Source: Gammaproteobacteria bacterium
Lineage (GTDB): Bacteria; Pseudomonadota; Gammaproteobacteria; Steroidobacterales; XN24
DNA length: 64,000 nucleotides
Direction: 5' to 3'
Assembly: GCA_024640085.1 (NCBI GenBank)
Contig: JAHEFR010000012.1
Span: forward strand, 1 to 64,000
Positions 1-64,000 of this stretch are shown here, one piece after another (position 1 is the stretch's first letter; each line of letters opens with the position of its first letter). The position numbers and the translations under genes were made by a program. Below the pieces are notes generated by a model. That model saw only the letters and a program-made list of their open reading frames with translations. It did not search any database and was not told the origin of the DNA.

Positions 1-407
1 GTGACCTCGTCGACCATCACTCCGGGGGTGCTTGCGATCTCGACCCTCGGCGTTTCCGCAATCTCCGTTCCCGCGCCGTACATGATGACGACGGCGATGC
101 CTGCCAGAGCGGTAATGATCAGGTAGTCGGTCCGCTGCAGTGGAGTGGGCCCGGCCGCATCTCCGTCGTCCGTTGCCGGTGTTCGCACGATCCCGTGGGT
201 GGTGATGTCGTAAAACCAGCCGAACACCAGTGCCAGGGGAAACCCGACAACGGCGGCGACCAGTAACACGTTGATGGCGGAATCCGGCAGTCCCCATCCC
301 GGGAAGAACACGTCCGCCGCCTGCATGACCAACCAGGCTCCTACGATGTAGAAGCCGGCCATGCGAAGGACCTTGCGGCGTCGCAGTTCTCGGACGAATG
401 CTCTCAA
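1..407 (-). CDS. N-terminal part of a TolB-like/TPR membrane protein (paralogue 1, cut by window edge)
   Basis: About 135 N-terminal residues are visible; the rest lies outside the window. It opens with the same head as the four genes upstream of it: a basic ELRRRKVL segment, a first helix containing AGFYIVGAWLVMQAADVFFP, a second containing INVLLVAAVVGFPLALVFGW and the ITTHGIVRT motif, then a third hydrophobic stretch (YLIITALAGIAVVIMYG). The only plausible start is TTG at 407-405, since a stop codon lies upstream at 431-429 with no ATG or GTG between; the ATG at 362 is internal to the conserved head. Family function is inferred from the intact neighbours. It is last in the run of five tandem genes. 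Confidence 0.8.
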   Translation of the reverse strand, partial: MRAFVRELRRRKVLRMAGFYIVGAWLVMQAADVFFPGWGLPDSAINVLLVAAVVGFPLALVFGWFYDITTHGIVRTPATDDGDAAGPTPLQRTDYLIITALAGIAVVIMYGAGTEIAETPRVEIASTPGVMVDEV

Positions 408-624
408 TGGCCCCGATCCAACTTTGTGTTATCGGTTTGTGGCTCCAAGGGTATCCCGGTCTCAGTCACGCTGCATAGCGCAGACGGAATTGGCTGTCAG
501 GGATTTCGGATGCCGGTAAGGCTTCTCTCGTCCATGATGAGGGTCGGTTAACAGGAATCAGGTCGGAATGCTTATTGGTGCATGGTCGTCACGTCCGCAA
601 AGACGGACACGACATGCCGCCCGC

Positions 625-2880
625 TCAGTGTGCGGCCGAAGCGCGCTTGGCTTGCGCCTCATCCACCAGCGCAGGCAGATCCTCCTCGGCGTCAAGCTTC
701 TCCACCTCGAGGCGCTGCCGGTCCAGGTCCGCCTTCACTTCCTCCATCATGGCCTGGAATCGAGGGTCGTCTTTGACCATCAGCCAGCGTGGATCGTGGC
801 TATCCGTGTAGTAGCCCCGCCATCCGGTGTCGATGGCCTTTCTCAGGCGCTCGAGCGCGAGTTCCCTGTCGCCAAGAAGTGCGGCATTCAGCGCGAGCCA
901 GTAGGCCAGGGGATTCCTGTCCCGGCCCCCGCCCTGGGGACCTTTCGCGGCCTGTTCTATGGCTTGCAAAATCGTCTGCGCCCGCTCTTCTTCGCCGATT
1001 CCGATGAGTGCCAGGGCGAGAACCTGACGACCTTCGAGCCCCCATTCATCGAGGCTTACCAAGCCACCCTCGTAATCTACCTGCAACACCTCGACAGCCT
1101 TTTGATACTCGCCTGCCATGGCAAGCCACCAGCCATAGCCGAAGCTGTACCAGGTCAGCTCGTCCGTATCCACACCGCTCGACGCGATCGATTCGACAAG
1201 GTCTTGGAGCGCTTCCGGGTACCGGCCCTGCCACGCAGGCACCAGCGCCGGGTACATCCAGTTAAAAGCGTACTCAGGGTGATCCTGAACGCTACGATCG
1301 ATCCAGTATTGGGCCTGGTCCCACATCGCCAGCATGGCGTACGACAAGGCCAGTCCGTAATAGGCATGCTTCCAGAGGATGGCCAGGCGCCGCTCGTAGA
1401 TGTTCATTTTCACGACCTGGCCAGTGTCGCGAAAGAAATCGCGCAACCCTATGAAGATCCCCCTGGGGGGATCCGGTGCGTCCGCCAGTTTGACCATGAT
1501 CTGCTCGGCGGAAGCGACATTCCCTTCGCGGAGTTCGTATTGCGCCACATTGATTGCAATCGAGGGATGGTATGGGTCCAGCCTGTAGGCCCGGTACATC
1601 AGCGCCATGGCTTCCGATTCCCTGCCCTGCACGTCGAGCGCCGCCGAAAGCCAGTTCATGGCATCCACCATGCTATGGTCCTGGTCCAACGCCTGGCGCA
1701 GAGCAATTTCTGACGCCGAGTATTCCGGCGGGACCTTCTGCTGCATGAGCAGTCCCCTCGCTGCCAGGGCCCGGGGCATCCGGGGATGCAGGGTCAGCGC
1801 CGTGTCGATGACTTCTCGAGCCTCCTCGATCTCGGACTCTTTCGGCGCCCCGATCAATATGGCGATCGCCAGCTCGGCATAGGGGTCGGCAAACCCCGGG
1901 TCGAGATCGATGGCCTGCCGCAATTTCTCCGCTCCCTTCCGGGTGTCCCGCTGATGCACGAGTTCCCGGCCCCGCAGGAACTGCTGGTAGGCATCCAGAT
2001 CGGGCTCATAGACCAGCGACGCGGCCGGCACTATCTGCGGGACCACCGTGGTCGCGACGATCTCGGCGATTTCGGCCTGGGTCTTGAATACGTCTCCCAG
2101 GGTCCGATCGAAGGTTTCACTCCAGACCTGCGTGCCGTTCTCGTCCACGAGCTGGGCCGAGATGCGAAGCTGGCTACTCGACTTGCGGACGCTGCCCGCC
2201 AGCAGGTAACGAACGGCGAGGAGGTTGCTGATCCTGGGTATACCGTAGTTGCTGCCCTTGAACTGCCACGACGAAGTCCTGCCGGTGACTTGAAGGTCCG
2301 CATAGGCGGCAAGCTTGTTCAGGATCTCTTCGGAAACGCCGTCGCAAAAATAGTCGTTCTCCTGGTCGCTGCTCACGTTCGTGAACGGCAGGACGGCCAC
2401 CGAGTTGGCAGGCTTGTCCGCGGGCGCCGGACCGATCCGGTCTTCGATATCGTCCACCATGATCGGCGGCAGCGCCAGGATCCTGTTCGTGGCGTAGAAG
2501 ATGATTGTCGCGGACGCCAGCACCAGCGCCGCCAGGATGGCGTAGTCGCCCCCCCTGAGTGGGCGCGGTTCGCCGGCCTCGTGCGGTCCGACCGGGACGG
2601 TCCTCCTGATCCCATGAGTCGTGATGTTGAAGAACCAACCAAATACCAGTGCGACAGGGAACCCGAGGATTGCCGCCACGAGAAGCACATTGATGCCGGT
2701 ATCCGGGATACCCCATCCGGGAAAGACCACATCCGCGACCTGCAATAACAGCCAGGCGCCCACCACGTAGAGGCCGGCCGTGGCGAACATCCGGCGGCGG
2801 CGCAGTTCCTGGAAGAACCCTGTCACCGCCGGCGACCCCTGAAAGTTGTGAACAGACCGGCTTGCATTGCCCCGGAGCAT
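625..2880 (-). CDS. TolB-like domain and TPR-repeat inner-membrane protein (paralogue 2)
   Basis: About 751 residues from ATG 2880; the frame stays open to 2940, but the conserved ELRRRRMF head begins only about 25 residues after this start. Three hydrophobic segments (about residues 35-55, 62-85, 113-130) suggest membrane anchoring. A TolB-like domain follows (about 158-300) with the hallmarks NSVAVLPF, DGVSEEILNKLA, YLLAGSVRK, RISAQLVDENGTQVWSETFD and QAEIAEIVATTVVPQI. TPR-type helices rich in LDP and LHP turns fill the rest, ending in a conserved TGWRGYYTDSHDPRW block. Such proteins are often fused to DNA-binding or nucleotide-cyclase domains; neither is present here. The role is unknown; a scaffold or sensor at the inner membrane is a guess. 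Its N-terminal third shares an identical DNA block with the next gene. Confidence 0.88.
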   Translation of the reverse strand: MLRGNASRSVHNFQGSPAVTGFFQELRRRRMFATAGLYVVGAWLLLQVADVVFPGWGIPDTGINVLLVAAILGFPVALVFGWFFNITTHGIRRTVPVGPHEAGEPRPLRGGDYAILAALVLASATIIFYATNRILALPPIMVDDIEDRIGPAPADKPANSVAVLPFTNVSSDQENDYFCDGVSEEILNKLAAYADLQVTGRTSSWQFKGSNYGIPRISNLLAVRYLLAGSVRKSSSQLRISAQLVDENGTQVWSETFDRTLGDVFKTQAEIAEIVATTVVPQIVPAASLVYEPDLDAYQQFLRGRELVHQRDTRKGAEKLRQAIDLDPGFADPYAELAIAILIGAPKESEIEEAREVIDTALTLHPRMPRALAARGLLMQQKVPPEYSASEIALRQALDQDHSMVDAMNWLSAALDVQGRESEAMALMYRAYRLDPYHPSIAINVAQYELREGNVASAEQIMVKLADAPDPPRGIFIGLRDFFRDTGQVVKMNIYERRLAILWKHAYYGLALSYAMLAMWDQAQYWIDRSVQDHPEYAFNWMYPALVPAWQGRYPEALQDLVESIASSGVDTDELTWYSFGYGWWLAMAGEYQKAVEVLQVDYEGGLVSLDEWGLEGRQVLALALIGIGEEERAQTILQAIEQAAKGPQGGGRDRNPLAYWLALNAALLGDRELALERLRKAIDTGWRGYYTDSHDPRWLMVKDDPRFQAMMEEVKADLDRQRLEVEKLDAEEDLPALVDEAQAKRASAAH
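2314..2772. repeat. 459-bp block identical to 4701-5159 (gene-conversion tract, copy 1)
   Basis: Read side by side, these 459 bases match 4701-5159 without a mismatch, including every synonymous site. The block codes for the membrane head and the first part of the TolB-like domain. Bases just outside differ at both ends, and the remaining coding regions differ frequently. Offset between copies is 2387 bp, the gene period. Confidence 0.9.
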
Positions 2881-3011
2881 ACCGCAGGAAGTTGCCACCG
2901 GCACATGAAACGGGGCTACTCGATCGCCCGTCGGATTCAAGGCAGAACGGCGGAAATCCGGCGCAAGCCCACGCCCGCTCGCAACGACCCAACACGCACC
3001 AGGCCCAGCGG

Positions 3012-5234
3012 TCAGTGGGCCGACGCGGCCCTCTCGGCGCGAGCCTGATCGACGAGTGCCGGCAGGTCCTCTTCGGCGTCCAGTTTCTCCACCTCCAGGC
3101 GCTGCCGATCCAGGTCCGCCTTGACCTCCGCCATCATGGCCTGGAACCGGGGATCGTCTTGCAGCGAGTCCCAGCGAGGATCGTGATCGTTGATGTAGTA
3201 GCCGCGCCAGCCGGTGTCGATAGCTTTCCTCAGCCGCTCGAGCCCGAGGTCCTTGTCGCCCAGCAGAGCGGCATTTCTCGCCAGCTCATAGGCCAGTGGG
3301 TTCCTGTCCCGGCCGTCGCCCTGGGGACCTTTCGCAGCCTCTTCTATGGACTGCAGAAGGGACCGCGCCCGGTCCTCGTTTCCGATGCCAATGAACGCCA
3401 GGGCCAGAGCCTGACGGCCGTCGAGCTCCCATTCATCGAGATTTACCTGGCCACCTTCGTAGTCCGGCTGCAACTCCTCGACAGCCTCTTGATACTCGCC
3501 CGCCATCGCAAGGTAAAAGCCATGGAAGAATCTGTACCAGCTCAGCTCCCTGGTGTTCACGCCACTGGACGCGATCGACTCCGTGAGGTCACGAAGTGCT
3601 TCCGGGTACCTCCCCTGCAATTGGGGCAGCAGTGCCGGATACAACAGAACAAAGTCATGCTCAGGAAAGTCCTGAATGCTGCGCTCGATCCAGTATTGCG
3701 CCGGGTCCCACATCGCCAGCATTGCATAGGAAAGTCCCAGTCCCCAGTAGACATGCTTCCCGAGAATGGCCAGACGCCGCTCGATCTTGTTCATCTTCAC
3801 AATCTGGCCGGTGGAGAGATAGAATTCGCGCAGCCCGATGAAAGCCGCCCTGGAGGGATCCGGGACCTCCACCAGGTTGACCAGGATCTGCTCGGCGGCA
3901 CCGACATTGCCTTTCACGAGCTCCCTTTGTGCGACGTTGGCTCCGATTGACGCATGGAGCGGATCCAGCTTGAACGCCCGGTACTGCAATGCATCAGCTG
4001 CCGGTTCTTTGCCCTGGGAGCTCAGCGCTTGCGAGAGCCAGTTCATGGCGTCCACCATGTTGGGTTCCTGTTTCAGTGCCTCGCGCAGGACAATTTCTGA
4101 CGCCGGGTAGTCTGGCGGGACCTTCTGCTGCAGGAGCAGCCCCCTCGCTGCCAGGGCCCGGGGCATCCCGGGATGCAGGGTCAGCGCCGTGTCGATGGCT
4201 TCTCTAGCCTCCTCGATTTCGGACCTTTTCGGCGCCCCGATCAATATGGCGATGGCCAGCTCGGCATAGGGTTCGGCAAACCCCGGGTCGAGATCAATGG
4301 CTTTCCGTAGTTCCTCTGCGCCTCGTCGGGTGTCCCGCTGATGAACCAGTTCCCGGCCCCGCAGGAACTGCTGGTAGGCATCCAGACTGGGCTCATAGAC
4401 CAGCGACGCCTCCGGCACGATTTGCGGGACCACGGTTGTCGCGACGATCTCGGCGATTTCAGCCTGGATCTTGAATACGTCTCCCAGGGTTCGGTCGAAG
4501 GTCTCGCTCCAGACCTGCGTACCGTTTTCGTCCACTAGCTGGGCCGAGATGCGTAGCTGGTCACTCGACTTGCGGACGCTGCCGGCCAGAAGATAACGAA
4601 CGGCAAGAAGGTTGCTGATCCGGGGTATGCCGTAGTCGCTGCCCTTGAACTGCCACGACGACGTCCTGCCGGTGACTTGAAGATCCGCATAGGCAGCGAG
4701 CTTGTTCAGGATCTCTTCGGAAACGCCGTCGCAAAAATAGTCGTTCTCCTGGTCGCTGCTCACGTTCGTGAACGGCAGGACGGCCACCGAGTTGGCAGGC
4801 TTGTCCGCGGGCGCCGGACCGATCCGGTCTTCGATATCGTCCACCATGATCGGCGGCAGCGCCAGGATCCTGTTCGTGGCGTAGAAGATGATTGTCGCGG
4901 ACGCCAGCACCAGCGCCGCCAGGATGGCGTAGTCGCCCCCCCTGAGTGGGCGCGGTTCGCCGGCCTCGTGCGGTCCGACCGGGACGGTCCTCCTGATCCC
5001 ATGAGTCGTGATGTTGAAGAACCAACCAAATACCAGTGCGACAGGGAACCCGAGGATTGCCGCCACGAGAAGCACATTGATGCCGGTATCCGGGATACCC
5101 CATCCGGGAAAGACCACATCCGCGACCTGCAATAACAGCCAGGCGCCCACCACGTAGAGACCCGCCGTCGTAAACACCCGGCGGCGGCGTAGTTCTCGCA
5201 TAAGGCGGGACATGGAGGAATCGTCTTTCGTCAT
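3012..5234 (-). CDS. TolB-like domain and TPR-repeat inner-membrane protein (paralogue 3)
   Basis: 740 residues, beginning with a short hydrophilic leader (MTKDDSSMSRLMRELRRRRV); a second possible ATG lies eight codons in. Three hydrophobic segments fall at about residues 22-43, 50-75 and 100-118. The TolB-like domain (about 146-290) is almost the same as in the gene downstream, but the TPR region (about 300-720) has diverged more: for example QALSSQGKEPAADALQYRAF here against AALDVQGRESEAMALMYRAY there. It ends with a conserved Glu/Lys/Arg-rich tail (VKADLDRQRLEVEKLDAEED). No strong ribosome-binding site was seen before either start. It is separated by 131 bp from the gene downstream and 221 bp from the one upstream, so the genes may be expressed individually. 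Confidence 0.88.
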   Translation of the reverse strand: MTKDDSSMSRLMRELRRRRVFTTAGLYVVGAWLLLQVADVVFPGWGIPDTGINVLLVAAILGFPVALVFGWFFNITTHGIRRTVPVGPHEAGEPRPLRGGDYAILAALVLASATIIFYATNRILALPPIMVDDIEDRIGPAPADKPANSVAVLPFTNVSSDQENDYFCDGVSEEILNKLAAYADLQVTGRTSSWQFKGSDYGIPRISNLLAVRYLLAGSVRKSSDQLRISAQLVDENGTQVWSETFDRTLGDVFKIQAEIAEIVATTVVPQIVPEASLVYEPSLDAYQQFLRGRELVHQRDTRRGAEELRKAIDLDPGFAEPYAELAIAILIGAPKRSEIEEAREAIDTALTLHPGMPRALAARGLLLQQKVPPDYPASEIVLREALKQEPNMVDAMNWLSQALSSQGKEPAADALQYRAFKLDPLHASIGANVAQRELVKGNVGAAEQILVNLVEVPDPSRAAFIGLREFYLSTGQIVKMNKIERRLAILGKHVYWGLGLSYAMLAMWDPAQYWIERSIQDFPEHDFVLLYPALLPQLQGRYPEALRDLTESIASSGVNTRELSWYRFFHGFYLAMAGEYQEAVEELQPDYEGGQVNLDEWELDGRQALALAFIGIGNEDRARSLLQSIEEAAKGPQGDGRDRNPLAYELARNAALLGDKDLGLERLRKAIDTGWRGYYINDHDPRWDSLQDDPRFQAMMAEVKADLDRQRLEVEKLDAEEDLPALVDQARAERAASAH
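4701..5159. repeat. 459-bp block identical to 2314-2772 (gene-conversion tract, copy 2)
   Basis: Second copy of the exact 459-bp match. Its ends lie within coding sequence of both genes rather than at gene boundaries, which favours conversion between existing paralogues over fresh duplication of whole genes. Confidence 0.9.
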
Positions 5235-5455
5235 ACGCTGTCGGCTGTCGTCACGGATCCGGTTTGAAGCAGTATAGGTTCAATCCGGCACACGCCCGCA
5301 ACACCAATGGGTCAGGAACATGCGGGGTGTGTTGAGAGGAAGAGGTCAAGCCGATCTGCAACCCGCGGATTCCACCTGGCTGATGACAGTGCGGATATCG
5401 CGACGGCCATCGCCGCCGGGTCCTGCCTGGGCGGCGTCCGGGCCGGATCACCGGG

Positions 5456-7678
5456 TCACTGGCTTGCCTGCTCCCTGGCAGCCCGGACCCTTTCCAGTAG
5501 CGCCGGAAAGTCTTCCTCAGTATCGATCCTTTCGACCTCTTCGCGCTGCCGATCCACGTCCGCCTTCACTTCTTCCATCAGCGCCTGGTAACGAGGATCT
5601 TCTGCCAACCCTGACCAGCGCGGGTCGTGACGCTGTATGTAGTAGTCGCGCCAGCCAAGCTCGATCGCCTGCTCCAGTCGGTCCAGGGCCAGATCCGGGT
5701 CGCCCATGAGAACGGCGTTGCGGGCCGCCGTGTAAAGGTCGTCGCTTGTCATCATCACGACGGAGGCGCCATGCTCGGCGAACCACTGCTCGAAGACCTC
5801 CAGCGGCTGCCGGCTCTCTTCCAGCAAGCCCGACTGGATGTAGGCCCATGCAAGCGCCTGGTAGGCATCCGCCCCATAATCGTCGTCAAGGGCAGACGGA
5901 TTGACCGTGTCCGGAAGCTCCTCTGCCAGTGTAGATATCGCTCCAGAGACATCGGCCGAAAGACTCTGGTTGATGCCATAGAATAATCGGAGCAGAGGCG
6001 CTAGTTGCTGCAGAGAGAGGTCATTCGATGCCATCGCCCGGCGCATCTCTTCTGCTGCTCGTTCGTAATCTCCTCGCCAGTACGGCGCCTGGGCCTGGAC
6101 CCAGCCTGTCCTCACCCACATCACGTCCGGGTTTTCCCGTGCGCTGGCTGAAATCCACTCCGCCCCAATCTCGAGCTCACCCAGCATCGCATAGGTGGTG
6201 GCGAGGAAGAACGCCTGCCACCCGCCCGCCAGCAACAATCGTTTTCCCATCATGCTGGCCTCAACCAGTCGGCCAGTATAGGTATACAGCTCCCATAGCA
6301 TTCTGAATGCCATAATCGGCGGCTCCGGGAGATCCAACATTCTTCGCAACATCGCCTCCGCCCGATCCGGGTCCCCGCTCTCCCAATGGCGGGTCGCCAG
6401 GTTGGCCACGATGGCCGCATTGAAGGGATCGATCCCGTAGGCTTTGTCCTGCCACCCGGCCGCCTCCTCGTCCGTTCCCTGCCGGACCAGCGCGCCTGCC
6501 AGCCAGTTCATGGCGTCCACCATGTTGGGATCACCCCTGAGCGCTTCGCGCAAGGCTGCCTCTGCAGCCACCGGATCGGGGGAACGTTGCGAAGTCAGGA
6601 ACAGGCCGCGGGCAGCATGGGCGCGCGGCAGATCGGGGTCCAGATCGAGGGCGGCATCGATTGCCGCCTCCGCCTGCTGCAGTTGCTGCTCTTCCGGGTA
6701 ACCGATCACCAGACTGATGGCATATTCCGCCTGGGCCTCCGCATACCTGGGATCCAGCTCCACGGCCATGGCCAACTCCTTTTGCGCCGCCCACTGGTCC
6801 CTCCGGTAGGTGAGATCCCGCCCGACCAGGAAATGCCGATAGGCGTCGAGAGAAGGCCTGTAGCTCCCGTCCCCCCCGGCGACGATCTGCGGCGCCACTT
6901 CGGTGGCGACCAGGTCGGCGATCTCGTCCTGGATGCCGAATACGTCCTCCAGTACCCGGTCGTAGTTCTCGCTCCACACCTGGGTTCCCTTGTCCACCAC
7001 GAGTTGGGCCGACACCCGGATCCGGTCTCCTTGCCTGCGCACGCTGCCCAGCAGCAGATACTGCACGCCCAGCAGGTCGCTGATCCTGGGGACACCATAA
7101 TCGCCGCTCTTGAACTGCAGCGACGACGCACGGGCGATCACCTGCAGTTCGGTGTGGCGCCCGAGCCTGTTACGGATCTCCTCCGACACCCCCTCCGCGA
7201 AGACCTGGTCCTCCGGGTCGGTGCCGATGTTGTCGAACGGCAGCACAGCGATCGAGTTCGGCAGTTTCTCTGCCGGCGCCAGATCGATCCGGGATTCGGA
7301 CCCCGTCGTATCTGCCCTTGGCAGCAGCAGTACGTGAATCGCGGCGTAGGAGACGATGGCGCCAGCGACCAGCAGCAGCGTGCCCAGGACAAAGAAATCG
7401 TTGCCCTTCAAAGGCCGGGGTTCGCCCGCGTCCCCGGCACCCATCGGCACGGTTCGCCTGATCCCGTGAGTGGTGATGTTGAAGAACCAGCCAAACACCA
7501 GGGCGAGCGGAAAGCCCGCTACGGCGGCGATGAACAGAACGTTGACGGCTGCATCTGGAAGGCCCCAGCCGGGAAACAGCACGTCTGCCACCTGCAATAT
7601 CAGCCATGCACCCACGACGTACAGACCGGCCGTGGTGAACACCCGGCGACGACGCAGTTCGTGGATGAGTCCTTTCAC
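5456..7678 (-). CDS. TolB-like domain and TPR-repeat inner-membrane protein (paralogue 4)
   Basis: 740 residues from a GTG start at 7678, preceded by GAGAGG about eight bases upstream; the conserved head begins at residue 6 (HELRRRRVFTTAGLYVVGAW). The domain order matches its neighbours: three hydrophobic segments, a TolB-like domain starting near NSIAVLPFDNIGTDPEDQVF, then TPRs. It is the most divergent of the full-length array members: DGVSEEI reads EGVSEEI, the loop has PRADTTGSESRIDLAPAEKL, and the TPR region has little close similarity to paralogues 2 and 3. The C-terminal DYYIQRHDPRW block and the RQREEVERIDTEEDFPALL tail are kept, so this end may do something shared by the family. Nothing indicates a ligand. 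Confidence 0.87.
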   Translation of the reverse strand: MKGLIHELRRRRVFTTAGLYVVGAWLILQVADVLFPGWGLPDAAVNVLFIAAVAGFPLALVFGWFFNITTHGIRRTVPMGAGDAGEPRPLKGNDFFVLGTLLLVAGAIVSYAAIHVLLLPRADTTGSESRIDLAPAEKLPNSIAVLPFDNIGTDPEDQVFAEGVSEEIRNRLGRHTELQVIARASSLQFKSGDYGVPRISDLLGVQYLLLGSVRRQGDRIRVSAQLVVDKGTQVWSENYDRVLEDVFGIQDEIADLVATEVAPQIVAGGDGSYRPSLDAYRHFLVGRDLTYRRDQWAAQKELAMAVELDPRYAEAQAEYAISLVIGYPEEQQLQQAEAAIDAALDLDPDLPRAHAARGLFLTSQRSPDPVAAEAALREALRGDPNMVDAMNWLAGALVRQGTDEEAAGWQDKAYGIDPFNAAIVANLATRHWESGDPDRAEAMLRRMLDLPEPPIMAFRMLWELYTYTGRLVEASMMGKRLLLAGGWQAFFLATTYAMLGELEIGAEWISASARENPDVMWVRTGWVQAQAPYWRGDYERAAEEMRRAMASNDLSLQQLAPLLRLFYGINQSLSADVSGAISTLAEELPDTVNPSALDDDYGADAYQALAWAYIQSGLLEESRQPLEVFEQWFAEHGASVVMMTSDDLYTAARNAVLMGDPDLALDRLEQAIELGWRDYYIQRHDPRWSGLAEDPRYQALMEEVKADVDRQREEVERIDTEEDFPALLERVRAAREQASQ

Positions 7679-7911
7679 GGGTGACGCCTCTCGCTACAGG
7701 TCATCGCATTAAAAATGTATGAGCGGTCGCTGCGATGCCTCTGAATCATGCAGCAAATTGTGGTCAATCTCACGTGGCCCCGGCCGCCTGCGGCACAGGT
7801 CTCGCCAATAGCTGAAATATCCGGGAGTCGCTGGCGACTTTGGCCGCCTGTCACTCAGGGCCGCTTTTGCCCCACTCTGATGAGATGAAATCACCGACTT
7901 GCGCCCCGGGG

Positions 7912-10008
7912 TCAGTCCGACAGCGCTGGCAGACCCAAACTGGGGTGGCTCGCCTCGACCTCGGCACGCTGCCGGTCCACGTCCGCCTTCACCTCTGCCA
8001 TCATCGTCTTGAATCGGGGATCGTCTGCAATGGACGACAACCGTGGATCGTGACTGTCCGTGTAATACCCGCGCCACCCGGTGTCGATGGCCAGCTTCAG
8101 CCGCTCGAGCCCGAGTTCCTTCTCGCCCAGAAGCGCGGCGTTCCTCGCGAGGTAGAAGGTAGTCTGACTGGACTGTGGGCTGATATTGCCCCGACTTGCC
8201 GCAGCCCGTTCTATAGCATCGAGAAGGGCGATGGCACGTTCCTGTCCACCGGTTTCCATGAGCGCCCACGCCAGGGATTGCCGTGCATCGAGCTCGAAAT
8301 CATCTTGGAGCATCACCTGTGTGCCTTCGTAATCCGATTGCAGCACCTCGATGGCAGCCTTGTAGTCGCCGGCCATGGCCAGCACAGGGCCATACAGCGT
8401 CCTGTTCCATCTTGAATCAGTCAGCTCAAGCTCATTCGACACGATATATCGGTTGAATTCCTCCAGTGCCCCCTGGTAATTGCCCTTCATCGTCTTGACT
8501 ACCGTTGCGTACCATGGATTTATGGGGTCGTCTGGCCAGTCGTACAGTGCGCGCTGGGCGAAATATTCGGCCCGGTCCCACATGGCGAGCAATCCGTTTA
8601 TCCATGCCAGGTACAGGAACGGGTGATGGGCGGGATCCGGTACCTGCACCAGCCTGAGCAGGATCTGCTCGGCGCGAACCAGGTCACCCTTGTAGAGATA
8701 GTTCGTAGCCAGATTTGTCCCGATCGAAGGGTGCAATGGATCCAGGCCGTATGCCCGGTGATACAACGCATTCGCTTCACTGGTCTTGCCTTGCGACTGG
8801 AGTGCGCCAGCCAGCCAGTTCATAGCGTCGAGACTATTGGGATCCTGTTCCAGGGCCTGCCGTAGAACAGCTTCCGCGGCCTCGTTGTCTGGCTGCGGTT
8901 GCTGCTCAAAGTACAGGCCTTTGGCCGCCAACGCGCGTGGCATCCGGGGATGCAGGGTAAGGGCCGTTTCGATCGCCTCCCGTGCCTCCGCAAAATCCGT
9001 TTCATCCGGGTTGCCGATGAGGGCGGCGATGGCCAGTTCCGGGTAGGGCTCGGCATACCCGGGATCGAGTTCGATCGCCTTGCGAAGCTCGTTGCGCGCG
9101 CGGGGATCGCGTCGATAGTTCCATTCGCGCCCTGCGAGGAAGTGACCATAGGCATCCACGCTCGGTTCATAAGAGACAGAGGGCTCCGGAACGATCTGCG
9201 GCACAACGGTAGTAGCCACCAGGTCGGCGATCTCGGTCTGGATCGCAAAGATGTCGGTAAGCGTCCGGTCGAAGGAGTTGCTCCACCGCTGGGCACCGCT
9301 GTCATCCACAAGCTGCGCTGAGATACGGAGCTTGTCACCGACTTTCTGGACGCTTCCCTGGAGGAGATAGCGCACGCCCAGCAATGCGCTGATCCTGGGT
9401 ATCCCGTAGTCGCTGCCCTTGAAGACAAAGGAGGATGTCCGCCCGGTAACGTGGAGTTCCACGTGTGCCGCGAGCTTGTTCAGGATCTCGTTGGAGACGC
9501 CGTCGCAGAAATATTCATTGCCCGGGTCATCACTGACGTTTACAAATGGCAGCACAGCGACAGAGTTAGCTGGTCTTTCGTCTGGCGCCGGACCCATGCG
9601 GGTCTCATAGCTATCCCCCACAGTTCTCGGCAAGTCCAGGATCCTGTGCGTGGCGTCAAAGACGATCCCGGCGGCGACGAGCACCAGCGAACCGAGTACC
9701 AGGTAGTCCCTGCCTTGCAGCGATCGGGGTTCGGCGGCGCCCTCGGGACCTGCCGGCATGGTGCGCCTTATGCCCTGGGCGGTGATGTTGAAGAACCACC
9801 CGAATACCAGGGCCAGGGGAAAGCCAATGACGGCTGCGGCGAGCAGTACGTTTATGCCGGTGTCCGGAACCCCCCAACCGGGGAAGAACACGTCGGCGGC
9901 CTGCATCACCAGCCACGCGCCCACCACGTACAGCCCGGCCGTGGTGAACACGCGGCGGCGACGAAGTTCGTGGAAGAAACCCTGAGATCTGGGACTGGTT
10001 TCGGACAT
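7912..10008 (-). CDS. TolB-like domain and TPR-repeat inner-membrane protein (paralogue 5)
   Basis: About 698 residues from ATG 10008 (MSETSPRSQGFFHELRRRRV), preceded by a GGGGAGGGG run about eleven bases upstream. The frame is open to 10080, but the extension has no family features. The first helix contains LYVVGAWLVMQAADVFFP; the TolB-like domain begins NSVAVLPFVNVSDDPGNEYF and includes GVRYLLQGSVQKVGDKLR. The TPR region is about 40 residues shorter than in paralogues 2-4, with a gap near the INGLLAMWDRAEYF helix. The C-terminal GYYTDSHDPR block is present, but the Glu/Lys tail is replaced by a shorter end (EVEASHPSLGLPALSD). It is the first gene of the tandem run in the direction of transcription. 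Confidence 0.88.
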   Translation of the reverse strand: MSETSPRSQGFFHELRRRRVFTTAGLYVVGAWLVMQAADVFFPGWGVPDTGINVLLAAAVIGFPLALVFGWFFNITAQGIRRTMPAGPEGAAEPRSLQGRDYLVLGSLVLVAAGIVFDATHRILDLPRTVGDSYETRMGPAPDERPANSVAVLPFVNVSDDPGNEYFCDGVSNEILNKLAAHVELHVTGRTSSFVFKGSDYGIPRISALLGVRYLLQGSVQKVGDKLRISAQLVDDSGAQRWSNSFDRTLTDIFAIQTEIADLVATTVVPQIVPEPSVSYEPSVDAYGHFLAGREWNYRRDPRARNELRKAIELDPGYAEPYPELAIAALIGNPDETDFAEAREAIETALTLHPRMPRALAAKGLYFEQQPQPDNEAAEAVLRQALEQDPNSLDAMNWLAGALQSQGKTSEANALYHRAYGLDPLHPSIGTNLATNYLYKGDLVRAEQILLRLVQVPDPAHHPFLYLAWINGLLAMWDRAEYFAQRALYDWPDDPINPWYATVVKTMKGNYQGALEEFNRYIVSNELELTDSRWNRTLYGPVLAMAGDYKAAIEVLQSDYEGTQVMLQDDFELDARQSLAWALMETGGQERAIALLDAIERAAASRGNISPQSSQTTFYLARNAALLGEKELGLERLKLAIDTGWRGYYTDSHDPRLSSIADDPRFKTMMAEVKADVDRQRAEVEASHPSLGLPALSD

Positions 10009-10160
10009 CTGCGAGAACACCCCTCCCCGTGCACTCGCGCCAGTATACGGTCTGAGTACCGGCCCGATCACCGTTCGCACGCGGTGTCAGAGCTGTAGGG
10101 TGCCGCGTGCCACAGATGTGCAACCACCCCGTTGCCCGACTTCGAATATAGTTAGCCGAT

Positions 10161-10844
10161 ATGCACGTCATCATCCTGGTATTGCTGCTGCTGGCGGTAG
10201 TCTTCGGCCCGGGACTCTGGGTCAGGCGCGTGATGGAGCGCTACAGCGAGCCAGCGGATCGCTATCGGGAGACCGGTGCCGAGTTGGCCCGCCAACTGCT
10301 CGACGCGTTCAAACTCGGACACGTGAAAGTGGAACGCACGGAAGCAGGGGATCACTACGACCCCAAGGACAAGGCGGTGCGGCTCATGCCGGACAAGTTC
10401 GACAGTCATTCGCTCACCGCGATCACAGTGGCCGCCCACGAAGTGGGCCACGCCCTGCAGGATCACCAGGGATATGCGCCACTGCGTGTTCGCACTCACC
10501 TGGTCACCATGACGCGCGGCGTGGAGAAGTTCGGCGCCGCGATCCTCATGGCCTCCCCCTTTATCGGCATGATTACCCGGGCCCCGTCGGCGGGTGTCCT
10601 GATGTTCTTCGGCGGATTGGCCAGCCTAGGCACGGCGGCCCTGGTGCACCTCGCTACCCTGCCGACGGAACTGGACGCGAGCTTCACCCGGGCCATGCCC
10701 ATGCTGGAGAAGGGTGGCGTGCTCCTGCCTGGAGACGCGCCCCACGCCCGCCGACTGCTGACGGCCGCGGCCTTCACGTACGTGGCGGCCTCACTGATGA
10801 GTTTGCTCAACGTGGCCCGCTGGTGGGCCATCTTGCGGCGCTGA
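10161..10844 (+). CDS. Membrane zinc metallopeptidase, YugP-like (COG2738)
   Basis: 227 residues. An N-terminal helix (MHVIILVLLLLAVVFGPGLW) is followed by a soluble part carrying the zinc-peptidase motif HEVGHALQ near residue 94, where the two His and the Glu would bind metal and act in catalysis. Hydrophobic stretches come later (AAILMASPFIGMI, AGVLMFFGGLASLGTAAL, and a C-terminal AAAFTYVAASLMSLL). The layout and length fit the Zn_peptidase_2 family of bacterial membrane proteases, whose substrates are poorly known. The conserved LPTELDASFTRAMPML segment after the third helix also fits. It stands alone, divergent from the TPR array with a 152-bp gap. Confidence 0.88.
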   Translation: MHVIILVLLLLAVVFGPGLWVRRVMERYSEPADRYRETGAELARQLLDAFKLGHVKVERTEAGDHYDPKDKAVRLMPDKFDSHSLTAITVAAHEVGHALQDHQGYAPLRVRTHLVTMTRGVEKFGAAILMASPFIGMITRAPSAGVLMFFGGLASLGTAALVHLATLPTELDASFTRAMPMLEKGGVLLPGDAPHARRLLTAAAFTYVAASLMSLLNVARWWAILRR

Positions 10845-11000
10845 CTGGCCCCAAGAAGCGCGAACCCGCCATCCCTGGTGGCTCCAGCGCGAACATACCT
10901 GCTCCGAGACGGACGTGACCGGACCATGGCGGCGGTGCCGCTGACATCGTTACCTACCACCGGCAGAGTGGTCCCGTCCGAGCTAATGGATAAGATCCGC

Positions 11001-11028
11001 AAAAAAAAAGGGGCGCACGAGGCGCCCC
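11001..11028 (-). terminator. Rho-independent terminator of the coiled-coil gene at 11067-11339
   Basis: Read on the minus strand: a 7-bp perfect stem GGGGCGC/GCGCCCC (11010-11016 with 11022-11028), a 5-nt loop, then nine U residues (11001-11009). It lies 38 bp past the stop codon of the gene. Confidence 0.9.
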
Positions 11029-11066
11029 TTTCACTGTTTACCAGGTGTTCTCCTGACGATGCCGGG

Positions 11067-11339
11067 TCAGGCGACCAGGCGATCGATCTCCTTCTTGATG
11101 GACTCGACGCGATCGGCGCCGGCATCCTTCAGCTCGGCCAGCCGCTTCTCGGCCTGATCGACTCGCTTTTTCAGCCCGTCGACCTTCTGCCAAAGGGCTT
11201 TCCGTGTCTCGGCGTCGGCCTTCTCGGCCTCGGCTCGGGCTTCGGCTGCCCTGGCCTTGGTTTCGGCTTCGTCGATTTCTGATTTCCATTTCTTCAGCTC
11301 GGTGTCGAGCTGTTTCTGTAACTGTTCCTTGATGTTCAT
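11067..11339 (-). CDS. Small coiled-coil protein, sll1863-like stress family (tentative)
   Basis: 90 residues, no signal peptide, almost entirely charged helix: Lys, Glu, Ala and Arg in heptad-like spacing (for example KARAAEARAEAEKADAETRK and VDQAEKRLAELKDAGADRVE). A strong GAGGAGG lies upstream of the ATG at 11339, and an intrinsic terminator follows. The composition and size resemble small coiled-coil proteins called the sll1863 family, linked in cyanobacteria to stress, but coiled coils match loosely and this is only a suggestion. It lies 86 bp downstream of dps on the same strand. A second protein of the same style is at 43508-43798. Confidence 0.6.
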   Translation of the reverse strand: MNIKEQLQKQLDTELKKWKSEIDEAETKARAAEARAEAEKADAETRKALWQKVDGLKKRVDQAEKRLAELKDAGADRVESIKKEIDRLVA

Positions 11340-11425
11340 ATCGGATAGTTCCTCCTCAAAAATGTGAATGGGTTGAACCGGGGGGTCCGGCAGGCGGCTT
11401 GCCGACCGGACGCTGGCCGCTCCCT

Positions 11426-11929
11426 TCAGGACACTAGGGCCCTGAGCATCCAGGTGTTCTCCTCGTGCTCACCGATGCGCTCGGTCAGCAGGTCGGCAGT
11501 CTTGACGTCATCGCACTTCTCGGCGCGAGCCACGGCCTCTCGCAGGCTTCTGGCGCAGGCCTCGTTACCGGTAATCAGCAACCGGATCATGTCGTCGGCC
11601 TCGTGGGCCTCGGGAATCTCCTTCATGCGGGTCATCGCCAGCATCTGGTGGAGCCCCCCCGGCGAGGCAAAGCCGATCGACCGGATGCGCTCGGCCATCT
11701 CGTCGATGGCCTCGGCCTGATCCTCGTACTGTTCCTCGGTCAGCTTGTGCAATCCGTAGAACATGGGACCCGTCACGTTCCAATGGACATGCTGGGTGAG
11801 TCCGTACAGGACATAGGTGTCGGCCAGGGCCACTGACAGAACGTCGGCGAGTTCCTTGCGGTCGTCGCGGGCGACGCCGATGTCAATGGGCTTCTGTTCG
11901 GTCTGTTTGATTTTGAGGGACGTGCTCAT
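11426..11929 (-). CDS. dps: Dps family ferritin-like DNA-protection protein
   Basis: 167 residues, the usual Dps length. The ferroxidase-region signature is clear: YVLYGLTQHVHWNVTGPMFY, then LHKLTEEQYEDQAEAIDEMA and ERIR, matching the Dps pattern H-x-x-W-N-V ... F-x-x-LH ... D-x-x-AER. Dps forms dodecamers that oxidise and store iron and, with a basic tail, bind DNA. The N-terminus (MSTSLKIKQTEQKPIDIGVA) has two Lys but no long basic tail, so DNA binding is uncertain. AAGGAG precedes the ATG at a good distance. The upstream 12100-12175 stretch is AT-rich for this genome and likely contains its promoter. The neighbouring coiled-coil gene may be co-expressed. Confidence 0.93.
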   Translation of the reverse strand: MSTSLKIKQTEQKPIDIGVARDDRKELADVLSVALADTYVLYGLTQHVHWNVTGPMFYGLHKLTEEQYEDQAEAIDEMAERIRSIGFASPGGLHQMLAMTRMKEIPEAHEADDMIRLLITGNEACARSLREAVARAEKCDDVKTADLLTERIGEHEENTWMLRALVS

Positions 11930-12272
11930 GATGATTTCTCTCCTTCGGAATTACTTAAAGACAAAGGGGTGTCGTCGCCTCCTGAGCGAAAGCGCTCGGA
12001 AGACAGGAGTTCAGCGGATCAGAAGGGAGTGATCAGGATGGCGCCGAGCAAGGCCAGAACGGCCGCAGGGGCTGGAAGGAGTGACTTTACAGGTCTGCGA
12101 TTTCGGATGTTGATCGCCTCGCTATTTGCTAAGATGTTGAAAACAATAACAAATTTATTGCATTAAGTCAAATAATGACCTCAGGCGCGGCCCGGCCCAC
12201 GGTCGCATCCCGCGATGCGCTACGCTTGCAGGAGTCCCGCCGGCAAACCGGCGTTTCGGCCCGGTCGATCTC

Positions 12273-12716
12273 ATGATCCGACGATTTTCGATGTCCTGGT
12301 GGATATCGCTTGCAAGCGCGAGCTGCCTCTTCGGGTTGCTGACCTACCTGGCTCTGCGCCTGACGGGCATGGTGGATGACGATCGGCTGGCACTGTACAT
12401 GCTCATCGGTATCGGTCTCGGTGATGTGCTGGTGGCTCTTTCGCTCGAAGTCACCGCCCCGACCCGTGTGACCCTCGGGCCGGCAGACCGGCGCATGGCG
12501 TCTTCCAGACTCGAGGCCACGGCCGAAGTGGTCTCGGGGTTTCATGGATCCGCCGAAGGCCGGGTCCAGGTCAGGGGAGAGACGTGGCAAGCCCGCATGG
12601 CAGACGGTCAAGCCGCCACGCTACCAGCGGGATCTATCCTGAACGTCATCGAAAGGGATGGCCTGGTGCTGGTCGTATCTGGATCTGAATGTAATTCAGT
12701 ATCGCTGGATCCATGA
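12273..12716 (+). CDS. NfeD-like C-terminal domain membrane protein
   Basis: 147 residues. Two hydrophobic segments come first (WWISLASASCLFGLLTYLAL and LYMLIGIGLGDVLVALSL), then a soluble part of about 65 residues that reads like the OB-fold NfeD domain: SRLEATAEVVSGFHGSAEGR, VQVRGETWQARMADGQAATL, PAGSILNVIERDGLVLVV. The order GxVxVxGExWxAR ... GxxLxVxxxDGLxLxV is typical of that domain. NfeD proteins often sit beside stomatin-like or SppA-like genes; no partner is present here, so it may be an orphan or a short NfeD1b-like form. It faces the terminator of the minus-strand gene at 12893. Confidence 0.7.
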   Translation: MIRRFSMSWWISLASASCLFGLLTYLALRLTGMVDDDRLALYMLIGIGLGDVLVALSLEVTAPTRVTLGPADRRMASSRLEATAEVVSGFHGSAEGRVQVRGETWQARMADGQAATLPAGSILNVIERDGLVLVVSGSECNSVSLDP

Positions 12717-12810
12717 TCCAGGTCCTTTGTGAGGAAGCCATGCAACCGGGTTGCCCGCCGGAGCCAGACCGGCTGGCGACTGACAAGAACATAGACACTC
12801 CTGATCAGGC

Positions 12811-12838
12811 AAAAAAAAGGCCGGGAAAATTCCCGGCC
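12811..12838 (-). terminator. Rho-independent terminator of the repeat-protein gene at 12893-15100
   Basis: On the minus strand an 8-bp perfect stem GGCCGGGA/TCCCGGCC (12819-12826 with 12831-12838) with a 4-nt loop runs into eight U residues (12811-12818), 54 bp past the stop codon. Confidence 0.9.
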
Positions 12839-12892
12839 GATTGCCCCCCAAGTCTGCCCTTCTGACGACGGGGCAGTACTGTTTTGTAGCCG

Positions 12893-15100
12893 CTACTTGA
12901 ATTCCACTATCGCGCTGTCCGTCGGCGAGACCTTGGAGCCCTCATCGTCAGTGACCTCCGCGGTCACCGTGTTGGTATGCGGCGAATCTGCGGCATCCAC
13001 GACGCCATCGAAGTAGCACGGATAGGCACCTCCCTTGGGTACCGCAGCGCCGGAGACGCACGTCGAATTGCTGATCTTCGGGTTGTTGCTGTCGGTCAGG
13101 TCGCCGAACTTGTCGTCCGTCAGGCGCGAAAGCGTCAGGTCCTCCACCGTCGAGGTGTTCGTCACGACAACCTTGTAAGTCACCTTGGCCGATTCCACCG
13201 ACTTGGTAACGGTCGCCGTCGGGGCCACGTTTCTGACGTTCACGACGGCGTCGTCGTAGTCTTCGACCGACTGACCGTCGTCATCGGTCCCCATAACGGT
13301 AACCGTGTCTTTCTCGTAGGTGGCATCGGCGGGATTGAGGTCCACCTTAGTGGTGAAATCGCAACTGCATGACGCCAGCGGTGCCAGCACGCGACCCACC
13401 GAGCAGTTCGACGCGGCGATGGTGCAACGGGTCGCCGAGATGTCGCCCTGGACTTTGGTAATGTCTCCGTGTACGTCGTCGTCCATGCTGTCGATAGTCA
13501 CTGAGTCCACCGAGGAATTGTTTTTCACCGACACCGAAAACACGACGTCGGCGCCTGGCTCGTCGACGCTCGTCGGGTTCGCAGTTTTCGTCACCGTGAT
13601 CGGCGGTCCACTCGTAGTGAAGTCCGTGATCAGCACCGTCGCGGTACCGGTATCCGTGGCCTCGTTACCTTCGTCGTCCTTTGCCTTACCGGTGACAATG
13701 TCCGTTTCCTTGTATCCGGGACTGCCGGTGACGTTGGCCGTGAAGTTGCAAGTGTAGGTCTGACCGGAATCCAGCGTGGACCCTGTCGCGCATGTGGTGG
13801 CCGAAATGTCTCCCTGCACCAGAGTGATATTCCCGTGGACGTCGTCGTTCAGGGACGTGATCGTCACCGGGTCCTCCATGTTGCTGTCGTTCTTCAGGCT
13901 AACGCTGAACACGACGTTGCCGCCGGGCTCCACCAGCGAAGTCGGATTTGCCGTCTTCGTGACAGCAATGACCGGTAAGACATCGGTGAAGGTGACCGTC
14001 GCATCATCGTCGTCGCCCAGGCTGTTGCCGTGCATATCCATGCCCCTCACCGTGGCCGTGTTCTTGTGGGGAACGCCGGAATCCCCGACGAGGGTGGCGG
14101 TGAACGAGCAGGTGTACTCGTCGCTGCCGTCGGCATCCAGCCGATCGCTCGCCAGTGTGTTACAGGTCGTCGATTTCAGGCTGCTGTTGGACGTATCGGT
14201 CAGGTCACCAAAAACATCATCGGTGAGAGTAGAGAGCAGCACGTAATTCGAGGGATCCGGACCCGGGTTGGTCACCTTGATAGTGAACACCACGTCCTTC
14301 GGTGTCCCCTCCGGGATGCTGGTCGTTGTCGCCGTCTTGACCAGCAGCAGCTTGGCCGGAGGGACGGTGATCGGGACGTTGAAGCCCGCGTCACAACGGC
14401 ACTTGGACGGGGCGCCCGGAAAGGCATCGGTAGACAAGCTACACATCTTGTTCGCGCCTTTCTGGCGCCAGCTGATGCAATTGGGAAGGTTCAGGAAGCC
14501 GTCGTTGTCGAAGTCCACGCAGGAGACGCCGGTCAGGCTCACCGGGATGAGCATCGGGTTATTAGCCTTGTTGATGTCCCCGCAGCTGTCGTCGGGCTGG
14601 CCTTCGTCCTCGTCGAGGTCCAGACCGATCAGCGGCCCGTTTCCATCCGGGTCATCAGTCGGGAGGGTTGCCACCGTGCATGCGCCTGTCAGCGCTCCGT
14701 CCGGCGGCTCCTCGTTCTTGTCACCGTCGGTCGCGAAATACACGCCGATGTCGAACCGCTCGACGGCGTTGGTGAACACCTCGAAGACTGCGTCGAAGTC
14801 CACGGTGTCTCCCGGGTACGCGCAGCCGTCATCCTTGATCTCGATCCAGTCCACTCCGGTCGACGGGTCGATTGCCACGCCCGAAATGGCGACGTCGTTG
14901 GACGTACAGTTCAGGTTGCTGGTAAACAGATCCTCCATACACAGTCCATCACCCGATGCCTGTTCCGCAGCACCGGACGGCGCGACAAACGCCAGCGATC
15001 CGATCGCCAGCGTGAAAATCAGACAGATTCGACGTGTTGAAAGCGTCATTCGCCGGGAGGTGTCACGCCCTCCCGTCTTGGACACGGGTCGTCTACTCAT
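12893..15100 (-). CDS. Large secreted protein with DUF11-like beta-sandwich repeats
   Basis: 735 residues. AAGGAG sits seven bases before the ATG at 15100, supporting this start over the ATG at 15049; the result is a signal peptide with a long basic n-region, hydrophobic ICLIFTLAIGSLAFV and a likely cut after SGAAEQA. A Cys-rich N-terminal part (to about 240) is followed by at least four repeats of about 110 residues with the recurring pattern VTKTANPTSxxEPG ... VVFSVSVKNxS ... DDVHGDIT ... ATxC ... YTCNF ... DDxGxxxxDxxxATV. This resembles DUF11 / DUF7507 surface repeats. Paired Cys in the repeats suggest disulfides. No sortase, autotransporter or PEP-CTERM-like tail was seen. Its function is unknown; an extracellular adhesive or structural role is only plausible. 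Confidence 0.75.
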   Translation of the reverse strand: MSRRPVSKTGGRDTSRRMTLSTRRICLIFTLAIGSLAFVAPSGAAEQASGDGLCMEDLFTSNLNCTSNDVAISGVAIDPSTGVDWIEIKDDGCAYPGDTVDFDAVFEVFTNAVERFDIGVYFATDGDKNEEPPDGALTGACTVATLPTDDPDGNGPLIGLDLDEDEGQPDDSCGDINKANNPMLIPVSLTGVSCVDFDNDGFLNLPNCISWRQKGANKMCSLSTDAFPGAPSKCRCDAGFNVPITVPPAKLLLVKTATTTSIPEGTPKDVVFTIKVTNPGPDPSNYVLLSTLTDDVFGDLTDTSNSSLKSTTCNTLASDRLDADGSDEYTCSFTATLVGDSGVPHKNTATVRGMDMHGNSLGDDDDATVTFTDVLPVIAVTKTANPTSLVEPGGNVVFSVSLKNDSNMEDPVTITSLNDDVHGNITLVQGDISATTCATGSTLDSGQTYTCNFTANVTGSPGYKETDIVTGKAKDDEGNEATDTGTATVLITDFTTSGPPITVTKTANPTSVDEPGADVVFSVSVKNNSSVDSVTIDSMDDDVHGDITKVQGDISATRCTIAASNCSVGRVLAPLASCSCDFTTKVDLNPADATYEKDTVTVMGTDDDGQSVEDYDDAVVNVRNVAPTATVTKSVESAKVTYKVVVTNTSTVEDLTLSRLTDDKFGDLTDSNNPKISNSTCVSGAAVPKGGAYPCYFDGVVDAADSPHTNTVTAEVTDDEGSKVSPTDSAIVEFK

Positions 15101-15557
15101 TTTCCCACTCCTTGTCGATGCCCTCGGTTAGTGTCATCTGGGCATCGGACCGGACAGCCGAGATGGACTCTTCACACCGCCCTCTTTCCGGGGCCTTGAC
15201 TGCTCGCTTCATGGGAGTTCGGCGAAGACAACAACATAGGTCGAGGCTATGGGAAAATATTATTTTCCATAATTCATCTAGTTATGTGATATTTCTCGAA
15301 ATTGTGTGACATAGGTCTCAGAAGCTGGGTTAGCAATAGGGACTATCCGGGATGCTCTCGGTGTTTCCACCAGACGACGCTCGACTGCCCTCGCCATCGG
15401 CTCATTCCAGATCAGATTCTCTTCTTGCTGCACTGCACATTGCTTTGAGGACCCACACGATCTAGCTTTCACGCCCTATGTGGCTGTCCGTGAAGACGCA
15501 ATCAAAGTTCCCCGCCGAGAGGGGCGCGTCCCGCGGGCCCACGAATAGGGAGTTACG
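15101..15557. other. 457-bp intergenic region with an AT-rich island and a palindrome
   Basis: No coding potential was recognised. The first 100 bp are the 5' region of the minus-strand repeat-protein gene, ending in its ribosome-binding site. Around 15240-15310 the sequence becomes unusually AT-rich for this genome and contains a near-perfect palindrome at 15248-15271. The right part leads to the FAD oxidoreductase gene, with GGGAG before its ATG. Confidence 0.6.
15248..15271. promoter_or_regulatory. 24-bp near-perfect palindrome, possible operator
   Basis: Arms TATGG-G-AAAATA and TATTTTCCATA face each other around one central base, with a single extra G bulged from the left arm. It lies about 150 bp upstream of the repeat-protein gene and 290 bp upstream of the oxidoreductase gene, inside an AT-rich island, and so could be a protein-binding site for either. 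The regulator is unknown. Confidence 0.35.
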
Positions 15558-17048
15558 ATGAACAGACGTCTTTTCTGCCGGTCAGCGGTGGCGGCCGGAG
15601 TCGCGGCAGCACTGCCAGTCCAGCATGCCCTGGGGTCGGTATTCCATGCCCTGGCCAAGGTCACGTCGAATGTCCCGGCCATCAAGCTCTCGGGCAACGA
15701 GACCGTGCTGCAGGCAGCGGCCGTCAATGAGCTGGCGGACAGTCTCAAGGGCCAGCTCCTCCTCCGCGGTGATGCGGGGTACGACCAGGCCCGCACTATC
15801 TGGAACGCGATGCATGACCGTCACCCGGCGCTCATCGTCCGGGCAGCGGATACCCAGGATGTTTCCAATGCCGTGAATTTCGCGCGTGATAACGAACTCC
15901 TGCTGGCGGTGAAAGGCGGCGGGCACAGCTTCCCTGGCAAGTCCGTCTGCGAGGGCGGCATGATGATAGACCTGGAAGGGATGAAGACCGTCCGGATCGA
16001 CAAGGACAAGCGCCGCGCACAGGTGGAAGGTGGCGCCCTGCTCTATGACCTGGACAAGGCCTCCCTGGATCAGGGGCTGGTCACGACCGCCGGCGTGGTC
16101 TCCCATACCGGCGTCGGCGGCCTGACACTGGGCGGCGGCTTCGGGCGACTGAACCGGAAGTACGGTCTGACCATCGACAACCTGGTCTCGGCCCGCATGG
16201 TAACCGCGGACGGCCAGGTCCGTCGGGTCAGCGCGGAGGAAGATCCCGACCTGTTCTGGGGGATCCGCGGCGGCGGCGGCAATTTCGGGGTGGCCACGGA
16301 ATTCGAGTTTGACCTCCACCCCACCGAGCGGAAGATGCTCGGCGGGGCCATCCTGTGGCCGGCTTCGGTGGCCCGCGACGTGCTGGAGTTCTATGCTGAG
16401 TATTCCACGGCCCTGTCCGACGAGATGTACGTGGCCCCGTTCATGATCGCCCCGCCCGACACCGAGGGCCTGGTGGGCATGGACGTGCTTTACTGCGGCG
16501 ATCCATTCCGGGGCGAGAAGGACCTGGCGGCCCTGCGGAGCTTCGGCCAGCCCATCGAGGACGGCATCACCATGGTCGACTATCTCGCCTACCAGACCCA
16601 GTTCGACGGCGACCTGGCCCCGGGCCAGCGCAACTACATCAAGAACGGCATGGTCAAGGAATTCAGCCCCGGCCTGATCGACGCCATGATCGAGGGCTTC
16701 GCGCTGGACCCCACGACGGAGTTGTTCTTCCACACCGCCGGCGGCGCCGTCGCCCAGGTCGGCGACACCGAAACGGCCTTCCCTCACCGACAGGCGGTGA
16801 CCATGATCGGCATGGGCTCCACCTGGACCGACCCGGCCGAGGACAAGCAGCGCATCGGTGAACTGAAACGCCGGTGGGCGTTGATCGAGCCCAACACCGG
16901 CGGGTTCTACACCAATCTGCGGGAGGAAACGGCGAGCCGGACCGAACAGAACTTCGGGCCTAACTACGACCGCCTGGTGGCCTTGAAGAACAGCTATGAC
17001 CCGATGAACCTGTTCCGTCTCAACGCCAACGTCAAACCGACCGCCTGA
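15558..17048 (+). CDS. Tat-exported FAD-linked oxidoreductase, berberine-bridge-enzyme type
   Basis: 496 residues. The N-terminus (NRRLFCRSAVAAGVAAALPV) has a twin-Arg motif followed by a hydrophobic run, suggesting Tat export as a folded flavoprotein. The FAD_binding_4 (PCMH) domain spans about 85-270: PALIVRAADTQDVSNAVNFA, then VKGGGHSFPG with the His that carries covalent FAD in this family, and HTGVGGLTLGGGFGRLNRKY. A BBE-type C-terminus closes it (TNLREETASRTEQNFGPNYD ... NSYDPMNLFRLNANV). Bicovalent members have a Cys just before the VGVGGLTLGGG loop; here that position reads VVSHTGVGG, so probably only the His link forms. The substrate is not evident. GGGAG precedes the ATG. Confidence 0.88.
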   Translation: MNRRLFCRSAVAAGVAAALPVQHALGSVFHALAKVTSNVPAIKLSGNETVLQAAAVNELADSLKGQLLLRGDAGYDQARTIWNAMHDRHPALIVRAADTQDVSNAVNFARDNELLLAVKGGGHSFPGKSVCEGGMMIDLEGMKTVRIDKDKRRAQVEGGALLYDLDKASLDQGLVTTAGVVSHTGVGGLTLGGGFGRLNRKYGLTIDNLVSARMVTADGQVRRVSAEEDPDLFWGIRGGGGNFGVATEFEFDLHPTERKMLGGAILWPASVARDVLEFYAEYSTALSDEMYVAPFMIAPPDTEGLVGMDVLYCGDPFRGEKDLAALRSFGQPIEDGITMVDYLAYQTQFDGDLAPGQRNYIKNGMVKEFSPGLIDAMIEGFALDPTTELFFHTAGGAVAQVGDTETAFPHRQAVTMIGMGSTWTDPAEDKQRIGELKRRWALIEPNTGGFYTNLREETASRTEQNFGPNYDRLVALKNSYDPMNLFRLNANVKPTA

Positions 17049-17073
17049 CCGGCAAACCGCCCGTAAGAATCGA

Positions 17074-17099
17074 GGGGTCGAGCCGTACGGCTCGACCCC
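17074..17099. terminator. Bidirectional hairpin terminator between convergent genes
   Basis: A perfect 12-bp stem (GGGGTCGAGCCG and its complement) with a 2-base loop lies 25 bp after the oxidoreductase stop codon and 40 bp from the stop of the opposing gene. The T-run is short (three T on the plus strand), but position and strength suit both transcripts. Confidence 0.7.
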
Positions 17100-17139
17100 T
17101 TTCAGTTTGCCCGGGAGTCCGTTCCCCGGCTGACGTCTG

Positions 17140-18891
17140 TTACGGTGCGCAGGGCGGCAGGATGCCGGGATACGGACCCAGGGTCGAGAAGTGGGTCGTG
17201 TAGTCGTTACCCGAGTAGCAATTGCCCCATTCGCCCAGGGTCAGCAGGATCAGGTCGCTGGCAGCGAAATCGAAGGGACTGCCGGGCGGGTTCGTGCCGT
17301 TGTTCACCAGCACGTTGTTCAGCACCCTGTTGTTGGTGGCGAAGTTGTCGGCGATGAACTCCGGCGTCACCGTCGGATCCTGGTCGCATGCGAACGGCGT
17401 CCCGGCCACGGTCAGGCAGTAGTCGGCGATGACGATACCTCCCAGCCCGTTGTCGGCGATGTAGTTGTTCTCGATGACGGAGTCGTCGACGCCCAGGTGG
17501 AGGATGCCGGTCCCCGGCGGCACCGTGGCAAGTACGCTGCCGGGTCGCGCCGTGTTCGGCTTGTTGTTGGCAATTAGCCAGTTGTTGCGCATGTCGATGC
17601 GCTTGGCGCCGGCGCGGTCGTCGAAGATGTCCGGCAGCAGCAGGATTGCGAATGCCGCCGTGTTGCCGCGGGCCACGTTGTAACTGAGCTCGATGTCGTC
17701 GCTGTTGGAAACCTCGATGCCGTTGGTGTTGCCCTCGACCAGGTTGTGGGTCACCTGCACGTTCTCCGAAGTCTCGATCCAGATGCCGCTGTCGTCAGCC
17801 CCCGTGGCCTTGCTGCGGGTCACCAGGCCATTCCTCGACAGGGTCGGGAAGATGCCGTAGTTCTTGTTGTTCCGCGACTCCACGTTGACGATCTTGAAAC
17901 CGTCAACCCGCTCGGTGAACAGGCCGTTATTGGTGAAGTTGTTGATGATGATGTTGCGGACCTCGATGTCATAGAGGACCGGCTCGGGATCCATGCCGGG
18001 CTCCACGTCCGGATAGAGCTCGAACGGCGGCGCCATGCTCACATGACACTCGAGGCAATCGTTGCGCTCCTCGGGTACCACGACGATACCGTTACGCTGG
18101 TTGCCCGCGTTCTCCAGGATTACCTCCTTGTAACGGGTTTTTTGACCCACCAGCTGGATGCCGCTCTTGTTGATGCGCAGGCCATTGACCGGATCCGACA
18201 ACTCACGATAGGTCCCGGCAAGAACGAAGATGCGCGCTCCGTGAGCGGCCTGGTCGATCGCCTTCTGGATCGACTGGCCCGGGCGCACGACGATGGTCTG
18301 GCGCTTGCGCTGCCCGGGCGGCAGGTCCTCGTCATCGGCCGGCGGCGGTGGCTCCACCGGCGGTGGCGGCTCGGTGCCGTCCGGATCGAGGGGTCCGATG
18401 TCGTCTGGCGGGAGCTGCCCAGTCAGGGTTCCGGTCTGGGTAAAGATCGTGTTGTTGGCGCCGTTGGTCCAGCCCGGCTGAGTGCTGACTCCGATCTCCT
18501 CCAGGTTGGTGTAGCCGCTGCCGTCGCCGTCGGAGTTCAGCGGCTCGACGCAGAAGAATGCCTCCTCGTTGGAGACCGTGCCATTGCCGTTAACGTCGCA
18601 CGCGGCCACGTTCTCCTTGGCCAACCGGATGTCCCACCCGTAGGCGTTCCACGACCCACCGCCGGACGAGCTCTCGTGACAGAGCTGGCATTGGGCGTTG
18701 TCGCCGGAGGCTGAGATGGCCCCATAACGCGCCTGCCAGTCGGCCAGCAGCGGAGGGAACGCCGCGGCAGTGCCGGCCGCGGACAGGCCTGCGAATAGGA
18801 GGACCGCCCCGGGCAACAAGCGCGTCACAGGATTGTTTGCGGCATGAGCCGATGCGGGCCGGGTCCGGCCCGGGCCATGAAACATGAGCAT
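17140..18891 (-). CDS. Exported parallel beta-helix (NosD-like) protein with two CXXCH haem motifs
   Basis: About 583 residues from ATG 18891, chosen because GGGGAG lies eight bases upstream; the open frame continues to 18954. A signal peptide is visible (RLLPGAVLLFAGLSAAGTAA). The mature N-terminus has CQLCHE, then a calcium-loop-like stretch CDVNGNGTVSNEEAFF and DSDGDGSGYTN. A Pro-rich linker (EPPPPVEPPPPADDEDLPPG) leads to a right-handed beta-helix domain (about 230-560): PGQSIQKAIDQAAHGARIFV, then repeating coils such as NIIINNFTNNGLF, NVESRNNKNYGIF, NLVEGNTNGIEV and NYIADNGLGGIVI. A second CXXCH (CLECH) lies within the helix, near residue 300. Two haem c sites on a beta-helix scaffold are unusual. 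A periplasmic or extracellular role in binding a polymer or moving electrons is inference. Confidence 0.78.
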   Translation of the reverse strand: MLMFHGPGRTRPASAHAANNPVTRLLPGAVLLFAGLSAAGTAAAFPPLLADWQARYGAISASGDNAQCQLCHESSSGGGSWNAYGWDIRLAKENVAACDVNGNGTVSNEEAFFCVEPLNSDGDGSGYTNLEEIGVSTQPGWTNGANNTIFTQTGTLTGQLPPDDIGPLDPDGTEPPPPVEPPPPADDEDLPPGQRKRQTIVVRPGQSIQKAIDQAAHGARIFVLAGTYRELSDPVNGLRINKSGIQLVGQKTRYKEVILENAGNQRNGIVVVPEERNDCLECHVSMAPPFELYPDVEPGMDPEPVLYDIEVRNIIINNFTNNGLFTERVDGFKIVNVESRNNKNYGIFPTLSRNGLVTRSKATGADDSGIWIETSENVQVTHNLVEGNTNGIEVSNSDDIELSYNVARGNTAAFAILLLPDIFDDRAGAKRIDMRNNWLIANNKPNTARPGSVLATVPPGTGILHLGVDDSVIENNYIADNGLGGIVIADYCLTVAGTPFACDQDPTVTPEFIADNFATNNRVLNNVLVNNGTNPPGSPFDFAASDLILLTLGEWGNCYSGNDYTTHFSTLGPYPGILPPCAP

Positions 18892-19336
18892 GATTACTCT
18901 CCCCTGTGATGATATCCCTCGTCCGCGGGCCCGGGCCGCCATGGGCGCAGTCACCTCACTGCCGACGAGTCCGGTCTTCTCGGGACCGGTGATGACAATG
19001 TAGATCGGTCGCCACTATGGATCAATCTGCGGTGCATTATGTAAAACGCCTCTGGATCGTCAGGTCCGGGTCCGGCGTCGGGTATCGCTCCACGTGTTGC
19101 CATGGGCCCGGTCTGGTCTCGGCGGTTGGGCGCAGACCGCGCAGGGTTCCATGACGATGAACACCGCGCGACTTGTGGCCATTGCCACCGGACCGACATT
19201 CCCGCATCCTGCCCCATTCATCTACCGGCCACGCCAGTCATAGCCTCGAACCGCCGCCTTGCCGTCGGCAATAGCATCGGCAGGGCCCGTTGATCACGCA
19301 GGATCTTTACTCTCGCATCTTCCGGAGTCCGCTCTC
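18892..19336. other. 445-bp divergent intergenic region, no gene recognised
   Basis: This separates the beta-helix gene from the GST gene. Short frames exist but none resembles a protein or has a good ribosome-binding site. Both promoters should lie here; no confident -35/-10 pair was found. Confidence 0.5.
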
Positions 19337-20005
19337 ATGATCACAGTCCACCACCTGGAAAACTCCCGGTCCCAGCGGGTCCTCTGGCTACTGGAGGAAC
19401 TGGGACTGGAATACCGCATCAAGCATTACGAGCGGGATCCGGTCACGATGATGGGGCCGGATTCCCTGAAGAAGGTGCATCCCCTGGGCAAGTCGCCGGT
19501 GGTCCAGGACGCCGGCCACACGATCGCCGAGTCCGGCGCCATCATCGAGTACCTGGTCGGGCGTTACGGCGACGGCCGGCTGATCCCGGCCCCGGACACG
19601 GACGCCCGTCTCGAGTACACCTACTGGTTGCACTATGCCGAAGGTTCCCTGATGCCGATGTTGCTGCTCAAGCTGATCTTCGACCGGCTCGCGCGCCCAC
19701 CCATGCCCCTGGTAATGCGACCCGCGGCGGCGCTGATCGGTATAGGGGTCAAGAGCAAGTTCGTAACGCCCAGGCTGAAAGACCAACTGGACTTTGTCGA
19801 GGGCAGCCTCGGCGGCAGCGGCTGGTTCGCCGGCGACGAGTTCACAGCGGCGGACATCCAGATGAGCTTCCCCCTGGAGGCTGCCCTGGCGCGCGGGGCG
19901 GTCGGCGGCGAGCGGCCCAATATGGCGGCGTTCGTCCAGCGCATCCATGGCCGCCCGGCCTACAAGGAAGCTCTACGCCGCGGCGGACCCTACGACTACG
20001 CCTGA
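19337..20005 (+). CDS. Glutathione S-transferase
   Basis: 222 residues from ATG 19337, with GGAG nine bases upstream. The N-terminal thioredoxin-fold domain reads HHLENSRSQRVLWLLEELGL, then KVHPLGKSPVVQD and ESGAIIEYLV: the cis-Pro (SPV) and the Glu-Ser pair that bind the gamma-glutamyl group of glutathione. The N-terminal Ser-Arg (NSRSQR) is the likely catalytic region. The all-helical C-terminal domain includes WFAGDEFTAADIQMSFPLEA, with the capping-box Asp typical of GSTs. It would act in the cytosol in detoxification or reductive metabolism; the substrate cannot be told. The desaturase gene follows on the same strand after 173 bp. Confidence 0.93.
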   Translation: MITVHHLENSRSQRVLWLLEELGLEYRIKHYERDPVTMMGPDSLKKVHPLGKSPVVQDAGHTIAESGAIIEYLVGRYGDGRLIPAPDTDARLEYTYWLHYAEGSLMPMLLLKLIFDRLARPPMPLVMRPAAALIGIGVKSKFVTPRLKDQLDFVEGSLGGSGWFAGDEFTAADIQMSFPLEAALARGAVGGERPNMAAFVQRIHGRPAYKEALRRGGPYDYA

Positions 20006-20178
20006 GGCGCGTATACCGCCCGCGCGACAGGCTCGATGGACGAGAATCCGTTGCAGATTCGGGGTCGACGCGGAGAGCGTATGCGAATCCCGGTGGGTTC
20101 GGTTCGTTCGCGCCGGAAGGAGCTATCGGCTATCTTTGCGTCTGTTCCGCCAACTTCACGAGGGGTTCAGGCGAACGG

Positions 20179-21219
20179 ATGATCGACGCTGTTCACAGCA
20201 CCGCACGCACAATGACCGACGCTGAGAAGACCGCCCACATCCGCGAGGTGGTAGGCGCAGCAGGTCAGCAATTGCGCGAGCGCCACCCGTGGCTGGAGCA
20301 TCAGGACGCCATCGGCCTGGGCATCATGGTGTTCTCCCTCGCCGGCATGACCGGCTGCGCCTGGCTGTACGCCGAGGGATCCCTCTCAGCCTGGCTGTGT
20401 GTCCCGCTCGTGGCCATGTTCGCCTCCCTGATCCACGAACTCGAACACGACCTTATCCATTTCCTTTATTTCAAGCACCGCCCCTGGATGAATCACCTGA
20501 TGCTGGCGGTGGGCTGGGTTGTGCGGCCGAGCACCATCAATCCGTGGATCCGCCGCCGCATCCACCTGCATCACCACAAGCACTCCGGCACCGAGACCGA
20601 CGTGGAGGAACGGGGTATCACCAACGGGGAGCCATGGGGGATTCGCCGCTTGCTGATGATCGGCGACGGCGGCATGTCCATCGTATTTCGCGCCCTCTCC
20701 GCACCAAGCCTGCGCCGGGCCGGGCGGACAATCTTCCGCGGGCTGGCGGCCTACTTTCCCGTCGGCTTGTTCCACTTCACGGTCTGGTACTGGTTTCTCG
20801 GTTTCCACCTGCTGGATGGGGCGGCTCGGCTGGCGGGGAGTCCCATCGGATGGTCCGACGCCACGCTCGCCGACATGCGGGTCGTGGATTTCCTCACCGT
20901 CGTGCTGGTGGGTCCGAACGTGCTGCGCAGCTTCTGCCTGCACTTCGTCAGCTCCAACATGCACTACTACGGCGACGTGCAGGACCGCAACATCATGCAA
21001 CAGACCCAGGTCTGGACCCGCTGGTGGCTATGGCCCTTCCACCTGTTCTGCTTCAACTTCGGCAGCACCCACGCCATCCACCATTTCGTGGTGGGAGAAC
21101 CCTTCTATATCCGCCAGTGGACTGCACCCCAGGCCCATGCGGTCATGAGGGAGGTGGGAGTCCGGTTCAACGACTTCGGCACCTTCCGCCGCGCCAACCG
21201 GTTCCTCGGCTTCGCCTGA
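20179..21219 (+). CDS. Membrane fatty acid desaturase
   Basis: 346 residues. The histidine boxes for the di-iron centre are all visible: HELEHDLIH near residue 90, RIHLHHHKHSG near 128, NMHYYGD near 260 and HAIHHF near 295. Helical segments fit the family topology (IGLGIMVFSLAGMTGCAWLY, WLCVPLVAMFASLI, YFPVGLFHFTVWYWFLGF, VVDFLTVVLVGPNVL). It would insert a double bond in acyl lipids, or hydroxylate a related substrate, in the inner membrane; the fatty-acid position is not predictable. A second ATG 33 bp downstream (20212) is an alternative start. No accessory ferredoxin gene is nearby. Confidence 0.88.
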   Translation: MIDAVHSTARTMTDAEKTAHIREVVGAAGQQLRERHPWLEHQDAIGLGIMVFSLAGMTGCAWLYAEGSLSAWLCVPLVAMFASLIHELEHDLIHFLYFKHRPWMNHLMLAVGWVVRPSTINPWIRRRIHLHHHKHSGTETDVEERGITNGEPWGIRRLLMIGDGGMSIVFRALSAPSLRRAGRTIFRGLAAYFPVGLFHFTVWYWFLGFHLLDGAARLAGSPIGWSDATLADMRVVDFLTVVLVGPNVLRSFCLHFVSSNMHYYGDVQDRNIMQQTQVWTRWWLWPFHLFCFNFGSTHAIHHFVVGEPFYIRQWTAPQAHAVMREVGVRFNDFGTFRRANRFLGFA

Positions 21220-21366
21220 GGCCCGCTCTCCGGCGACCGGGACCGGCTCAATGCGCCGCGCTCGATCCCGGCGGGTACGCCCTGCCCGTCGTGTCGTGCT
21301 CCTCTGCACTCGCGACTGGCGGCAGCTGCTGCCGCGGGTCGCGCTGATCTGTCGATGCGTCCACTA

Positions 21367-22704
21367 TTATTGGTGTGATCGGACTGCGAGGCGCTCAGTC
21401 CCCGCGTAGATCATCCAGAGGTCCTCAGGCACTCCATAGTTGTGCACGAATTCGATGGCTCTGAGGGCGTCCGAAGAGGCCGCGATGAAGGCAGCGATAT
21501 CGGCGAATTTCGCGGCTGACGGTCCATTCGCATACTCTAGCCAAGTCAGCAGTGGCAAATCGGATACCTCGACCCAGGCGCCGGACACGTCGATCTGCAA
21601 CACGTACAACGATTCGTTCCGTGAGCGACGGCGGTACTTGGCGACGCTGAAGTCCACGAACCGCTCGTCGGCCGGCGCGGCCATGGTTGCCGAACCCTCC
21701 ACAATGTTGCATTCGTCGGTATATACCGGCTCGACACCGGCAACCGGTTCCTCGGTGGTTTCACACACGCGAATCAGCGCCGGTAGCGTATTTTGCGTCG
21801 CCACGGTGACCTCGGTATCCAGCGTGATCTTGAGGATGCGGTTCATGTACTGGACGAGGTCCATGGTGACGGCACCGGTCTTGTTGGCTGCCGCGGCAAG
21901 AAGGTTCGCAGCCGTGAGGAAGTCCTGGAAATGGAGGTTCTCCGGGCCTGCGCATAAAGGGTCGAAGGTTGCCGGATCGGCGGGGTAACCGGGGAAGCAG
22001 GTCTGCGGACCGCCGTCCCCGCCATCAAACAACAGGTGGACCAGCTTCTGGTCGAATTTTGATTGGTCCTCCGGGCCCAGTGCAGGCTGATACTGCGGCA
22101 TGGTCGTGGGGTCACCATGGGCCCACTTGTCCTCCTCCATCGGGTCAGTCTGGAAGTGGCCGTACTTCATCAGCCGGGTGTACAGCCCGAGATTCTCCAT
22201 CGGCGAATCCACGGTGCTCCACTCGGCACAGGCCGGAGCCATCCCGGCCTCAATGGTGCACTCATACCCCATTTTCAGCCGGCCGGTCTCGTCCGTGGTC
22301 ACCCAGTCAGCAACCTTGATGCTGCTGATGACCTCGTTGAAATGCATCCGGCTGTTGCGTTCCTTGGTGCGACCGCCGCTCAGGCGGCCGAAGTAGTCCA
22401 CCTCGACTACCGCCTCCGGATCGATCGGATCGCAGGTGAGGTCGACGAAGCCAATCTCCTCCCCTTCCGCCGTGACCGCGATGGAGCAGTAACCCCAGTC
22501 GTACATGTCCCCCGGCATCTCGATCCAGCGTCTGGCGAAGATCGGCTGGCCGGTGACGGCGTCCCGCTTTACGTGGACCAGGTCACCGAACACGTCGCCG
22601 CATCCCGCACCCCCGCCTCCATGGTCCGACTCCTGGGCTCCGACAAACATCGGCATGGCCAGGAACAACGCCGCCAGCCATGACAATCTCTGCAATATTC
22701 TCAT
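21367..22704 (-). CDS. Secreted protein of unknown function
   Basis: About 445 residues from ATG 22704, which has GGGAGAG at a suitable distance; the frame opens five codons earlier. A standard signal peptide is clear (MRILQRLSWLAALFLAMPMF, cut probably after VGAQ). The mature protein begins with a Gly-rich stretch (SDHGGGGAGCGDVFGDLVHV) and has scattered Cys, such as WGYCSIAV, DLTCDPIDPEAV, MGYECTIEAGMAPACAEW and ETTEEPVAGVEPVYTDEC, suggesting disulfides. The C-terminal part looks helical (LLTWLEYANGPSAAKFADIA). I recognise no family. It is probably periplasmic or secreted and faces divergently to the phospholipase-like gene. Confidence 0.65.
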   Translation of the reverse strand: MRILQRLSWLAALFLAMPMFVGAQESDHGGGGAGCGDVFGDLVHVKRDAVTGQPIFARRWIEMPGDMYDWGYCSIAVTAEGEEIGFVDLTCDPIDPEAVVEVDYFGRLSGGRTKERNSRMHFNEVISSIKVADWVTTDETGRLKMGYECTIEAGMAPACAEWSTVDSPMENLGLYTRLMKYGHFQTDPMEEDKWAHGDPTTMPQYQPALGPEDQSKFDQKLVHLLFDGGDGGPQTCFPGYPADPATFDPLCAGPENLHFQDFLTAANLLAAAANKTGAVTMDLVQYMNRILKITLDTEVTVATQNTLPALIRVCETTEEPVAGVEPVYTDECNIVEGSATMAAPADERFVDFSVAKYRRRSRNESLYVLQIDVSGAWVEVSDLPLLTWLEYANGPSAAKFADIAAFIAASSDALRAIEFVHNYGVPEDLWMIYAGTERLAVRSHQ

Positions 22705-23012
22705 GACGATCTCTCCCACTCTGAGCTTCGCCCCTATCCGGGCTTACAGGGAAGCCTGATGACGTCCGGCGGGCACGGCTATGCGGGCGAACCATACTGC
22801 TGCGAATTGGCGGGTCCGACGCCGCCATTGCGGTGATCGGAAGATTTGTTCGGAAGGTCCCATCTCCGCGCTGCAAGCTCGACTCACCCCCTATGACATA
22901 GATTCTGGTCGCGGCCGCGCGAGTCTCTATGGGGGATATTCCCCATCCGGCACGATTTGACCCGGGGCGATCGGAAGCGCCCCAACATGATGTGGGTACA
23001 ATCCGGAGTTCG
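22705..23012. other. 308-bp divergent intergenic region, nothing recognised
   Basis: This lies between the secreted-protein gene and the phospholipase-like gene. The downstream frame is open from 22929, but codons before 23013 show no conserved content. No promoter could be set with confidence. Confidence 0.4.
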
Positions 23013-25151
23013 ATGACGGAATCTAGATCCCGTGAACCCGAGGGGTTTCTCCGCCAGGGAGAGACGGTCTGGCGCCTTGCCCGGGCCGGGCGTGCCGCCG
23101 TGCTGCTCGACGGTGCGGAGTATTTCGGGGCGCTGCGGTCGGCCCTCCTGCAGGCCCGCCGGTCGGTGACCTTCGTGGGCTGGGACATCGACAGCCGCAC
23201 CCGCCTCAGGGGCGCCGGGCATGATCCCGCAGATGATGCGCCGCAAGACCTCCGGGAGTTCCTCCAGTTTCTGGTGGAGCGCCGCGAAGACCTGACCGTC
23301 CGCCTGTTGCTATGGGATTACTCGATCCTCTATACCCTGGAACGGGAGCCCCTGCCGAGCCTCAATCTCGACTGGCGCACGCCGTCGCAGATCGTCGTCG
23401 CCCTGGATGACGCGCTCCCGGGCGGTGCGTCCCATCATCAGAAGATCGTCGTCATCGACGATACGCTGGCGTTCTGCGGTGGACTGGACGTCACGATTAA
23501 TCGATGGGATACGGCGGACCACGCGCCGGACAATCCGGATCGCGTTGCTCCCGGCGGGGAGGATTATGACCCCTATCACGACGCCCAGATGGTTGTCGAC
23601 GGGGAGGCTGCTGGCTGCCTGGCTGAACTGGTGCGCTACCGCTGGCGGAGAGCGACCGACGAGACGCTGAAGCCGGTCCGGGACGCGGAACCTATCTGGC
23701 CTGACGGAGTGCAACCGGACTTCGAGTCTGCCGAAATCGGCATCGCGAGGACGCTGCCGGATGACGACGATCAACCGGGGGTGTCCGAGATATACGAGCT
23801 CTTCGAGACGTCGATCCGGCGCGCGCGCCGATACATCTACGTCGAGAACCAGTACCTCACCGTGCTGCCGCTGGCTGATGCGCTGGTGGACGCCCTCGGC
23901 AGATCACCGGAACTGGAGGCATTGATAGTGACGCCCCGCCGACCGCACGGCTGGCTGGAGACAAAGACCATGGGGGTCGGACAGGCCCGGTTCATGGCCA
24001 GGTTGGATGATGAGGCCGTCCGCGACCGTGTGCGCTTCTGCTATCCCAGTGTGGGCGCCGGTGAAAACGAAACGGCCGTGATGGTCCACTCGAAGATCAT
24101 GATCGTCGATGATCGGCTGCTCCATCTCGGCTCAGCCAATCTGAATCACCGCTCCATGGCGCTGGATACCGAGTGCGACCTGGCGATCGAGGCGAGGGAT
24201 ACCCGCGAGCGAGAGGCGATCCGCGCGATGCTGTGCCATCTGCTGGCCCATCATCTGGGGCATTCCGAGGACGGGGTGTCGAACGAACTCGCCACCGGAC
24301 GCTCTGTCATCGGCACCGTAGACGCGTTGAACAGCCCGCATCGAGGACTCCGCCGTCTGCACCCGGCAACGGAATACGATGACATCATTGCGGACACGCT
24401 CAACGTGATCGCAGACCGGGAGGACCCGCTCGGGCCGGAGGCCTTGTTTGGCGACATGTTCGACGCCGTCGCGGGCCGCCGCGGCCTCCGCCGCGCGATC
24501 CGCCTCATCGTCATTGCCCTCGCCCTCGCCGGACTGGTCGTCGTCTGGAACTACACACCCCTGGCGCAATGGACCAATCCCGAAAAGATCGCAACCCTGC
24601 TGGAAACATTCCGGACCAACCGGTGGACTATCCCGGTGCTTCTGGCGGCGTACGTCGCGGGCGGCATGGTGCTGTTCCCTCTCACGGCTCTGGTGGCCGT
24701 CACGGGCATGGTGCTGGGGCCCTGGACCGGCTTTCTTTGCGCGATGACCGGATCCCTGGCAAGCGCAGCGGCCGGGTTCGGCCTCGGCCGCATCACGGGG
24801 AAGCGGACAATCCGTCACGTCCTCGGGAAACGGTACCGGACGATCAAACGCGCCGTGGCGAGGAGCGGATTGTTCACGATCACCGCGGTGCGGATGGTCC
24901 CGATAGCGCCGTACACCGTCGTCAACATGGTCCTCGGTGCCCTTGGCATCCGTCTGTGGCCGTATCTCCTCGGGACCCTGCTGGGCCTTCTGCCCGGCGT
25001 CCTCGCACTGACCGTTCTTGGGGACCGGCTTCTGCAGGCATGGCGGGACCCGGACCTGGTCAATACGGGCTGGCTGATGCTGGCCTTCGCTGTCTGGCTC
25101 GCGCTTGCCCTGGGACTGCGCCGGCTCGGCAACTGGCTGGAAAGGGACTGA
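23013..25151 (+). CDS. Phospholipase D-like protein fused to a VTT (DedA/SNARE-associated) membrane domain
   Basis: About 712 residues from ATG 23013, with CGGAG just upstream (an earlier ATG at 22929 is possible). The first 480 residues hold two HxK(x)4D motifs: SHHQKIVVIDDTLAFCGGLD and VHSKIMIVDDRLLHLGSANL, the paired half-sites of the phospholipase D superfamily, which includes cardiolipin synthases. The C-terminal part is a membrane domain: IRLIVIALALAGLVVVWNY, then the VTT signature AYVAGGMVLFPLTALVAVTG, GPWTGFLCAMTGSLASAAAG, FGLGRITGK and AVRMVPIAPYTVVNMVLGAL. Whether it makes, cuts or flips lipids is unresolved. The EEP hydrolase gene starts 3 bp after its stop, so the two are probably co-translated. 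Confidence 0.9.
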   Translation: MTESRSREPEGFLRQGETVWRLARAGRAAVLLDGAEYFGALRSALLQARRSVTFVGWDIDSRTRLRGAGHDPADDAPQDLREFLQFLVERREDLTVRLLLWDYSILYTLEREPLPSLNLDWRTPSQIVVALDDALPGGASHHQKIVVIDDTLAFCGGLDVTINRWDTADHAPDNPDRVAPGGEDYDPYHDAQMVVDGEAAGCLAELVRYRWRRATDETLKPVRDAEPIWPDGVQPDFESAEIGIARTLPDDDDQPGVSEIYELFETSIRRARRYIYVENQYLTVLPLADALVDALGRSPELEALIVTPRRPHGWLETKTMGVGQARFMARLDDEAVRDRVRFCYPSVGAGENETAVMVHSKIMIVDDRLLHLGSANLNHRSMALDTECDLAIEARDTREREAIRAMLCHLLAHHLGHSEDGVSNELATGRSVIGTVDALNSPHRGLRRLHPATEYDDIIADTLNVIADREDPLGPEALFGDMFDAVAGRRGLRRAIRLIVIALALAGLVVVWNYTPLAQWTNPEKIATLLETFRTNRWTIPVLLAAYVAGGMVLFPLTALVAVTGMVLGPWTGFLCAMTGSLASAAAGFGLGRITGKRTIRHVLGKRYRTIKRAVARSGLFTITAVRMVPIAPYTVVNMVLGALGIRLWPYLLGTLLGLLPGVLALTVLGDRLLQAWRDPDLVNTGWLMLAFAVWLALALGLRRLGNWLERD

Positions 25152-25154
25152 GAC

Positions 25155-25841
25155 GTGCCCGGGCGACTGCGAGTAGCGACCTGGAACGTACACAGCTGCA
25201 TCGGCAGTGACGGCCGGCACGATCCGAACCGCGTCAGGGGCATTACGCGGACCTTGGGCGCTGACATCGTCGCGCTGCAAGAGGTCGACAGCCGGATCGA
25301 CGGCCATGACGGTTTCGAGGATCTCGGTGCGGCCCTGGGCCCGGATCGCGCCCATTGCCGCACCCTTCAGACACCGGACGGCGATTACGGGCACATGCTG
25401 CTCAGCCTGGCCCCGATCCGTGAATGGAGCATTCACGACATCTCCGTACCGGGCAGGGAGCCCCGCTCCGTGATCGACGCGATAATCGAGACCTGCTTCG
25501 GAGACGTCCGCGTCCTCTCCACTCACCTGGGACTCGGCCGCCGCGAACGCGGCCGGCAGGTGGGCATGCTTCGCGAGTTGCTGGAGCACTGGAACGCCGC
25601 AGTCATCCTGATGGGCGACTTCAACGAAGCCACCAGGTTCGGTCCGGCCAGCCGCGCCTTCGACAATGGCCTGGCAAGTGCGGGACGCTGGCGGACTTTT
25701 CCTGCAAGACGGCCGATTCTGCCATTGGACCGGATCTGGTGCGGTCGGCCCTTGCATATCGAGCGAAGCTGGACTCTGCGCAAGGCGGTCGACGCGTCGG
25801 ATCATCTGCCGCTGGTGGCTGACTTGCGCTGCAGCCATTGA
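25155..25841 (+). CDS. Endonuclease/exonuclease/phosphatase (EEP) family hydrolase
   Basis: 228 residues from a GTG start 3 bp past the phospholipase-like stop. EEP motifs appear in order: RVATWNVHSCIG with the metal-near Asn, DIVALQEVDSR with the metal-binding Glu, STHLGLGRRERGRQ with the conserved His, MGDFNEA with the Asp-x-Asn pair, and DASDHLPLVADL with the catalytic Asp-His. Family members cut DNA, RNA, sphingomyelin or phosphoinositides. Coupling to a PLD/VTT protein suggests a phospholipid-linked or phosphodiester substrate, but this is inference. No signal peptide or membrane helix is present. Confidence 0.9.
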   Translation: MPGRLRVATWNVHSCIGSDGRHDPNRVRGITRTLGADIVALQEVDSRIDGHDGFEDLGAALGPDRAHCRTLQTPDGDYGHMLLSLAPIREWSIHDISVPGREPRSVIDAIIETCFGDVRVLSTHLGLGRRERGRQVGMLRELLEHWNAAVILMGDFNEATRFGPASRAFDNGLASAGRWRTFPARRPILPLDRIWCGRPLHIERSWTLRKAVDASDHLPLVADLRCSH

Positions 25842-25954
25842 GACTTGAAGCTGACGAGCACCCGTTACCGCGCGCCGACGGTCTGAGACATTTTGTGATT
25901 GCCGCGGGTTCGTGCTCTGATGGAGCGACTCTCACCCCGCTATCGGGACTGCGC

Positions 25955-26389
25955 ATGGAAGAGTTTCAGATTCACCAGCGATTGCTGGACGACTGCCACC
26001 GGCTCGGCCGATTGCCGATCTGCCACGTGCTCCTCCACCGCAATGCGGCGCTACCCTGGTTCATCCTTGTGCCGGAAACCATGGCGACTGACCTGCTGGA
26101 CCTGTCGGCCGGCCCGAGAGATCGCGTGATGGCGGAGGCAGCGGCAGTGTCGGCATTCGTCAAGGACGATCTTGGCTATCCGAAGGTCAACTTCGGCGCC
26201 ATCGGCAACCTGGTTCCCCAGCTCCATCTCCACGTGATCGGCCGGCGTCCGGAGGACGCCTGCTGGCCCGCGCCGGTCTGGGGCCACCTTGAGGCGACTT
26301 CTGCATACGACGAGCAGGCGCTGAATCGAATGATCGGCAGGCTCGAGACGGCCTGTGGGCTCGCAGTCGTCAAGGACGACACCGGCTGA
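25955..26389 (+). CDS. HIT-family nucleotide-binding protein
   Basis: 144 residues from ATG 25955 (MEEFQIHQRLLDDCHRLGRL). The fold signature includes HVLLHRNAALPWFILVPET, LGYPKVNFGAIGNLVPQLHL and HLHVIGRRPEDACWPAPVWG. The canonical triad His-x-His-x-His is reduced to HLHVIGR, as in several short bacterial HIT proteins related to galactose-1-phosphate uridylyltransferase-like or DUF-type members. It probably hydrolyses or transfers nucleotide phosphates; the substrate is unknown. It lies 113 bp after the EEP gene on the same strand. Confidence 0.85.
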   Translation: MEEFQIHQRLLDDCHRLGRLPICHVLLHRNAALPWFILVPETMATDLLDLSAGPRDRVMAEAAAVSAFVKDDLGYPKVNFGAIGNLVPQLHLHVIGRRPEDACWPAPVWGHLEATSAYDEQALNRMIGRLETACGLAVVKDDTG

Positions 26390-26711
26390 GAACGGCGATA
26401 CGCCGCTGGAGCTGAGTCTCGCTTCCGTCGCCGACAGGGCCGCCACCAACGGGCAGGTGCCTCTGCTGCCCTCTGCAAACCAACGAACTGTGCGGCCGGA
26501 CCTCTCCCGTCAGGCGGCTCCCCTCCCCGTCGAGGTCGCGGCACCGGGAGCCAGGGGCCCGGACCATCCAGGCGACATGGGAAATGAGGAAATTACCTTA
26601 CTGTACCGGCGGCCGGCAGCCCCTATGTTCTGTGTTGAGGGGTGGGCACGACGGGCCTGGGGGCTGCCCGGGTCCCGGCACCCACTCCCGGAATCGCACA
26701 GGAGACATGCC
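26390..26711. other. 322-bp intergenic region, no gene recognised
   Basis: An open frame runs through here into the lipoprotein gene, but its codons lack any recognisable domain and the lipoprotein signal starts only at 26712. A short AT-rich patch at 26580-26600 (GAGGAAATTACCTTACTG) may mark a promoter. Confidence 0.4.
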
Positions 26712-27683
26712 ATGCTTACGAAAACTCTGCTACGGGCACTCGCCAGCGGAGTCGTTCTGACACTGGCTGCGTGCGGCGGCGGGGGCGGCGATTCGGCGAC
26801 CACGGGCACCATATCCGTGGCCATTACGGACACGCCCGCCGACGAAGGCATTGCAGTCGCCAATATCCAGTTCTCAGGGATACAGGTTCAGACGGCCGGC
26901 GGTGAGTTGCACACCTTTGAATACGATCCGCCGCGCAATATCGACCTGGCGGCCCTGCAAGACGGAATCAGCGAAGACCTGTTGAGGGATACGGCGCTGC
27001 CGGCGGGCCAATATACCTGGATCCGCCTGCTGGTGAACGCCGAGGAGAACGTCGCTGACTCATATGTGTTGTTCGAATCGGGCGAGGAATATCCCCTCCA
27101 TATCCCCAGTTCCGATATGTCTGGGCTGAAACTGGTGCGGCCCTTCAACCTGCCCGTCAATAGCGAGGCCGACTTCATCATCGACTGGGATCTGGCGATG
27201 GCGATCAATTGCCCGCCCGGCCAGGTGGAAGGCGACATCCCCCTCTGCTTCCTGCATCCCGCCCTGCGGATCCTCGATCGGGCTGAAGCCGGCGGTATCT
27301 GGGGAACCGTGGACGAGGCACTGGTGTATATCGATGAGACCGACGCCGAGCGTTGCGCCCCGGACGGCGGAAACCGCGCATACCTCTTCGAGAAACCGGC
27401 CGACGCCGCTACGCTGGTCGACGACATCGACCCGCTGGCCGATGACGGCCGGGCGCAGGTCCTGGCCACCGCCGAAGTACGCTACGACCTGGTGGATCTG
27501 AAATATCGCTTCAAGTTTGGATTCGTGGCGCCGGGGGACTACACCGTCGCGTTCTCTTGCTCGGCGATCGCGGACGATCCGGGCGTGGACGATTACCCCG
27601 ATGTCCAGGGCAGCCTGTTCGACTTCGAAGCGGAGATGGATCTGACGGTTGTCGACGCCACCCGGACGGACGTGGACCTGTAA
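26712..27683 (+). CDS. DUF4382-type lipoprotein
   Basis: 323 residues from ATG 26712, preceded by AGGAGA. The N-terminus is a lipoprotein signal: LLRALASGVVLTLAAC with lipobox LAAC and then GGGGGDS, so the mature protein is lipidated at Cys and, with no Asp at +2, probably sorted to the outer membrane. The next part matches the DUF4382 pattern: GTISVAITDTPADEGIAVAN, IQFSGIQVQ, then IDLAALQDGISEDLLRDTAL and PAGQYTWIRLLVNA. The C-terminal half (GIWGTVDEALVYIDETDAER ... APGDYTVAFSCSAIADDPG) reads like a beta-sandwich. The function is not established for this family. Confidence 0.82.
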   Translation: MLTKTLLRALASGVVLTLAACGGGGGDSATTGTISVAITDTPADEGIAVANIQFSGIQVQTAGGELHTFEYDPPRNIDLAALQDGISEDLLRDTALPAGQYTWIRLLVNAEENVADSYVLFESGEEYPLHIPSSDMSGLKLVRPFNLPVNSEADFIIDWDLAMAINCPPGQVEGDIPLCFLHPALRILDRAEAGGIWGTVDEALVYIDETDAERCAPDGGNRAYLFEKPADAATLVDDIDPLADDGRAQVLATAEVRYDLVDLKYRFKFGFVAPGDYTVAFSCSAIADDPGVDDYPDVQGSLFDFEAEMDLTVVDATRTDVDL

Positions 27684-27865
27684 GAGACTTGTGGGCCGGG
27701 ACCGGTTGCCACTCCCCCCTCCGATCTCCCCCAAGCTGGCGACCGGCCCCGACCCCGCCTTTGCCGACCTGCACCGACGAATGGGCGCCTCCCCGCGGAG
27801 GGGCGGGAATGAGCGCTCGAGATTCTCACGGGTCCGCCGGTCCAGTGCCGGGGGGGTCGTCGCCG

Positions 27866-28372
27866 TCAGATCTGTCCCAGGTAATCCCGTTTGCCGAGGA
27901 CCACGCCGTTGTGCCTCAGGATGTTATAGGCCGTGGTGATGTGGAAATAGACGTTCGGCAGGATGAAGCTGAGCAGATAGGTCTCGCCCTCAAACGTGAC
28001 GTCGTCGCCCCGTATCTTGAAAGTGATGGACTTCTCCTCGGTGCCGTCGATCTGACCGGGCTCGAGAGTCTCGAGGAACGAGATCACCCCCCGCACCCGC
28101 TCGATCAACTCGGGGAAGGTCGCCTCGGTGTCCTCTTGAGCGTCCGGCGTCATGCCGGCCAGCCGCGCCGCGCCGCGCTTGGCGATGTCGCAGGCGATCT
28201 GCACCTGCCTGGCCAGGGGGAACATGTCCGGGAACAGGCGGGCGTTCACCAGCACCGACTCGTCCACGTCCTTCTCATTGCAATAAGCGGCGCCCTTCTC
28301 GAGGATGCCCGTCAGATTGTTCAGCATGTGGATGCAGACGGGCACCGATGCCTTGTACATGGATATGCTCAT
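27866..28372 (-). CDS. DUF1993 (DinB-like) protein
   Basis: 168 residues: SMYKASVPVCIHMLNNLTGI, LFPDMFPLARQVQIACDIAK, then EKSITFKIRGDDVTFEGETY and LPNVYFHITTAYNILRHNGV. This order (SMYxxxxPxxxxxLxNL ... DMFPLxxQVQxxxDxAK ... YxxxFxLPNxxFHxTTAYxILRHxGVxxGKxDYLG) is the DUF1993 pattern. The His near the C-terminus (YFHITTAY) and a second one (LRHNG) may form a metal site, as in DinB-like four-helix bundles. GGGAG precedes the ATG. Function is unknown. Confidence 0.9.
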   Translation of the reverse strand: MSISMYKASVPVCIHMLNNLTGILEKGAAYCNEKDVDESVLVNARLFPDMFPLARQVQIACDIAKRGAARLAGMTPDAQEDTEATFPELIERVRGVISFLETLEPGQIDGTEEKSITFKIRGDDVTFEGETYLLSFILPNVYFHITTAYNILRHNGVVLGKRDYLGQI

Positions 28373-28429
28373 AACGGCTCCCGGTGAAGTTGACGGAAAT
28401 GGAAACCCATTGTCGGTCCGGAACTGAGG

Positions 28430-29146
28430 CTAGCGGGTGGTAATCTGCTTCGTCAACAACGCTTCGTCGATCTCGGCGGTACGGCGTATGTGCATTTCCG
28501 CTTCGCGACAGGCGGCAGCCACATCCCGGGCCAGGGATGCCTCCTTGATGCGCTGGTGCTCGTCGTGCACGGATCGCCGCTCATTCGCCGCCTGAATCGA
28601 CATCGATCGATAACGCCGATGCTGGTCGAACATGGTCCCGTAGAACCGCATGAGCCACCGTGACGGACAGGCGGAAAGCAGGGCTGCGTGGAACTGCCGA
28701 TTTGCTTCCTCCCACACGGCGAAATCGACCCGCTCTCCGGCCTCCACCTTCGTCAGCCGGTGAAAACTGGCTACGACCCTGACCTCCCATTCATCGTCGC
28801 CGTTCTTGATGCTGCGACGAAGCGCCTCGGTTTCGAGCAGGATGCGGGTATTGGTAATATCTCGGAGGTCGTCGATGCTGACAGGCGGCACCCGAAAACC
28901 GCGCTGACCGATAGAGACGATAAGCCCCTCGGCGGCCAATCGACTCAAAGCCTCGCGTAACGGGCTGGCACCGGTGCTATATGCCTTCCGAAGATCCTCG
29001 ATGCGGAGACGCTGATCCGGCTCGAACTGACCGCTGGTCACATCAGCCTTGATGCGATGATATGCGGCGCTGGCCTGGGTCCGGTTGCCCTGCTCCTCGG
29101 GATCGCTTGTTGGGCTCCCGCGACTCCCCTGTGGATGAACTGCCAT
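28430..29146 (-). CDS. GntR/FadR-family transcriptional regulator
   Basis: 238 residues from ATG 29146; a longer open frame exists but has no domain before this Met. The winged helix lies at about 28-90: YHRIKADVTSGQFEPDQRLR, EDLRKAYSTGASPLREALSR, LAAEGLIVSIGQRGFRVPPV, the classic GntR pattern with SPLREALxRLxxEG. The C-terminal FCD-type all-helical domain follows (DLRDITNTRILLETEALRRS, WEEANRQFHAALLSACPSRW, EHQRIKEASLARDVAAACRE), with an Asp and His residues suited to metal or ligand binding. It is transcribed away from the dmp operon at 29454, so it most likely controls that operon in response to a pathway intermediate. Confidence 0.92.
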   Translation of the reverse strand: MAVHPQGSRGSPTSDPEEQGNRTQASAAYHRIKADVTSGQFEPDQRLRIEDLRKAYSTGASPLREALSRLAAEGLIVSIGQRGFRVPPVSIDDLRDITNTRILLETEALRRSIKNGDDEWEVRVVASFHRLTKVEAGERVDFAVWEEANRQFHAALLSACPSRWLMRFYGTMFDQHRRYRSMSIQAANERRSVHDEHQRIKEASLARDVAAACREAEMHIRRTAEIDEALLTKQITTR

Positions 29147-29164
29147 GTTACATCGATACTTGCG

Positions 29165-29183
29165 ATTAAAATCGATATTTAAT
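29165..29183. promoter_or_regulatory. Inverted repeat ATTAAA-7-TTTAAT, candidate GntR operator
   Basis: The outer 6-bp arms are perfect and enclose an ATCGAT core; a second ATCGAT lies about 20 bp to its left (29152). The site is 19-37 bp upstream of the GntR start, in the AT-rich part of the 307-bp divergent region 29147-29453, where autoregulation and control of the dmp operon would be expected. The assignment is by position and symmetry only. The rest of the region holds nothing else I recognise. Confidence 0.35.
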
Positions 29184-29453
29184 ACGATCTTCGACGGGTA
29201 ATATAACTCATCGAACGCTGCAGCAATAGACTGAGAACAGGTTTCGGGCATCCGAATGGACGGACCGCCCAGTAGTCGGCGCATACGATGAGTTGTCTTT
29301 CCCTCTGAACTTCTAGAGGCCTGGGGTGCCGGTATCGCCATTGCCGGCAGGGGATCGTTTCTCGCGCACGACACAGCCTGTCATTCCCACCAGTTCTCGG
29401 CAGGGGCCCTCCCTTGTCGTCAGGAAGCGGCAGGCAGCGCACTGGGATGTGAA

Positions 29454-30914
29454 ATGAGAAAAATCAAGCACTTCATTGATTCCAAATTTATCGAATCATC
29501 GAGCGGCAAGACCTTCAAGCAAATAGCACCCGCCACCGGCGAAGTTGTCGGGCAGGTCTTCGAAGCGGGGCGCGAGGAGGTGGACAAAGCGGTCGCCGCG
29601 GCCAAAAGGGCTCTCAAGGGCGAGTGGGGCCGCCTGAGTGTCGACGAGCGCTGCCAGCTTCTCTATCGCGTTGCCGATGGCATCAACGCTCGCTTCGACG
29701 AGTTCCTCGAGGCCGAGTGCGAAGACACTGGCAAACCCCATTCGCTCGCGCGACATATCGATATTCCCCGTGGGGCGGCTAACTTCAAGATCTTTGCCGA
29801 TACCATCCGCAATGCCGCGAACAAGTCGTTCGAAATGGCAACGCCCGACGGCGCCGGCGCGATCAACTACTCGGTTCACGTGCCCAAGGGAGTCATCGGT
29901 GTGGTCTGCCCATGGAACCTGCCGCTGTTGTTGATGACCTGGAAGGTCGGGCCGGCGCTCGCATGCGGCAATACCGTCGTCGTCAAACCTTCGGAAGAGA
30001 CGCCGGCCACGGCCACTCTCCTTGGCGAAGTCATGAACGAGGCCGGCATACCGGCCGGCGTATATAACGTCGTGCACGGATTCGGGCCGGACTCCGCCGG
30101 CGCTTTCCTGACTGAACATCCTGGCGTGGACGCGATAACGTTCACCGGCGAGACCCGCACGGGCGAGGCGATCATGCGGGCGGCAGCCACTGGGGTCCGC
30201 GATGTCTCGTTCGAGCTGGGCGGGAAGAATCCGGGAATCGTGTTTGCGGACTGCGACCTGGACAAGGCGATCGAGGGCACCATGCGCTCCGTCTTCGCCA
30301 ATTGCGGCCAGGTCTGCCTTGGCACCGAGAGGGTGTTCGTTGAGCGCCCCGTATTCGACCGGTTCGTTGAACGGATGAAGGCCGGAGCCGAGACACTGAA
30401 GCTCGGCCATCCCCGCGCGGCGGACACGAATCTGGGACCTCTGGTCAGCGAAGCCCATCGCCGTAAAGTCCTGAGCTACTACGAACTGGCCGCCGAAGAA
30501 GGAGCCAACGTCGTCCTGGGCGGCGGCGTCCCGGACATGCCCGACGATCTGTCGGGCGGATCCTGGGTTCAGCCGACGATCTGGACCGGCCTGGACGACG
30601 ATGCCCGGGTAGTCCGTGAAGAGATCTTCGGCCCCTGTTGTCATATCGCACCCTTCGACGACGAAGACGAGGTCATTGCGAGAGCGAACGATACCGAGTA
30701 CGGGCTGGCTGCCGCCGTCTGGACCGAGAATGTCTCGCGTGCTCATCGAGTCGCCGGCCAGCTCGAGGCCGGCATTACCTGGGTCAACAGCTGGTTCCTG
30801 AGGGACCTCAGGACACCGTTTGGCGGCATGAAGCAGTCCGGGATCGGCCGCGAAGGCGGTGAGTATTCGCTCGAGTTCTACACCGAGACAAAGAACATCT
30901 GTATCAAGCTCTGA
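29454..30914 (+). CDS. dmpC: 2-hydroxymuconic semialdehyde dehydrogenase
   Basis: 486 residues, full ALDH length. The NAD-binding and catalytic features are present: VIGVVCPWNLPLLLMTWKVG, KPSEETPATA, TFTGETRTGEAIM, the general-base Glu in SFELGGKNPG and the nucleophile Cys in ANCGQVCLGTERVFVERP. The C-terminal WVNSWFLRDLRTPFGGMKQS is the version typical of the HMSD branch (XylG/DmpC/PraB) rather than betaine or succinic-semialdehyde enzymes. It would oxidise 2-hydroxymuconic semialdehyde (or the 2-aminomuconate analogue) to 2-hydroxymuconate. First gene of the operon; dmpE follows after 17 bp. Confidence 0.92.
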   Translation: MRKIKHFIDSKFIESSSGKTFKQIAPATGEVVGQVFEAGREEVDKAVAAAKRALKGEWGRLSVDERCQLLYRVADGINARFDEFLEAECEDTGKPHSLARHIDIPRGAANFKIFADTIRNAANKSFEMATPDGAGAINYSVHVPKGVIGVVCPWNLPLLLMTWKVGPALACGNTVVVKPSEETPATATLLGEVMNEAGIPAGVYNVVHGFGPDSAGAFLTEHPGVDAITFTGETRTGEAIMRAAATGVRDVSFELGGKNPGIVFADCDLDKAIEGTMRSVFANCGQVCLGTERVFVERPVFDRFVERMKAGAETLKLGHPRAADTNLGPLVSEAHRRKVLSYYELAAEEGANVVLGGGVPDMPDDLSGGSWVQPTIWTGLDDDARVVREEIFGPCCHIAPFDDEDEVIARANDTEYGLAAAVWTENVSRAHRVAGQLEAGITWVNSWFLRDLRTPFGGMKQSGIGREGGEYSLEFYTETKNICIKL

Positions 30915-30931
30915 CGGGGAACTTCAAGCTG

Positions 30932-31717
30932 ATGGACCAAGACAAGATCCGGGCCTACGGTGACGAACTCTACGAGGCGTTGCGGAAACAACAGATGGTC
31001 GAGCCGATCACAGCTCGCGAACCGTCGATCACGATCGAGGATGCATACGCCATCTCCCAGCGAATCCTGGATCGCAGGATTGCCGACGGCGAGAGGGTCA
31101 TCGGCAAGAAGATTGGCGTCACCAGCAGAGCCGTTCAGAGCATGCTCGATGTCTTTCAACCGGATTTCGGTTTCCTGACGGATGCGATGGTGTTCAACAG
31201 CGGCGAGGAACTGCCGATCAGCGAACAACTGATCCAGCCGCGGGCAGAAGGTGAGATCGCGTTCATACTCGAGCGCGATCTGCAGGGACCAGGCGTGACT
31301 GCCGCAGAGGTCCTGGCGGCTACCCGGGGGATCATGCCGTGCTACGAGATCGTGGATTCGCGCATCCGCGATTGGAAGATCAGGATCCAGGATACGGTAG
31401 CGGACAACGCGTCCTGCGGACTGTTCGTCCTGGGCGACGCCCTGGTAAGCCCGCAGGACGTGGATCTTACGACCTGCGGGATGATGCTCGAGAAGAACGG
31501 CGAGATCGTCGCTACCGGGGCCGGCGCAGCTGCCCTCGGCTCACCGGTCAATGCGGTGGCCTGGCTCGCCAATACCCTAGGCGCGTACGGCATCGGCCTC
31601 GAGGCCGGCGAAGTCATCCTATCGGGATCGCTGGCGGCGTTGATTCCCGTCCGGGCCGGTGACTGCATGAACATGAGGATCGGCGGCATCGGCTCGGCGT
31701 GGGTCCGCTTTGTATAG
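30932..31717 (+). CDS. dmpE: 2-oxopent-4-enoate hydratase
   Basis: 261 residues. It belongs to the fumarylacetoacetase-like hydratase/decarboxylase group: KKIGVTSRAVQSMLDVFQPD, FGFLTDAMVF, IQPRAEGEIAFILERDLQGP, CYEIVDSRIRDWKIRIQDTV, ADNASCGLFVLG, and GSLAALIPVRAGDCMNMRIG near the end. The Glu-x-Glu (EGEIAF) and Glu (YEIVDSR) are the metal ligands in this family. It would hydrate 2-oxopent-4-enoate to 4-hydroxy-2-oxovalerate, supplying the aldolase encoded two genes downstream. It resembles the decarboxylase at 33723, as expected, since the two enzymes are homologous and can form a complex in dmp/xyl systems. Confidence 0.9.
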   Translation: MDQDKIRAYGDELYEALRKQQMVEPITAREPSITIEDAYAISQRILDRRIADGERVIGKKIGVTSRAVQSMLDVFQPDFGFLTDAMVFNSGEELPISEQLIQPRAEGEIAFILERDLQGPGVTAAEVLAATRGIMPCYEIVDSRIRDWKIRIQDTVADNASCGLFVLGDALVSPQDVDLTTCGMMLEKNGEIVATGAGAAALGSPVNAVAWLANTLGAYGIGLEAGEVILSGSLAALIPVRAGDCMNMRIGGIGSAWVRFV

Positions 31718-31744
31718 CTGAATGGTGGAATTGGAGACGACATC

Positions 31745-32653
31745 ATGAAGGTTAACGCCGCGCTGATCGGCTCCGGAAATATCGGAACCGACCTAATGTG
31801 CAAGGCCCTGCGCAGCCAATGGATAAATCCGGTCTGGATGGTCGGCATCGATCCGGATTCGGACGGCCTCGCAAGGGCCCGTGACGCTGGACTGAAGACC
31901 ACTTACGAAGGCGTGGACGGCCTGCTGCCGCACATCGAGGAAGATGAGATCAAGATCGCCTTCGATGCCACCTCGGCCTATGTGCACGCCGACAATGCGA
32001 GAAAGCTGAACGCCCGGGGCGTGATGATGATCGACCTGACGCCCGCAGCGATCGGCCCATACTGCGTCCCCGTCGTGAACCTGAAAGAGCACGTTGGCAA
32101 GGAAGAGATGAACGTCAACATGGTCACCTGCGGCGGACAGGCCACCATCCCGATGGTGGCAGCGGTCAGCCGGGTCCAACCGGTGGAGTACGGCGAGATT
32201 ATCGCGACGGTGTCCTCGAAGTCGGCGGGACCCGGTACGCGCAAAAACATCGACGAGTTTACCCGCACCACTGCCAGCGGTGTGGAGAAGGTGGGCAGGG
32301 CCGCGCACGGTAAGGCGATCATCATCCTCAATCCCGCCGAACCGCCGCTGATCATGCGGGACACGGTGCACTGCCTGACCGCCGACAGGCCGGACGAGAA
32401 CGCGATCCGGGCGTCGGTCAACGCCATGATCGAGGAAGTGCAGAAATACGTGCCTGGATACCAGTTGGTCAACGGGCCCGTCTTCGACGGCAACCGTGTG
32501 TCCATGTTCCTGCAGGTCGAGGGCCTGGGCGATTATCTGCCGAAATACGCCGGCAACCTGGACATCATGACAGCGGCCGCCCTGCGGACTGCGGAATTGT
32601 TTGCCGAGGAGATCGACAGCGGAACCATCAAGCTGCGCGCGGTGGGCGCCTGA
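31745..32653 (+). CDS. dmpF: Acetaldehyde dehydrogenase (acylating)
   Basis: 302 residues, the normal length. The Rossmann motif is [10 protein letters not shown] at the start; the catalytic Cys sits in [20 protein letters not shown]; further signatures are [20 protein letters not shown] and [20 protein letters not shown]. It converts acetaldehyde, NAD and CoA to acetyl-CoA. It is placed directly before the aldolase gene (15 bp gap), as in dmp/xyl/mhp operons where the two proteins form a channelled complex. GGAG lies before the ATG. Confidence 0.96.
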
Positions 32654-32668
32654 GCGAGGGACAGATCA

Positions 32669-33712
32669 ATGAATCTTGAAGGTCAAAAAGTCACCCTGCA
32701 CGACATGTGCCTGCGCGACGGCATGCATGCGATGCGGCATCAGATCAGCATCGAGCAGATGGTCGGCATCGCCACTGCCCTGGACGAAGCCGGTATGCCG
32801 CTGATCGAAGTCACCCATGGCGACGGGTTGGGCGGCGCGTCCGTCAACTACGGATTTCCGGCGGCGAGCGACGAAGAGTACCTGCGGGCAGTTATCCCGC
32901 ATATGAAGAACGCCAAGGTCTCCGCCCTCCTCCTGCCCGGCATCGGCACGGTGGATCATCTGCAGATGGCGCTCGACTGCGGCGTCCACACTATTCGTGT
33001 CGCCACCCACTGCACCGAGGCCGACGTCTCCGAGCAGCACATCACCCTGGCCCGCAAGCTGGAGATGGACACAGTAGGATTCCTGATGATGGCCCACATG
33101 ATCGAGCCGTCGGACCTTCTGGAGCAGGCCCGGCTGATGGAGGGCTACGGCGCCAATTGCATCTACTGTACCGATTCGGCGGGCTATATGCTGCCGGACG
33201 AAGTGACGACAAAGCTGACCACCCTGCGCGACGGCCTGAAACCTGACACCGAACTCGGCTTCCATGGCCACCACAACATGGCTATGGGCGTCGCCAACTC
33301 GCTTGCTGCGGTTGCCGCCGGCGCAAGTCGAATCGACGGTTCAGTTGCCGGGCTGGGTGCCGGCGCCGGGAACACGCCGCTCGAGGTATTCGCCGCGGTT
33401 CTGGATCGCATGGGCGCGGTGACCGGTGTCGATGTCTTCAAGCTCATGGACGTGGCTGAAGACGTGGTCGTCCCGATGATGCATCAGCAGATCCGGATCG
33501 ATCGGGATTCACTGATCCTGGGCTACGCCGGCGTCTACTCGTCCTTCCTGCTGCATGCCAAGCGGGCCTCCCGCAAACATGGGGTCCCGTCCGCGGACAT
33601 CCTCGTCGAACTGGGCAAACGCGGGACGATCGGCGGGCAGGAAGACATGATCGAAGATGTCGCACTCGATCTCATCAAGAAACGCAGGACCGGCGAAGCG
33701 CGACCGGCTTGA
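32669..33712 (+). CDS. dmpG: 4-hydroxy-2-oxovalerate aldolase
   Basis: 347 residues. A TIM-barrel of the HMG-CoA-lyase type: [20 protein letters not shown] with the catalytic Arg-Asp and His, [28 protein letters not shown], and [20 protein letters not shown] with the two metal-binding His. The C-terminal part ([20 protein letters not shown]) is the helical communication domain that contacts the dehydrogenase. It cleaves 4-hydroxy-2-oxovalerate to pyruvate and acetaldehyde. dmpH follows 10 bp downstream. Confidence 0.96.
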
Positions 33713-33722
33713 GGAAACAGGC

Positions 33723-34511
33723 ATGACACTCGACCAGGCAACGATCGACAAACTCGCTGAGCATGTAGAGGACGCCGAACTCAACCGGCAGGAAATCGTC
33801 AAGATCACCGACGACTACCCGGACATGGACTGGGAAGATGCCTACGCCATCCAGTATGCCATCCGGGCCCGCAAGGAGGCACGAGGCACCCGGATTGCGG
33901 GACTCAAGATGGGTCTGACGTCACGGGCCAAGATGAAGCAGATGGGCGTCGAACAGCCCGTATACGGTTTCCTGACCGATTACGGCGCCTGTCCCGAGGG
34001 TGGAGAGATCGACGCCAGCCGTTTCATTCATCCGCGGGTCGAGGCGGAGGTGGCCGTGGTCACCAACAAGACCCTCAGAGGACCCGGCTGTCACATCGGC
34101 GCGGTCCTGGCGGCCATCGATATCGTGCTGCCCGCCGTGGAAATCATCGACTCCCGCTACAAGGACTTCCGCTTCGATCTGAAGAGTGTTGTCGCCGACA
34201 ACACCTCCGCGGCCGGGTACGTCGTAGGCGGCCGGAGCGCCAGACCGATCGATCTGGATCTGCCTACCCTGGGCGTTGTCATGGAGAAGAACGGGGAGAT
34301 TGTGGAACTCGGCGCCGGCGCCGCCGTCCTCGGACATCCGGCAGCCAGCGTGGCGATGCTGGCGAACATGATGGCGGCCAGAGGCGAGGAAATCCCGGCG
34401 GGAACATTCATCATGACCGGAGGCATCACGGCCGCGGTCGGCGTCGCGGCCGGCGACAACATCAACGTCCGTTACCAGGACCTGGGCTCGCTGGGGTTTC
34501 GCTTCGTCTGA
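33723..34511 (+). CDS. dmpH: 2-oxo-3-hexenedioate (4-oxalocrotonate) decarboxylase
   Basis: 262 residues from ATG 33723, preceded by GAGGAAAC. It is homologous to DmpE but has the decarboxylase-branch sequence: AGLKMGLTSRAKMKQMGVEQ, PVYGFLTDYGACPEGGEI, IHPRVEAEVAVVTNKTLRGP, EIIDSRYKDFRFDLKSVVAD and ITAAVGVAAGDNINVRYQDL. The Glu-x-Glu (VEAEV) and the Glu in VEIIDSRY are expected Mg ligands. It would decarboxylate the keto form of 4-oxalocrotonate to 2-oxopent-4-enoate. The tautomerase (dmpI) normally found between dmpC and dmpH activities is absent from the operon. Confidence 0.92.
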   Translation: MTLDQATIDKLAEHVEDAELNRQEIVKITDDYPDMDWEDAYAIQYAIRARKEARGTRIAGLKMGLTSRAKMKQMGVEQPVYGFLTDYGACPEGGEIDASRFIHPRVEAEVAVVTNKTLRGPGCHIGAVLAAIDIVLPAVEIIDSRYKDFRFDLKSVVADNTSAAGYVVGGRSARPIDLDLPTLGVVMEKNGEIVELGAGAAVLGHPAASVAMLANMMAARGEEIPAGTFIMTGGITAAVGVAAGDNINVRYQDLGSLGFRFV

Positions 34512-34553
34512 CTCCCGAGCGCGCCATCGTGCAGGCGTCCGGGGACCTGCAGA

Positions 34554-34895
34554 TCATTCGTTTGGCGTAATCTGGACGACCGCGGCGCCGGTCCCGTACA
34601 GGGGTCCGTATGCCAGCACCTCCGCCCGGGCGAAACTGCCCCCGAGGGCGCCCAGCAGGAACGCCATTTGCTTGAAGCCCATGTCGACTCGGGCCTCTTT
34701 GGCGTAATCCGGCCACACTGCGCGCAGGCCCTCGACATCGGCGCTCTCGATCAAACGCAGGATCCTGCGATTCCAATCGTCTTCCCCAGGGACCGCGACA
34801 TGGTCGTCAGCGATATCGATCTCGTGGCGGAAGAAGGACCCGGACATGCCGCCCACCCCAACCACGGCCAGCCGGTCAGCCAGGAGTCTGCATCC
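34554..34895 (-). pseudogene. C-terminal remnant of a LigB-type (class III) extradiol ring-cleavage dioxygenase
   Basis: The frame 34865-34554 and about ten codons before it read LAVVGVGGMSGSFFRHEIDI, DDWNRRILRLIESADVEGLR, VDMGFKQMAFLLGALGG, and AEVLAYGPLYGTGAAVVQIT: the C-terminal third of a LigB-family dioxygenase such as 2-aminophenol 1,6-dioxygenase or protocatechuate 4,5-dioxygenase. The upstream part, which would carry the iron-binding His and Glu residues, is missing; beyond about 34895 the frame stays open to a stop at 34994-34992 but no longer resembles the family. It lies convergent with, and 42 bp from, dmpH, so the ring-opening enzyme for the operon appears to have been lost or moved. 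Confidence 0.72.
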
Positions 34896-35119
34896 CCAAT
34901 TTGAAGGCTGATGATCGTGCCAGACAACGATCGCTGCCAGGCGGGCGCCCGAGTCAGCAACCGGCCATCGGCCCGGGCAGATTGTGCGGGGTCACTGCGA
35001 CCGACACGGCTACGCGGACGAGGACCAGGCTGTGGCAGCGGTACCGGGCCCGCGGGTGACCGCAGCCGGCGGCAGGCAACGTCTACCTGGGATTGCGTCC
35101 CTGCGATCAGAGGCTGATG

Positions 35120-35905
35120 TCAGGGCTTCCTGAAACGGAAAATGAAACGATCGGTTTGCCCGCGGACCTTCGGATCGGACATCGGCAGGCTGTGGTCGTC
35201 GTCGGCATTGCGCAGGACATCGCTCTCGGCCTCGAACACGAAACCGGCAGCTTCGAAATCCGCCTTGAGGAGTTCCGGGTCGATGCGATGCAGCGCCTGG
35301 ACGGATTCCGGTCCGGATCCGGCGCCGGCCACGTGGTCGACGACCCCCACGACCGCACCGGGCTTCAGGGACGCGAACACTTCTGCCAGCATCAACGGCG
35401 CATCGATCTCGGGCCACCCGATGCTCTCGTCGATCCAGTACACGTCGTGGTAGGCAAGGGTAAATACGGCGGCGTCGAAGCGGCCTTGATCCAGATCGAG
35501 CTCATTGTTCTCCGCCGTCAGCCGCTCCACGTTGGGCAGCCGACCCGGGGCGAACCGGCCTTCCTGCTCCTTGGCGGTGTAGGCCAGGTAGGGTGTGTTG
35601 TTCTGGGCCACCACCAACCCGTCGTCACCGACCAGGCCCGCCAGGATCTCGGTGTAATATCCGCCGCCGGCGAACATCTCCAGTACCGTCATGCCGGGCT
35701 CGATGCCGAAGAACGCCAGCACCTGGTCCGGTTTCCTGCGACCGTCGGCGTCGGCGTCGCCCTGGTAACGGTCCGGGCTGGCCATGACGGCCTGCACCGC
35801 GCCCACGGTGTCCGCATTCGTCCCAGCCACCTGTTCCCCACCTGTGGCCGGTGAGGCGAAGATGGCGATCAGCGCGCCTGCAACCGTTTTCACCCATGTC
35901 GACAT
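35120..35905 (-). CDS. Exported class I SAM-dependent methyltransferase (COG4798-like)
   Basis: About 261 residues from ATG 35905, with GGAG six bases upstream; a longer frame has no features. A signal peptide is seen (MSTWVKTVAGALIAIFASPA, cut near GGEQ), unusual for a methyltransferase but known for this predicted family. The domain begins RKPDQVLAFFGIEPGMTVLE, then MFAGGGYYTEILAGLVGDDG (SAM-binding loop 1), DAAVFTLAYHDVYW, and LKPGAVVGVVDHVAGAGSGP. The C-terminal part reads RIDPELLKADFEAAGFVFEA. The substrate is unknown. It follows the BASS transporter gene by 64 bp on the same strand. Confidence 0.82.
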   Translation of the reverse strand: MSTWVKTVAGALIAIFASPATGGEQVAGTNADTVGAVQAVMASPDRYQGDADADGRRKPDQVLAFFGIEPGMTVLEMFAGGGYYTEILAGLVGDDGLVVAQNNTPYLAYTAKEQEGRFAPGRLPNVERLTAENNELDLDQGRFDAAVFTLAYHDVYWIDESIGWPEIDAPLMLAEVFASLKPGAVVGVVDHVAGAGSGPESVQALHRIDPELLKADFEAAGFVFEAESDVLRNADDDHSLPMSDPKVRGQTDRFIFRFRKP

Positions 35906-35969
35906 GTCGGTCTCCGGAGGAGTTGCGATCGAGGCCGTCAAGCCTACTCCAAATGAGGCCGGCACGAAC

Positions 35970-36950
35970 TCAGGGCGAGGCAGGAGGAGTCCGTGATGCG
36001 CCGGGTGGACGAGCCGGCGGATCTTCACTGGTCCGCGACCACCAGCCGGCGAGGATGGATCCTGACAGGTTGTGCCACACCGAAAACAGTGCCCCCGGGA
36101 CAGCCGCCGCGGCCGAGAAGTATTTCACTGCCAAAGCGCCGCCTAGCCCGGAGTTCTGCATGCCGACCTCGATGGCGAGGGTGCGGGAGGTGCGACGGTC
36201 GCAGACCAGCAGCCGGGACAGGCTGTAGCCTGCGGTGAATCCGAGCAGGTTGTGCAACATCACGGCCACCGTTACCGCGCCGCCGACGGCCGCCAGGCTG
36301 TCCCGGTTCAGCGCGATGATGACGGCGATGATGTAGACGATTGCGACCACCGAGACCAGCGGGAAGACGTGCTGCACGCTGTCGAGACGGCCCCGGCCCG
36401 ACCGCCCCCCGTTCACGCGGTTGAGAAGCACCCCGCCCGCCACGGGCAGGAGGACGATCTTGACGATGGACCAGAGCATCGCCGCCACCGGCACCGGCAC
36501 GGTCTGGCCGACGTAGAGCCAGGTCAGCGCCGGTGTGAGCACCACGGCGAGCAGGGTCGATACCGTGGTCAGGGTGATCGACAAGGCCACGTCGCCACGG
36601 GCCAGATAACAGATAACGTTGGAGGCGGTCCCACCCGGGCAGGCGCCCACCAGCACCAGCCCCGCCAGCAGCGGAGGCGCCAGGCCGAGACCGTGGCCGA
36701 TGACCCAGGCGGCAAGGGGCATGACCGCGAACTGCAACAAGACGCCGAGTCCGACCACGGCCGGCCGACGCAGCACTTCGGCAAAGCTGGCGGGCGTCAG
36801 GGTCATGCCCATGCCGAACATGACCACGCCCAGCAGCGGGACGATGGCGTCTCTCGAGGCAACGAATAGTCCGGGGTGCAGGAAAGCCACCGCCGACAGG
36901 GCGAGGGCCCACAAGGGGAAAAGCTGCGTGACCCGGGTGATCATCTTCAT
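35970..36950 (-). CDS. Bile acid:sodium symporter (BASS) family transporter
   Basis: 326 residues from ATG 36950 (alternatives at 36983 and 36944; no strong ribosome-binding site decides). About nine hydrophobic segments are seen, including FPLWALALSAVAFLHPGLFV, PLLGVVMFGMGMTLTPASFA, GLGVLLQFAVMPLAAWVIGH and LLAGLVLVGACPGGTASNVI. The latter contains the PGGTASN motif near the sodium/substrate crossover, and LAIEVGMQNSGLGGALAVKY is the second conserved crossover. The family moves organic anions or keto acids with sodium. It is not of the ACR3 arsenite-efflux type, despite lying beside arsR/arsI, so a link to arsenic is unproven. Confidence 0.88.
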   Translation of the reverse strand: MKMITRVTQLFPLWALALSAVAFLHPGLFVASRDAIVPLLGVVMFGMGMTLTPASFAEVLRRPAVVGLGVLLQFAVMPLAAWVIGHGLGLAPPLLAGLVLVGACPGGTASNVICYLARGDVALSITLTTVSTLLAVVLTPALTWLYVGQTVPVPVAAMLWSIVKIVLLPVAGGVLLNRVNGGRSGRGRLDSVQHVFPLVSVVAIVYIIAVIIALNRDSLAAVGGAVTVAVMLHNLLGFTAGYSLSRLLVCDRRTSRTLAIEVGMQNSGLGGALAVKYFSAAAAVPGALFSVWHNLSGSILAGWWSRTSEDPPARPPGASRTPPASP

Positions 36951-37037
36951 CTCGGAACCGTGCCCCCGGAGCCCTTCATGCATCCGCTGCGTCCGCGCGC
37001 GTTCCCCATGACGGGCTGTGGCGCGACATCGCTGGCC

Positions 37038-37391
37038 TCAACCGACAACGACCGAGGACAGCCCCGCCAGTACGTCGATCCCCTCCGGATCCGGTTCGTA
37101 GAAACTCCACAGGCCCTTCTTGTGGCCGACCAGGAGCCCGGCGTCGCGGAGGATCTTCAGATGATGCGAGATGGTCGGCTGGGACAGGTCGGAACGATCC
37201 ACGATGTCACAGGCGCAGACGGGCCCGGACTGGGCGACCACGAATCGCAGGATCTCCAGGCGCGTCGGATCAGCCAGCGCCTTGAGCATCCTGACGTATC
37301 GGTCACTACGGGCTTTCGCCAGCGGACGCACCGCTTTCAGCGAGCAGCATCCCTGTGGTTTCAATCGCTTCGCCATGTGGGCATGATCCAT
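37038..37391 (-). CDS. arsR: ArsR-family metalloregulator
   Basis: About 117 residues from ATG 37391 (37376 also possible). The winged helix has the ArsR pattern: RYVRMLKALADPTRLEILRF, CACDIVDRSDLSQPTISHHL, KILRDAGLLVGHKKGLWSFY. The Cys pair in VCACDI corresponds to the metal- or arsenite-sensing CxC of ArsR types that read ELCVCDL, and a further CC lies in the N-terminus (PQGCCSL). It would repress its own and the divergent arsI promoter, releasing on As(III) or organoarsenical binding. The operator is likely the inverted repeat at 37409-37431. Confidence 0.9.
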   Translation of the reverse strand: MDHAHMAKRLKPQGCCSLKAVRPLAKARSDRYVRMLKALADPTRLEILRFVVAQSGPVCACDIVDRSDLSQPTISHHLKILRDAGLLVGHKKGLWSFYEPDPEGIDVLAGLSSVVVG

Positions 37392-37398
37392 GAAAGCA

Positions 37399-37431
37399 TT
37401 GACAGCCGTCAATGTATCGTATATACATTGA
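37399..37431 (+). promoter_or_regulatory. arsI promoter with a perfect 9-bp inverted repeat operator
   Basis: A -35 TTGACA (37399-37404), 17-bp spacer and -10 TATACA (37422-37427) point to arsI. Overlying them is an inverted repeat with arms TCAATGTAT and ATACATTGA separated by five bases (37409-37431), matching on all nine positions. Its overlap with the -10 element explains repression by the divergent ArsR protein. Confidence 0.72.
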
Positions 37432-37458
37432 TGAACTTCGATATATTGGAGACGGACC

Positions 37459-37851
37459 ATGAGATTGCAACTCGCCCTCAATGTCAGCGACCTCGACCGC
37501 GCCGTGGATTTCTATTCGCGCCTGTTCGGCGTCCAGCCCCACAAACGGCGCCCGGGGTACGCCAACTTCGCCATCGACCAGCCGGCGTTGAAACTCGTGC
37601 TGTTGGAGCGGCCCGGCGCCACGGAACGCCTGAACCACCTGGGCGTGGAAGTGCTGGATGGCGCGGAGCTCGACAGTGCCGTCGCTCGGGTAGGGGCGTC
37701 GGGTCTCCGTTCCAGCGAGCGATCGACCGGTGTCTGCTGCCACGCCGAGCAGGACAAGATCTGGGTCGAGGGACCCGACGGCGAACCCTGGGAGTGGTAC
37801 CGGATCACCGACGACGCCCCGGAGACGCGGAAGGCCGCCGGCTGCTGCTGA
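37459..37851 (+). CDS. arsI: ArsI/CadI-type vicinal-oxygen-chelate metalloenzyme (C-As lyase)
   Basis: 130 residues of glyoxalase/VOC fold: LALNVSDLDRAVDFYSRLFG, GYANFAIDQPALKLVLLERP, LNHLGVEVLDGAELDSAVAR, then CCHAEQDKIWVEGPDGEPWE and WYRI. The vicinal Cys pair (TGVCCH), the His of LNHLGVE and the Glu of EPWEWY form the known organoarsenical and metal site of ArsI, which breaks the carbon-arsenic bond of trivalent methyl- and aryl-arsenicals. Members called CadI share the sequence. A second Cys pair ends the protein (AGCC). GGAGA precedes the ATG. It is divergent from arsR. Confidence 0.9.
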   Translation: MRLQLALNVSDLDRAVDFYSRLFGVQPHKRRPGYANFAIDQPALKLVLLERPGATERLNHLGVEVLDGAELDSAVARVGASGLRSSERSTGVCCHAEQDKIWVEGPDGEPWEWYRITDDAPETRKAAGCC

Positions 37852-37902
37852 CCGGCTTCCTTCCCGGCCGGCCGATCCTCTCGCCGCCGTTCCGCTAGCG
37901 GT

Positions 37903-38523
37903 TCACGGTGCCGGGGCTTCCGCTTCGGCGCCGGCCAGCCTGCGCCATACCAGCAGCCGGTTGTTTGCCGGCATGGCGTTGTCCTCGACCAGCACCATCC
38001 CCGCCCCGGCGGCCAGGGCATCGATGTCGCGGAAGTCCCGGACCCCCATCTCCGGGTCCCTCGCCTTCAGGGACAGATCGAATCGGGCGTTGCTTTCGCT
38101 GGTGTGCACACCGTCGTAGCTGAAGGGTCCGTAGAGCAGGAACGGACTGCCCTCGGACAGCAAGCGGCCCGCCCCGGCAATAAATGCCTCCACCATCGGC
38201 CAGCTCATGATATGGGCCGTGTTGGCGGAAAATACGGCCCCGGCCTGGTCCACCGGCCAGGGCCGGACCGTCACGTCCAGGTCCAGGGGCGGCCTCACGT
38301 TCGGCGGTCCGCCGTCGGCGATCCATGCCTGGATGCCGTCGTGGTGCATCCGCTGATCGGATGTCCGCCAGACCAGGTGGGGCAGGTGCTTGGCGAAGAA
38401 GACGGCGTGCTGGCCGGTGCCGCTGCCGATCTCCAGCACGTCCCCGACCCCTTCGAGATGCCGCGCAAGGACATCGAGAATCGGTACCTTGTTGTTCTCG
38501 CACGCCTGGGAGAAATGTTTCAT
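37903..38523 (-). CDS. DUF938-family SAM-dependent methyltransferase
   Basis: 206 residues. The signature starts at KHFSQACENNKVPILDVLAR, then VLEIGSGTGQHAVFFAKHLP (SAM-binding loop), WRTSDQRM, PLDLDVTVRPWPV, NTAHIMSWPMVEAFIAGAGR, LLYGPFSYDGVHTSESNARF, and DLSLKARDPEMGVRDFRDID. This is the DUF938 pattern. The substrate is unknown. Its 5' end is 6 bp from the left REP of the transposase element, so that element sits right at its upstream edge and could affect its promoter. Confidence 0.9.
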   Translation of the reverse strand: MKHFSQACENNKVPILDVLARHLEGVGDVLEIGSGTGQHAVFFAKHLPHLVWRTSDQRMHHDGIQAWIADGGPPNVRPPLDLDVTVRPWPVDQAGAVFSANTAHIMSWPMVEAFIAGAGRLLSEGSPFLLYGPFSYDGVHTSESNARFDLSLKARDPEMGVRDFRDIDALAAGAGMVLVEDNAMPANNRLLVWRRLAGAEAEAPAP

Positions 38524-38528
38524 TTGAT

Positions 38529-38549
38529 GGTGCCGGTGTTCGGTTTCTT
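38529..38549 (+). repeat. Left REP of the RAYT element
   Basis: The 21-bp REP. It overlaps the transposase stop codon by two bases (stop at 38550-38548). The same 21 bp recur at 41557 and 43941. Confidence 0.85.
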
Positions 38550-39414
38550 AGGTTTTCCGCCTTCGCTGCAGCGCTTCGCAGAGCGTTGCTTCGGACCGGT
38601 TTAGCCGCCTCGATACTTCAGCCAGCGTCGCCGCACCCGAGTCCAACGCCTCAATGGCTATGTCGGCACGCACCCGCGCCAAATACCTAGCGCGACTTGG
38701 TCCCGTCAGTTGGGCGACGGTTAGCCGATTTCGAGCGCAATGCTGGTGCACGATCGATTCCAGACTAGCGGATTTCTGCTCCTCCAATCCGCCGGTTCCG
38801 CTGTGAACAGACACAGCGGGGATCTCATCGCAGTCGTCAGCGGCAGGATCCTCATATCGGACAGTACCGGGATCCGCCCCGTGCATGAAGTCCCGATACT
38901 GACAGACTGCGATAGTCCTCCGCCCGGAGAAAAGGCTCAACACCCGATCCGTGTGCAGCCAGCCCCGGGTGACCTCGCCCAGATAGGCTCGGTGGCTACT
39001 CCACACATAAGCTTCAGGCACATCGGCGAGGCGCGCTCGAACCGGATTATTGTGGATGTAGCGAACAAGCCCAAGAAGATAGCGATCATCACGGACGAGA
39101 AATGCACTGTGGCGGCGCTCAAATAGATGGCCACTGGTACCAAGCAAGCGATTAGTCCGGCGTGCGTATGTTGATGCTGCATATTGCATGATTCGAGAAA
39201 GCGGCGCCTGCCCCACTTCCACCACCAAGTGGACATGATTCGTCATCCAGCAATAGCAGTGGATCGATCCGTCGTATCGCTGCAGCGCGCGGTCCAGGCA
39301 GCCTTCCCAGCGATCCCGGTCATCGGCGCAGAAGAACACTGGTTTTCGTCCATTACCGCGCAGAATGGCGTGATAGAAACCGCCAGGTACATGGACTCGA
39401 GGTTTTCTGCCCAC
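38548..39414 (-). CDS. REP-associated tyrosine transposase (RAYT, Y1 transposase)
   Basis: 288 residues from a GTG start at 39414. The catalytic Y1 (HUH) domain is complete: RVHVPGGFYHAILRGNGRKP, CYCWMTNHVHLVVEVG with the His-x-His pair, MQYAASTYARRTNRLLGTSG with candidate Tyr, GHLFERRHSAFLVRDDRYLL and YIHNNPVRARLADVPEAYVW. A C-terminal helix-turn-helix of DnaA-like type follows (HCARNRLTVAQLTGPSRARY ... AATLAEVSRRLNRSEATLCE). These enzymes cut and join REP hairpins and are thought to move REP or REPIN sequences. The gene is intact and bracketed by inverted REPs, so it may be active. In the 157-bp copy at 43941, the base matching its GTG start is ATG. Confidence 0.93.
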   Translation of the reverse strand: MGRKPRVHVPGGFYHAILRGNGRKPVFFCADDRDRWEGCLDRALQRYDGSIHCYCWMTNHVHLVVEVGQAPLSRIMQYAASTYARRTNRLLGTSGHLFERRHSAFLVRDDRYLLGLVRYIHNNPVRARLADVPEAYVWSSHRAYLGEVTRGWLHTDRVLSLFSGRRTIAVCQYRDFMHGADPGTVRYEDPAADDCDEIPAVSVHSGTGGLEEQKSASLESIVHQHCARNRLTVAQLTGPSRARYLARVRADIAIEALDSGAATLAEVSRRLNRSEATLCEALQRRRKT

Positions 39415-39504
39415 CGACTCTTCCGTAGCTGCGCCCCTCCCGGGTTCTTGCAGACTACGCGGCGGCGAGGTCGACTAGAACGTCACCAATTGCTCAGAAA
39501 ACCA

Positions 39505-39525
39505 AAGAAACCGAACACCGGCACC
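39505..39525 (-). repeat. Right REP of the RAYT element
   Basis: Inverted copy of the 21-bp REP with one substitution (AAACC in place of AAGC). It is followed at once by the 17-bp tandem duplication. Confidence 0.85.
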
Positions 39526-39553
39526 GCGGGGTTTCCGGCACCGCGGGGTTTCC
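39520..39553. repeat. Two tandem 17-bp units at the right end of the RAYT element
   Basis: GGCACCGCGGGGTTTCC occurs twice in direct succession (39520-39536 and 39537-39553). Each unit carries the last six bases of the REP plus eleven flanking bases. A third, degenerate start (GGCATCC) follows. Confidence 0.9.
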
Positions 39554-39648
39554 GGCATCCGGGCCCGCAGGTCGCGGGCGATCCCAGTTTGCCCCGGGCC
39601 GCCCGCTTGGTCCATCCTTTGCGCTCGGTTTGGTGAGAGAACTCGTTT

Positions 39649-41547
39649 TTGTCCCTTTTAAGCGAACTACGGCGTCGAAACGTATTCAGGGTGGGCATCG
39701 CGTACCTGGTCGTTTCGTGGCTGCTGCTCCAGGTGGTGGACGTGGTCGCGCCCATGCTCGCCCTGCCCGACTGGGCCGCGAAACTGGTGCTCCTGCTGCT
39801 GGCCATCGGCTTTCCCGTGGCCCTGCTTCTTGCCTGGGCTTTCGAGCTGACGCCCGAGGGGGTTCGCCGGGAAGAACCGGGCGAGAATGAGGCGGGTCCG
39901 ACTCGCCGCCGTGCCATCGACGTCGTCGTGTTCGCTGCGCTGGCGGTCGTCCTGGGGTATGTGGCAGTAGAACGACTGTCAGAGGAGTCGGGACCGATGC
40001 CGGTCACCGCCCCACAGGGAGAGCCGGCCGCAACTGACGTCGCCGCTCCGGCAGCGATGGACGGAACGCCGGGGACCTCGATCGCCGTTCTGCCGTTCCT
40101 CAACCTGTCTGGTGATCCCGAGCAGGAATATTTCTCCGACGGCATCTCCGAGGAACTGCTCACTGTCCTGTCTCGCGTTCCGGGTCTGCGGGTAGCATCC
40201 AGGACCTCCGCGTTCGCGTTCAAGGGCGAGAATCGCAACCTGCGGGACATCGCGTCCATCCTGGAGGTCAACCACATCCTCGAGGGCAGCGTACGCAAGG
40301 CCGGCAACCGGGTCCGGATCACCGTCCAGTTGATCGACGCTGCCAACGACCGTCACCTGTGGTCGGAGACCTACGACCGGGAACTCACCGACATCTTCGC
40401 CATCCAGGACGAGATATCCACGGCCATCGTGGACTCCCTGAGCGATACCCTCGGGGTGGGCGCGGCCGCGACAATTTCGGTCCCGGCCGTGACCGAGAAC
40501 ATGGACGCCTACGACGTATTTCTGCAGGCCACCTCAGTGGACGCCGTGCTGTCGATCGAGACGCGCAGGCAGCAGGTCGAATTGCTCGAGAGAGCGGTTG
40601 AACTGGACCCGGGTTTCGCCCGTGGCTGGACCGCCCTCGCCATCGCCCTGAATAATCTCCCAACCTGGGACCACTCGCTGGATGTGGCCACCTACACCGC
40701 CCGCGCCCGAGAGGCGGCCGAGCGCAGCCTCGCCATCGATCCGGACGATCCCGGGATCCACCTGACCCTCGCCACCATCGCATATAGCGAGCACGACTGG
40801 TTCGCCTGGCGGGAGCACCTGGCGCATGCCGGGGAAGTCGACGCAGCCCTTGCAGAGCGGGATCCGTTCTGGGTGGGCATCCTGGCGCAAGAACATCTGG
40901 GCCTCGGCTACATCGCGCGTGCCCAGGCGATCGCCGAGGCGGGCCTGGCTACCGCCCCGGACAACAGCTTCCTGCACCTCATGGTCGGCATTTCCCTGCT
41001 CGATCTGAGACGTCCCGACGAAGCGTTGCCCTATATCGACCAGGCGATCACCCTGGGATATGCAGGTAACGCGCAGAATCTGCTATGGCACAACTACGCT
41101 GTCATGGACGGCCGGGACATCGTATGGACCTCGGTTACCGGCGAGGCCTGGATGAACCATGACCCGGACCTGCTGCCACTGTTACCCCACGCAAGACGCC
41201 TGGTATTTTCTGCAAAGGAAGACCGGCCGCTGGAAATCCGGCGCTTCTGGCGGGTCGCCGACGAGCTTGGCTTCAGCCGCGAAACGTTGCTCGGACCCAG
41301 CCCGCGGTGGGGACCCCGGCTGGGGGTCGGCATCCTGCTGGCCCTGGGTGAATACGCACCTATCGCCGATCACTACTGGGGCAATACGCCAATGTTCTGG
41401 ATGTGGGAACCCGGCCTGCAGCGGTTGCGCCGGTCCGATGCATTCGAGGCACGAGTCCGCGAATCGGGCATGCTGGCGTTCTGGAAGGACAACGGCTGGC
41501 CGGATCTTTGCCGGCCCGTCGCGGACGACGATTTCGAGTGCGACTGA
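39649..41547 (+). CDS. TolB-like domain and TPR-repeat inner-membrane protein (distant paralogue 6)
   Basis: 632 residues from TTG 39649; a stop lies just upstream and there is no other start. The head reads SELRRRNVFRVGIAYLVVSW, LLLQVVDVVAPMLALPDWAA, KLVLLLLAIGFPVALLLAWA and FELTPEGVRREEPGENEAGP: the more widespread version of the head seen in the 1-10008 array. The TolB-like domain (about 145-285) begins GTSIAVLPFLNLSGDPEQEY, with FSDGISEELLTVLSRVPGLR, VASRTSAFAFKG and HILEGSVRKAGNRVRITVQL. TPRs follow (VELDPGFARGWTALAIALNN, RSLAIDPDDPGIHLTLATIA), and the end LAFWKDNGWPDLCRPVADDD is the usual terminus, so the protein seems intact. A REP element begins ten bases after its stop. Confidence 0.88.
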   Translation: MSLLSELRRRNVFRVGIAYLVVSWLLLQVVDVVAPMLALPDWAAKLVLLLLAIGFPVALLLAWAFELTPEGVRREEPGENEAGPTRRRAIDVVVFAALAVVLGYVAVERLSEESGPMPVTAPQGEPAATDVAAPAAMDGTPGTSIAVLPFLNLSGDPEQEYFSDGISEELLTVLSRVPGLRVASRTSAFAFKGENRNLRDIASILEVNHILEGSVRKAGNRVRITVQLIDAANDRHLWSETYDRELTDIFAIQDEISTAIVDSLSDTLGVGAAATISVPAVTENMDAYDVFLQATSVDAVLSIETRRQQVELLERAVELDPGFARGWTALAIALNNLPTWDHSLDVATYTARAREAAERSLAIDPDDPGIHLTLATIAYSEHDWFAWREHLAHAGEVDAALAERDPFWVGILAQEHLGLGYIARAQAIAEAGLATAPDNSFLHLMVGISLLDLRRPDEALPYIDQAITLGYAGNAQNLLWHNYAVMDGRDIVWTSVTGEAWMNHDPDLLPLLPHARRLVFSAKEDRPLEIRRFWRVADELGFSRETLLGPSPRWGPRLGVGILLALGEYAPIADHYWGNTPMFWMWEPGLQRLRRSDAFEARVRESGMLAFWKDNGWPDLCRPVADDDFECD

Positions 41548-41556
41548 CTACAAGTA

Positions 41557-41713
41557 GGTGCCGGTGTTCGGTTTCTTCGTGTATTCGAGGTCTTCGGCTC
41601 GTCAACGCTTCCGTTGCTTCGCCCATCCCGGGCCCTTGTGGACAACATGGCCGCGATGGCGCCTGGGACCCCACGAATCGATCAGAAAACCAAAGAAAGC
41701 GAACACCGGCACC
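41557..41713. mobile_element. 157-bp REP-bounded miniature element (copy X)
   Basis: It has REP in plus orientation at 41557-41577 and an inverted REP at 41693-41713. The right 129 bp (41585-41713) aligns without gaps to the right end of the RAYT element, including the start-codon region of the transposase. An inner imperfect hairpin is suggested by the GCTGCG..GCAG region seen in the other copies. It begins ten bases after the stop codon of the TPR gene at 39649. Confidence 0.85.
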
Positions 41714-41772
41714 TGTTGTCCCTCCGAATCGATCAGAAAACCAAAGAAAGCGAACACCGGCACCTGTTGTCC
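41675..41772. repeat. 51-bp-period direct repeat carrying the inverted REP of copy X twice
   Basis: The stretch from GAATCGATCAGAAAACCAAA through the REP and CTGTTGTCC is present twice with a period of 51 bp (first unit starting at 41675, second at 41726), nearly without mismatch. The second inverted REP therefore lies at 41744-41764. Confidence 0.88.
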
Positions 41773-42343
41773 CGGGGAAGACCCGGTCCACCCGAGATTC
41801 AGCGACGAACTCGGACTGGCTCTGGCCGGCGCCGGGGACTACGCCCGGGCACGCCCCCATCTGGAAGAGTGGTGGCAAAATGCCGATGGCAGGATTGTGG
41901 GTGCCGAATTCGTTATTGATCGAGTCGCGGCGCTGATTGCGGTGCGCCGGGCCGCCGGTGATGAGGACAACGTCGCCGATCTCCTGGCGGCAATCAGAGA
42001 CAACGTGCGTCGCTACAGGGAAGCCGGGATTGCGACTTCAGCAGATACAAGCCCTGACTACGAAGACGGGCTTGCCAGCTATCTCGCAGGTGACGAGCAA
42101 CCGGGACTCGAATTGATTGCCCGCGCGGTCGAAGACGGTTATTTCATACCGCCCAGCGAGGCCTACCTGCAAACTCTCTACGAGCATCCGGACTTCGCCG
42201 CGATTCGCGCGATGCAGGAGGCCCGGCAGGCCCGCGAGCGCGAGAGGTTCCTCGCTGTCGTCTGCTCCGATAATCCCTATGCAGCGGTCTGGCAGCCTGC
42301 CGAGGGAACATGTGAATTATTTGCCGCGGAGGACCGTAACTGA
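41765..42343 (+). pseudogene. C-terminal fragment of a further TPR-domain paralogue
   Basis: About 190 codons remain: SDELGLALAGAGDYARARPH, LEEWWQNADGR, YEDGLASYLAGDEQPGLELI, ARAVEDGYFIPPSEAYLQTL, YEHPDFAAIRAMQEARQARE, and NPYAAVWQPAEGTCELF. This is the usual C-terminal end of TolB/TPR proteins, but of a different subtype from the intact gene before it, so it is not that gene's tail. No start codon or N-terminal domains remain; the fragment begins directly at the REP repeats (second inverted REP ends at 41764). A deletion between two tandem paralogues, with the REP element at the junction, explains it. Confidence 0.75.
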
Positions 42344-42485
42344 ATCACTGTAGTGTCTGTTTCTGGCCGAAAGCAGAACTCACGGCGCCGGGTCGAGATG
42401 CGCTCCGGGGCGTCCGGGTGATCACTCAGGTATAACTGGCGTCGACGAAATCGGACGAGATATCGTGCGGCGGACGCCCGGCAGG

Positions 42486-43181
42486 TTACTCCACATTGAA
42501 ATCAAAGTACGTGTCGGGAAAGGGTTCCTGTCTGAGCGTGTAATGCCACCACTCCTCCTCCAGATTCTTGAAACCATTTCGTTCCATCACCGACTTCAAA
42601 GCCAATCTGTTATCCCTTTGAGCATTGCTGATGCCATTGCTGGCCGTATGGGACAGGGGATCAAAGAAATCAAATTCCGTCCCGAAGTCCAGCTCCTGAC
42701 CGTCGTCCAGATCGCTTATTGTCAGATCAACGGTACTGCCTCGACTGTGCCCGGATTTTGCGGCGATGTATCCGCCTATGAATAAGTTCGCCTTGTCGAT
42801 TGATGGGTAGTATTCGGCCTTCATTTTCTGATCGTTCAGGTCCTTTGCCCATCTGACGAAATGGTCCACAGACTGCTGAGGCCGGTAGCAATCAAAGATC
42901 TTCAGTGACTGTCCATTTCTGGCCAGCTCCTCTTGCACATTTCTCAGGCCTATCGCCGCCGCTCTCGTCAGGAAGCACTTTGGCGCGTTGTATCCGTCAA
43001 TTCTGGTCCCAACGAAATTGTTGGTCGTGTAGTACCTGATATCCAGCTGAACTGAAGGTACAAATTCCTTCACGTCCACAAATCGATCGTGATCTCGAAC
43101 TGCACCATTCGCCGTTGTCTCCGCACACGCGCTCTGGAGAACGATGGAAGTCAACAGCACCCAAAATGATGGGCACTTCAT
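42486..43181 (-). CDS. ddpX: D-alanyl-D-alanine dipeptidase (VanX/DdpX family, M15), lipoprotein or exported
   Basis: 231 residues. The N-terminus is a signal (MKCPSFWVLLTSIVLQSACA) with a possible lipobox LQSAC. The zinc site of the M15 family is present: SGHSRGSTVDLTISDLDDGQ (His and Asp) and EEEWWHYTLR (catalytic Glu and His). LKIFDCYRPQQSVDHFVRWA carries the conserved Arg. FVPSVQLDIRYYTTNNFVG is the typical N-terminal block. It would hydrolyse D-Ala-D-Ala in the periplasm for peptidoglycan recycling or as a carbon source; no vanHA genes are near, so glycopeptide resistance is not implied. Base composition looks more AT-rich than neighbours, which suggests acquisition. Confidence 0.9.
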   Translation of the reverse strand: MKCPSFWVLLTSIVLQSACAETTANGAVRDHDRFVDVKEFVPSVQLDIRYYTTNNFVGTRIDGYNAPKCFLTRAAAIGLRNVQEELARNGQSLKIFDCYRPQQSVDHFVRWAKDLNDQKMKAEYYPSIDKANLFIGGYIAAKSGHSRGSTVDLTISDLDDGQELDFGTEFDFFDPLSHTASNGISNAQRDNRLALKSVMERNGFKNLEEEWWHYTLRQEPFPDTYFDFNVE

Positions 43182-43507
43182 GTGGCTGGAAAGTTCTTTC
43201 TAGCCGGCGAACACTTCGCCAAGCCTGTGGTTGAGATCTGGAGGACGATCGATGCCCGATGCAGCGATATTTTGCGATGCACCAGATCCGGAGTCGACGC
43301 TCGCGGCGCCCGCACGCCCGCCTGGCCATTTGACTGTGCCGGGGTGATTGGTCGGGGAGGCCGGACGATGTCGAAGAAGCCCAAAAGGCGAGTAGCGCAG
43401 GGGGCCGAAACGGCACATCGCGACTTACTGGCGGACACGGTTACAACGACGTGCAGCGAGCGCTGCGCGCATCATGCCGCGGTCCCCGACGCCGAAAGGC
43501 TCGTAGC
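43182..43507. other. 326-bp region without a convincing gene
   Basis: This lies between the dipeptidase start and the coiled-coil gene stop. A 58-codon frame at 43368-43544 (MSKKPKRRVAQGAETAHRDL...) is possible, but it overlaps the neighbouring gene, has no clear ribosome-binding site and resembles nothing known. No promoter could be set. Confidence 0.4.
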
Positions 43508-43798
43508 CTACTTGAGTTGTGATCGAAAGTATTTGAAGGAGTGAACAAAGGCATCGCGAATCTTTCGCGTCTCCTCGATCATGTGATCCCAGGAGTGCTC
43601 ACTGGCGCTGCGCAGCTCATCCAGTTTGGCCTGCATCTGCTTGCCCTGCTCCCGCAGCTTGTCGATGTTCGCGTCGAAGTCGGCCCGCGCCTTCTCGCTG
43701 CTTTCCTCGGCCTTCTCTTCAAATTCCGAAATCTGCTTGTTGATGTCGTCGAGCTGATGCTTCATCTTGTCGATGAACTCGTCACGCTTTGTCGTCAT
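43508..43798 (-). CDS. Small coiled-coil protein, sll1863-like (tentative)
   Basis: 96 residues, no signal peptide, charged and helical throughout: RDEFIDKMKHQLDDINKQIS, EFEEKAEESSEKARADFDAN, IDKLREQGKQMQAKLDELRS, SWDHMIEETRKIRDAFVHSF. AGGAGAGC lies before the ATG. It has the same style and size as the protein at 11067-11339, though the two do not align closely by eye. A cytosolic stress-related helical oligomer is a fair guess. The REP-bounded element Y lies 142 bp upstream of the start, in its promoter region. Confidence 0.6.
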   Translation of the reverse strand: MTTKRDEFIDKMKHQLDDINKQISEFEEKAEESSEKARADFDANIDKLREQGKQMQAKLDELRSASEHSWDHMIEETRKIRDAFVHSFKYFRSQLK

Positions 43799-43940
43799 AT
43801 TTGCTCTCCTCGTTATCCGACGAGTACCGCGGACCGAGGCGGCTCATACTCGCCGAGTTTATGCTATCGCCTAGCGCTCTTATGGTAACCCCGAAATCAA
43901 CGACTCGTCTTTGGCCGCGCGCGGACGTCGAGTACAAGTG

Positions 43941-44097
43941 GGTGCCGGTGTTCGGTTTCTTCGTGTATTCGAGGGTCTCGGCCCATCTACTCTTCCTTAG
44001 CTGCGTTCGCCCCGGGCCCATGCAGACGACGTGGCGGCGATGGCGACTGGAACCTCACCAATGGCCGGCAAAACCAAAGGAAGCGAACACCGGCACC
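43941..44097. mobile_element. 157-bp REP-bounded miniature element (copy Y)
   Basis: REP in plus orientation at 43941-43961 and inverted REP at 44077-44097 (one substitution). It has the same length as copy X, with the right 129 bp (43969-44097) collinear with the right end of the RAYT element. It lies between the coiled-coil gene promoter and the proA 3' end, 21 bp past the proA stop codon. Confidence 0.85.
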
Positions 44098-44130
44098 GCT
44101 AAACCCTAACCGGCACCGCTAAACCCTGAC
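44091..44130. repeat. Two tandem 20-bp units at the right end of element Y
   Basis: CGGCACCGCTAAACCCTAAC and CGGCACCGCTAAACCCTGAC are adjacent and differ at one base. Each holds the last seven bases of the REP and thirteen flanking bases. The second unit contains the proA stop codon, so the flank of the first unit is a copy of the end of proA. Confidence 0.9.
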
Positions 44131-45408
44131 CTGGCCGCTACCGCGAACCCGGTACTTGAAGCTTGTCAGTTGTTCCGCGCCGACCGGACCGCGGGCGTGC
44201 ACCCGTCCGGTGGAGATGCCGATCTCCGCTCCCATGCCGAACTCGCCGCCGTCGGCGAACTGGGTGGACGCGTTGTGCAGCACGATGGCCGAGTCCACGT
44301 CCCGCAGGAAACGGTCCGCCACCGCCGGGTCCTCGGTGACAATGCTCTCGGTATGACCGGAACCGAATTGCCCGATGTGATCCATGGCGCCTTCCACGCC
44401 GTCAACCACGCGCACGGCGATAATGGCGTCCAGATACTCGGTGACCCAGTCCTCGTCGGTGGCTGCCTCGACCCGGGCGTCGACGGCCTGGGTCGAGGCA
44501 TCTCCACGGACCTGGCAGCCGGCCCCGACCAGTGCATCGACCAGGGGCGCCAGGTGCGTTCCGGCGCAGGCGCGGTCCACCAGCAGGGTCTCGGCGGCAC
44601 CGCAGATGCCGGTGCGTCGCATCTTGGAGTTGACGACGATGTCGATGGCGCGCCGGAGATCGGCGGACTCATCCACATACACGTGGCAGATCCCCTCCAG
44701 GTGGCCGATGACGGGCACCCGGGCGTCCCGCTGGACCCGGGCGATAAGACTCTTCCCCCCGCGGGGCACGACGACATCCACGTATCGCGCCATGTCGCTC
44801 AACAGGTAGCCCACCGCATTCCGATCGGTGGTCGGGATCATCTGGATGGCGGTGCCCGGGAGGCCTGCATCTTGCAGGGCGTCGACGAGGCACTCATGGA
44901 TCGCATGGCTGGAGTGAAAACTCTCCGAGCCACCGCGGAGGATCGCCGCATTGCCCGACTTCAGGCACAGGGCGCCGGCGTCCGCCGTCACGTTCGGTCG
45001 ACTCTCGTAGATGATCCCGATCACGCCCAGTGGCACCCGGACCCGCTGGATCACCAGCCCGTTGGGCCGCTTCCATTCGGCCATGACCTGTCCCACCGGG
45101 TCCGGCAGGGCGATCACCTGGTGGATGCCCTCCGCCATGGCCTCGACACGCCCGCGATCGAGGGCCAGGCGATCCAGCATGGCGGCGGATAACCCGCGCG
45201 CCTCGGCGGCCGCCATGTCTTTCGCGTTGGCGGCGAGGATCTGGTCGCAGCGCGTCTCGATCAATTCGCCGGCCCGGGCGAGCGCCGCATCCTTTGTCTG
45301 CGAACTTGCCCTGGCCAACGTCGCTGATGCAGTCCGGGCGGTCTGCCCGATGCGTTCCATCAGGGCCGGGATGTCCTCACTGGCGATCTGTTCTGCTCCT
45401 GCCGTCAT
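44119..45408 (-). CDS. proA: Gamma-glutamyl phosphate reductase
   Basis: 429 residues from ATG 45408, five bases after the proB stop. ProA signatures: [60 protein letters not shown], and [20 protein letters not shown] with the catalytic Cys. The end [20 protein letters not shown] is typical. It reduces gamma-glutamyl phosphate to glutamate semialdehyde, the second step of proline synthesis; ProB, encoded just upstream, supplies the labile phosphate. The open frame extends 210 codons further into proB, but that part is out of frame with ProB. A miniature element ends 22 bp past its stop. Confidence 0.97.
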
Positions 45409-45413
45409 GACCC

Positions 45414-46577
45414 TCAGCCGTTCCTCTTTATCATGGCGAGATCGTTGCGATGAATGAGTTCGTCGCGACCTCCGTATCCCAATATCGCGGCAATCTCGCT
45501 GCTCTTGCGCCCCATGATACGGCGGGCCTCGCTCACCGAGTACGCGACCAGCCCGTGGGCCAGTTCCGTCCCGTCCCCGTCGCGGACGATAACCGCGTCG
45601 CCGCGCTCGAACTCGCCGTGCACCTCGATCACTCCCGCTGGCAGCAGACTCTTGCCTGCGGCCAGTGCAGCGGCGGCACCGGCGTCCACCACCAGGTCTC
45701 CGCGGGGCTTCAGGGAGCCCGCGATCCATTGCTTGCGCACGCTTGCAGGCGTATCTCCGGCGACGAACCAGGTACAGGGCGCGCCCGACTCCACCGCCTG
45801 AAGGGGATGAGGATTGCGGCCGCTGGCGATGACCATGTGGCAGCCGGCCCTCAACGCGATCTTGGCGGCAGCGATCTTGGTGATCATGCCGCCCGATCCC
45901 AGGTCGGTGGTTGATTCGCCGGCGAGGATCTCCACGTCCGGCGTGATCTCCGAGACCGTGGCGATCAGTTCGGCTTCCGGGAACTGGGTGGGGTCGGCCG
46001 TATACAGGCCGTCCACGTCCGACAACAGGACCAGGCAATCGGCACTCATCATCTGCGCGACCCGGGCCGCCAGCCGGTCGTTGTCACCGTATCGGATCTC
46101 CTCCGTCGCCACCGTGTCATTCTCGTTGATCACCGGCACCGCGCCGAGACCGAGCAGCGTCTCGAGAGTGCCGCGAGCATTGAGGTAGCGTCGCCGCTGT
46201 TCCGTGTCCCCGAGCGTCAGCAATACCTGGGCCACCGGGATGTCATGGCGCCCCAGGGCCTCCTGCCAGGCATGGGCGAGCCGTATCTGTCCCGCCGCGG
46301 CAGCTGCCTGGCTCTGTTCGAGGCGCAGCGGTCCCTCCCTGAGACCGAGGTGGCGCCGCCCCAGGGCAATGGCGCCGGAGGAAACCAGCAGCACGTCCTG
46401 GCCACGGGACCGCAGGGCACCTACGTCATCGACCAGGGAGCCGAACCAGAGATCATCGAGGCGACCGGTGGACGGGTCGACCAGCAGGGAGGAGCCGATC
46501 TTGATCACGACCCGGCGGGCGTTCCCGAGACGGGCGCCGGGATCGCGTTCCGATTCGTCGAGCAAGCATTCTGCCAT
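45414..46577 (-). CDS. proB: Glutamate 5-kinase with C-terminal PUA domain
   Basis: 387 residues from ATG 46577, chosen because only about 20 residues separate it from the kinase core; the frame opens earlier at a TTG (46664). The amino-acid kinase domain reads [100 protein letters not shown] and [20 protein letters not shown]. The PUA domain follows ([20 protein letters not shown] ... [20 protein letters not shown]). It phosphorylates glutamate in proline synthesis and is usually feedback-inhibited by proline. The upstream 233 bp contain no recognised regulatory element. Confidence 0.96.
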
Positions 46578-46810
46578 CTGTGGTGGTCCCGCCGGCGATG
46601 CAGTTGCGGCGCCCGGCCCACGGGCCCCTACCGCTTCACTGCGCTTCGTAGTGGGGTCCGTCAATGCCGCGACGGCCCAAGGCTTCTTTATACAAGAATC
46701 CGGCCCGCGCCGGGACCGCCCGGCCGGACGCCGCTAGCCGCAATATCCGGGTGTGGGGATTCTCGCCCTCGTCCGGCAAACGGGAACAGCGTGAACGATA
46801 CGGACCGGAC

Positions 46811-48013
46811 TCAGACCCGCGCGCCGGCCACGGCGAGCCGGTTGCGCGCCTGGACGGCAGCCACTCTCTCCAGGCCCTTGCGCACGTCGGCGGCCAGGTC
46901 CTCCGGGTCCTCGATGCCCACCGACAGCCGCAGCAGGCTGTCGCTGATCCCCGCGGTGAGCCGGGCCTCGGGCTCCATGGCCGCGTGAGTCATGGTGGCC
47001 GGATGAGCTACCAGGCTTTCCACACCGCCCAGGGATTCGGCCAGGAAGAAGTGTTCCAGCCCGTCGAGGAAAGCCACTACGGCATCCTGCCCGCCCGCCA
47101 GATCGAAGCTGACCATCGCCCCGAATCCCGACTGCTGCCGGGCGGCGATCTGGTGCCCGGGATGGTCGGCAAGCCCCGGATAATAGACGGCCGAGACCGC
47201 GGGATGGCCGGCCAGCAGATCGACCAGGACCTTTGCGTTCTCCTCGTGCAACCGCAACCTCGCATGCAGGGTGCGGATGCCGCGAAGGGTCAGAAAGCTG
47301 TCGAAGGGCGCGCCGGTCAATCCCAGGCAATTGGCCCACCAGCCCAGCTGCTCGTGCAGTTCGGGGGTCGCGGCCACCGCCACCCCACCGACCACGTCGC
47401 TGTGTCCGTTGAGGTACTTGGTCGTCGAATGCACCACGATGTCGGCGCCGTGAGCGATGGGCGTCTGCCAACCCGGCGACAGGAAGGTATTGTCGGCCAC
47501 CATCAGGGCGCCGTTCTGGCGGCACAGCCGCGAGACCTTCGCCAGATCGGTGATCCGCAGCAGCGGATTGCTCGGTGTTTCCGTCAGCACCAGCTTCGGC
47601 CGCAGGAAGATGGCCTCCTCCAGCGCGACGTCATCGGTCTGGTCGACGAACATAACCCGGAAATGCCCGCGGCGGGCCAGCCACGTCAACAGCCGGTGAG
47701 TCCCGCCGTAACAATCGTGGGGGGCGACCATCAGGTCGCCGGCCTCGAGCAAGTGGCAGATCAGGGTCAGCGCTGCCATCCCGGAACTGGTGACCGTGGC
47801 GCCAGCACCCCCTTCGAGCTCGGCGATGGCGCCGGCGAGAGCGTCGCGGGTGGGATTGCCGGAGCGCGTGTAGTCGTAGTCGCGCTTTTTCTCGAAGCCC
47901 TCGAAGGTGTAGGTCGACGTCAGGTAGAGCGGCGGCACGACGGCCCCGTGCTCGCCATCCCGACCCAGCCCGGAGCGCACCGCGGTGGTGGCTTTGCGAT
48001 TCTCGCTACTCAT
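46811..48013 (-). CDS. metB: Cystathionine gamma-synthase / O-acylhomoserine sulfhydrylase (PLP enzyme)
   Basis: 400 residues from ATG 48013, preceded by GAGGGGAAA. Cys/Met-metabolism PLP family: VPPLYLTSTYTFEGFEKKRD, YDYTRSGNPTRDALAGAIAE, TSSGMAALTLICHLLEAGDL, and VHSTTKYLNGHSDVVGG with the PLP Lys. LVAHPATMTHAAMEPEARLT and LLRLSVGIEDPEDLAADVRK close it. It condenses an O-acyl-homoserine with cysteine (or sulfide). Its start overlaps the metX stop by four bases (ATGA), so the two are co-translated. It can be told from cystathionine lyase only weakly; operon context favours a synthesis role. Confidence 0.92.
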   Translation of the reverse strand: MSSENRKATTAVRSGLGRDGEHGAVVPPLYLTSTYTFEGFEKKRDYDYTRSGNPTRDALAGAIAELEGGAGATVTSSGMAALTLICHLLEAGDLMVAPHDCYGGTHRLLTWLARRGHFRVMFVDQTDDVALEEAIFLRPKLVLTETPSNPLLRITDLAKVSRLCRQNGALMVADNTFLSPGWQTPIAHGADIVVHSTTKYLNGHSDVVGGVAVAATPELHEQLGWWANCLGLTGAPFDSFLTLRGIRTLHARLRLHEENAKVLVDLLAGHPAVSAVYYPGLADHPGHQIAARQQSGFGAMVSFDLAGGQDAVVAFLDGLEHFFLAESLGGVESLVAHPATMTHAAMEPEARLTAGISDSLLRLSVGIEDPEDLAADVRKGLERVAAVQARNRLAVAGARV

Positions 48014-49071
48014 CGGATTTTCCCCTCCAGGGCCTCGATGAAGACGGCCTTCAGGGTTTCGTCTTCTTTCAGGAATGCGTCGTGTCCAAACACGGAGTCG
48101 ACCTCCACCAGCCTGCAGTGGCTGCGCAGACGGCGCGCCAGGTCCCGCATCTGCACCAGCGGCACAAGCTGGTCCTGGCGGACGGCCACCAGTGTGGTCG
48201 GGGTCACGACCTGGTTCGGGTCCACGTCCTGGAGATCGATGGACTCCGACAGGCACAGATAGGACTCGGGCACGATGCGCCTGACGAATTCCGCGCCCCT
48301 GGCATCCAGGTAGTCGTCCACCGGGAAACGGTAGAAACCGTCGTCCGCCGTCGGCGGACCCGCGAACCGGGCGTCGAATTCCTCCGGCGACCGGTAGGTG
48401 GTCATGGCAAGCGCCCGGGATAGCGCCAGCGCGTCCTCGGCGGCGCCCGTAGAGAGACCGAGACGGACGATCTGCCGCTGGATGCTCCGCCATGCCGTGG
48501 CCAGCGCGTGAGCCCGATGAGCCGCGCTGACCACCACCAGCCGATCCAGCCTGTCCGGGTGGGCGGCGGCGAAGGCAAGGGCCACCATGCCGCCGTAGGA
48601 GGCGCCCACGAAGCCATGGAGGCAGCTCACGCCGAGCTGGCCGAGGACCCACACCAGCGCCGCAGCCTGATCGTCCGGCGCGACGGCCGGGAAGGTTTTG
48701 CCGTGGAAAGACCCGGGCGCCGGACCGGAACTGCCCCCGCTGCCGCCGAGCCAGTCAAAGCTCAGTACGCGGTACTTGCGGGTGTCGATCCCCTTGCCGG
48801 GGCCCACCAGCGCGGACCACCAGCCCTCGCCGTCGTGGGAGGTGGTCACCTTTCGGTTGGCTGAAATGCCGCCGAGTACCGCGACAACCGGTCCGCGCGG
48901 CGGTCCCGCCAGGCGCCAGGCGATCTGGACGCCTTCCAGGCGACCGCCGTGCATGAGATCCAGCCGAGGGATGCGGCACATACCGTCGACCACCTGCGTC
49001 GTGAAGTCGGGACGCGGGTCAGACGTGACGAACGGCTGTTCCGCTCGTGCTGCCTCGGTGGTGGTGCTCAT
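48010..49071 (-). CDS. metX: Homoserine O-acyltransferase (MetX, probably succinyltransferase type)
   Basis: 353 residues from ATG 49071 (AGGAGG nine bases upstream); an in-frame ATG at 49104 also has a good site (AGAAGGA) and would add MSELETRRTLK. An alpha/beta-hydrolase fold: VAVLGGISANRKVTT, YRVLSFDWLGGSGGSSGPAP, and GFVGASYGGMVALAFAAAHP with the nucleophile Ser; then VVSAAHRAHALATAWRSIQR, VAVRQDQLVPLVQMRDLARR with the Asp, and VDSVFGHDAFLKEDE with the His. The short form and partners match the MetX homoserine succinyltransferases of Xanthomonadales-like bacteria; acetyl-CoA use cannot be excluded. Control is by the SAM-I riboswitch upstream. Confidence 0.9.
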   Translation of the reverse strand: MSTTTEAARAEQPFVTSDPRPDFTTQVVDGMCRIPRLDLMHGGRLEGVQIAWRLAGPPRGPVVAVLGGISANRKVTTSHDGEGWWSALVGPGKGIDTRKYRVLSFDWLGGSGGSSGPAPGSFHGKTFPAVAPDDQAAALVWVLGQLGVSCLHGFVGASYGGMVALAFAAAHPDRLDRLVVVSAAHRAHALATAWRSIQRQIVRLGLSTGAAEDALALSRALAMTTYRSPEEFDARFAGPPTADDGFYRFPVDDYLDARGAEFVRRIVPESYLCLSESIDLQDVDPNQVVTPTTLVAVRQDQLVPLVQMRDLARRLRSHCRLVEVDSVFGHDAFLKEDETLKAVFIEALEGKIR

Positions 49072-49138
49072 TTTCAGGGTCCTCCTGGTTTCCAATTCGC
49101 TCATCGGAAATCCTTCTGGAGAACCCCGCGTCGGGGGG

Positions 49139-49177
49139 GTTGCCGTGTCCTGCGCCTTTCGGGCGTCACACGACAAC
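49139..49177 (-). promoter_or_regulatory. Hairpin downstream of the SAM aptamer (expression-platform candidate)
   Basis: On the minus strand the arms GTTGTCGTGT and ACACGGCAAC (49168-49177 and 49139-49148) form ten pairs including one G-U, with an inner GCC-CGAAA-GGC hairpin. The arm shares its first two bases with the 3' strand of aptamer helix P1, so the two may compete. No U-run follows; a small GC hairpin (49124-49136) comes next, then the metX ribosome-binding sites. Confidence 0.5.
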
Positions 49178-49296
49178 TCATCTCCCGGCAGACAGGCGAG
49201 CCTTCTGCCGCAGGATTTGGCACCGTCACGGGGTGGTTAGCTCCCGCTGGTTGCCCCGGCATCAAAGGGCCTGTCCCTCCGCCGGTCTCGATGAGT
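49176..49296 (-). ncRNA. SAM-I (S-box) riboswitch aptamer upstream of metX-metB
   Basis: On the minus strand, helix P1 pairs ACTCATC with GATGAGT (49290-49296 with 49176-49182). Between them the invariant S-box core appears in order: GGCGGAGGGACAGGCCC, TTTGATGCCGGGGCAACC and GGTGCCAAATCCTGC, followed by a fourth helix. These match the SAM-I consensus closely. SAM binding should switch off the methionine genes downstream. Confidence 0.95.
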
Positions 49297-49303
49297 GTCC
49301 TTA

Positions 49304-49333
49304 ACTTTACGCATTCGCCGCCCGCCGGGTCAA
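49304..49333 (-). promoter_or_regulatory. Promoter of the riboswitch-metX-metB transcript
   Basis: -35 TTGACC (49333-49328), 18-bp spacer, -10 TAAAGT (49309-49304). A start site seven or eight bases on would be at about 49296, exactly the first base of aptamer helix P1. Confidence 0.8.
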
Positions 49334-49365
49334 GCACAGGCTGTGCCCCTGCCGGCGACAAACGA

Positions 49366-50457
49366 TCAGGCGATGGCCCGTCCCTGGCCCTCCCCTGCAA
49401 TCTCGTCCGCAACCGCCGCGGCGAAATCCGCGGTCGATGCGGAGATGTGGTCCGCGCTCGCCGCCAGATCGGCCGTGCGCAGGCCGCGCCTCAACGTGGT
49501 GTACACGGCTGTCTCCACCGCCTCGGCCTCCCGCGCCAGTCCCAGGGAATGCCTGAGGAGAAGGGCGCCGCTGAGGATCGCCCCGCAGGGATTGGCCAGA
49601 CCGCGGCCGGCCAGGTCCGGCGCCGACCCGTGGATGGGTTCGTAGAGTCCCGGCCCGCTTTCCGCCAATGACGCCGACGGCAGCAGGCCGATCGAGCCGG
49701 CCAGCACCGAGGCCTCGTCGGTCAGGATGTCGCCGAACATGTTCTCGGTAACCACCACGTCGTAGCCCCGCGGGTTCTGCAGAAGCTGCATGGCCGCTGC
49801 ATCGACCAGGGCGTGTTCCATGTGCACGCCCGGGAATTCTTCCGCCGCGATACGGGTGGCCACGTCCCGCCACAGCCGCGACGTCTCGAGGACATTGGCC
49901 TTGTCTACCGAGGTCACGCGTCCGCGCCGCTCCCGGGCCAGCCGGCAGGCCAGGCGCACCACCCGGGCCACCTCGTCCTCGGTATAGGTGCAGACATCGG
50001 TCGCAACGCCGTTCTCGCGGCGTTTCTCGCCGAAGTAGATGCCACCGGTCAGTTCACGGACAAAGCAGATGTCCACCCCTTCGATGATCTCCGGTTTCAG
50101 GGGCGAAGCCGACGCCACGCTGCGGTGGACGGTGACCGGCCGCAGGTTCGCAAAGACCTTCATCTCCCGCCGCAGCTTCAGCAGGCCCTGCTCGGGCCGC
50201 ACCGCGGCTTTCGGGTCGGACCACTTCGGGCCGCCCACAGCACCGAGGAACACCGCGTCGGCGGCGAGGCACGCGCGCACGGTGGCGGCGGGAAGCGGAT
50301 CGCCGAAATCGTCGATGGCCGCGCCACCGACAGGGTATTCGGAGAATTCGAATTCATGACGGAATGTGCCCGCCACGGCCTCCAGAACGTCGGCAGCGGC
50401 CCGGGTGACCTCGGGTCCGATGCCGTCTCCCGGCAGCAGCGCGATTACGGCCTCCAC
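49366..50457 (-). CDS. leuB: 3-isopropylmalate dehydrogenase
   Basis: 363 residues from a GTG start that overlaps the end of leuD by 13 bp. Signatures: [40 protein letters not shown], and [57 protein letters not shown]; and [20 protein letters not shown] with the metal-binding Asp. [11 protein letters not shown] and [20 protein letters not shown] complete it. It oxidatively decarboxylates 3-isopropylmalate in leucine synthesis. It is the last gene of the branched-chain operon; the riboswitch promoter of the metX unit follows at once. Confidence 0.97.
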
Positions 50458-51029
50458 GCCCGCTCCCCCTCGTAGTGCCGGATCTCCGGCTCCTTGCTCA
50501 GGAGGTAGCCGAGTGGATCGACCCCCTCCAGCAAACAGAAGCGGGCGAACGGCTCGATTTCGAATTCCGCGTGAGCGCCATCGGGCAACGTCACGGTGCC
50601 GCGACGGAGGTCAATCTCCACCTCGGTTCCGGGGGAGGCCAGCAGTTTCTTGTGGAAGTCGTCGTCCACCACCACCGGCAGCAGACCATTGCGCAAGGCG
50701 TTGGTGCGGAAGATGTCGGCGATCCCGGTGCTGATGACGGCCCGCACACCGAAGTCGAGCAACGCCCAGGGCGCGTGTTCCCGCGATGAACCGCAGGCAA
50801 AATTGTGACCAGCCACCAGCACCTGGCAACCGGCGGCCTCGGCCGTGTTGAAGACGAAGTCGGCGCGGGGCTGACCGTGGGCGTCGAAACGATGATCAGC
50901 GAACAGATGGGCGCCGAGACCGTCGCGGCTGGTGGTGGTCAGGAACCTGGCCGGAATGATCTGGTCCGTGTCCACATTGGCCTGGGCCAGCACCACGGTA
51001 CGGGAACGGATGATCTCGATGGCTTCCAT
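50445..51029 (-). CDS. leuD: 3-isopropylmalate dehydratase small subunit
   Basis: 194 residues, aconitase swivel domain: [80 protein letters not shown]. Catalytic Ser-Ser-Arg is in GSSREHA. Its ATG shares one base with the leuC stop codon (TGATG), so the two subunits are translationally coupled. It works with LeuC to isomerise 2- to 3-isopropylmalate. Confidence 0.97.
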
Positions 51030-52471
51030 CAGGCGATCCGTCTCTTCTGGTCGAGAAACGACCTAGGGTCGGCCACGGCCCCGGCCACCGCCGAGGCGGC
51101 AGCCGTCAGCGGACTAGCGAGGATGGTGCGGGCGCCGGAACCCTGCCGGCCCTCGAAATTGCGGTTGCTTGTGCTGACGACGGTCTGACCGCCGCCGGCC
51201 CGATCGCCGTTCATGGCGATACACATGGAACAGCCGGACTCGTGCCATTCGGCGCCGGCTTCGAGGAATACCCGGTCCAGCCCCTCGGACTCCGCGCGAC
51301 GCTTGGTCTCCTGGGAACCCGGCACCACCAGCGCTCGCACCCCCTTCGCGACCTTGCGTCCTGTCAGGATGGACGCGGCCTGCCGCAGGTCCGACAGCCG
51401 GGAGTTGGTGCACGAGCCGATGAAGACGACGTCGACCCGCCGTCCCTCGATCGGCTCCCCTGGCGCAAACCCCATGTACTCGAGGGCGGCCTGGCCGGCG
51501 GACTCGGGGACCCGGCCGGTGACCGGCGCGACCATGCCGGGATCGGTCCCCCAGGTCACCTGGGGTGCCAGGTCTGATACGTCCATGCTCACCTGGGCGT
51601 CGAAGGTCGCGCCAGGATCGCCCTTGAGATGCCGCCATCGCTCGATCGCCGCCTCCCACTCCTCGCCCTTTGGCGCCATCGGGCGGCCGGCCAGGTAGTC
51701 GAAGGTCACTTCATCGGGGGCCACCATGCCGGCCCGGGCGCCGGCCTCGATGGCCATGTTGCACAGAGTCATTCGGGCATCCATGGACATGGCCCGGACG
51801 GCCTCGCCCCGGAACTCGATCACATGCCCGGTGCCGCCGTCCACGCCGATCCGACCGATCATCGCCAGGACGGCGTCCTTTGCGGTGACGCCCTCCGGCA
51901 GCCGGCCCCGCATCTCCACTGCGAGCGTCTTCGGCCGCCGTTGCAGCAGGCACTGGGTCGCCAGCACGTGGGCCACCTCGGTGGTGCCGATGCCAAAGGC
52001 CAGAGCGCCGAACGCGCCGTGGGTCGTCGTGTGGCTGTCGCCGCAGACCACCGTCATGCCCGGTTGCGTCGCACCGAGTTCGGGACCGATGACGTGGACG
52101 ATGCCGCGCCGGGAGTGATTGATCCCCAGCAGCCGTATGCCGCTCCTGCCGCAGTTCGCGTCCAGCTTGCGGATCTGGTTGCGTGGGGCCACGTCCATGT
52201 CGGCCAGCCGGATCTGCCAACTGGCGGGCGAGGTCGGCACGGAATGATCCACCGTGGCCAGGCAGCGCTCCGGGCAACGCACAGGCAGTTGACGCTGCCT
52301 GAGAAGATCAAACGCCTGGGGCGAGGTGACCTCGTGGATCAGGTGCAGGTCCACGTAGAGGACGGCCGGGACCATGTTCGTCTCCGGCACCACCACATGG
52401 CGGTCCCAGATCTTGTCGAACAGGGTCCTCGGCCCGCCCGTCTCGGACTGGCGCTGATCGGTCGCCGTCAT
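51029..52471 (-). CDS. leuC: 3-isopropylmalate dehydratase large subunit
   Basis: 480 residues from ATG 52471. The [4Fe-4S] Cys are seen in [20 protein letters not shown] and [20 protein letters not shown]. Other aconitase-family blocks: [40 protein letters not shown] in the variant [20 protein letters not shown], and [20 protein letters not shown]. The start overlaps the ilvE stop by four bases (ATGA). The cluster makes it a likely oxygen-sensitive step of leucine synthesis. Confidence 0.97.
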
Positions 52472-53424
52472 ATGGCCACCGAGGGCCGCATCGCTGGCGC
52501 CAGCGGCTCGAGCCAGCCGCGCGTATCGGCGGTCTTGCCGTTGAAGAGACCGAAGAACGCCTCCTGCAGCTGCCCGGTGATAGGTCCGCGGGCGCCCTCG
52601 CCAATCTGGATCCGGTCCACGGAACGCACCGGCGTGACTTCGGCGGCGGTGCCGGTGAAGAAGATCTCGTCGGCGAAATAGAGCATCTCCCGCGGCATCG
52701 GCTGCTCGACGACCTCCAGGCCCATGTCCCGGGCCAGGCACATCACCGTGTCGCGGGTAATTCCGGCCAGGATGGATGAGGCTGCCGGCGGCGTCATCAG
52801 GCGGCCTTCCTTGACCAGGAAAAGGTTCTCTCCCGCGCCCTCGCCCACCATGCCATCGGTGGTCAACCCGATACCTTCGGCGTATCCATTGCGTTTTGCC
52901 TCCATGCTGATGAGCTGGCTCGACAGATAGCCGCCCGCCGCCTTGGCGCCCGCGGGGATGGTGTTGGGCGCCACCCGCTGCCAGGAGGAGACGCATACGT
53001 CTACGCCGTTCTTCAGCCCGTCCTCTCCGAGATAGGCGCCCCACTTGAATGCGGCCACCGCCACGTCGACGGGAGAATCCGCGGGCGCCGTGAGCCCGAG
53101 CCCGGCCATGCCCCGGAACGCCAGGGGACGGATATAGGCGCCGCCATCCAGGCCGTTCTGGGAAACCACCTGCTTGGAGGCCTGCTCCAGTTCGTTCTGA
53201 CTGAACGGGATCGCAATCCGGTACAGCCGGGCCGAGTTGTACATGCGCGTCATGTGGTCACGGAGGCGGAAGGCCCGGGGTCCCGAGGGCGTGGCATAGA
53301 CGCGGATACCTTCGAACACGGAGGAGCCGTAATGCAGCGCGTGGGTCAGTACGTGGACGGTGGCCTGTTCCCAGGGGACCATTTTGCCGTTGAACCAGAT
53401 GACGCCTTTGGACTCGTTAGCCAA
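52468..53424 (-). CDS. ilvE: Branched-chain amino-acid aminotransferase
   Basis: 318 residues from a TTG start at 53424; ACGGAGG lies about eight bases upstream, there is no other start for the conserved N-terminus ([20 protein letters not shown]), and this rare start may lower its yield. Fold-type IV PLP enzyme: [60 protein letters not shown] with the PLP Lys (EAKRNG), [20 protein letters not shown], and [20 protein letters not shown]. It does the final step for Val, Leu and Ile. Confidence 0.96.
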
Positions 53425-53454
53425 GAGAAAACCTCCGTTTCAGTTCCAATTTAT

Positions 53455-55044
53455 TCAGACCGGGCCGGCCACCGCCAGGCTGGGTTGCTCGGGCGCCGGT
53501 GTCTGTCGGTGACGATTCTCGCAGATGCGGTTGATCGCCTGCAGGAATGCCAGGCCGCTGGCCTCGACGATGTCGGTGTCAAATCCCTTGCCAAGGAACG
53601 TCCGGCCGTCGCTTTCCACGCTGACCACCGCCTCGCCCTGGGCGTCGCCGCCAACGGTGACATTGCGGATGTCGAAATTCCTGAGCTTCACCTTGACGCC
53701 GGTCGCCTTCTCGATGGCCCGGAACGCGGCGGCCACCGGCCCGTCGCCATCGGCCGACTCCCGCCGCGAAGTCCCGTCCGAGTGGATCAACTCGACGTCG
53801 GCTGACGGGGTTATCCCCTTGCCCGAGCGGATCTGCATCGACGCCAGGCGCCAGGGTCCGGACTCGGCGCCGTCGGTACGCAGGACGATGGCCTCGATAT
53901 CGGCGTCAAAGACCTCCTTCTTGCGATCGGCCAGTTGTTTGAAAGCGATGAATGCCCGGTCCAGCTCAGCCTCGTCCAGGTCCAGCCCCAGGGCCGTGAC
54001 CCGGTCCCGGAACGCGTGACGGCCGCTGTGCTTGCCAAGCACCAGACGACTGCTGCCCATGCCCACGTCCTCCGGCCGCATGATCTCGTAGGTAGACTGG
54101 TGGCGGAGCATGCCATGCTGATGGATCCCGGCCTCGTGAGCGAAGGCGTTGTCACCCACCACCGCCTTGTTGCGCGGCACATGGACCCCGGTGACCGCCG
54201 CCACCAGGCGGCTGGTCGGATACAAGCGGGTGGTGTCCACGGCGGTGGAAACCGCCAGCCGGTCGGCCCGGGTACGCACCGCCATCACGATTTCCTCGAG
54301 GGAGCAGTTGCCGGCCCGCTCGCCGATACCGTTGACGGTGCACTCGATCTGGCGCGCGCCCGAAGCCACCGCCGCCAGACTGTTGGCCACTGCCATGCCG
54401 AGATCGTCATGGCAGTGAACGCTGATGGTTGCCAGGTCGACATCCTGGACATTGGATTTCAGATAGCGGATCAGCTCGGCGAACTCCCACGGCACCGCAT
54501 AACCTACCGTATCCGGAATATTGACTGTCGTCGCGCCGGCCGCGATGACCGCGGACACGACCTCGGCGAGGAATGGCGGCTCGGTGCGCGCCGCGTCCTC
54601 TGCTGAGAACTCCACGTTCTGGCAAAAATCTCGCGCCATCTGCACACCGGACACCGCCCGCCGCAGTACCTCCTCCCGGGTGAGCCGCAGCTTGAACTTG
54701 CGGTGGATGGGGCTGGTGGCGATAAAGACATGGATGCGTGCCGATTCGGCTGGCGACAAGGCGTCCCATGCCCGGTGGATATCATGCTCGCCGCAACGCG
54801 CCAGGCCGCAGATGGTCGGGCCCTTCACCTCACGGGCGATGGTCCTGACCGACTCGAAGTCGCCGTCGGAGGCGGCGGGAAATCCGGCCTCGATCACGTC
54901 CACACCCAGGTCGGCCAGGGCCCGGGCCACCCTCAGCTTTTCCCTCAGGCTCATGCTGCATCCGGGCGCCTGCTCGCCGTCGCGCAGGGTGGTATCGAAG
55001 ATCACCAGCCGTTCGGCCGGTTCCAGCACCACCCGGTTAGCCAT
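53455..55044 (-). CDS. leuA: 2-isopropylmalate synthase
   Basis: 529 residues from ATG 55044, four bases after the ilvA stop; an in-frame ATG at 55059 overlaps ilvA and is an alternative. The catalytic TIM barrel shows FDTTLRDGEQAPGCSMSLRE, DVIEAGFPAASDGDFESVRT, ARTEPPFLAEVVSAVIAAGA and [20 protein letters not shown] with metal-binding His. The regulatory domain follows HEAGIHQHGMLRHQSTYEIM and ends in a LeuA-dimer-like region (GEAVVSVESDGRTFLGKGFD), the usual site for leucine feedback. It is the first committed step to leucine. Confidence 0.96.
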   Translation of the reverse strand: MANRVVLEPAERLVIFDTTLRDGEQAPGCSMSLREKLRVARALADLGVDVIEAGFPAASDGDFESVRTIAREVKGPTICGLARCGEHDIHRAWDALSPAESARIHVFIATSPIHRKFKLRLTREEVLRRAVSGVQMARDFCQNVEFSAEDAARTEPPFLAEVVSAVIAAGATTVNIPDTVGYAVPWEFAELIRYLKSNVQDVDLATISVHCHDDLGMAVANSLAAVASGARQIECTVNGIGERAGNCSLEEIVMAVRTRADRLAVSTAVDTTRLYPTSRLVAAVTGVHVPRNKAVVGDNAFAHEAGIHQHGMLRHQSTYEIMRPEDVGMGSSRLVLGKHSGRHAFRDRVTALGLDLDEAELDRAFIAFKQLADRKKEVFDADIEAIVLRTDGAESGPWRLASMQIRSGKGITPSADVELIHSDGTSRRESADGDGPVAAAFRAIEKATGVKVKLRNFDIRNVTVGGDAQGEAVVSVESDGRTFLGKGFDTDIVEASGLAFLQAINRICENRHRQTPAPEQPSLAVAGPV

Positions 55045-55048
55045 GGGA

Positions 55049-56140
55049 TCAATACCCATAGGACAACTCGCCGATCGGGAACATGGGCATGGCCTGGGGT
55101 ACGTGACGCGGCGCTGCCCCGGACAGTGCGTGTACCAGGGTTTCGGTGTCGATGTTGCCGCCGGTGAGCACCAGCCCGACACGCTTGCCGGCCAGTTCAC
55201 GCCGCATGGTCATGGCGGCGGCCAGCGGTGCGGCCGCGGCCCCTTCCGCCATGTGATGGATGGTGGATGCGTAGCAGCGGATGGCTTCCTGGATGGCTTC
55301 CTCGGAGACCAGCACCATGCCTTCCAGCAGGTCCCGCAGGACATTCAGCGTCGTGTCCACGGGCACCCGCACCGCCAGCCCGTCGGCGATGGTTTCGGTG
55401 ACGGCATGTGGCCGTTCCTCACCATTGTGCCAGGCGTGGTGCATGGCCGGCGCATTCTCGGCCTGCACCCCGTAGATCCTGGTGCGCGGGCTCAGGGCCT
55501 TGAACACGATGGACATGCCGGCGGCGATGCTGCCCCCGCCGACTGGCAGGAACAGGGCGTCCAGGTGACCGGCCTCGGCCAGCATCTCCAGGGCAATGGT
55601 GCCGACGCCGGCGATCAGGGCAGGTTCCCGGGCCGGATGGACCAGGCGGGCACCCTGGGACCGCGCGAACTGCTCCGCGGTCACCATTGCCGCGTCGAAA
55701 TCATGACCGGCCTCGATGACCTCGGCGCCCAGGGCCGCCATGGCAGCATTCTTGTGCGCATTGTTGCCACCCGGCACGAAGATCGTGCAGCGCACGCCGT
55801 GCATGGCGGCGGCCTTGGCCAGGGATTGACCGTGGTTGCCGCGGGTCGCGGTCACCAGGCCACGCGCCTTCTCCGCCTCGGACATCCCCGCCAGCAGGTT
55901 GAGCCCGCCGCGGATCTTGAACGAGCCGATGTCGTGGGTGTTCTCTAGTTTCACGAACACCTCACAGCCCACGCGCTGCCCCAGCAGCGGGTGGCTGACC
56001 AACGGGGTGGGCGGAAGGTGCTCCATGACGACACGGTGAGCCCGACGGACCTCGTCGAGACTCACCGGGAATACGCCTTCTACGTCGGCATCCGGATTCT
56101 CGTTACAGAGATCCGCGGTCTGGAAATCGGTGCTTAGCAT
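55049..56140 (-). CDS. ilvA: Threonine dehydratase (threonine ammonia-lyase), short form without regulatory domain
   Basis: 363 residues. PLP-fold II: PPTPLVSHPLLGQRVGCEVF, ENTHDIGSFKIRGGLNLLAG with the PLP Lys, TATRGNHGQSLAKAAAMHGV, LDALFLPVGGGSIAAGMSIV with the phosphate-binding glycines, and GLVLTGGNIDTETLVHALSG. Classical biosynthetic IlvA has about 500 residues with ACT-like regulatory repeats; these are absent, so isoleucine may not inhibit it. The short form resembles catabolic TdcB and is found in equivalent operons of Xanthomonas-like bacteria, where it feeds isoleucine. Its start overlaps the ilvM stop by seven bases. Confidence 0.9.
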   Translation of the reverse strand: MLSTDFQTADLCNENPDADVEGVFPVSLDEVRRAHRVVMEHLPPTPLVSHPLLGQRVGCEVFVKLENTHDIGSFKIRGGLNLLAGMSEAEKARGLVTATRGNHGQSLAKAAAMHGVRCTIFVPGGNNAHKNAAMAALGAEVIEAGHDFDAAMVTAEQFARSQGARLVHPAREPALIAGVGTIALEMLAEAGHLDALFLPVGGGSIAAGMSIVFKALSPRTRIYGVQAENAPAMHHAWHNGEERPHAVTETIADGLAVRVPVDTTLNVLRDLLEGMVLVSEEAIQEAIRCYASTIHHMAEGAAAAPLAAAMTMRRELAGKRVGLVLTGGNIDTETLVHALSGAAPRHVPQAMPMFPIGELSYGY

Positions 56141-56409
56141 GCCATGCTCTCCTCAAGGGCTACGGCTGGCTCTTCGGCCGGCATCAGGGTGACGGCGCGG
56201 ACGTCAAACAGTTTTTCGATCTGTCGCGCCAGTACATCCGCGGAACGCCCGGCGGAACGCACTTCGATAGTGAGTTCCATCTGCTGGGCGGCCGCGTCGG
56301 CCTCGGCATTAATCGACGTGACCGCAAATCCCCGGCGCTCGATCAGCCCCAGAGCGCGTATCAGGGCCCCCTCGACCCGCTGGATCGTCAGTTTCAGTGT
56401 GTGGTTCAT
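56134..56409 (-). CDS. ilvM: Acetolactate synthase small regulatory subunit (ACT domain)
   Basis: 91 residues from ATG 56409, whose bases overlap the ilvG stop (ATGA). A single ACT domain: LKLTIQRVEGALIRALGLIE, RRGFAVTSINAEADAAAQQM, ELTIEVRSAGRSADVLARQI, EKLFDVRAV. The length fits IlvM rather than the longer IlvH/IlvN. It would set activity and possibly valine inhibition of IlvG. Very tight packing with both neighbours suggests a fixed subunit ratio. Confidence 0.88.
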   Translation of the reverse strand: MNHTLKLTIQRVEGALIRALGLIERRGFAVTSINAEADAAAQQMELTIEVRSAGRSADVLARQIEKLFDVRAVTLMPAEEPAVALEESMAC

Positions 56410-58055
56410 GCGCTTATGCCCTCCAGCATCACGTCGTTTGTCTGGCCTGGCGGCACCAGCGGCCAGACATTCGTCTTGGGATCGATACACACGTGGGCGA
56501 GGATGGCGCCCTCGGTTGCCAGCAGCCTGCGGATGGCCCCGTCCACCTGGTCCCGGCGGGTCACACGGAACGCTTCGATGCCGAAGGACCGGGCCACTAC
56601 CACGAAATCGGGGTTATCGGACAGATGGACCTCGTGGTACCGCTCCTCATGGAACAGTTCCTGCCACTGGCGCACCATGCCCAGGGACGCGTTGTCCACC
56701 AGCAAAATCTTCAGCGGCAGGTCGTAGCGGCGGATGGTCTGCAGTTCCTGCAGGTTCATCATGATCGAGCCATCACCGGTGACGGTCAGCACTCGGGCCG
56801 TTGGATCGGCCATCAAGGCACCGATGCCGGCAGGGATGCCGAATCCCATGGTCCCCAGCCCGGCGCTGGTCAGGTGCTGCTGCGGGTGCTGGAAATGACA
56901 GTGTTGCGCTACCCACATCTGGTGCTGCCCGACGTCGCAGGTGATGGTCAGATTCTTGTCCGCCTCGGTGAGGCGACGCAGCATGTCCGGGACATAGACA
57001 CCTTCGCCGGGGGCGTCGTAACGCCACTGGTGCTCTTCCCTGCGCTCGGCGCACCAAGCCTGCCAGGGTTCGATTGACAGGTCCGTCGGCATGCTCTCCA
57101 ACGCGTAGCGCAAATCCCCGAGCAAGCCTGCATCGGCGTGACGCAGCTTGCCGATCTCGCTGGGATCGGCGTCCATATGGATGACCTTCGCCGTTGGCGC
57201 GAAGCCATCAAGACGTCCCGTGGCCCGGTCGTCGAAGCGGGCCCCGACGCAGATCAGCAGATCGCTGGCCTGGACCGCCTTGTTGGCCGCCAGGTTGCCG
57301 TGCATGCCCAGCATGCCGAGGTAATCCGCATGGCGCGTGGGTACGGCGCCGATCCCTTTCAGCGTGGCAACCACAGGGATCCGACTGGCGAACGCGTATT
57401 TCCGGAACGCGTCCACCGCGCGCGCCATGATGACGCCGCCGCCCACGTACAGCACCGGCCTCTCTGCCTGGCGGATCAGGCGGCAGGCTTCCTCCACCTG
57501 GTCGGGGTCCGGACGCCGCCGGACGGGGCTCTTCATCTCGAAGATCGGCGGTACGGTGGTCTCGGCGTTGGCAACGTCCTTGGGCAGGTCCACCAGCACC
57601 GGGCCCGGGCGCCCCTCGGCGGCGATATAGAACGCCTCGCTGATGATCCGGGGGATATCTTCGGCCCGTCGGATCATGAAGCTGTGCTTCACGATGGGCA
57701 TGGTGATGCCAAAGATGTCCACTTCCTGGAACGCGTCCGTCCCCAGTACGGGGGTGGGAACCTGGCCGGTGATCGCCACCACCGGGATCGAGTCCATGTA
57801 GGCGTTGGCGATGCCTGTCACCAGGTTGGTGGCCCCGGGTCCGGAGGTCGCGATGCAGACGCCGGTGCGGCCCGAGGCGCGCGCGTAACCGTCAGCGGAC
57901 AGGGCCGCACCCTGTTCGTGGCGCGCCAGGATGTGCCGTATGGGGGAATCGAGCAGGGCGTCGTACACGGGCATGATGGCGCCGCCCGGATACCCGAAGA
58001 CCACGTCCACGCCCTCCTGCTCGAGGGCCCTGACCAGTAATTGCGCGCCTTTCAC
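56406..58055 (-). CDS. ilvG: Acetolactate synthase large subunit
   Basis: 549 residues from a GTG start, two bases after the ilvC stop. Thiamine-diphosphate enzyme with all three domains: DVVFGYPGGAIMPVYDALLD, CIATSGPGATNLVTGIANAY, VPTPVLGTDAFQEVDIFGIT; the central FAD-domain PVLYVGGGVIMARAVDAFRK; and the ThDP motif TVTGDGSIMMNLQELQTIRR, then LPLKILLVDNASLGMVRQWQ. The Glu of the first domain (ARHEQGAALSADGYARASGR) that activates thiamine is present. It makes acetolactate or acetohydroxybutyrate, the shared first step. Confidence 0.97.
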   Translation of the reverse strand: MKGAQLLVRALEQEGVDVVFGYPGGAIMPVYDALLDSPIRHILARHEQGAALSADGYARASGRTGVCIATSGPGATNLVTGIANAYMDSIPVVAITGQVPTPVLGTDAFQEVDIFGITMPIVKHSFMIRRAEDIPRIISEAFYIAAEGRPGPVLVDLPKDVANAETTVPPIFEMKSPVRRRPDPDQVEEACRLIRQAERPVLYVGGGVIMARAVDAFRKYAFASRIPVVATLKGIGAVPTRHADYLGMLGMHGNLAANKAVQASDLLICVGARFDDRATGRLDGFAPTAKVIHMDADPSEIGKLRHADAGLLGDLRYALESMPTDLSIEPWQAWCAERREEHQWRYDAPGEGVYVPDMLRRLTEADKNLTITCDVGQHQMWVAQHCHFQHPQQHLTSAGLGTMGFGIPAGIGALMADPTARVLTVTGDGSIMMNLQELQTIRRYDLPLKILLVDNASLGMVRQWQELFHEERYHEVHLSDNPDFVVVARSFGIEAFRVTRRDQVDGAIRRLLATEGAILAHVCIDPKTNVWPLVPPGQTNDVMLEGISA

Positions 58056-58057
58056 GG

Positions 58058-59062
58058 TTATGCCGCCGCCTGCTTACGCGATTTCAGCCAGGACATCCGC
58101 GCCCGGAGGTCCTTGCCGACCTTTTCTACGGGATGCTCCAGGTCCTTCTTCATCATCGCCTTGTACTCGGGCAGACCGGCCTGGTACTCGGCGGCCCACT
58201 GGCGGGCGAATGTGCCGTCGCGGATTTCCGCCAGCACTTGCCGCATCTGCTCGCGGGTGTGCTCGTCGACCACACGCGGACCGCGGGTCAGGTCACCGTA
58301 CTTGGCGGTCTCGCTGACGAACTCGTGCATCTTGGCCAGACCGCCCTCGTGGAGGAGGTCGACGATCAGCTTGAGCTCGTGCATGCATTCGAAATAGGCG
58401 ACTTCCGGCTGATAACCGGCCTCCACCAGGGTCTCGAAGCCCTGGAGCACCAGTTCGGTGACACCGCCACAGAGCACTGCCTGCTCGCCGAACAGGTCGG
58501 TCTCGGTCTCCTCGGCAAAGGTGGTCTCGAGCACGCCGCCCCGGGTACCGCCGATGCCATGGGCATAACCGAGGGCGCGGGCCTTGGCGTTGCCGGTGGC
58601 GTCCTGGGCCACGGCCATCAATGCGGGGACGCCACGCCCCTCCTCGTACTGGCGCCGCACCAGGTCGCCCGGCCCCTTCGGCGCCACAAGGATCACGTCG
58701 ATATTGTCCGCGGGACGAATCTGACCGTAATGGATATTGAATCCGTGGGCGAAGAGCAGCGCGCTGCCGGGCTTGAGCCCTTCCCGGACCGCCTCGTAGG
58801 CCGCCGGCGCAGCCATGTCGGGGACCAGCATGGCGACCAGGTCGGCGCCTTCTACCGCCTGCTCCGGCGCCGCCACCTTCATTCCGTCCGCTTCGGCGCG
58901 GCGCCAGCTCGGGCCGCCGGGGCGCAGGCCGACGGTCACGTCGAAGCCGCTGTCCCTGAGGTTCAGGGCATGGGCCCGTCCCTGGCTCCCGTAGCCAACG
59001 ACGGCTACCCGGGCGCCGCGGGTGGCGCGGCTGTCAACATCCGATTCGACGTAGATCTTCAT
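58058..59062 (-). CDS. ilvC: Ketol-acid reductoisomerase (class I)
   Basis: 334 residues, the short class I form. Rossmann domain: [20 protein letters not shown], then [20 protein letters not shown], where the Arg and Ser fit NADPH. The knotted domain carries the metal ligands in [40 protein letters not shown] and [24 protein letters not shown] precedes the ATG. It is the first structural gene after the attenuator and thus the most directly exposed to its control. Confidence 0.97.
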
Positions 59063-59100
59063 TCTCTGCTCCGCTTGCTTGTGTTCAGGTTTCTGTGGCC

Positions 59101-59134
59101 AAAAAAAACCCCGCTTCCGTTTCCGGTTGCGGGG
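59101..59134 (-). terminator. Attenuator terminator in the ilv leader
   Basis: On the minus strand CCCCGC pairs with GCGGGG (59129-59134 with 59109-59114) around an inner CCG/CGG hairpin, followed by eight U (59101-59108). It lies between the leader-peptide stop codon and the ilvC start. Confidence 0.92.
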
Positions 59135-59179
59135 TCTGGTGGTGTACTTGTGTTTCGCTTAGTTAGACCATGACCCCGC
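59129..59179 (-). promoter_or_regulatory. Antiterminator pairing in the ilv leader
   Basis: GCGGGGTC in the late part of the leader-peptide coding region (59172-59179) is exactly complementary over 8 bp to GACCCCGC (59129-59136), the 5' arm of the terminator. If a ribosome stalls at the upstream Ile/Leu/Val codons this pairing can form and block the terminator. Confidence 0.85.
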
Positions 59180-59240
59180 TCTTCCCGATTACGAGAATGA
59201 GAATAATGAGGCCAAGGAGTACGACGACCGCGTCGCGCAT
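59163..59240 (-). CDS. ilvL: ilv leader peptide (attenuation peptide)
   Basis: 25 residues from ATG 59240: MRDAVVVLLGLIILILVIG, then KSGVMV and stop. Fifteen of the 25 residues are Ile, Leu or Val. The frame stays open upstream, with another ATG at 59309 giving a 48-residue form; neither start has a strong ribosome-binding site. Its position between a promoter and an attenuator before ilvC is that of the ilvL peptide: charged-tRNA supply for the three amino acids would set ribosome speed, and so the choice between antiterminator and terminator. The peptide itself probably has no function. Confidence 0.88.
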   Translation of the reverse strand: MRDAVVVLLGLIILILVIGKSGVMV

Positions 59241-59343
59241 ATGCACGTCGAACCGCGCGGTCTGGGCGACTGCGCGAGCGTTACGACGATATGCGTGGCG
59301 GTTGGACATTAGCGAAATCAGGTCCGTGTCATCGGGTGGCCCG

Positions 59344-59374
59344 ATTTTAAGCACGGCACTTTCGTCTGTGTCAA
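59344..59374 (-). promoter_or_regulatory. Promoter of the ilv-leu operon
   Basis: -35 TTGACA (59374-59369) and an AT-rich -10 (TTAAAAT, 59350-59344) with 18-19 bp spacing on the minus strand. The start site would be near 59336, about 95 bases before the short leader-peptide start. Confidence 0.72.
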
Positions 59375-59473
59375 CAAAAATTTTTGCGATGCGGCACGAG
59401 CCGACGTACGATCCGCTGCATTGCGGCATACTCAATGCAGTCCGCACCTTATATATGCAAAGCGGAAGATCCC

Positions 59474-61150
59474 ATGAGCGACAACGATCCCAGAGAGCAC
59501 TCCCGAATCGTCGTTGACGGCGTGACGCGGGCCCCGAGCCGCGCCATGCTGCGCGCGGTGGGCTTTTTGGACGAGGACTTCGGCAAGCCCCAGATCGGCG
59601 TGGCTTCGACCTGGAGCGAGGTGACGCCGTGCAACGTCCATATCGACGCCCTGGCCAGGGAAGCCGCGGCCGGCGCGGACGCCGCCGGTGGCAAGAGCCT
59701 CGTGTTCAACACCATCACGGTCTCTGATGGTATCTCCATGGGGACACCGGGAATGCGCTATTCCCTGGTATCCCGGGAGGTCATCGCGGACTCCATCGAG
59801 ACCGTGGTGGAGGCGGAGGGCCTGGACGGCCTGGTGGCCATCGGCGGCTGTGACAAGAATATGCCGGGATGCATGATGGCCATCGCCCGGATGGACCGGC
59901 CGGCGGTCTTCGTCTACGGCGGCACGATCCGCCCCGGCCCCGGCCACACCGATATCATATCGGTCTTCGAAGCGGTGGGCGGTCATGCCCGGGGGGACGT
60001 CTCCGACGCCGCGCTCCTCGAAGTGGAGCGCAAGGCGATCCCCGGCCCCGGCTCCTGCGGCGGCATGTACACGGCCAACACCATGGCCTCGGCCATCGAG
60101 GCCCTCGGTATGAGCCTGCCCAACAGTTCGGCCCAGGAAGCAGTGGCGGAAGCGAAACGCGCGGATTGCCGGCGGGCCGGCGCCGCGGTGGTGGGCCTGC
60201 TGGCACGCGGTATCCGCCCCAGCGATATCCTCAGCCGCGAGGCCTTCGAGAACGCCATCGCGGTCACCGTCGCCCTTGGCGGGTCCACCAACGCCGTCCT
60301 GCACCTGCTGGCCATCGCCGACGCGGCCGGTATCGAACTGAGCCTGAACGATTTCGCCCGGGTCGGCGCACGCGTGCCGGTGCTGGCCGACCTCAGGCCC
60401 AGCGGCCGCTACCTGATGTCTGAACTCGTCGCCATCGGCGGCATCCGGCCGCTGATGAAGACCCTGCTTGACGCCGGCCTGCTGCACGGCGGCTGCCTGA
60501 CGGTGAGCGGCCGCAGCCTGGCCGAAGACCTGGCGGAAGTGGCGCCCTATCCCACCGGACAGGATGTGGTGCGACCGCTGGACAATCCGATCAAGCGGGA
60601 GAGCCACCTGGTGATCCTCTACGGCAACCTGGCGCCGGCCGGGGCGGTGGCCAAGATCACCGGAAAGGAAGGCGACCGCTTCGAGGGCCGCGCCCGGGTG
60701 TTCCACTCCGAGGAGCAGGCCCTGGAAGCGATCCTGGGCGACGGGGTGGCCGCCGGCGACGTGATTGTGATCCGCTACGAGGGCCCCCGGGGCGGACCGG
60801 GGATGCGGGAGATGCTGAGCCCCACCTCCGCCATCGTGGGCAAGGGACTCGGAGACTCCGTCGCGCTCATCACCGATGGCCGTTTCTCGGGCGGTAGCCA
60901 CGGCTTCGTGGTCGGGCATGTAGCGCCGGAGGCAGCCGCGGGCGGACCCATCGCCGTGATCGAGGACGGTGACCGCATCGTCATCGACGCCACCGAGCGG
61001 CGCATCGACGTGGATCTCGACGACGAGGCCATGAAACGGCGGCTGGCCGCCTGGAGGCCGGAGGTCCGCGACGCTGGCTGCGTGCTGAGGAAGTATGCCC
61101 GGCTGGTGAGCTGCGCCTCCAAGGGCGCCGTCACCGACTCCCGGGGCTGA
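59474..61150 (+). CDS. ilvD: Dihydroxy-acid dehydratase
   Basis: 558 residues from ATG 59474, with GGAAG upstream. IlvD/Edd family: [80 protein letters not shown] with the cluster Cys, [20 protein letters not shown] with the third Cys, and [20 protein letters not shown]. It converts dihydroxy acids to keto acids for Val and Ile. It is divergent from the ilv-leu operon across a 230-bp region from the ilvL start, so it is not attenuated with it. Confidence 0.97.
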
Positions 61151-61175
61151 CCAGCGAGCCGGGACCGGACCTGCC

Positions 61176-61994
61176 ATGCAGTTCACTGACTTCGGCGGGC
61201 GCGGCCCGGAGCTGCATTTCGCCCACGCCAACGCCTATCCTCCCGGGAGTTACCGACAGTTGCTCGAGCCGCTCGCCGCCTCCCACCGGGTCAGCTGCAT
61301 CCACTGGCTGCCCCTGGTCAAGCCGGACCACCACCCCCACTTCCGCAACTGGCACGAACTGATCCCGGACCTGGTGGAGTTCATCGAGTCGGAACTCCAT
61401 CCGCCGATCCTCGCGGCCGGCCATTCCATGGGCGCAGTCGTGACCATGATGACGGCGGCCAGGAGACCGGACCTGTTCCGGGCGCTGGCGCTTATCGACC
61501 CGGTCCTGCTGCCGCTGAAGAAGACCCTGCCGCTGAGGCTGGCGCCGGAGCGCTGGAAGACTCGCGTGCCCATAGTCCGGAAGGCCCTGAACCGGCCCAA
61601 CCGATGGGACTCCCGCGAAGCGGCGTTCGCGTTCCACCGGCGTGCCCGCGCCTTCGCCCGCATCGGCGACGAAGCCTTGTGGGACTACATCCGGGCCGGC
61701 ACCCGGGAAAGCGGCGACGGGGGATTCACGCTGGCCTTCCCGCGGGAATGGGAAGCGAAGATCTACGCGACCTGCCCCTGGGCCTGGCCGGACCTGAAAC
61801 GATGCTCCGTGCCCATGCTGGCCATCCGGGGGGCGCTTTCCGAGGTAGTCCCCGACCCGACGTGGTCCCGCTGGCAGCGAATGCATCCCGAAGCGCAGTA
61901 CATGGACATCCACGACGCCGGTCACCTGGTACCGCTGCAGAGGCCGGGCGAGGTCGCCTCGGCCTTGTCGGACTTCTTCGCTCCCTACGAATAG
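61176..61994 (+). CDS. Alpha/beta hydrolase
   Basis: 272 residues. The nucleophile elbow is AAGHSMGAVVTMMTAARRPD; an oxyanion-type HANAYPPGSYRQLLEPLAAS lies near the N-terminus, and IHDAGHLVPLQRPGEVASAL has the catalytic His. The Asp is likely in LSEVVPDPTW. No signal peptide. The fold covers esterases, haloalkane dehalogenases, epoxide hydrolases and more; the substrate cannot be set from sequence. It is 25 bp after ilvD, so it may be co-transcribed, but nothing links it to branched-chain metabolism. Confidence 0.88.
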   Translation: MQFTDFGGRGPELHFAHANAYPPGSYRQLLEPLAASHRVSCIHWLPLVKPDHHPHFRNWHELIPDLVEFIESELHPPILAAGHSMGAVVTMMTAARRPDLFRALALIDPVLLPLKKTLPLRLAPERWKTRVPIVRKALNRPNRWDSREAAFAFHRRARAFARIGDEALWDYIRAGTRESGDGGFTLAFPREWEAKIYATCPWAWPDLKRCSVPMLAIRGALSEVVPDPTWSRWQRMHPEAQYMDIHDAGHLVPLQRPGEVASALSDFFAPYE

Positions 61995-62139
61995 ACCCGG
62001 ACGACCAGGTCCTGGCGACGGCCCATCCGGCCCGCTCGGCGACCAGGGAATGCTACCCTGAGCAGAACCGCCCGTTCAGGACCGTTCCCGCGCTCTCCCG
62101 CCACCGGGAGCCCGGGAAGGGGCATCCGGAACTACAGCG

Positions 62140-62967
62140 ATGAAAGACCGCCACGACAATATCTCCCTGGATTTGGAACTCGTTGAAGCCAAAGCGCTTT
62201 TCGAGTTTCACCAGGCGGCCCCGGCCCCCGTCAGGGATGCCCTGGGGCTTCGCCTGACTGAATGGAACGGCACGCTGGTATCGATGGCACCAAACGGAGG
62301 CGGCATCGTCCTCAACCGGACTGTCGGCCTCGGAAGCCAGGGACCTGCCACGCTGGACGAGGTGGCGACAATCCGCCGGGACTACGCATCGGAAGGCGTG
62401 GCCCGGTATTTCATCCACGCCACCCCGCTGGGCGAACCGCGTCCGCTCTCGGCACTCCTGGAGCAAGCCGGCCTGATCAAGGACCGTGCCTGGATGAAGT
62501 TCGCTCGCGGGACGGAACCGGCGGTGGAGCCCGCTACTGATCTCGAAGTGCGAGAGATCGATGCCGGATTTGCCCGCGATTTCGGCCGCATCGCCGGCAC
62601 TGCCTTCGGGCTCCCGGAATCGGCGTGGGGGGCGGTGGCCGGTCTTGTCGGCAGGCCGGGCTGGCACATCTATATGAGCTTCGACGGCAAGACGCCGGCC
62701 GGCACGGGCGCCCTGTTCGTGCACAGGGGCATCGGCTGGACCGACTGGGGTGCCACCGACCCAGGCTTCCGCAACCGCGGCAGCCAGGCGGCCCTGCTTG
62801 CCAGGCGGGTGAACGCAGCCATCGCCCTCGGATGCCCGCTCATCGGCACCTGCACCGGCGAGGCCGTGGCCGGCGAGGAGCAGCACTCCTACCGCAATAT
62901 CCAGCGGGCGGGATTCGCGGAGATCGGCCTCAGGGACAACTACTCCCCCGCCGGCCGACCGGCCTGA
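62140..62967 (+). CDS. GNAT-family N-acetyltransferase
   Basis: 275 residues. The C-terminal GNAT core (about 135-265) shows LEVREIDAGFARDFGRIAGT, WHIYMSFDGKTPAGTGALFV, GWTDWGATDPGFRNRGSQAA with the acetyl-CoA pyrophosphate loop (RNRGSQAAL), and SYRNIQRAGFAEIGLRDNYS. The N-terminal half (about 1-130) has a partly similar layout (ATLDEVATIRRDYASEGVAR, YFIHATPLGEPRPLSALLEQ), which suggests a degenerate first GNAT domain. Substrate unknown. Confidence 0.85.
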   Translation: MKDRHDNISLDLELVEAKALFEFHQAAPAPVRDALGLRLTEWNGTLVSMAPNGGGIVLNRTVGLGSQGPATLDEVATIRRDYASEGVARYFIHATPLGEPRPLSALLEQAGLIKDRAWMKFARGTEPAVEPATDLEVREIDAGFARDFGRIAGTAFGLPESAWGAVAGLVGRPGWHIYMSFDGKTPAGTGALFVHRGIGWTDWGATDPGFRNRGSQAALLARRVNAAIALGCPLIGTCTGEAVAGEEQHSYRNIQRAGFAEIGLRDNYSPAGRPA

Positions 62968-63047
62968 CTCCGCCAGCCGGCAGACAAGGCCGGATACGGT
63001 GTGCCATCCTTCAGCCCCGGGGGAAGGTACGCAGACGATCCGGCCTA

Positions 63048-64000
63048 ATGACGCAACAGATCCAGAGCGGCTACCTGCTAATCGCCGATATATCGGGGTT
63101 CACCTCGTTCATCGCCGGCACCGAACTCGACCACGGCCAGGCCATCCTGCGCCAGGTGTTGGAGCGGCTGGTCGGATGCCTGACCCCGACCATGGCGCTG
63201 TGTGAAGTGGAGGGAGACGCGGTCTTCGTTTATGCGCCAGACCCGGTCGCCACCCGGGGCGAACTGATCGCCGAACTGGTGGAGTCCACCTATGCGGCGT
63301 TCCGGGATCAGCAACGCACCATGATCCATAACGCCACGTGCCCGTGCCGGGCTTGCAGACATATCGGTGACCTCGACCTCAAGTTCGTCGTCCATCACGG
63401 CGAATTCGTCGTGCAGGCGCTGGCAGGCAAGACCAGTCCGGTGGGCAGCTCCGTCAACCTCACTCACCGGTTGCTGAAAAACCGGCTTACCGAGGAGACC
63501 GGCTGGGTGGCCTATGTCCTCTACACCGGTGAGGCCCTGGGCCGGATCGGATTCTCGACCGAGGGGATGCACGCCGGCGCGGAGAACTACGAGCATCTTG
63601 GGACCACGAGGACCTGGAGCATGGACCTCCATGCCAGGTATGACGAGTTAATCGCCCGCCGCCGCTTCTATCTCCCGTCCGACCAATGCCACGCCGAGGT
63701 CACGCGCGAGTTCCACGCAGCGCGCCCGGTGGTCTGGGACTGGCTCGGAGACATGCGCAAGCGCACTCGCTGGATGCAGGGTTCGAGCTGGATTGGCGAC
63801 ACCCGTCCGGGTGGCCGCACCGGCCCCCAGGCCAGCAACCACTGCGCCACCTACAACGCCATCGAACATGTGCTGGACTGGCGACCGTTCGACTACTACA
63901 CGGTGCGGGTCACGACCCGGGGCGTCGATGTCCTGATCACAGTCGAATTGACGCCGTCTTCGCAGGGCACCCGGTTGTCCTGGCGGATGAAAGTGGAACT
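63048..64000 (+). CDS. DUF2652 / SRPBCC-type protein, cut by the window edge
   Basis: 317 residues are visible from ATG 63048. The N-terminal half resembles DUF2652, a nucleotide-cyclase-like fold: GYLLIADISGFTSFIAGTEL, DHGQAILRQVLERLVGCLTP, EVEGDAVFVYAPDPVATRGE, CPCRACRHIGDLDLKFVVHH, GSSVNLTHRLLKNRLTEETG. Cys-x-Cys-x-x-Cys may bind metal. From about residue 215 it continues in an SRPBCC (polyketide-cyclase) type region (ATYNAIEHVLDWRPFDYYTV, TVELTPSSQGTRLSWRMKVE). Cyclase residues for nucleotide turnover are not evident; ligand binding is likelier. Confidence 0.8.
   Translation, partial: MTQQIQSGYLLIADISGFTSFIAGTELDHGQAILRQVLERLVGCLTPTMALCEVEGDAVFVYAPDPVATRGELIAELVESTYAAFRDQQRTMIHNATCPCRACRHIGDLDLKFVVHHGEFVVQALAGKTSPVGSSVNLTHRLLKNRLTEETGWVAYVLYTGEALGRIGFSTEGMHAGAENYEHLGTTRTWSMDLHARYDELIARRRFYLPSDQCHAEVTREFHAARPVVWDWLGDMRKRTRWMQGSSWIGDTRPGGRTGPQASNHCATYNAIEHVLDWRPFDYYTVRVTTRGVDVLITVELTPSSQGTRLSWRMKVE

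Follow-up and report, generated by a model that had tools for sequence, protein, structure and literature searches.

A probable recent gene conversion tract between tandem TPR genes of an uncultured gammaproteobacterium

Two neighboring genes near the start of the window (the whole 64,000-nt stretch of DNA that was analyzed) encode TPR proteins that differ at many positions but share a long segment without a single mismatch, raising the question of whether this segment was recently copied from one gene to the other, is held identical by constraint or selection, or arose during assembly. The genes, denoted A and B, belong to a tandem array of paralogues (Table 1). The first base of the window is base 1 of contig C40 and falls inside paralogue E, so that the five paralogues counted in the initial annotation comprise four complete genes and a fifth that is only partial. 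The probable start of gene A is the GTG at 2826, though the mechanical ORF extends to a TTG at 2940. Gene D is the closest relative of the A/B pair within the same genome. Since A and B are collinear, without indels along their length and at a constant offset of 2387, they can safely be compared base by base. The maximal exact direct repeat shared by A and B has 461/461 bases identical, two bases longer than the 459-bp identity (2314-2772 and 4701-5159) that had been described. The ends are as sharp as had been claimed, with A/B mismatches at 2311 and 2773 directly adjoining the edges, and the many changes reported outside the tract also were observed: A and B differ at 56/571 bases downstream of the tract (1741-2311), at 264/1116 bases farther downstream (625-1740), and at 17/51 bases on the 5´ side, beyond which upstream similarity is absent. 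In 248 kb of sequence from this genome, which took in the window along with most of the other family loci, the tract was the sole exact repeat longer than 49 bp.

Table 1. Genes of the tandem array and segments compared between genes A and B (positions in the window).
Feature	Position	Strand	Description
Gene A	625-2826	-	Membrane head, TolB-like domain, TPR repeats; from ORF list, TPR Pfam matches and alignment
Gene B	3012-5234	-	Sister paralogue of A, 740 aa; structure model with mean pLDDT 79
Gene C	5456-7678	-	Tandem paralogue, 48% aa identity to B
Gene D	7912-10080	-	Tandem paralogue, 60% aa identity to B
Gene E	1-404	-	Fifth paralogue, head only; 54% identity to B residues 9-129; truncated by contig start
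Tract copy in gene A	2312-2772	-	Exact repeat of 4699-5159; codons from TM helix 1 to the middle of the TolB-like domain; dS 0
Tract copy in gene B	4699-5159	-	Exact repeat of 2312-2772; residues about 26-178 of the 740-aa ORF
Older, partly homogenized zone in gene A	1741-2311	-	Partner 4128-4698 in gene B; dS 0.33, dN 0.04

Proteins A-D all carry matches above cut-off to Pfam TPR_2, TPR_14, TPR_16, TPR_17 or TPR_19, and all four complete genes also score above cut-off with the NCBIfam TPR_END_plus model. No Pfam match to the TolB N-terminal domain was found in proteins A-D; residues 131-260 of C match TIGR02800 (N-terminal part of TolB) with an E-value of 2e-5, far under the cut-off of that model. 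We examined an AlphaFold model built for B with six sequences (mean pLDDT 79), in which hydrophobic N-terminal helices at residues 20-41, 49-72 and 99-124, predicted with low confidence, are followed by an alpha/beta domain at ~146-272 and then by a TPR superhelix that runs to the C-terminal end. A Foldseek search with this model returned TPR proteins, O-GlcNAc transferase among them. NCBIfam models of HilA/EilA-type proteins and of peptide-modification cyclases also match parts of A and B below cut-off (PRK12370, over B 148-431; TIGR04510), but unlike proteins of these types, A-D were found to have no DNA-binding or cyclase domain, with only the short membrane head in front. Literature searches yielded no functional study of this protein family. 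Based on the model and the domain matches, A/B-type proteins probably are TPR scaffolds anchored in what would be the inner membrane and include a domain similar to the N-terminal one of TolB. The tract starts inside TM helix 1 of the B model and stops inside helix 164-180 of the TolB-like alpha/beta domain. Since both ends fall within helices, the tract does not follow functional or domain borders.

The silent sites distinguish the tract sharply from its surroundings. Within it dS is 0, with no change over ~117 silent sites, as opposed to an A/B dS of 0.57 across the remainder of the gene, and by zone the values rise to 0.33 in 1741-2311, 0.76 in 625-1740 and 1.32 in the short 5´ stretch. Distant paralogues are nearly saturated at silent sites, and dS between them was interpreted only where dN was low. 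The uniformly low synonymous divergence across both genes that, according to the initial annotation, would speak against conversion was not seen. At the local divergence of 10%, an identical run of 461 bp has a probability of about 10^-22. In a Sawyer-type run test that took in the five nearest paralogues, the observed run spanned 223 polymorphic sites, while the longest among 20,000 permutations spanned 52; with third positions only, the run was 118 compared to 48 in the shuffles. Near-zero silent divergence between diverged flanks and a run longer than shuffled sites produce are both features of gene conversion. The second dS step (0.33 versus 0.76) was significant as well, with 0/2000 codon permutations as low. 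Judging from this stepwise pattern, the latest event probably was preceded by one or more earlier episodes, or by an older tract of greater length.

Strong constraint at the protein or silent level, such as an overlapping gene or an RNA signal, could in principle hold the head identical without conversion, and the head is better conserved than the body across the family (mean nucleotide identity 0.52 versus 0.44). However, the combination of 0/117 silent changes with an edge that is abrupt to a single base is unlike purifying selection, and the heads of other paralogues and of orthologues vary freely at silent sites. For 23 reciprocal-best pairs from related genomes, the median orthologue dS was 0.43 in the head, 0.50 in the TolB-like domain, and 0.37 and 0.34 in the two TPR halves. 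Heads were higher in dS than the TPR part in 12/16 comparisons (p 0.05), which is suggestive only as the pairs are not independent. Contrary to the view that the head is preserved while the TPR part is free to vary, silent divergence between orthologues is at least as high in the head. Given that orthologues show no depression of dS in this region, special silent constraint is not the cause of the identity, and we regard this explanation as extremely improbable. The region is free to vary at silent sites, and the A/B identity therefore needs recent copying.

We also considered how the assembly may have affected the tract. The genome (3.19 Mb in 73 contigs, 96% complete) probably is a short-read metagenome bin in which repeats are collapsed. 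Long repeats such as tuf and 16S typically are broken by short-read assembly; in this bin, only the last 39 codons of EF-Tu are present, at the start of a contig and ahead of an apparent rpsJ (G000:C47:1-121, where G000 is the genome of the window), and a search of the genome gave no match for 16S. With such an assembly, a 461-bp repeat within one contig must have been resolved by read pairs or by loop unrolling, for which a tandem pair is the easiest case. An artefact could have been generated if the two heads shared k-mers and merged in the de Bruijn graph, with bubbles smoothed and the loop unrolled such that one sequence was used twice. The broken tuf and missing 16S sequences, together with the termination of the contig within the next paralogue, are in line with such collapse. 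On the other hand, both reading frames are open across all four tract junctions, the window is free of N runs, and no further repeat longer than 49 bp was found among the other family loci examined. In addition, only copies with long exact stretches in common can be merged, which means that near-identity must be real for most of the tract, compared to 10-24% divergence downstream. The near-identity thus likely is real, though exact identity may be overstated, given that short-read assemblies can merge slightly differing copies and may have smoothed out some differences inside the tract. Overall, we consider an assembly artefact unlikely, though it is the one serious reservation about the tract.

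Tandem duplication or unequal crossing-over alone was ruled out, as either would leave identity over the whole repeat unit rather than a 461-bp island. The explanation we favor, and consider probable, is that ~461 bp were copied from one of the neighboring sister genes, A or B, to the other by recent non-reciprocal homologous recombination (ectopic gene conversion), one or more older episodes having come before. The initial proposal of recent gene conversion is well supported by the zero silent divergence, the sharp edges and the permutation test (0/20,000). RecA-type recombination between the tandem copies, or between replicating sister chromosomes, would have started where the A/B pair was still similar enough, in the head and TolB-like part, at least one prior episode presumably having lowered divergence in 1741-2311. 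The conversion would have put the same anchor on both bodies; selection for sameness is without support, and none need be invoked for the site of the tract, since sequence similarity alone can set where recombination is possible. As a counterpoint, 461 bp is long beside the conversion tracts of Mycobacterium tuberculosis (median 101 bp, IQR 33-244; PMC13061034). GC3 values of 0.82 for the tract, 0.81 for the A flank and 0.74 for the B flank give no firm pointer to the donor. A search of the contigs of related genomes for orthologues of the A/B locus revealed one distant locus only, with the nearest gene, in G003, at ~50% amino acid identity, and no close relative that could reveal donor and direction of copying carries the locus.

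The initial annotation went further, proposing that the TPR part diversifies behind a head whose identity is maintained by conversion. This was not borne out in the same genome, where the C, D and F heads are 61-69% identical to the A/B head in amino acids and 67-70% identical to the tract in nucleotides, and where the heads of B, C and D, within one array, differ from each other at 31-41% of residues. Nor did related genomes support it. The family is large, with 62 matching stretches in the 3.19 Mb genome and 18-33 strong matches per genome in six genomes of the same taxonomic family, in which tandem arrays of ~22 genes (G006:C28:248-293 kb), ~16 genes (G005:C32:61-96 kb) and ~11 genes (G002:C27:404-427 kb) were noted, often with overlapping open frames. 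No other near-identical head was found among 1,306 within-genome pairs; the A/B heads have a nucleotide identity of 0.984 over the compared columns and the next best pair 0.762. Heads thus are not generally held identical, as no other pair comes close to A/B. Apart from 100-bp repeats in G001 that turned out to be runs of N, the arrays of the six related genomes contained no exact tract longer than 53 bp. Long-term concerted evolution of the head, with within-genome heads closer than orthologues across the family, also was not observed, as few head windows favored paralogues and array genes mostly pair with their own orthologue in both head and body.

Windows in which a within-genome paralogue beat every orthologue numbered 10/181 in the head, 1/472 in the TolB-like domain and 0/773 in the TPR part, an excess that is a lead rather than proof given that the thresholds favor conserved regions. 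Three pairs in related arrays (G006 280k/282k, G006 253k/256k and G005 81k/83k) have a head dN of 0.01-0.07 and a TPR body dN of 0.84-1.50; at the extreme, G006 253k/256k combine a common head at dN 0.01 with unrelated bodies, for which the TPR dN is 1.50. The G006 282k gene is a mosaic, with its first 80-100 codons from 280k (nucleotide identity of 0.83-0.98 per 20-codon bin over the first 80 codons) and its body nearest to 284k. Judging from these sequence comparisons, relatives appear to exchange heads occasionally onto unrelated bodies, which is not evidence of heads being kept the same, and the mosaics indicate that the same region recombines elsewhere, in favor of conversion at A/B.

The same data can be read as recurrent homogenization under selection, with paralogues required to share one membrane partner while their TPR bodies diversify, as was first suggested. 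The location of the tract in the head, the near restriction to heads of the windows in which paralogues win and the three pairs with near-same heads on diverged bodies all are compatible with this reading. We nevertheless find it very doubtful: none of the observations made here suggests a shared membrane partner, the heads of B, C and D are far from homogeneous, array genes mostly match their orthologues throughout, the tract ends ignore domain borders, and ectopic recombination is limited by similarity alone, so a bias toward the head needs no selection. Returning to conversion, we tentatively raise the possibility that the large tandem arrays serve as a reservoir, with ectopic recombination repeatedly moving the 5´ head segment between bodies to give new anchor-body combinations, and with the A/B tract as the freshest event.

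Other features were noted in the course of the analysis. One 1717-aa open frame on the minus strand (G000:C51:9400-14550) contains three separate family TolB-like stretches and perhaps corresponds to several fused members. The window also encodes a 288-aa Y1 (IS200-like) transposase (38548-39414, minus strand, in the region 38530-39524; PF01797, E-value 5e-11), the sole match to this transposase in the genome. The gene is flanked by inverted copies of GTGCCGGTGTTCGSTTTCTT, a motif with 14 copies in the genome compared to 0 for a reversed-pattern control, and further inverted pairs ~155 bp apart are present at 41558-41763 and 43942-44096 of the window. By these sequence features, the gene and the GTGCCGGTGTTCGSTTTCTT pairs resemble a RAYT gene and the REPIN elements that belong to it. 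Two TPR paralogues have REPIN-like elements within a few dozen bases on their downstream side, at window position 41558 (gene at G000 C40:39637-41544) and at G000:C46:28260 (gene at C46:28288-30204).

Exact partial tracts between paralogues, with dense variants outside, have been documented in long-read M. tuberculosis genomes (PMC12046097). The A/B tract resembles these PE/PPE cases (PMC12046097, PMC13061034) in that an exact tract covers part of two paralogues with dense differences outside, but there sister strains show the unconverted state and long reads are available, whereas here the evidence comes from adjacent TPR genes in one draft genome of an uncultured bacterium. As for tufA/tufB of Gammaproteobacteria (PMC5485169, PMC6053082), chromosomal duplicates probably have undergone conversion that leaves stretches identical at silent sites. 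In contrast to tuf, which is homogenized over the whole gene and in the long term, with initiation apparently uniform over the gene in Salmonella (PMC5485169), A and B share one partial tract in one pair whose bodies are diverging. A survey of concerted evolution in prokaryotes was confined to whole-gene cases (PMC6053082).

The A/B tract adds one more case of a known process, and an adaptive story for it is unsupported. Its value is as a clean, naturally occurring instance, in an uncultured bacterium, of partial conversion between tandem genes. It also draws attention to an under-described family, for which one genome of 3.2 Mb gives ~60 matching stretches. From the single A/B event, the main warning is that trees built from the heads of these genes mislead. 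Head-swapping, if general in related arrays, would show how such arrays diversify.
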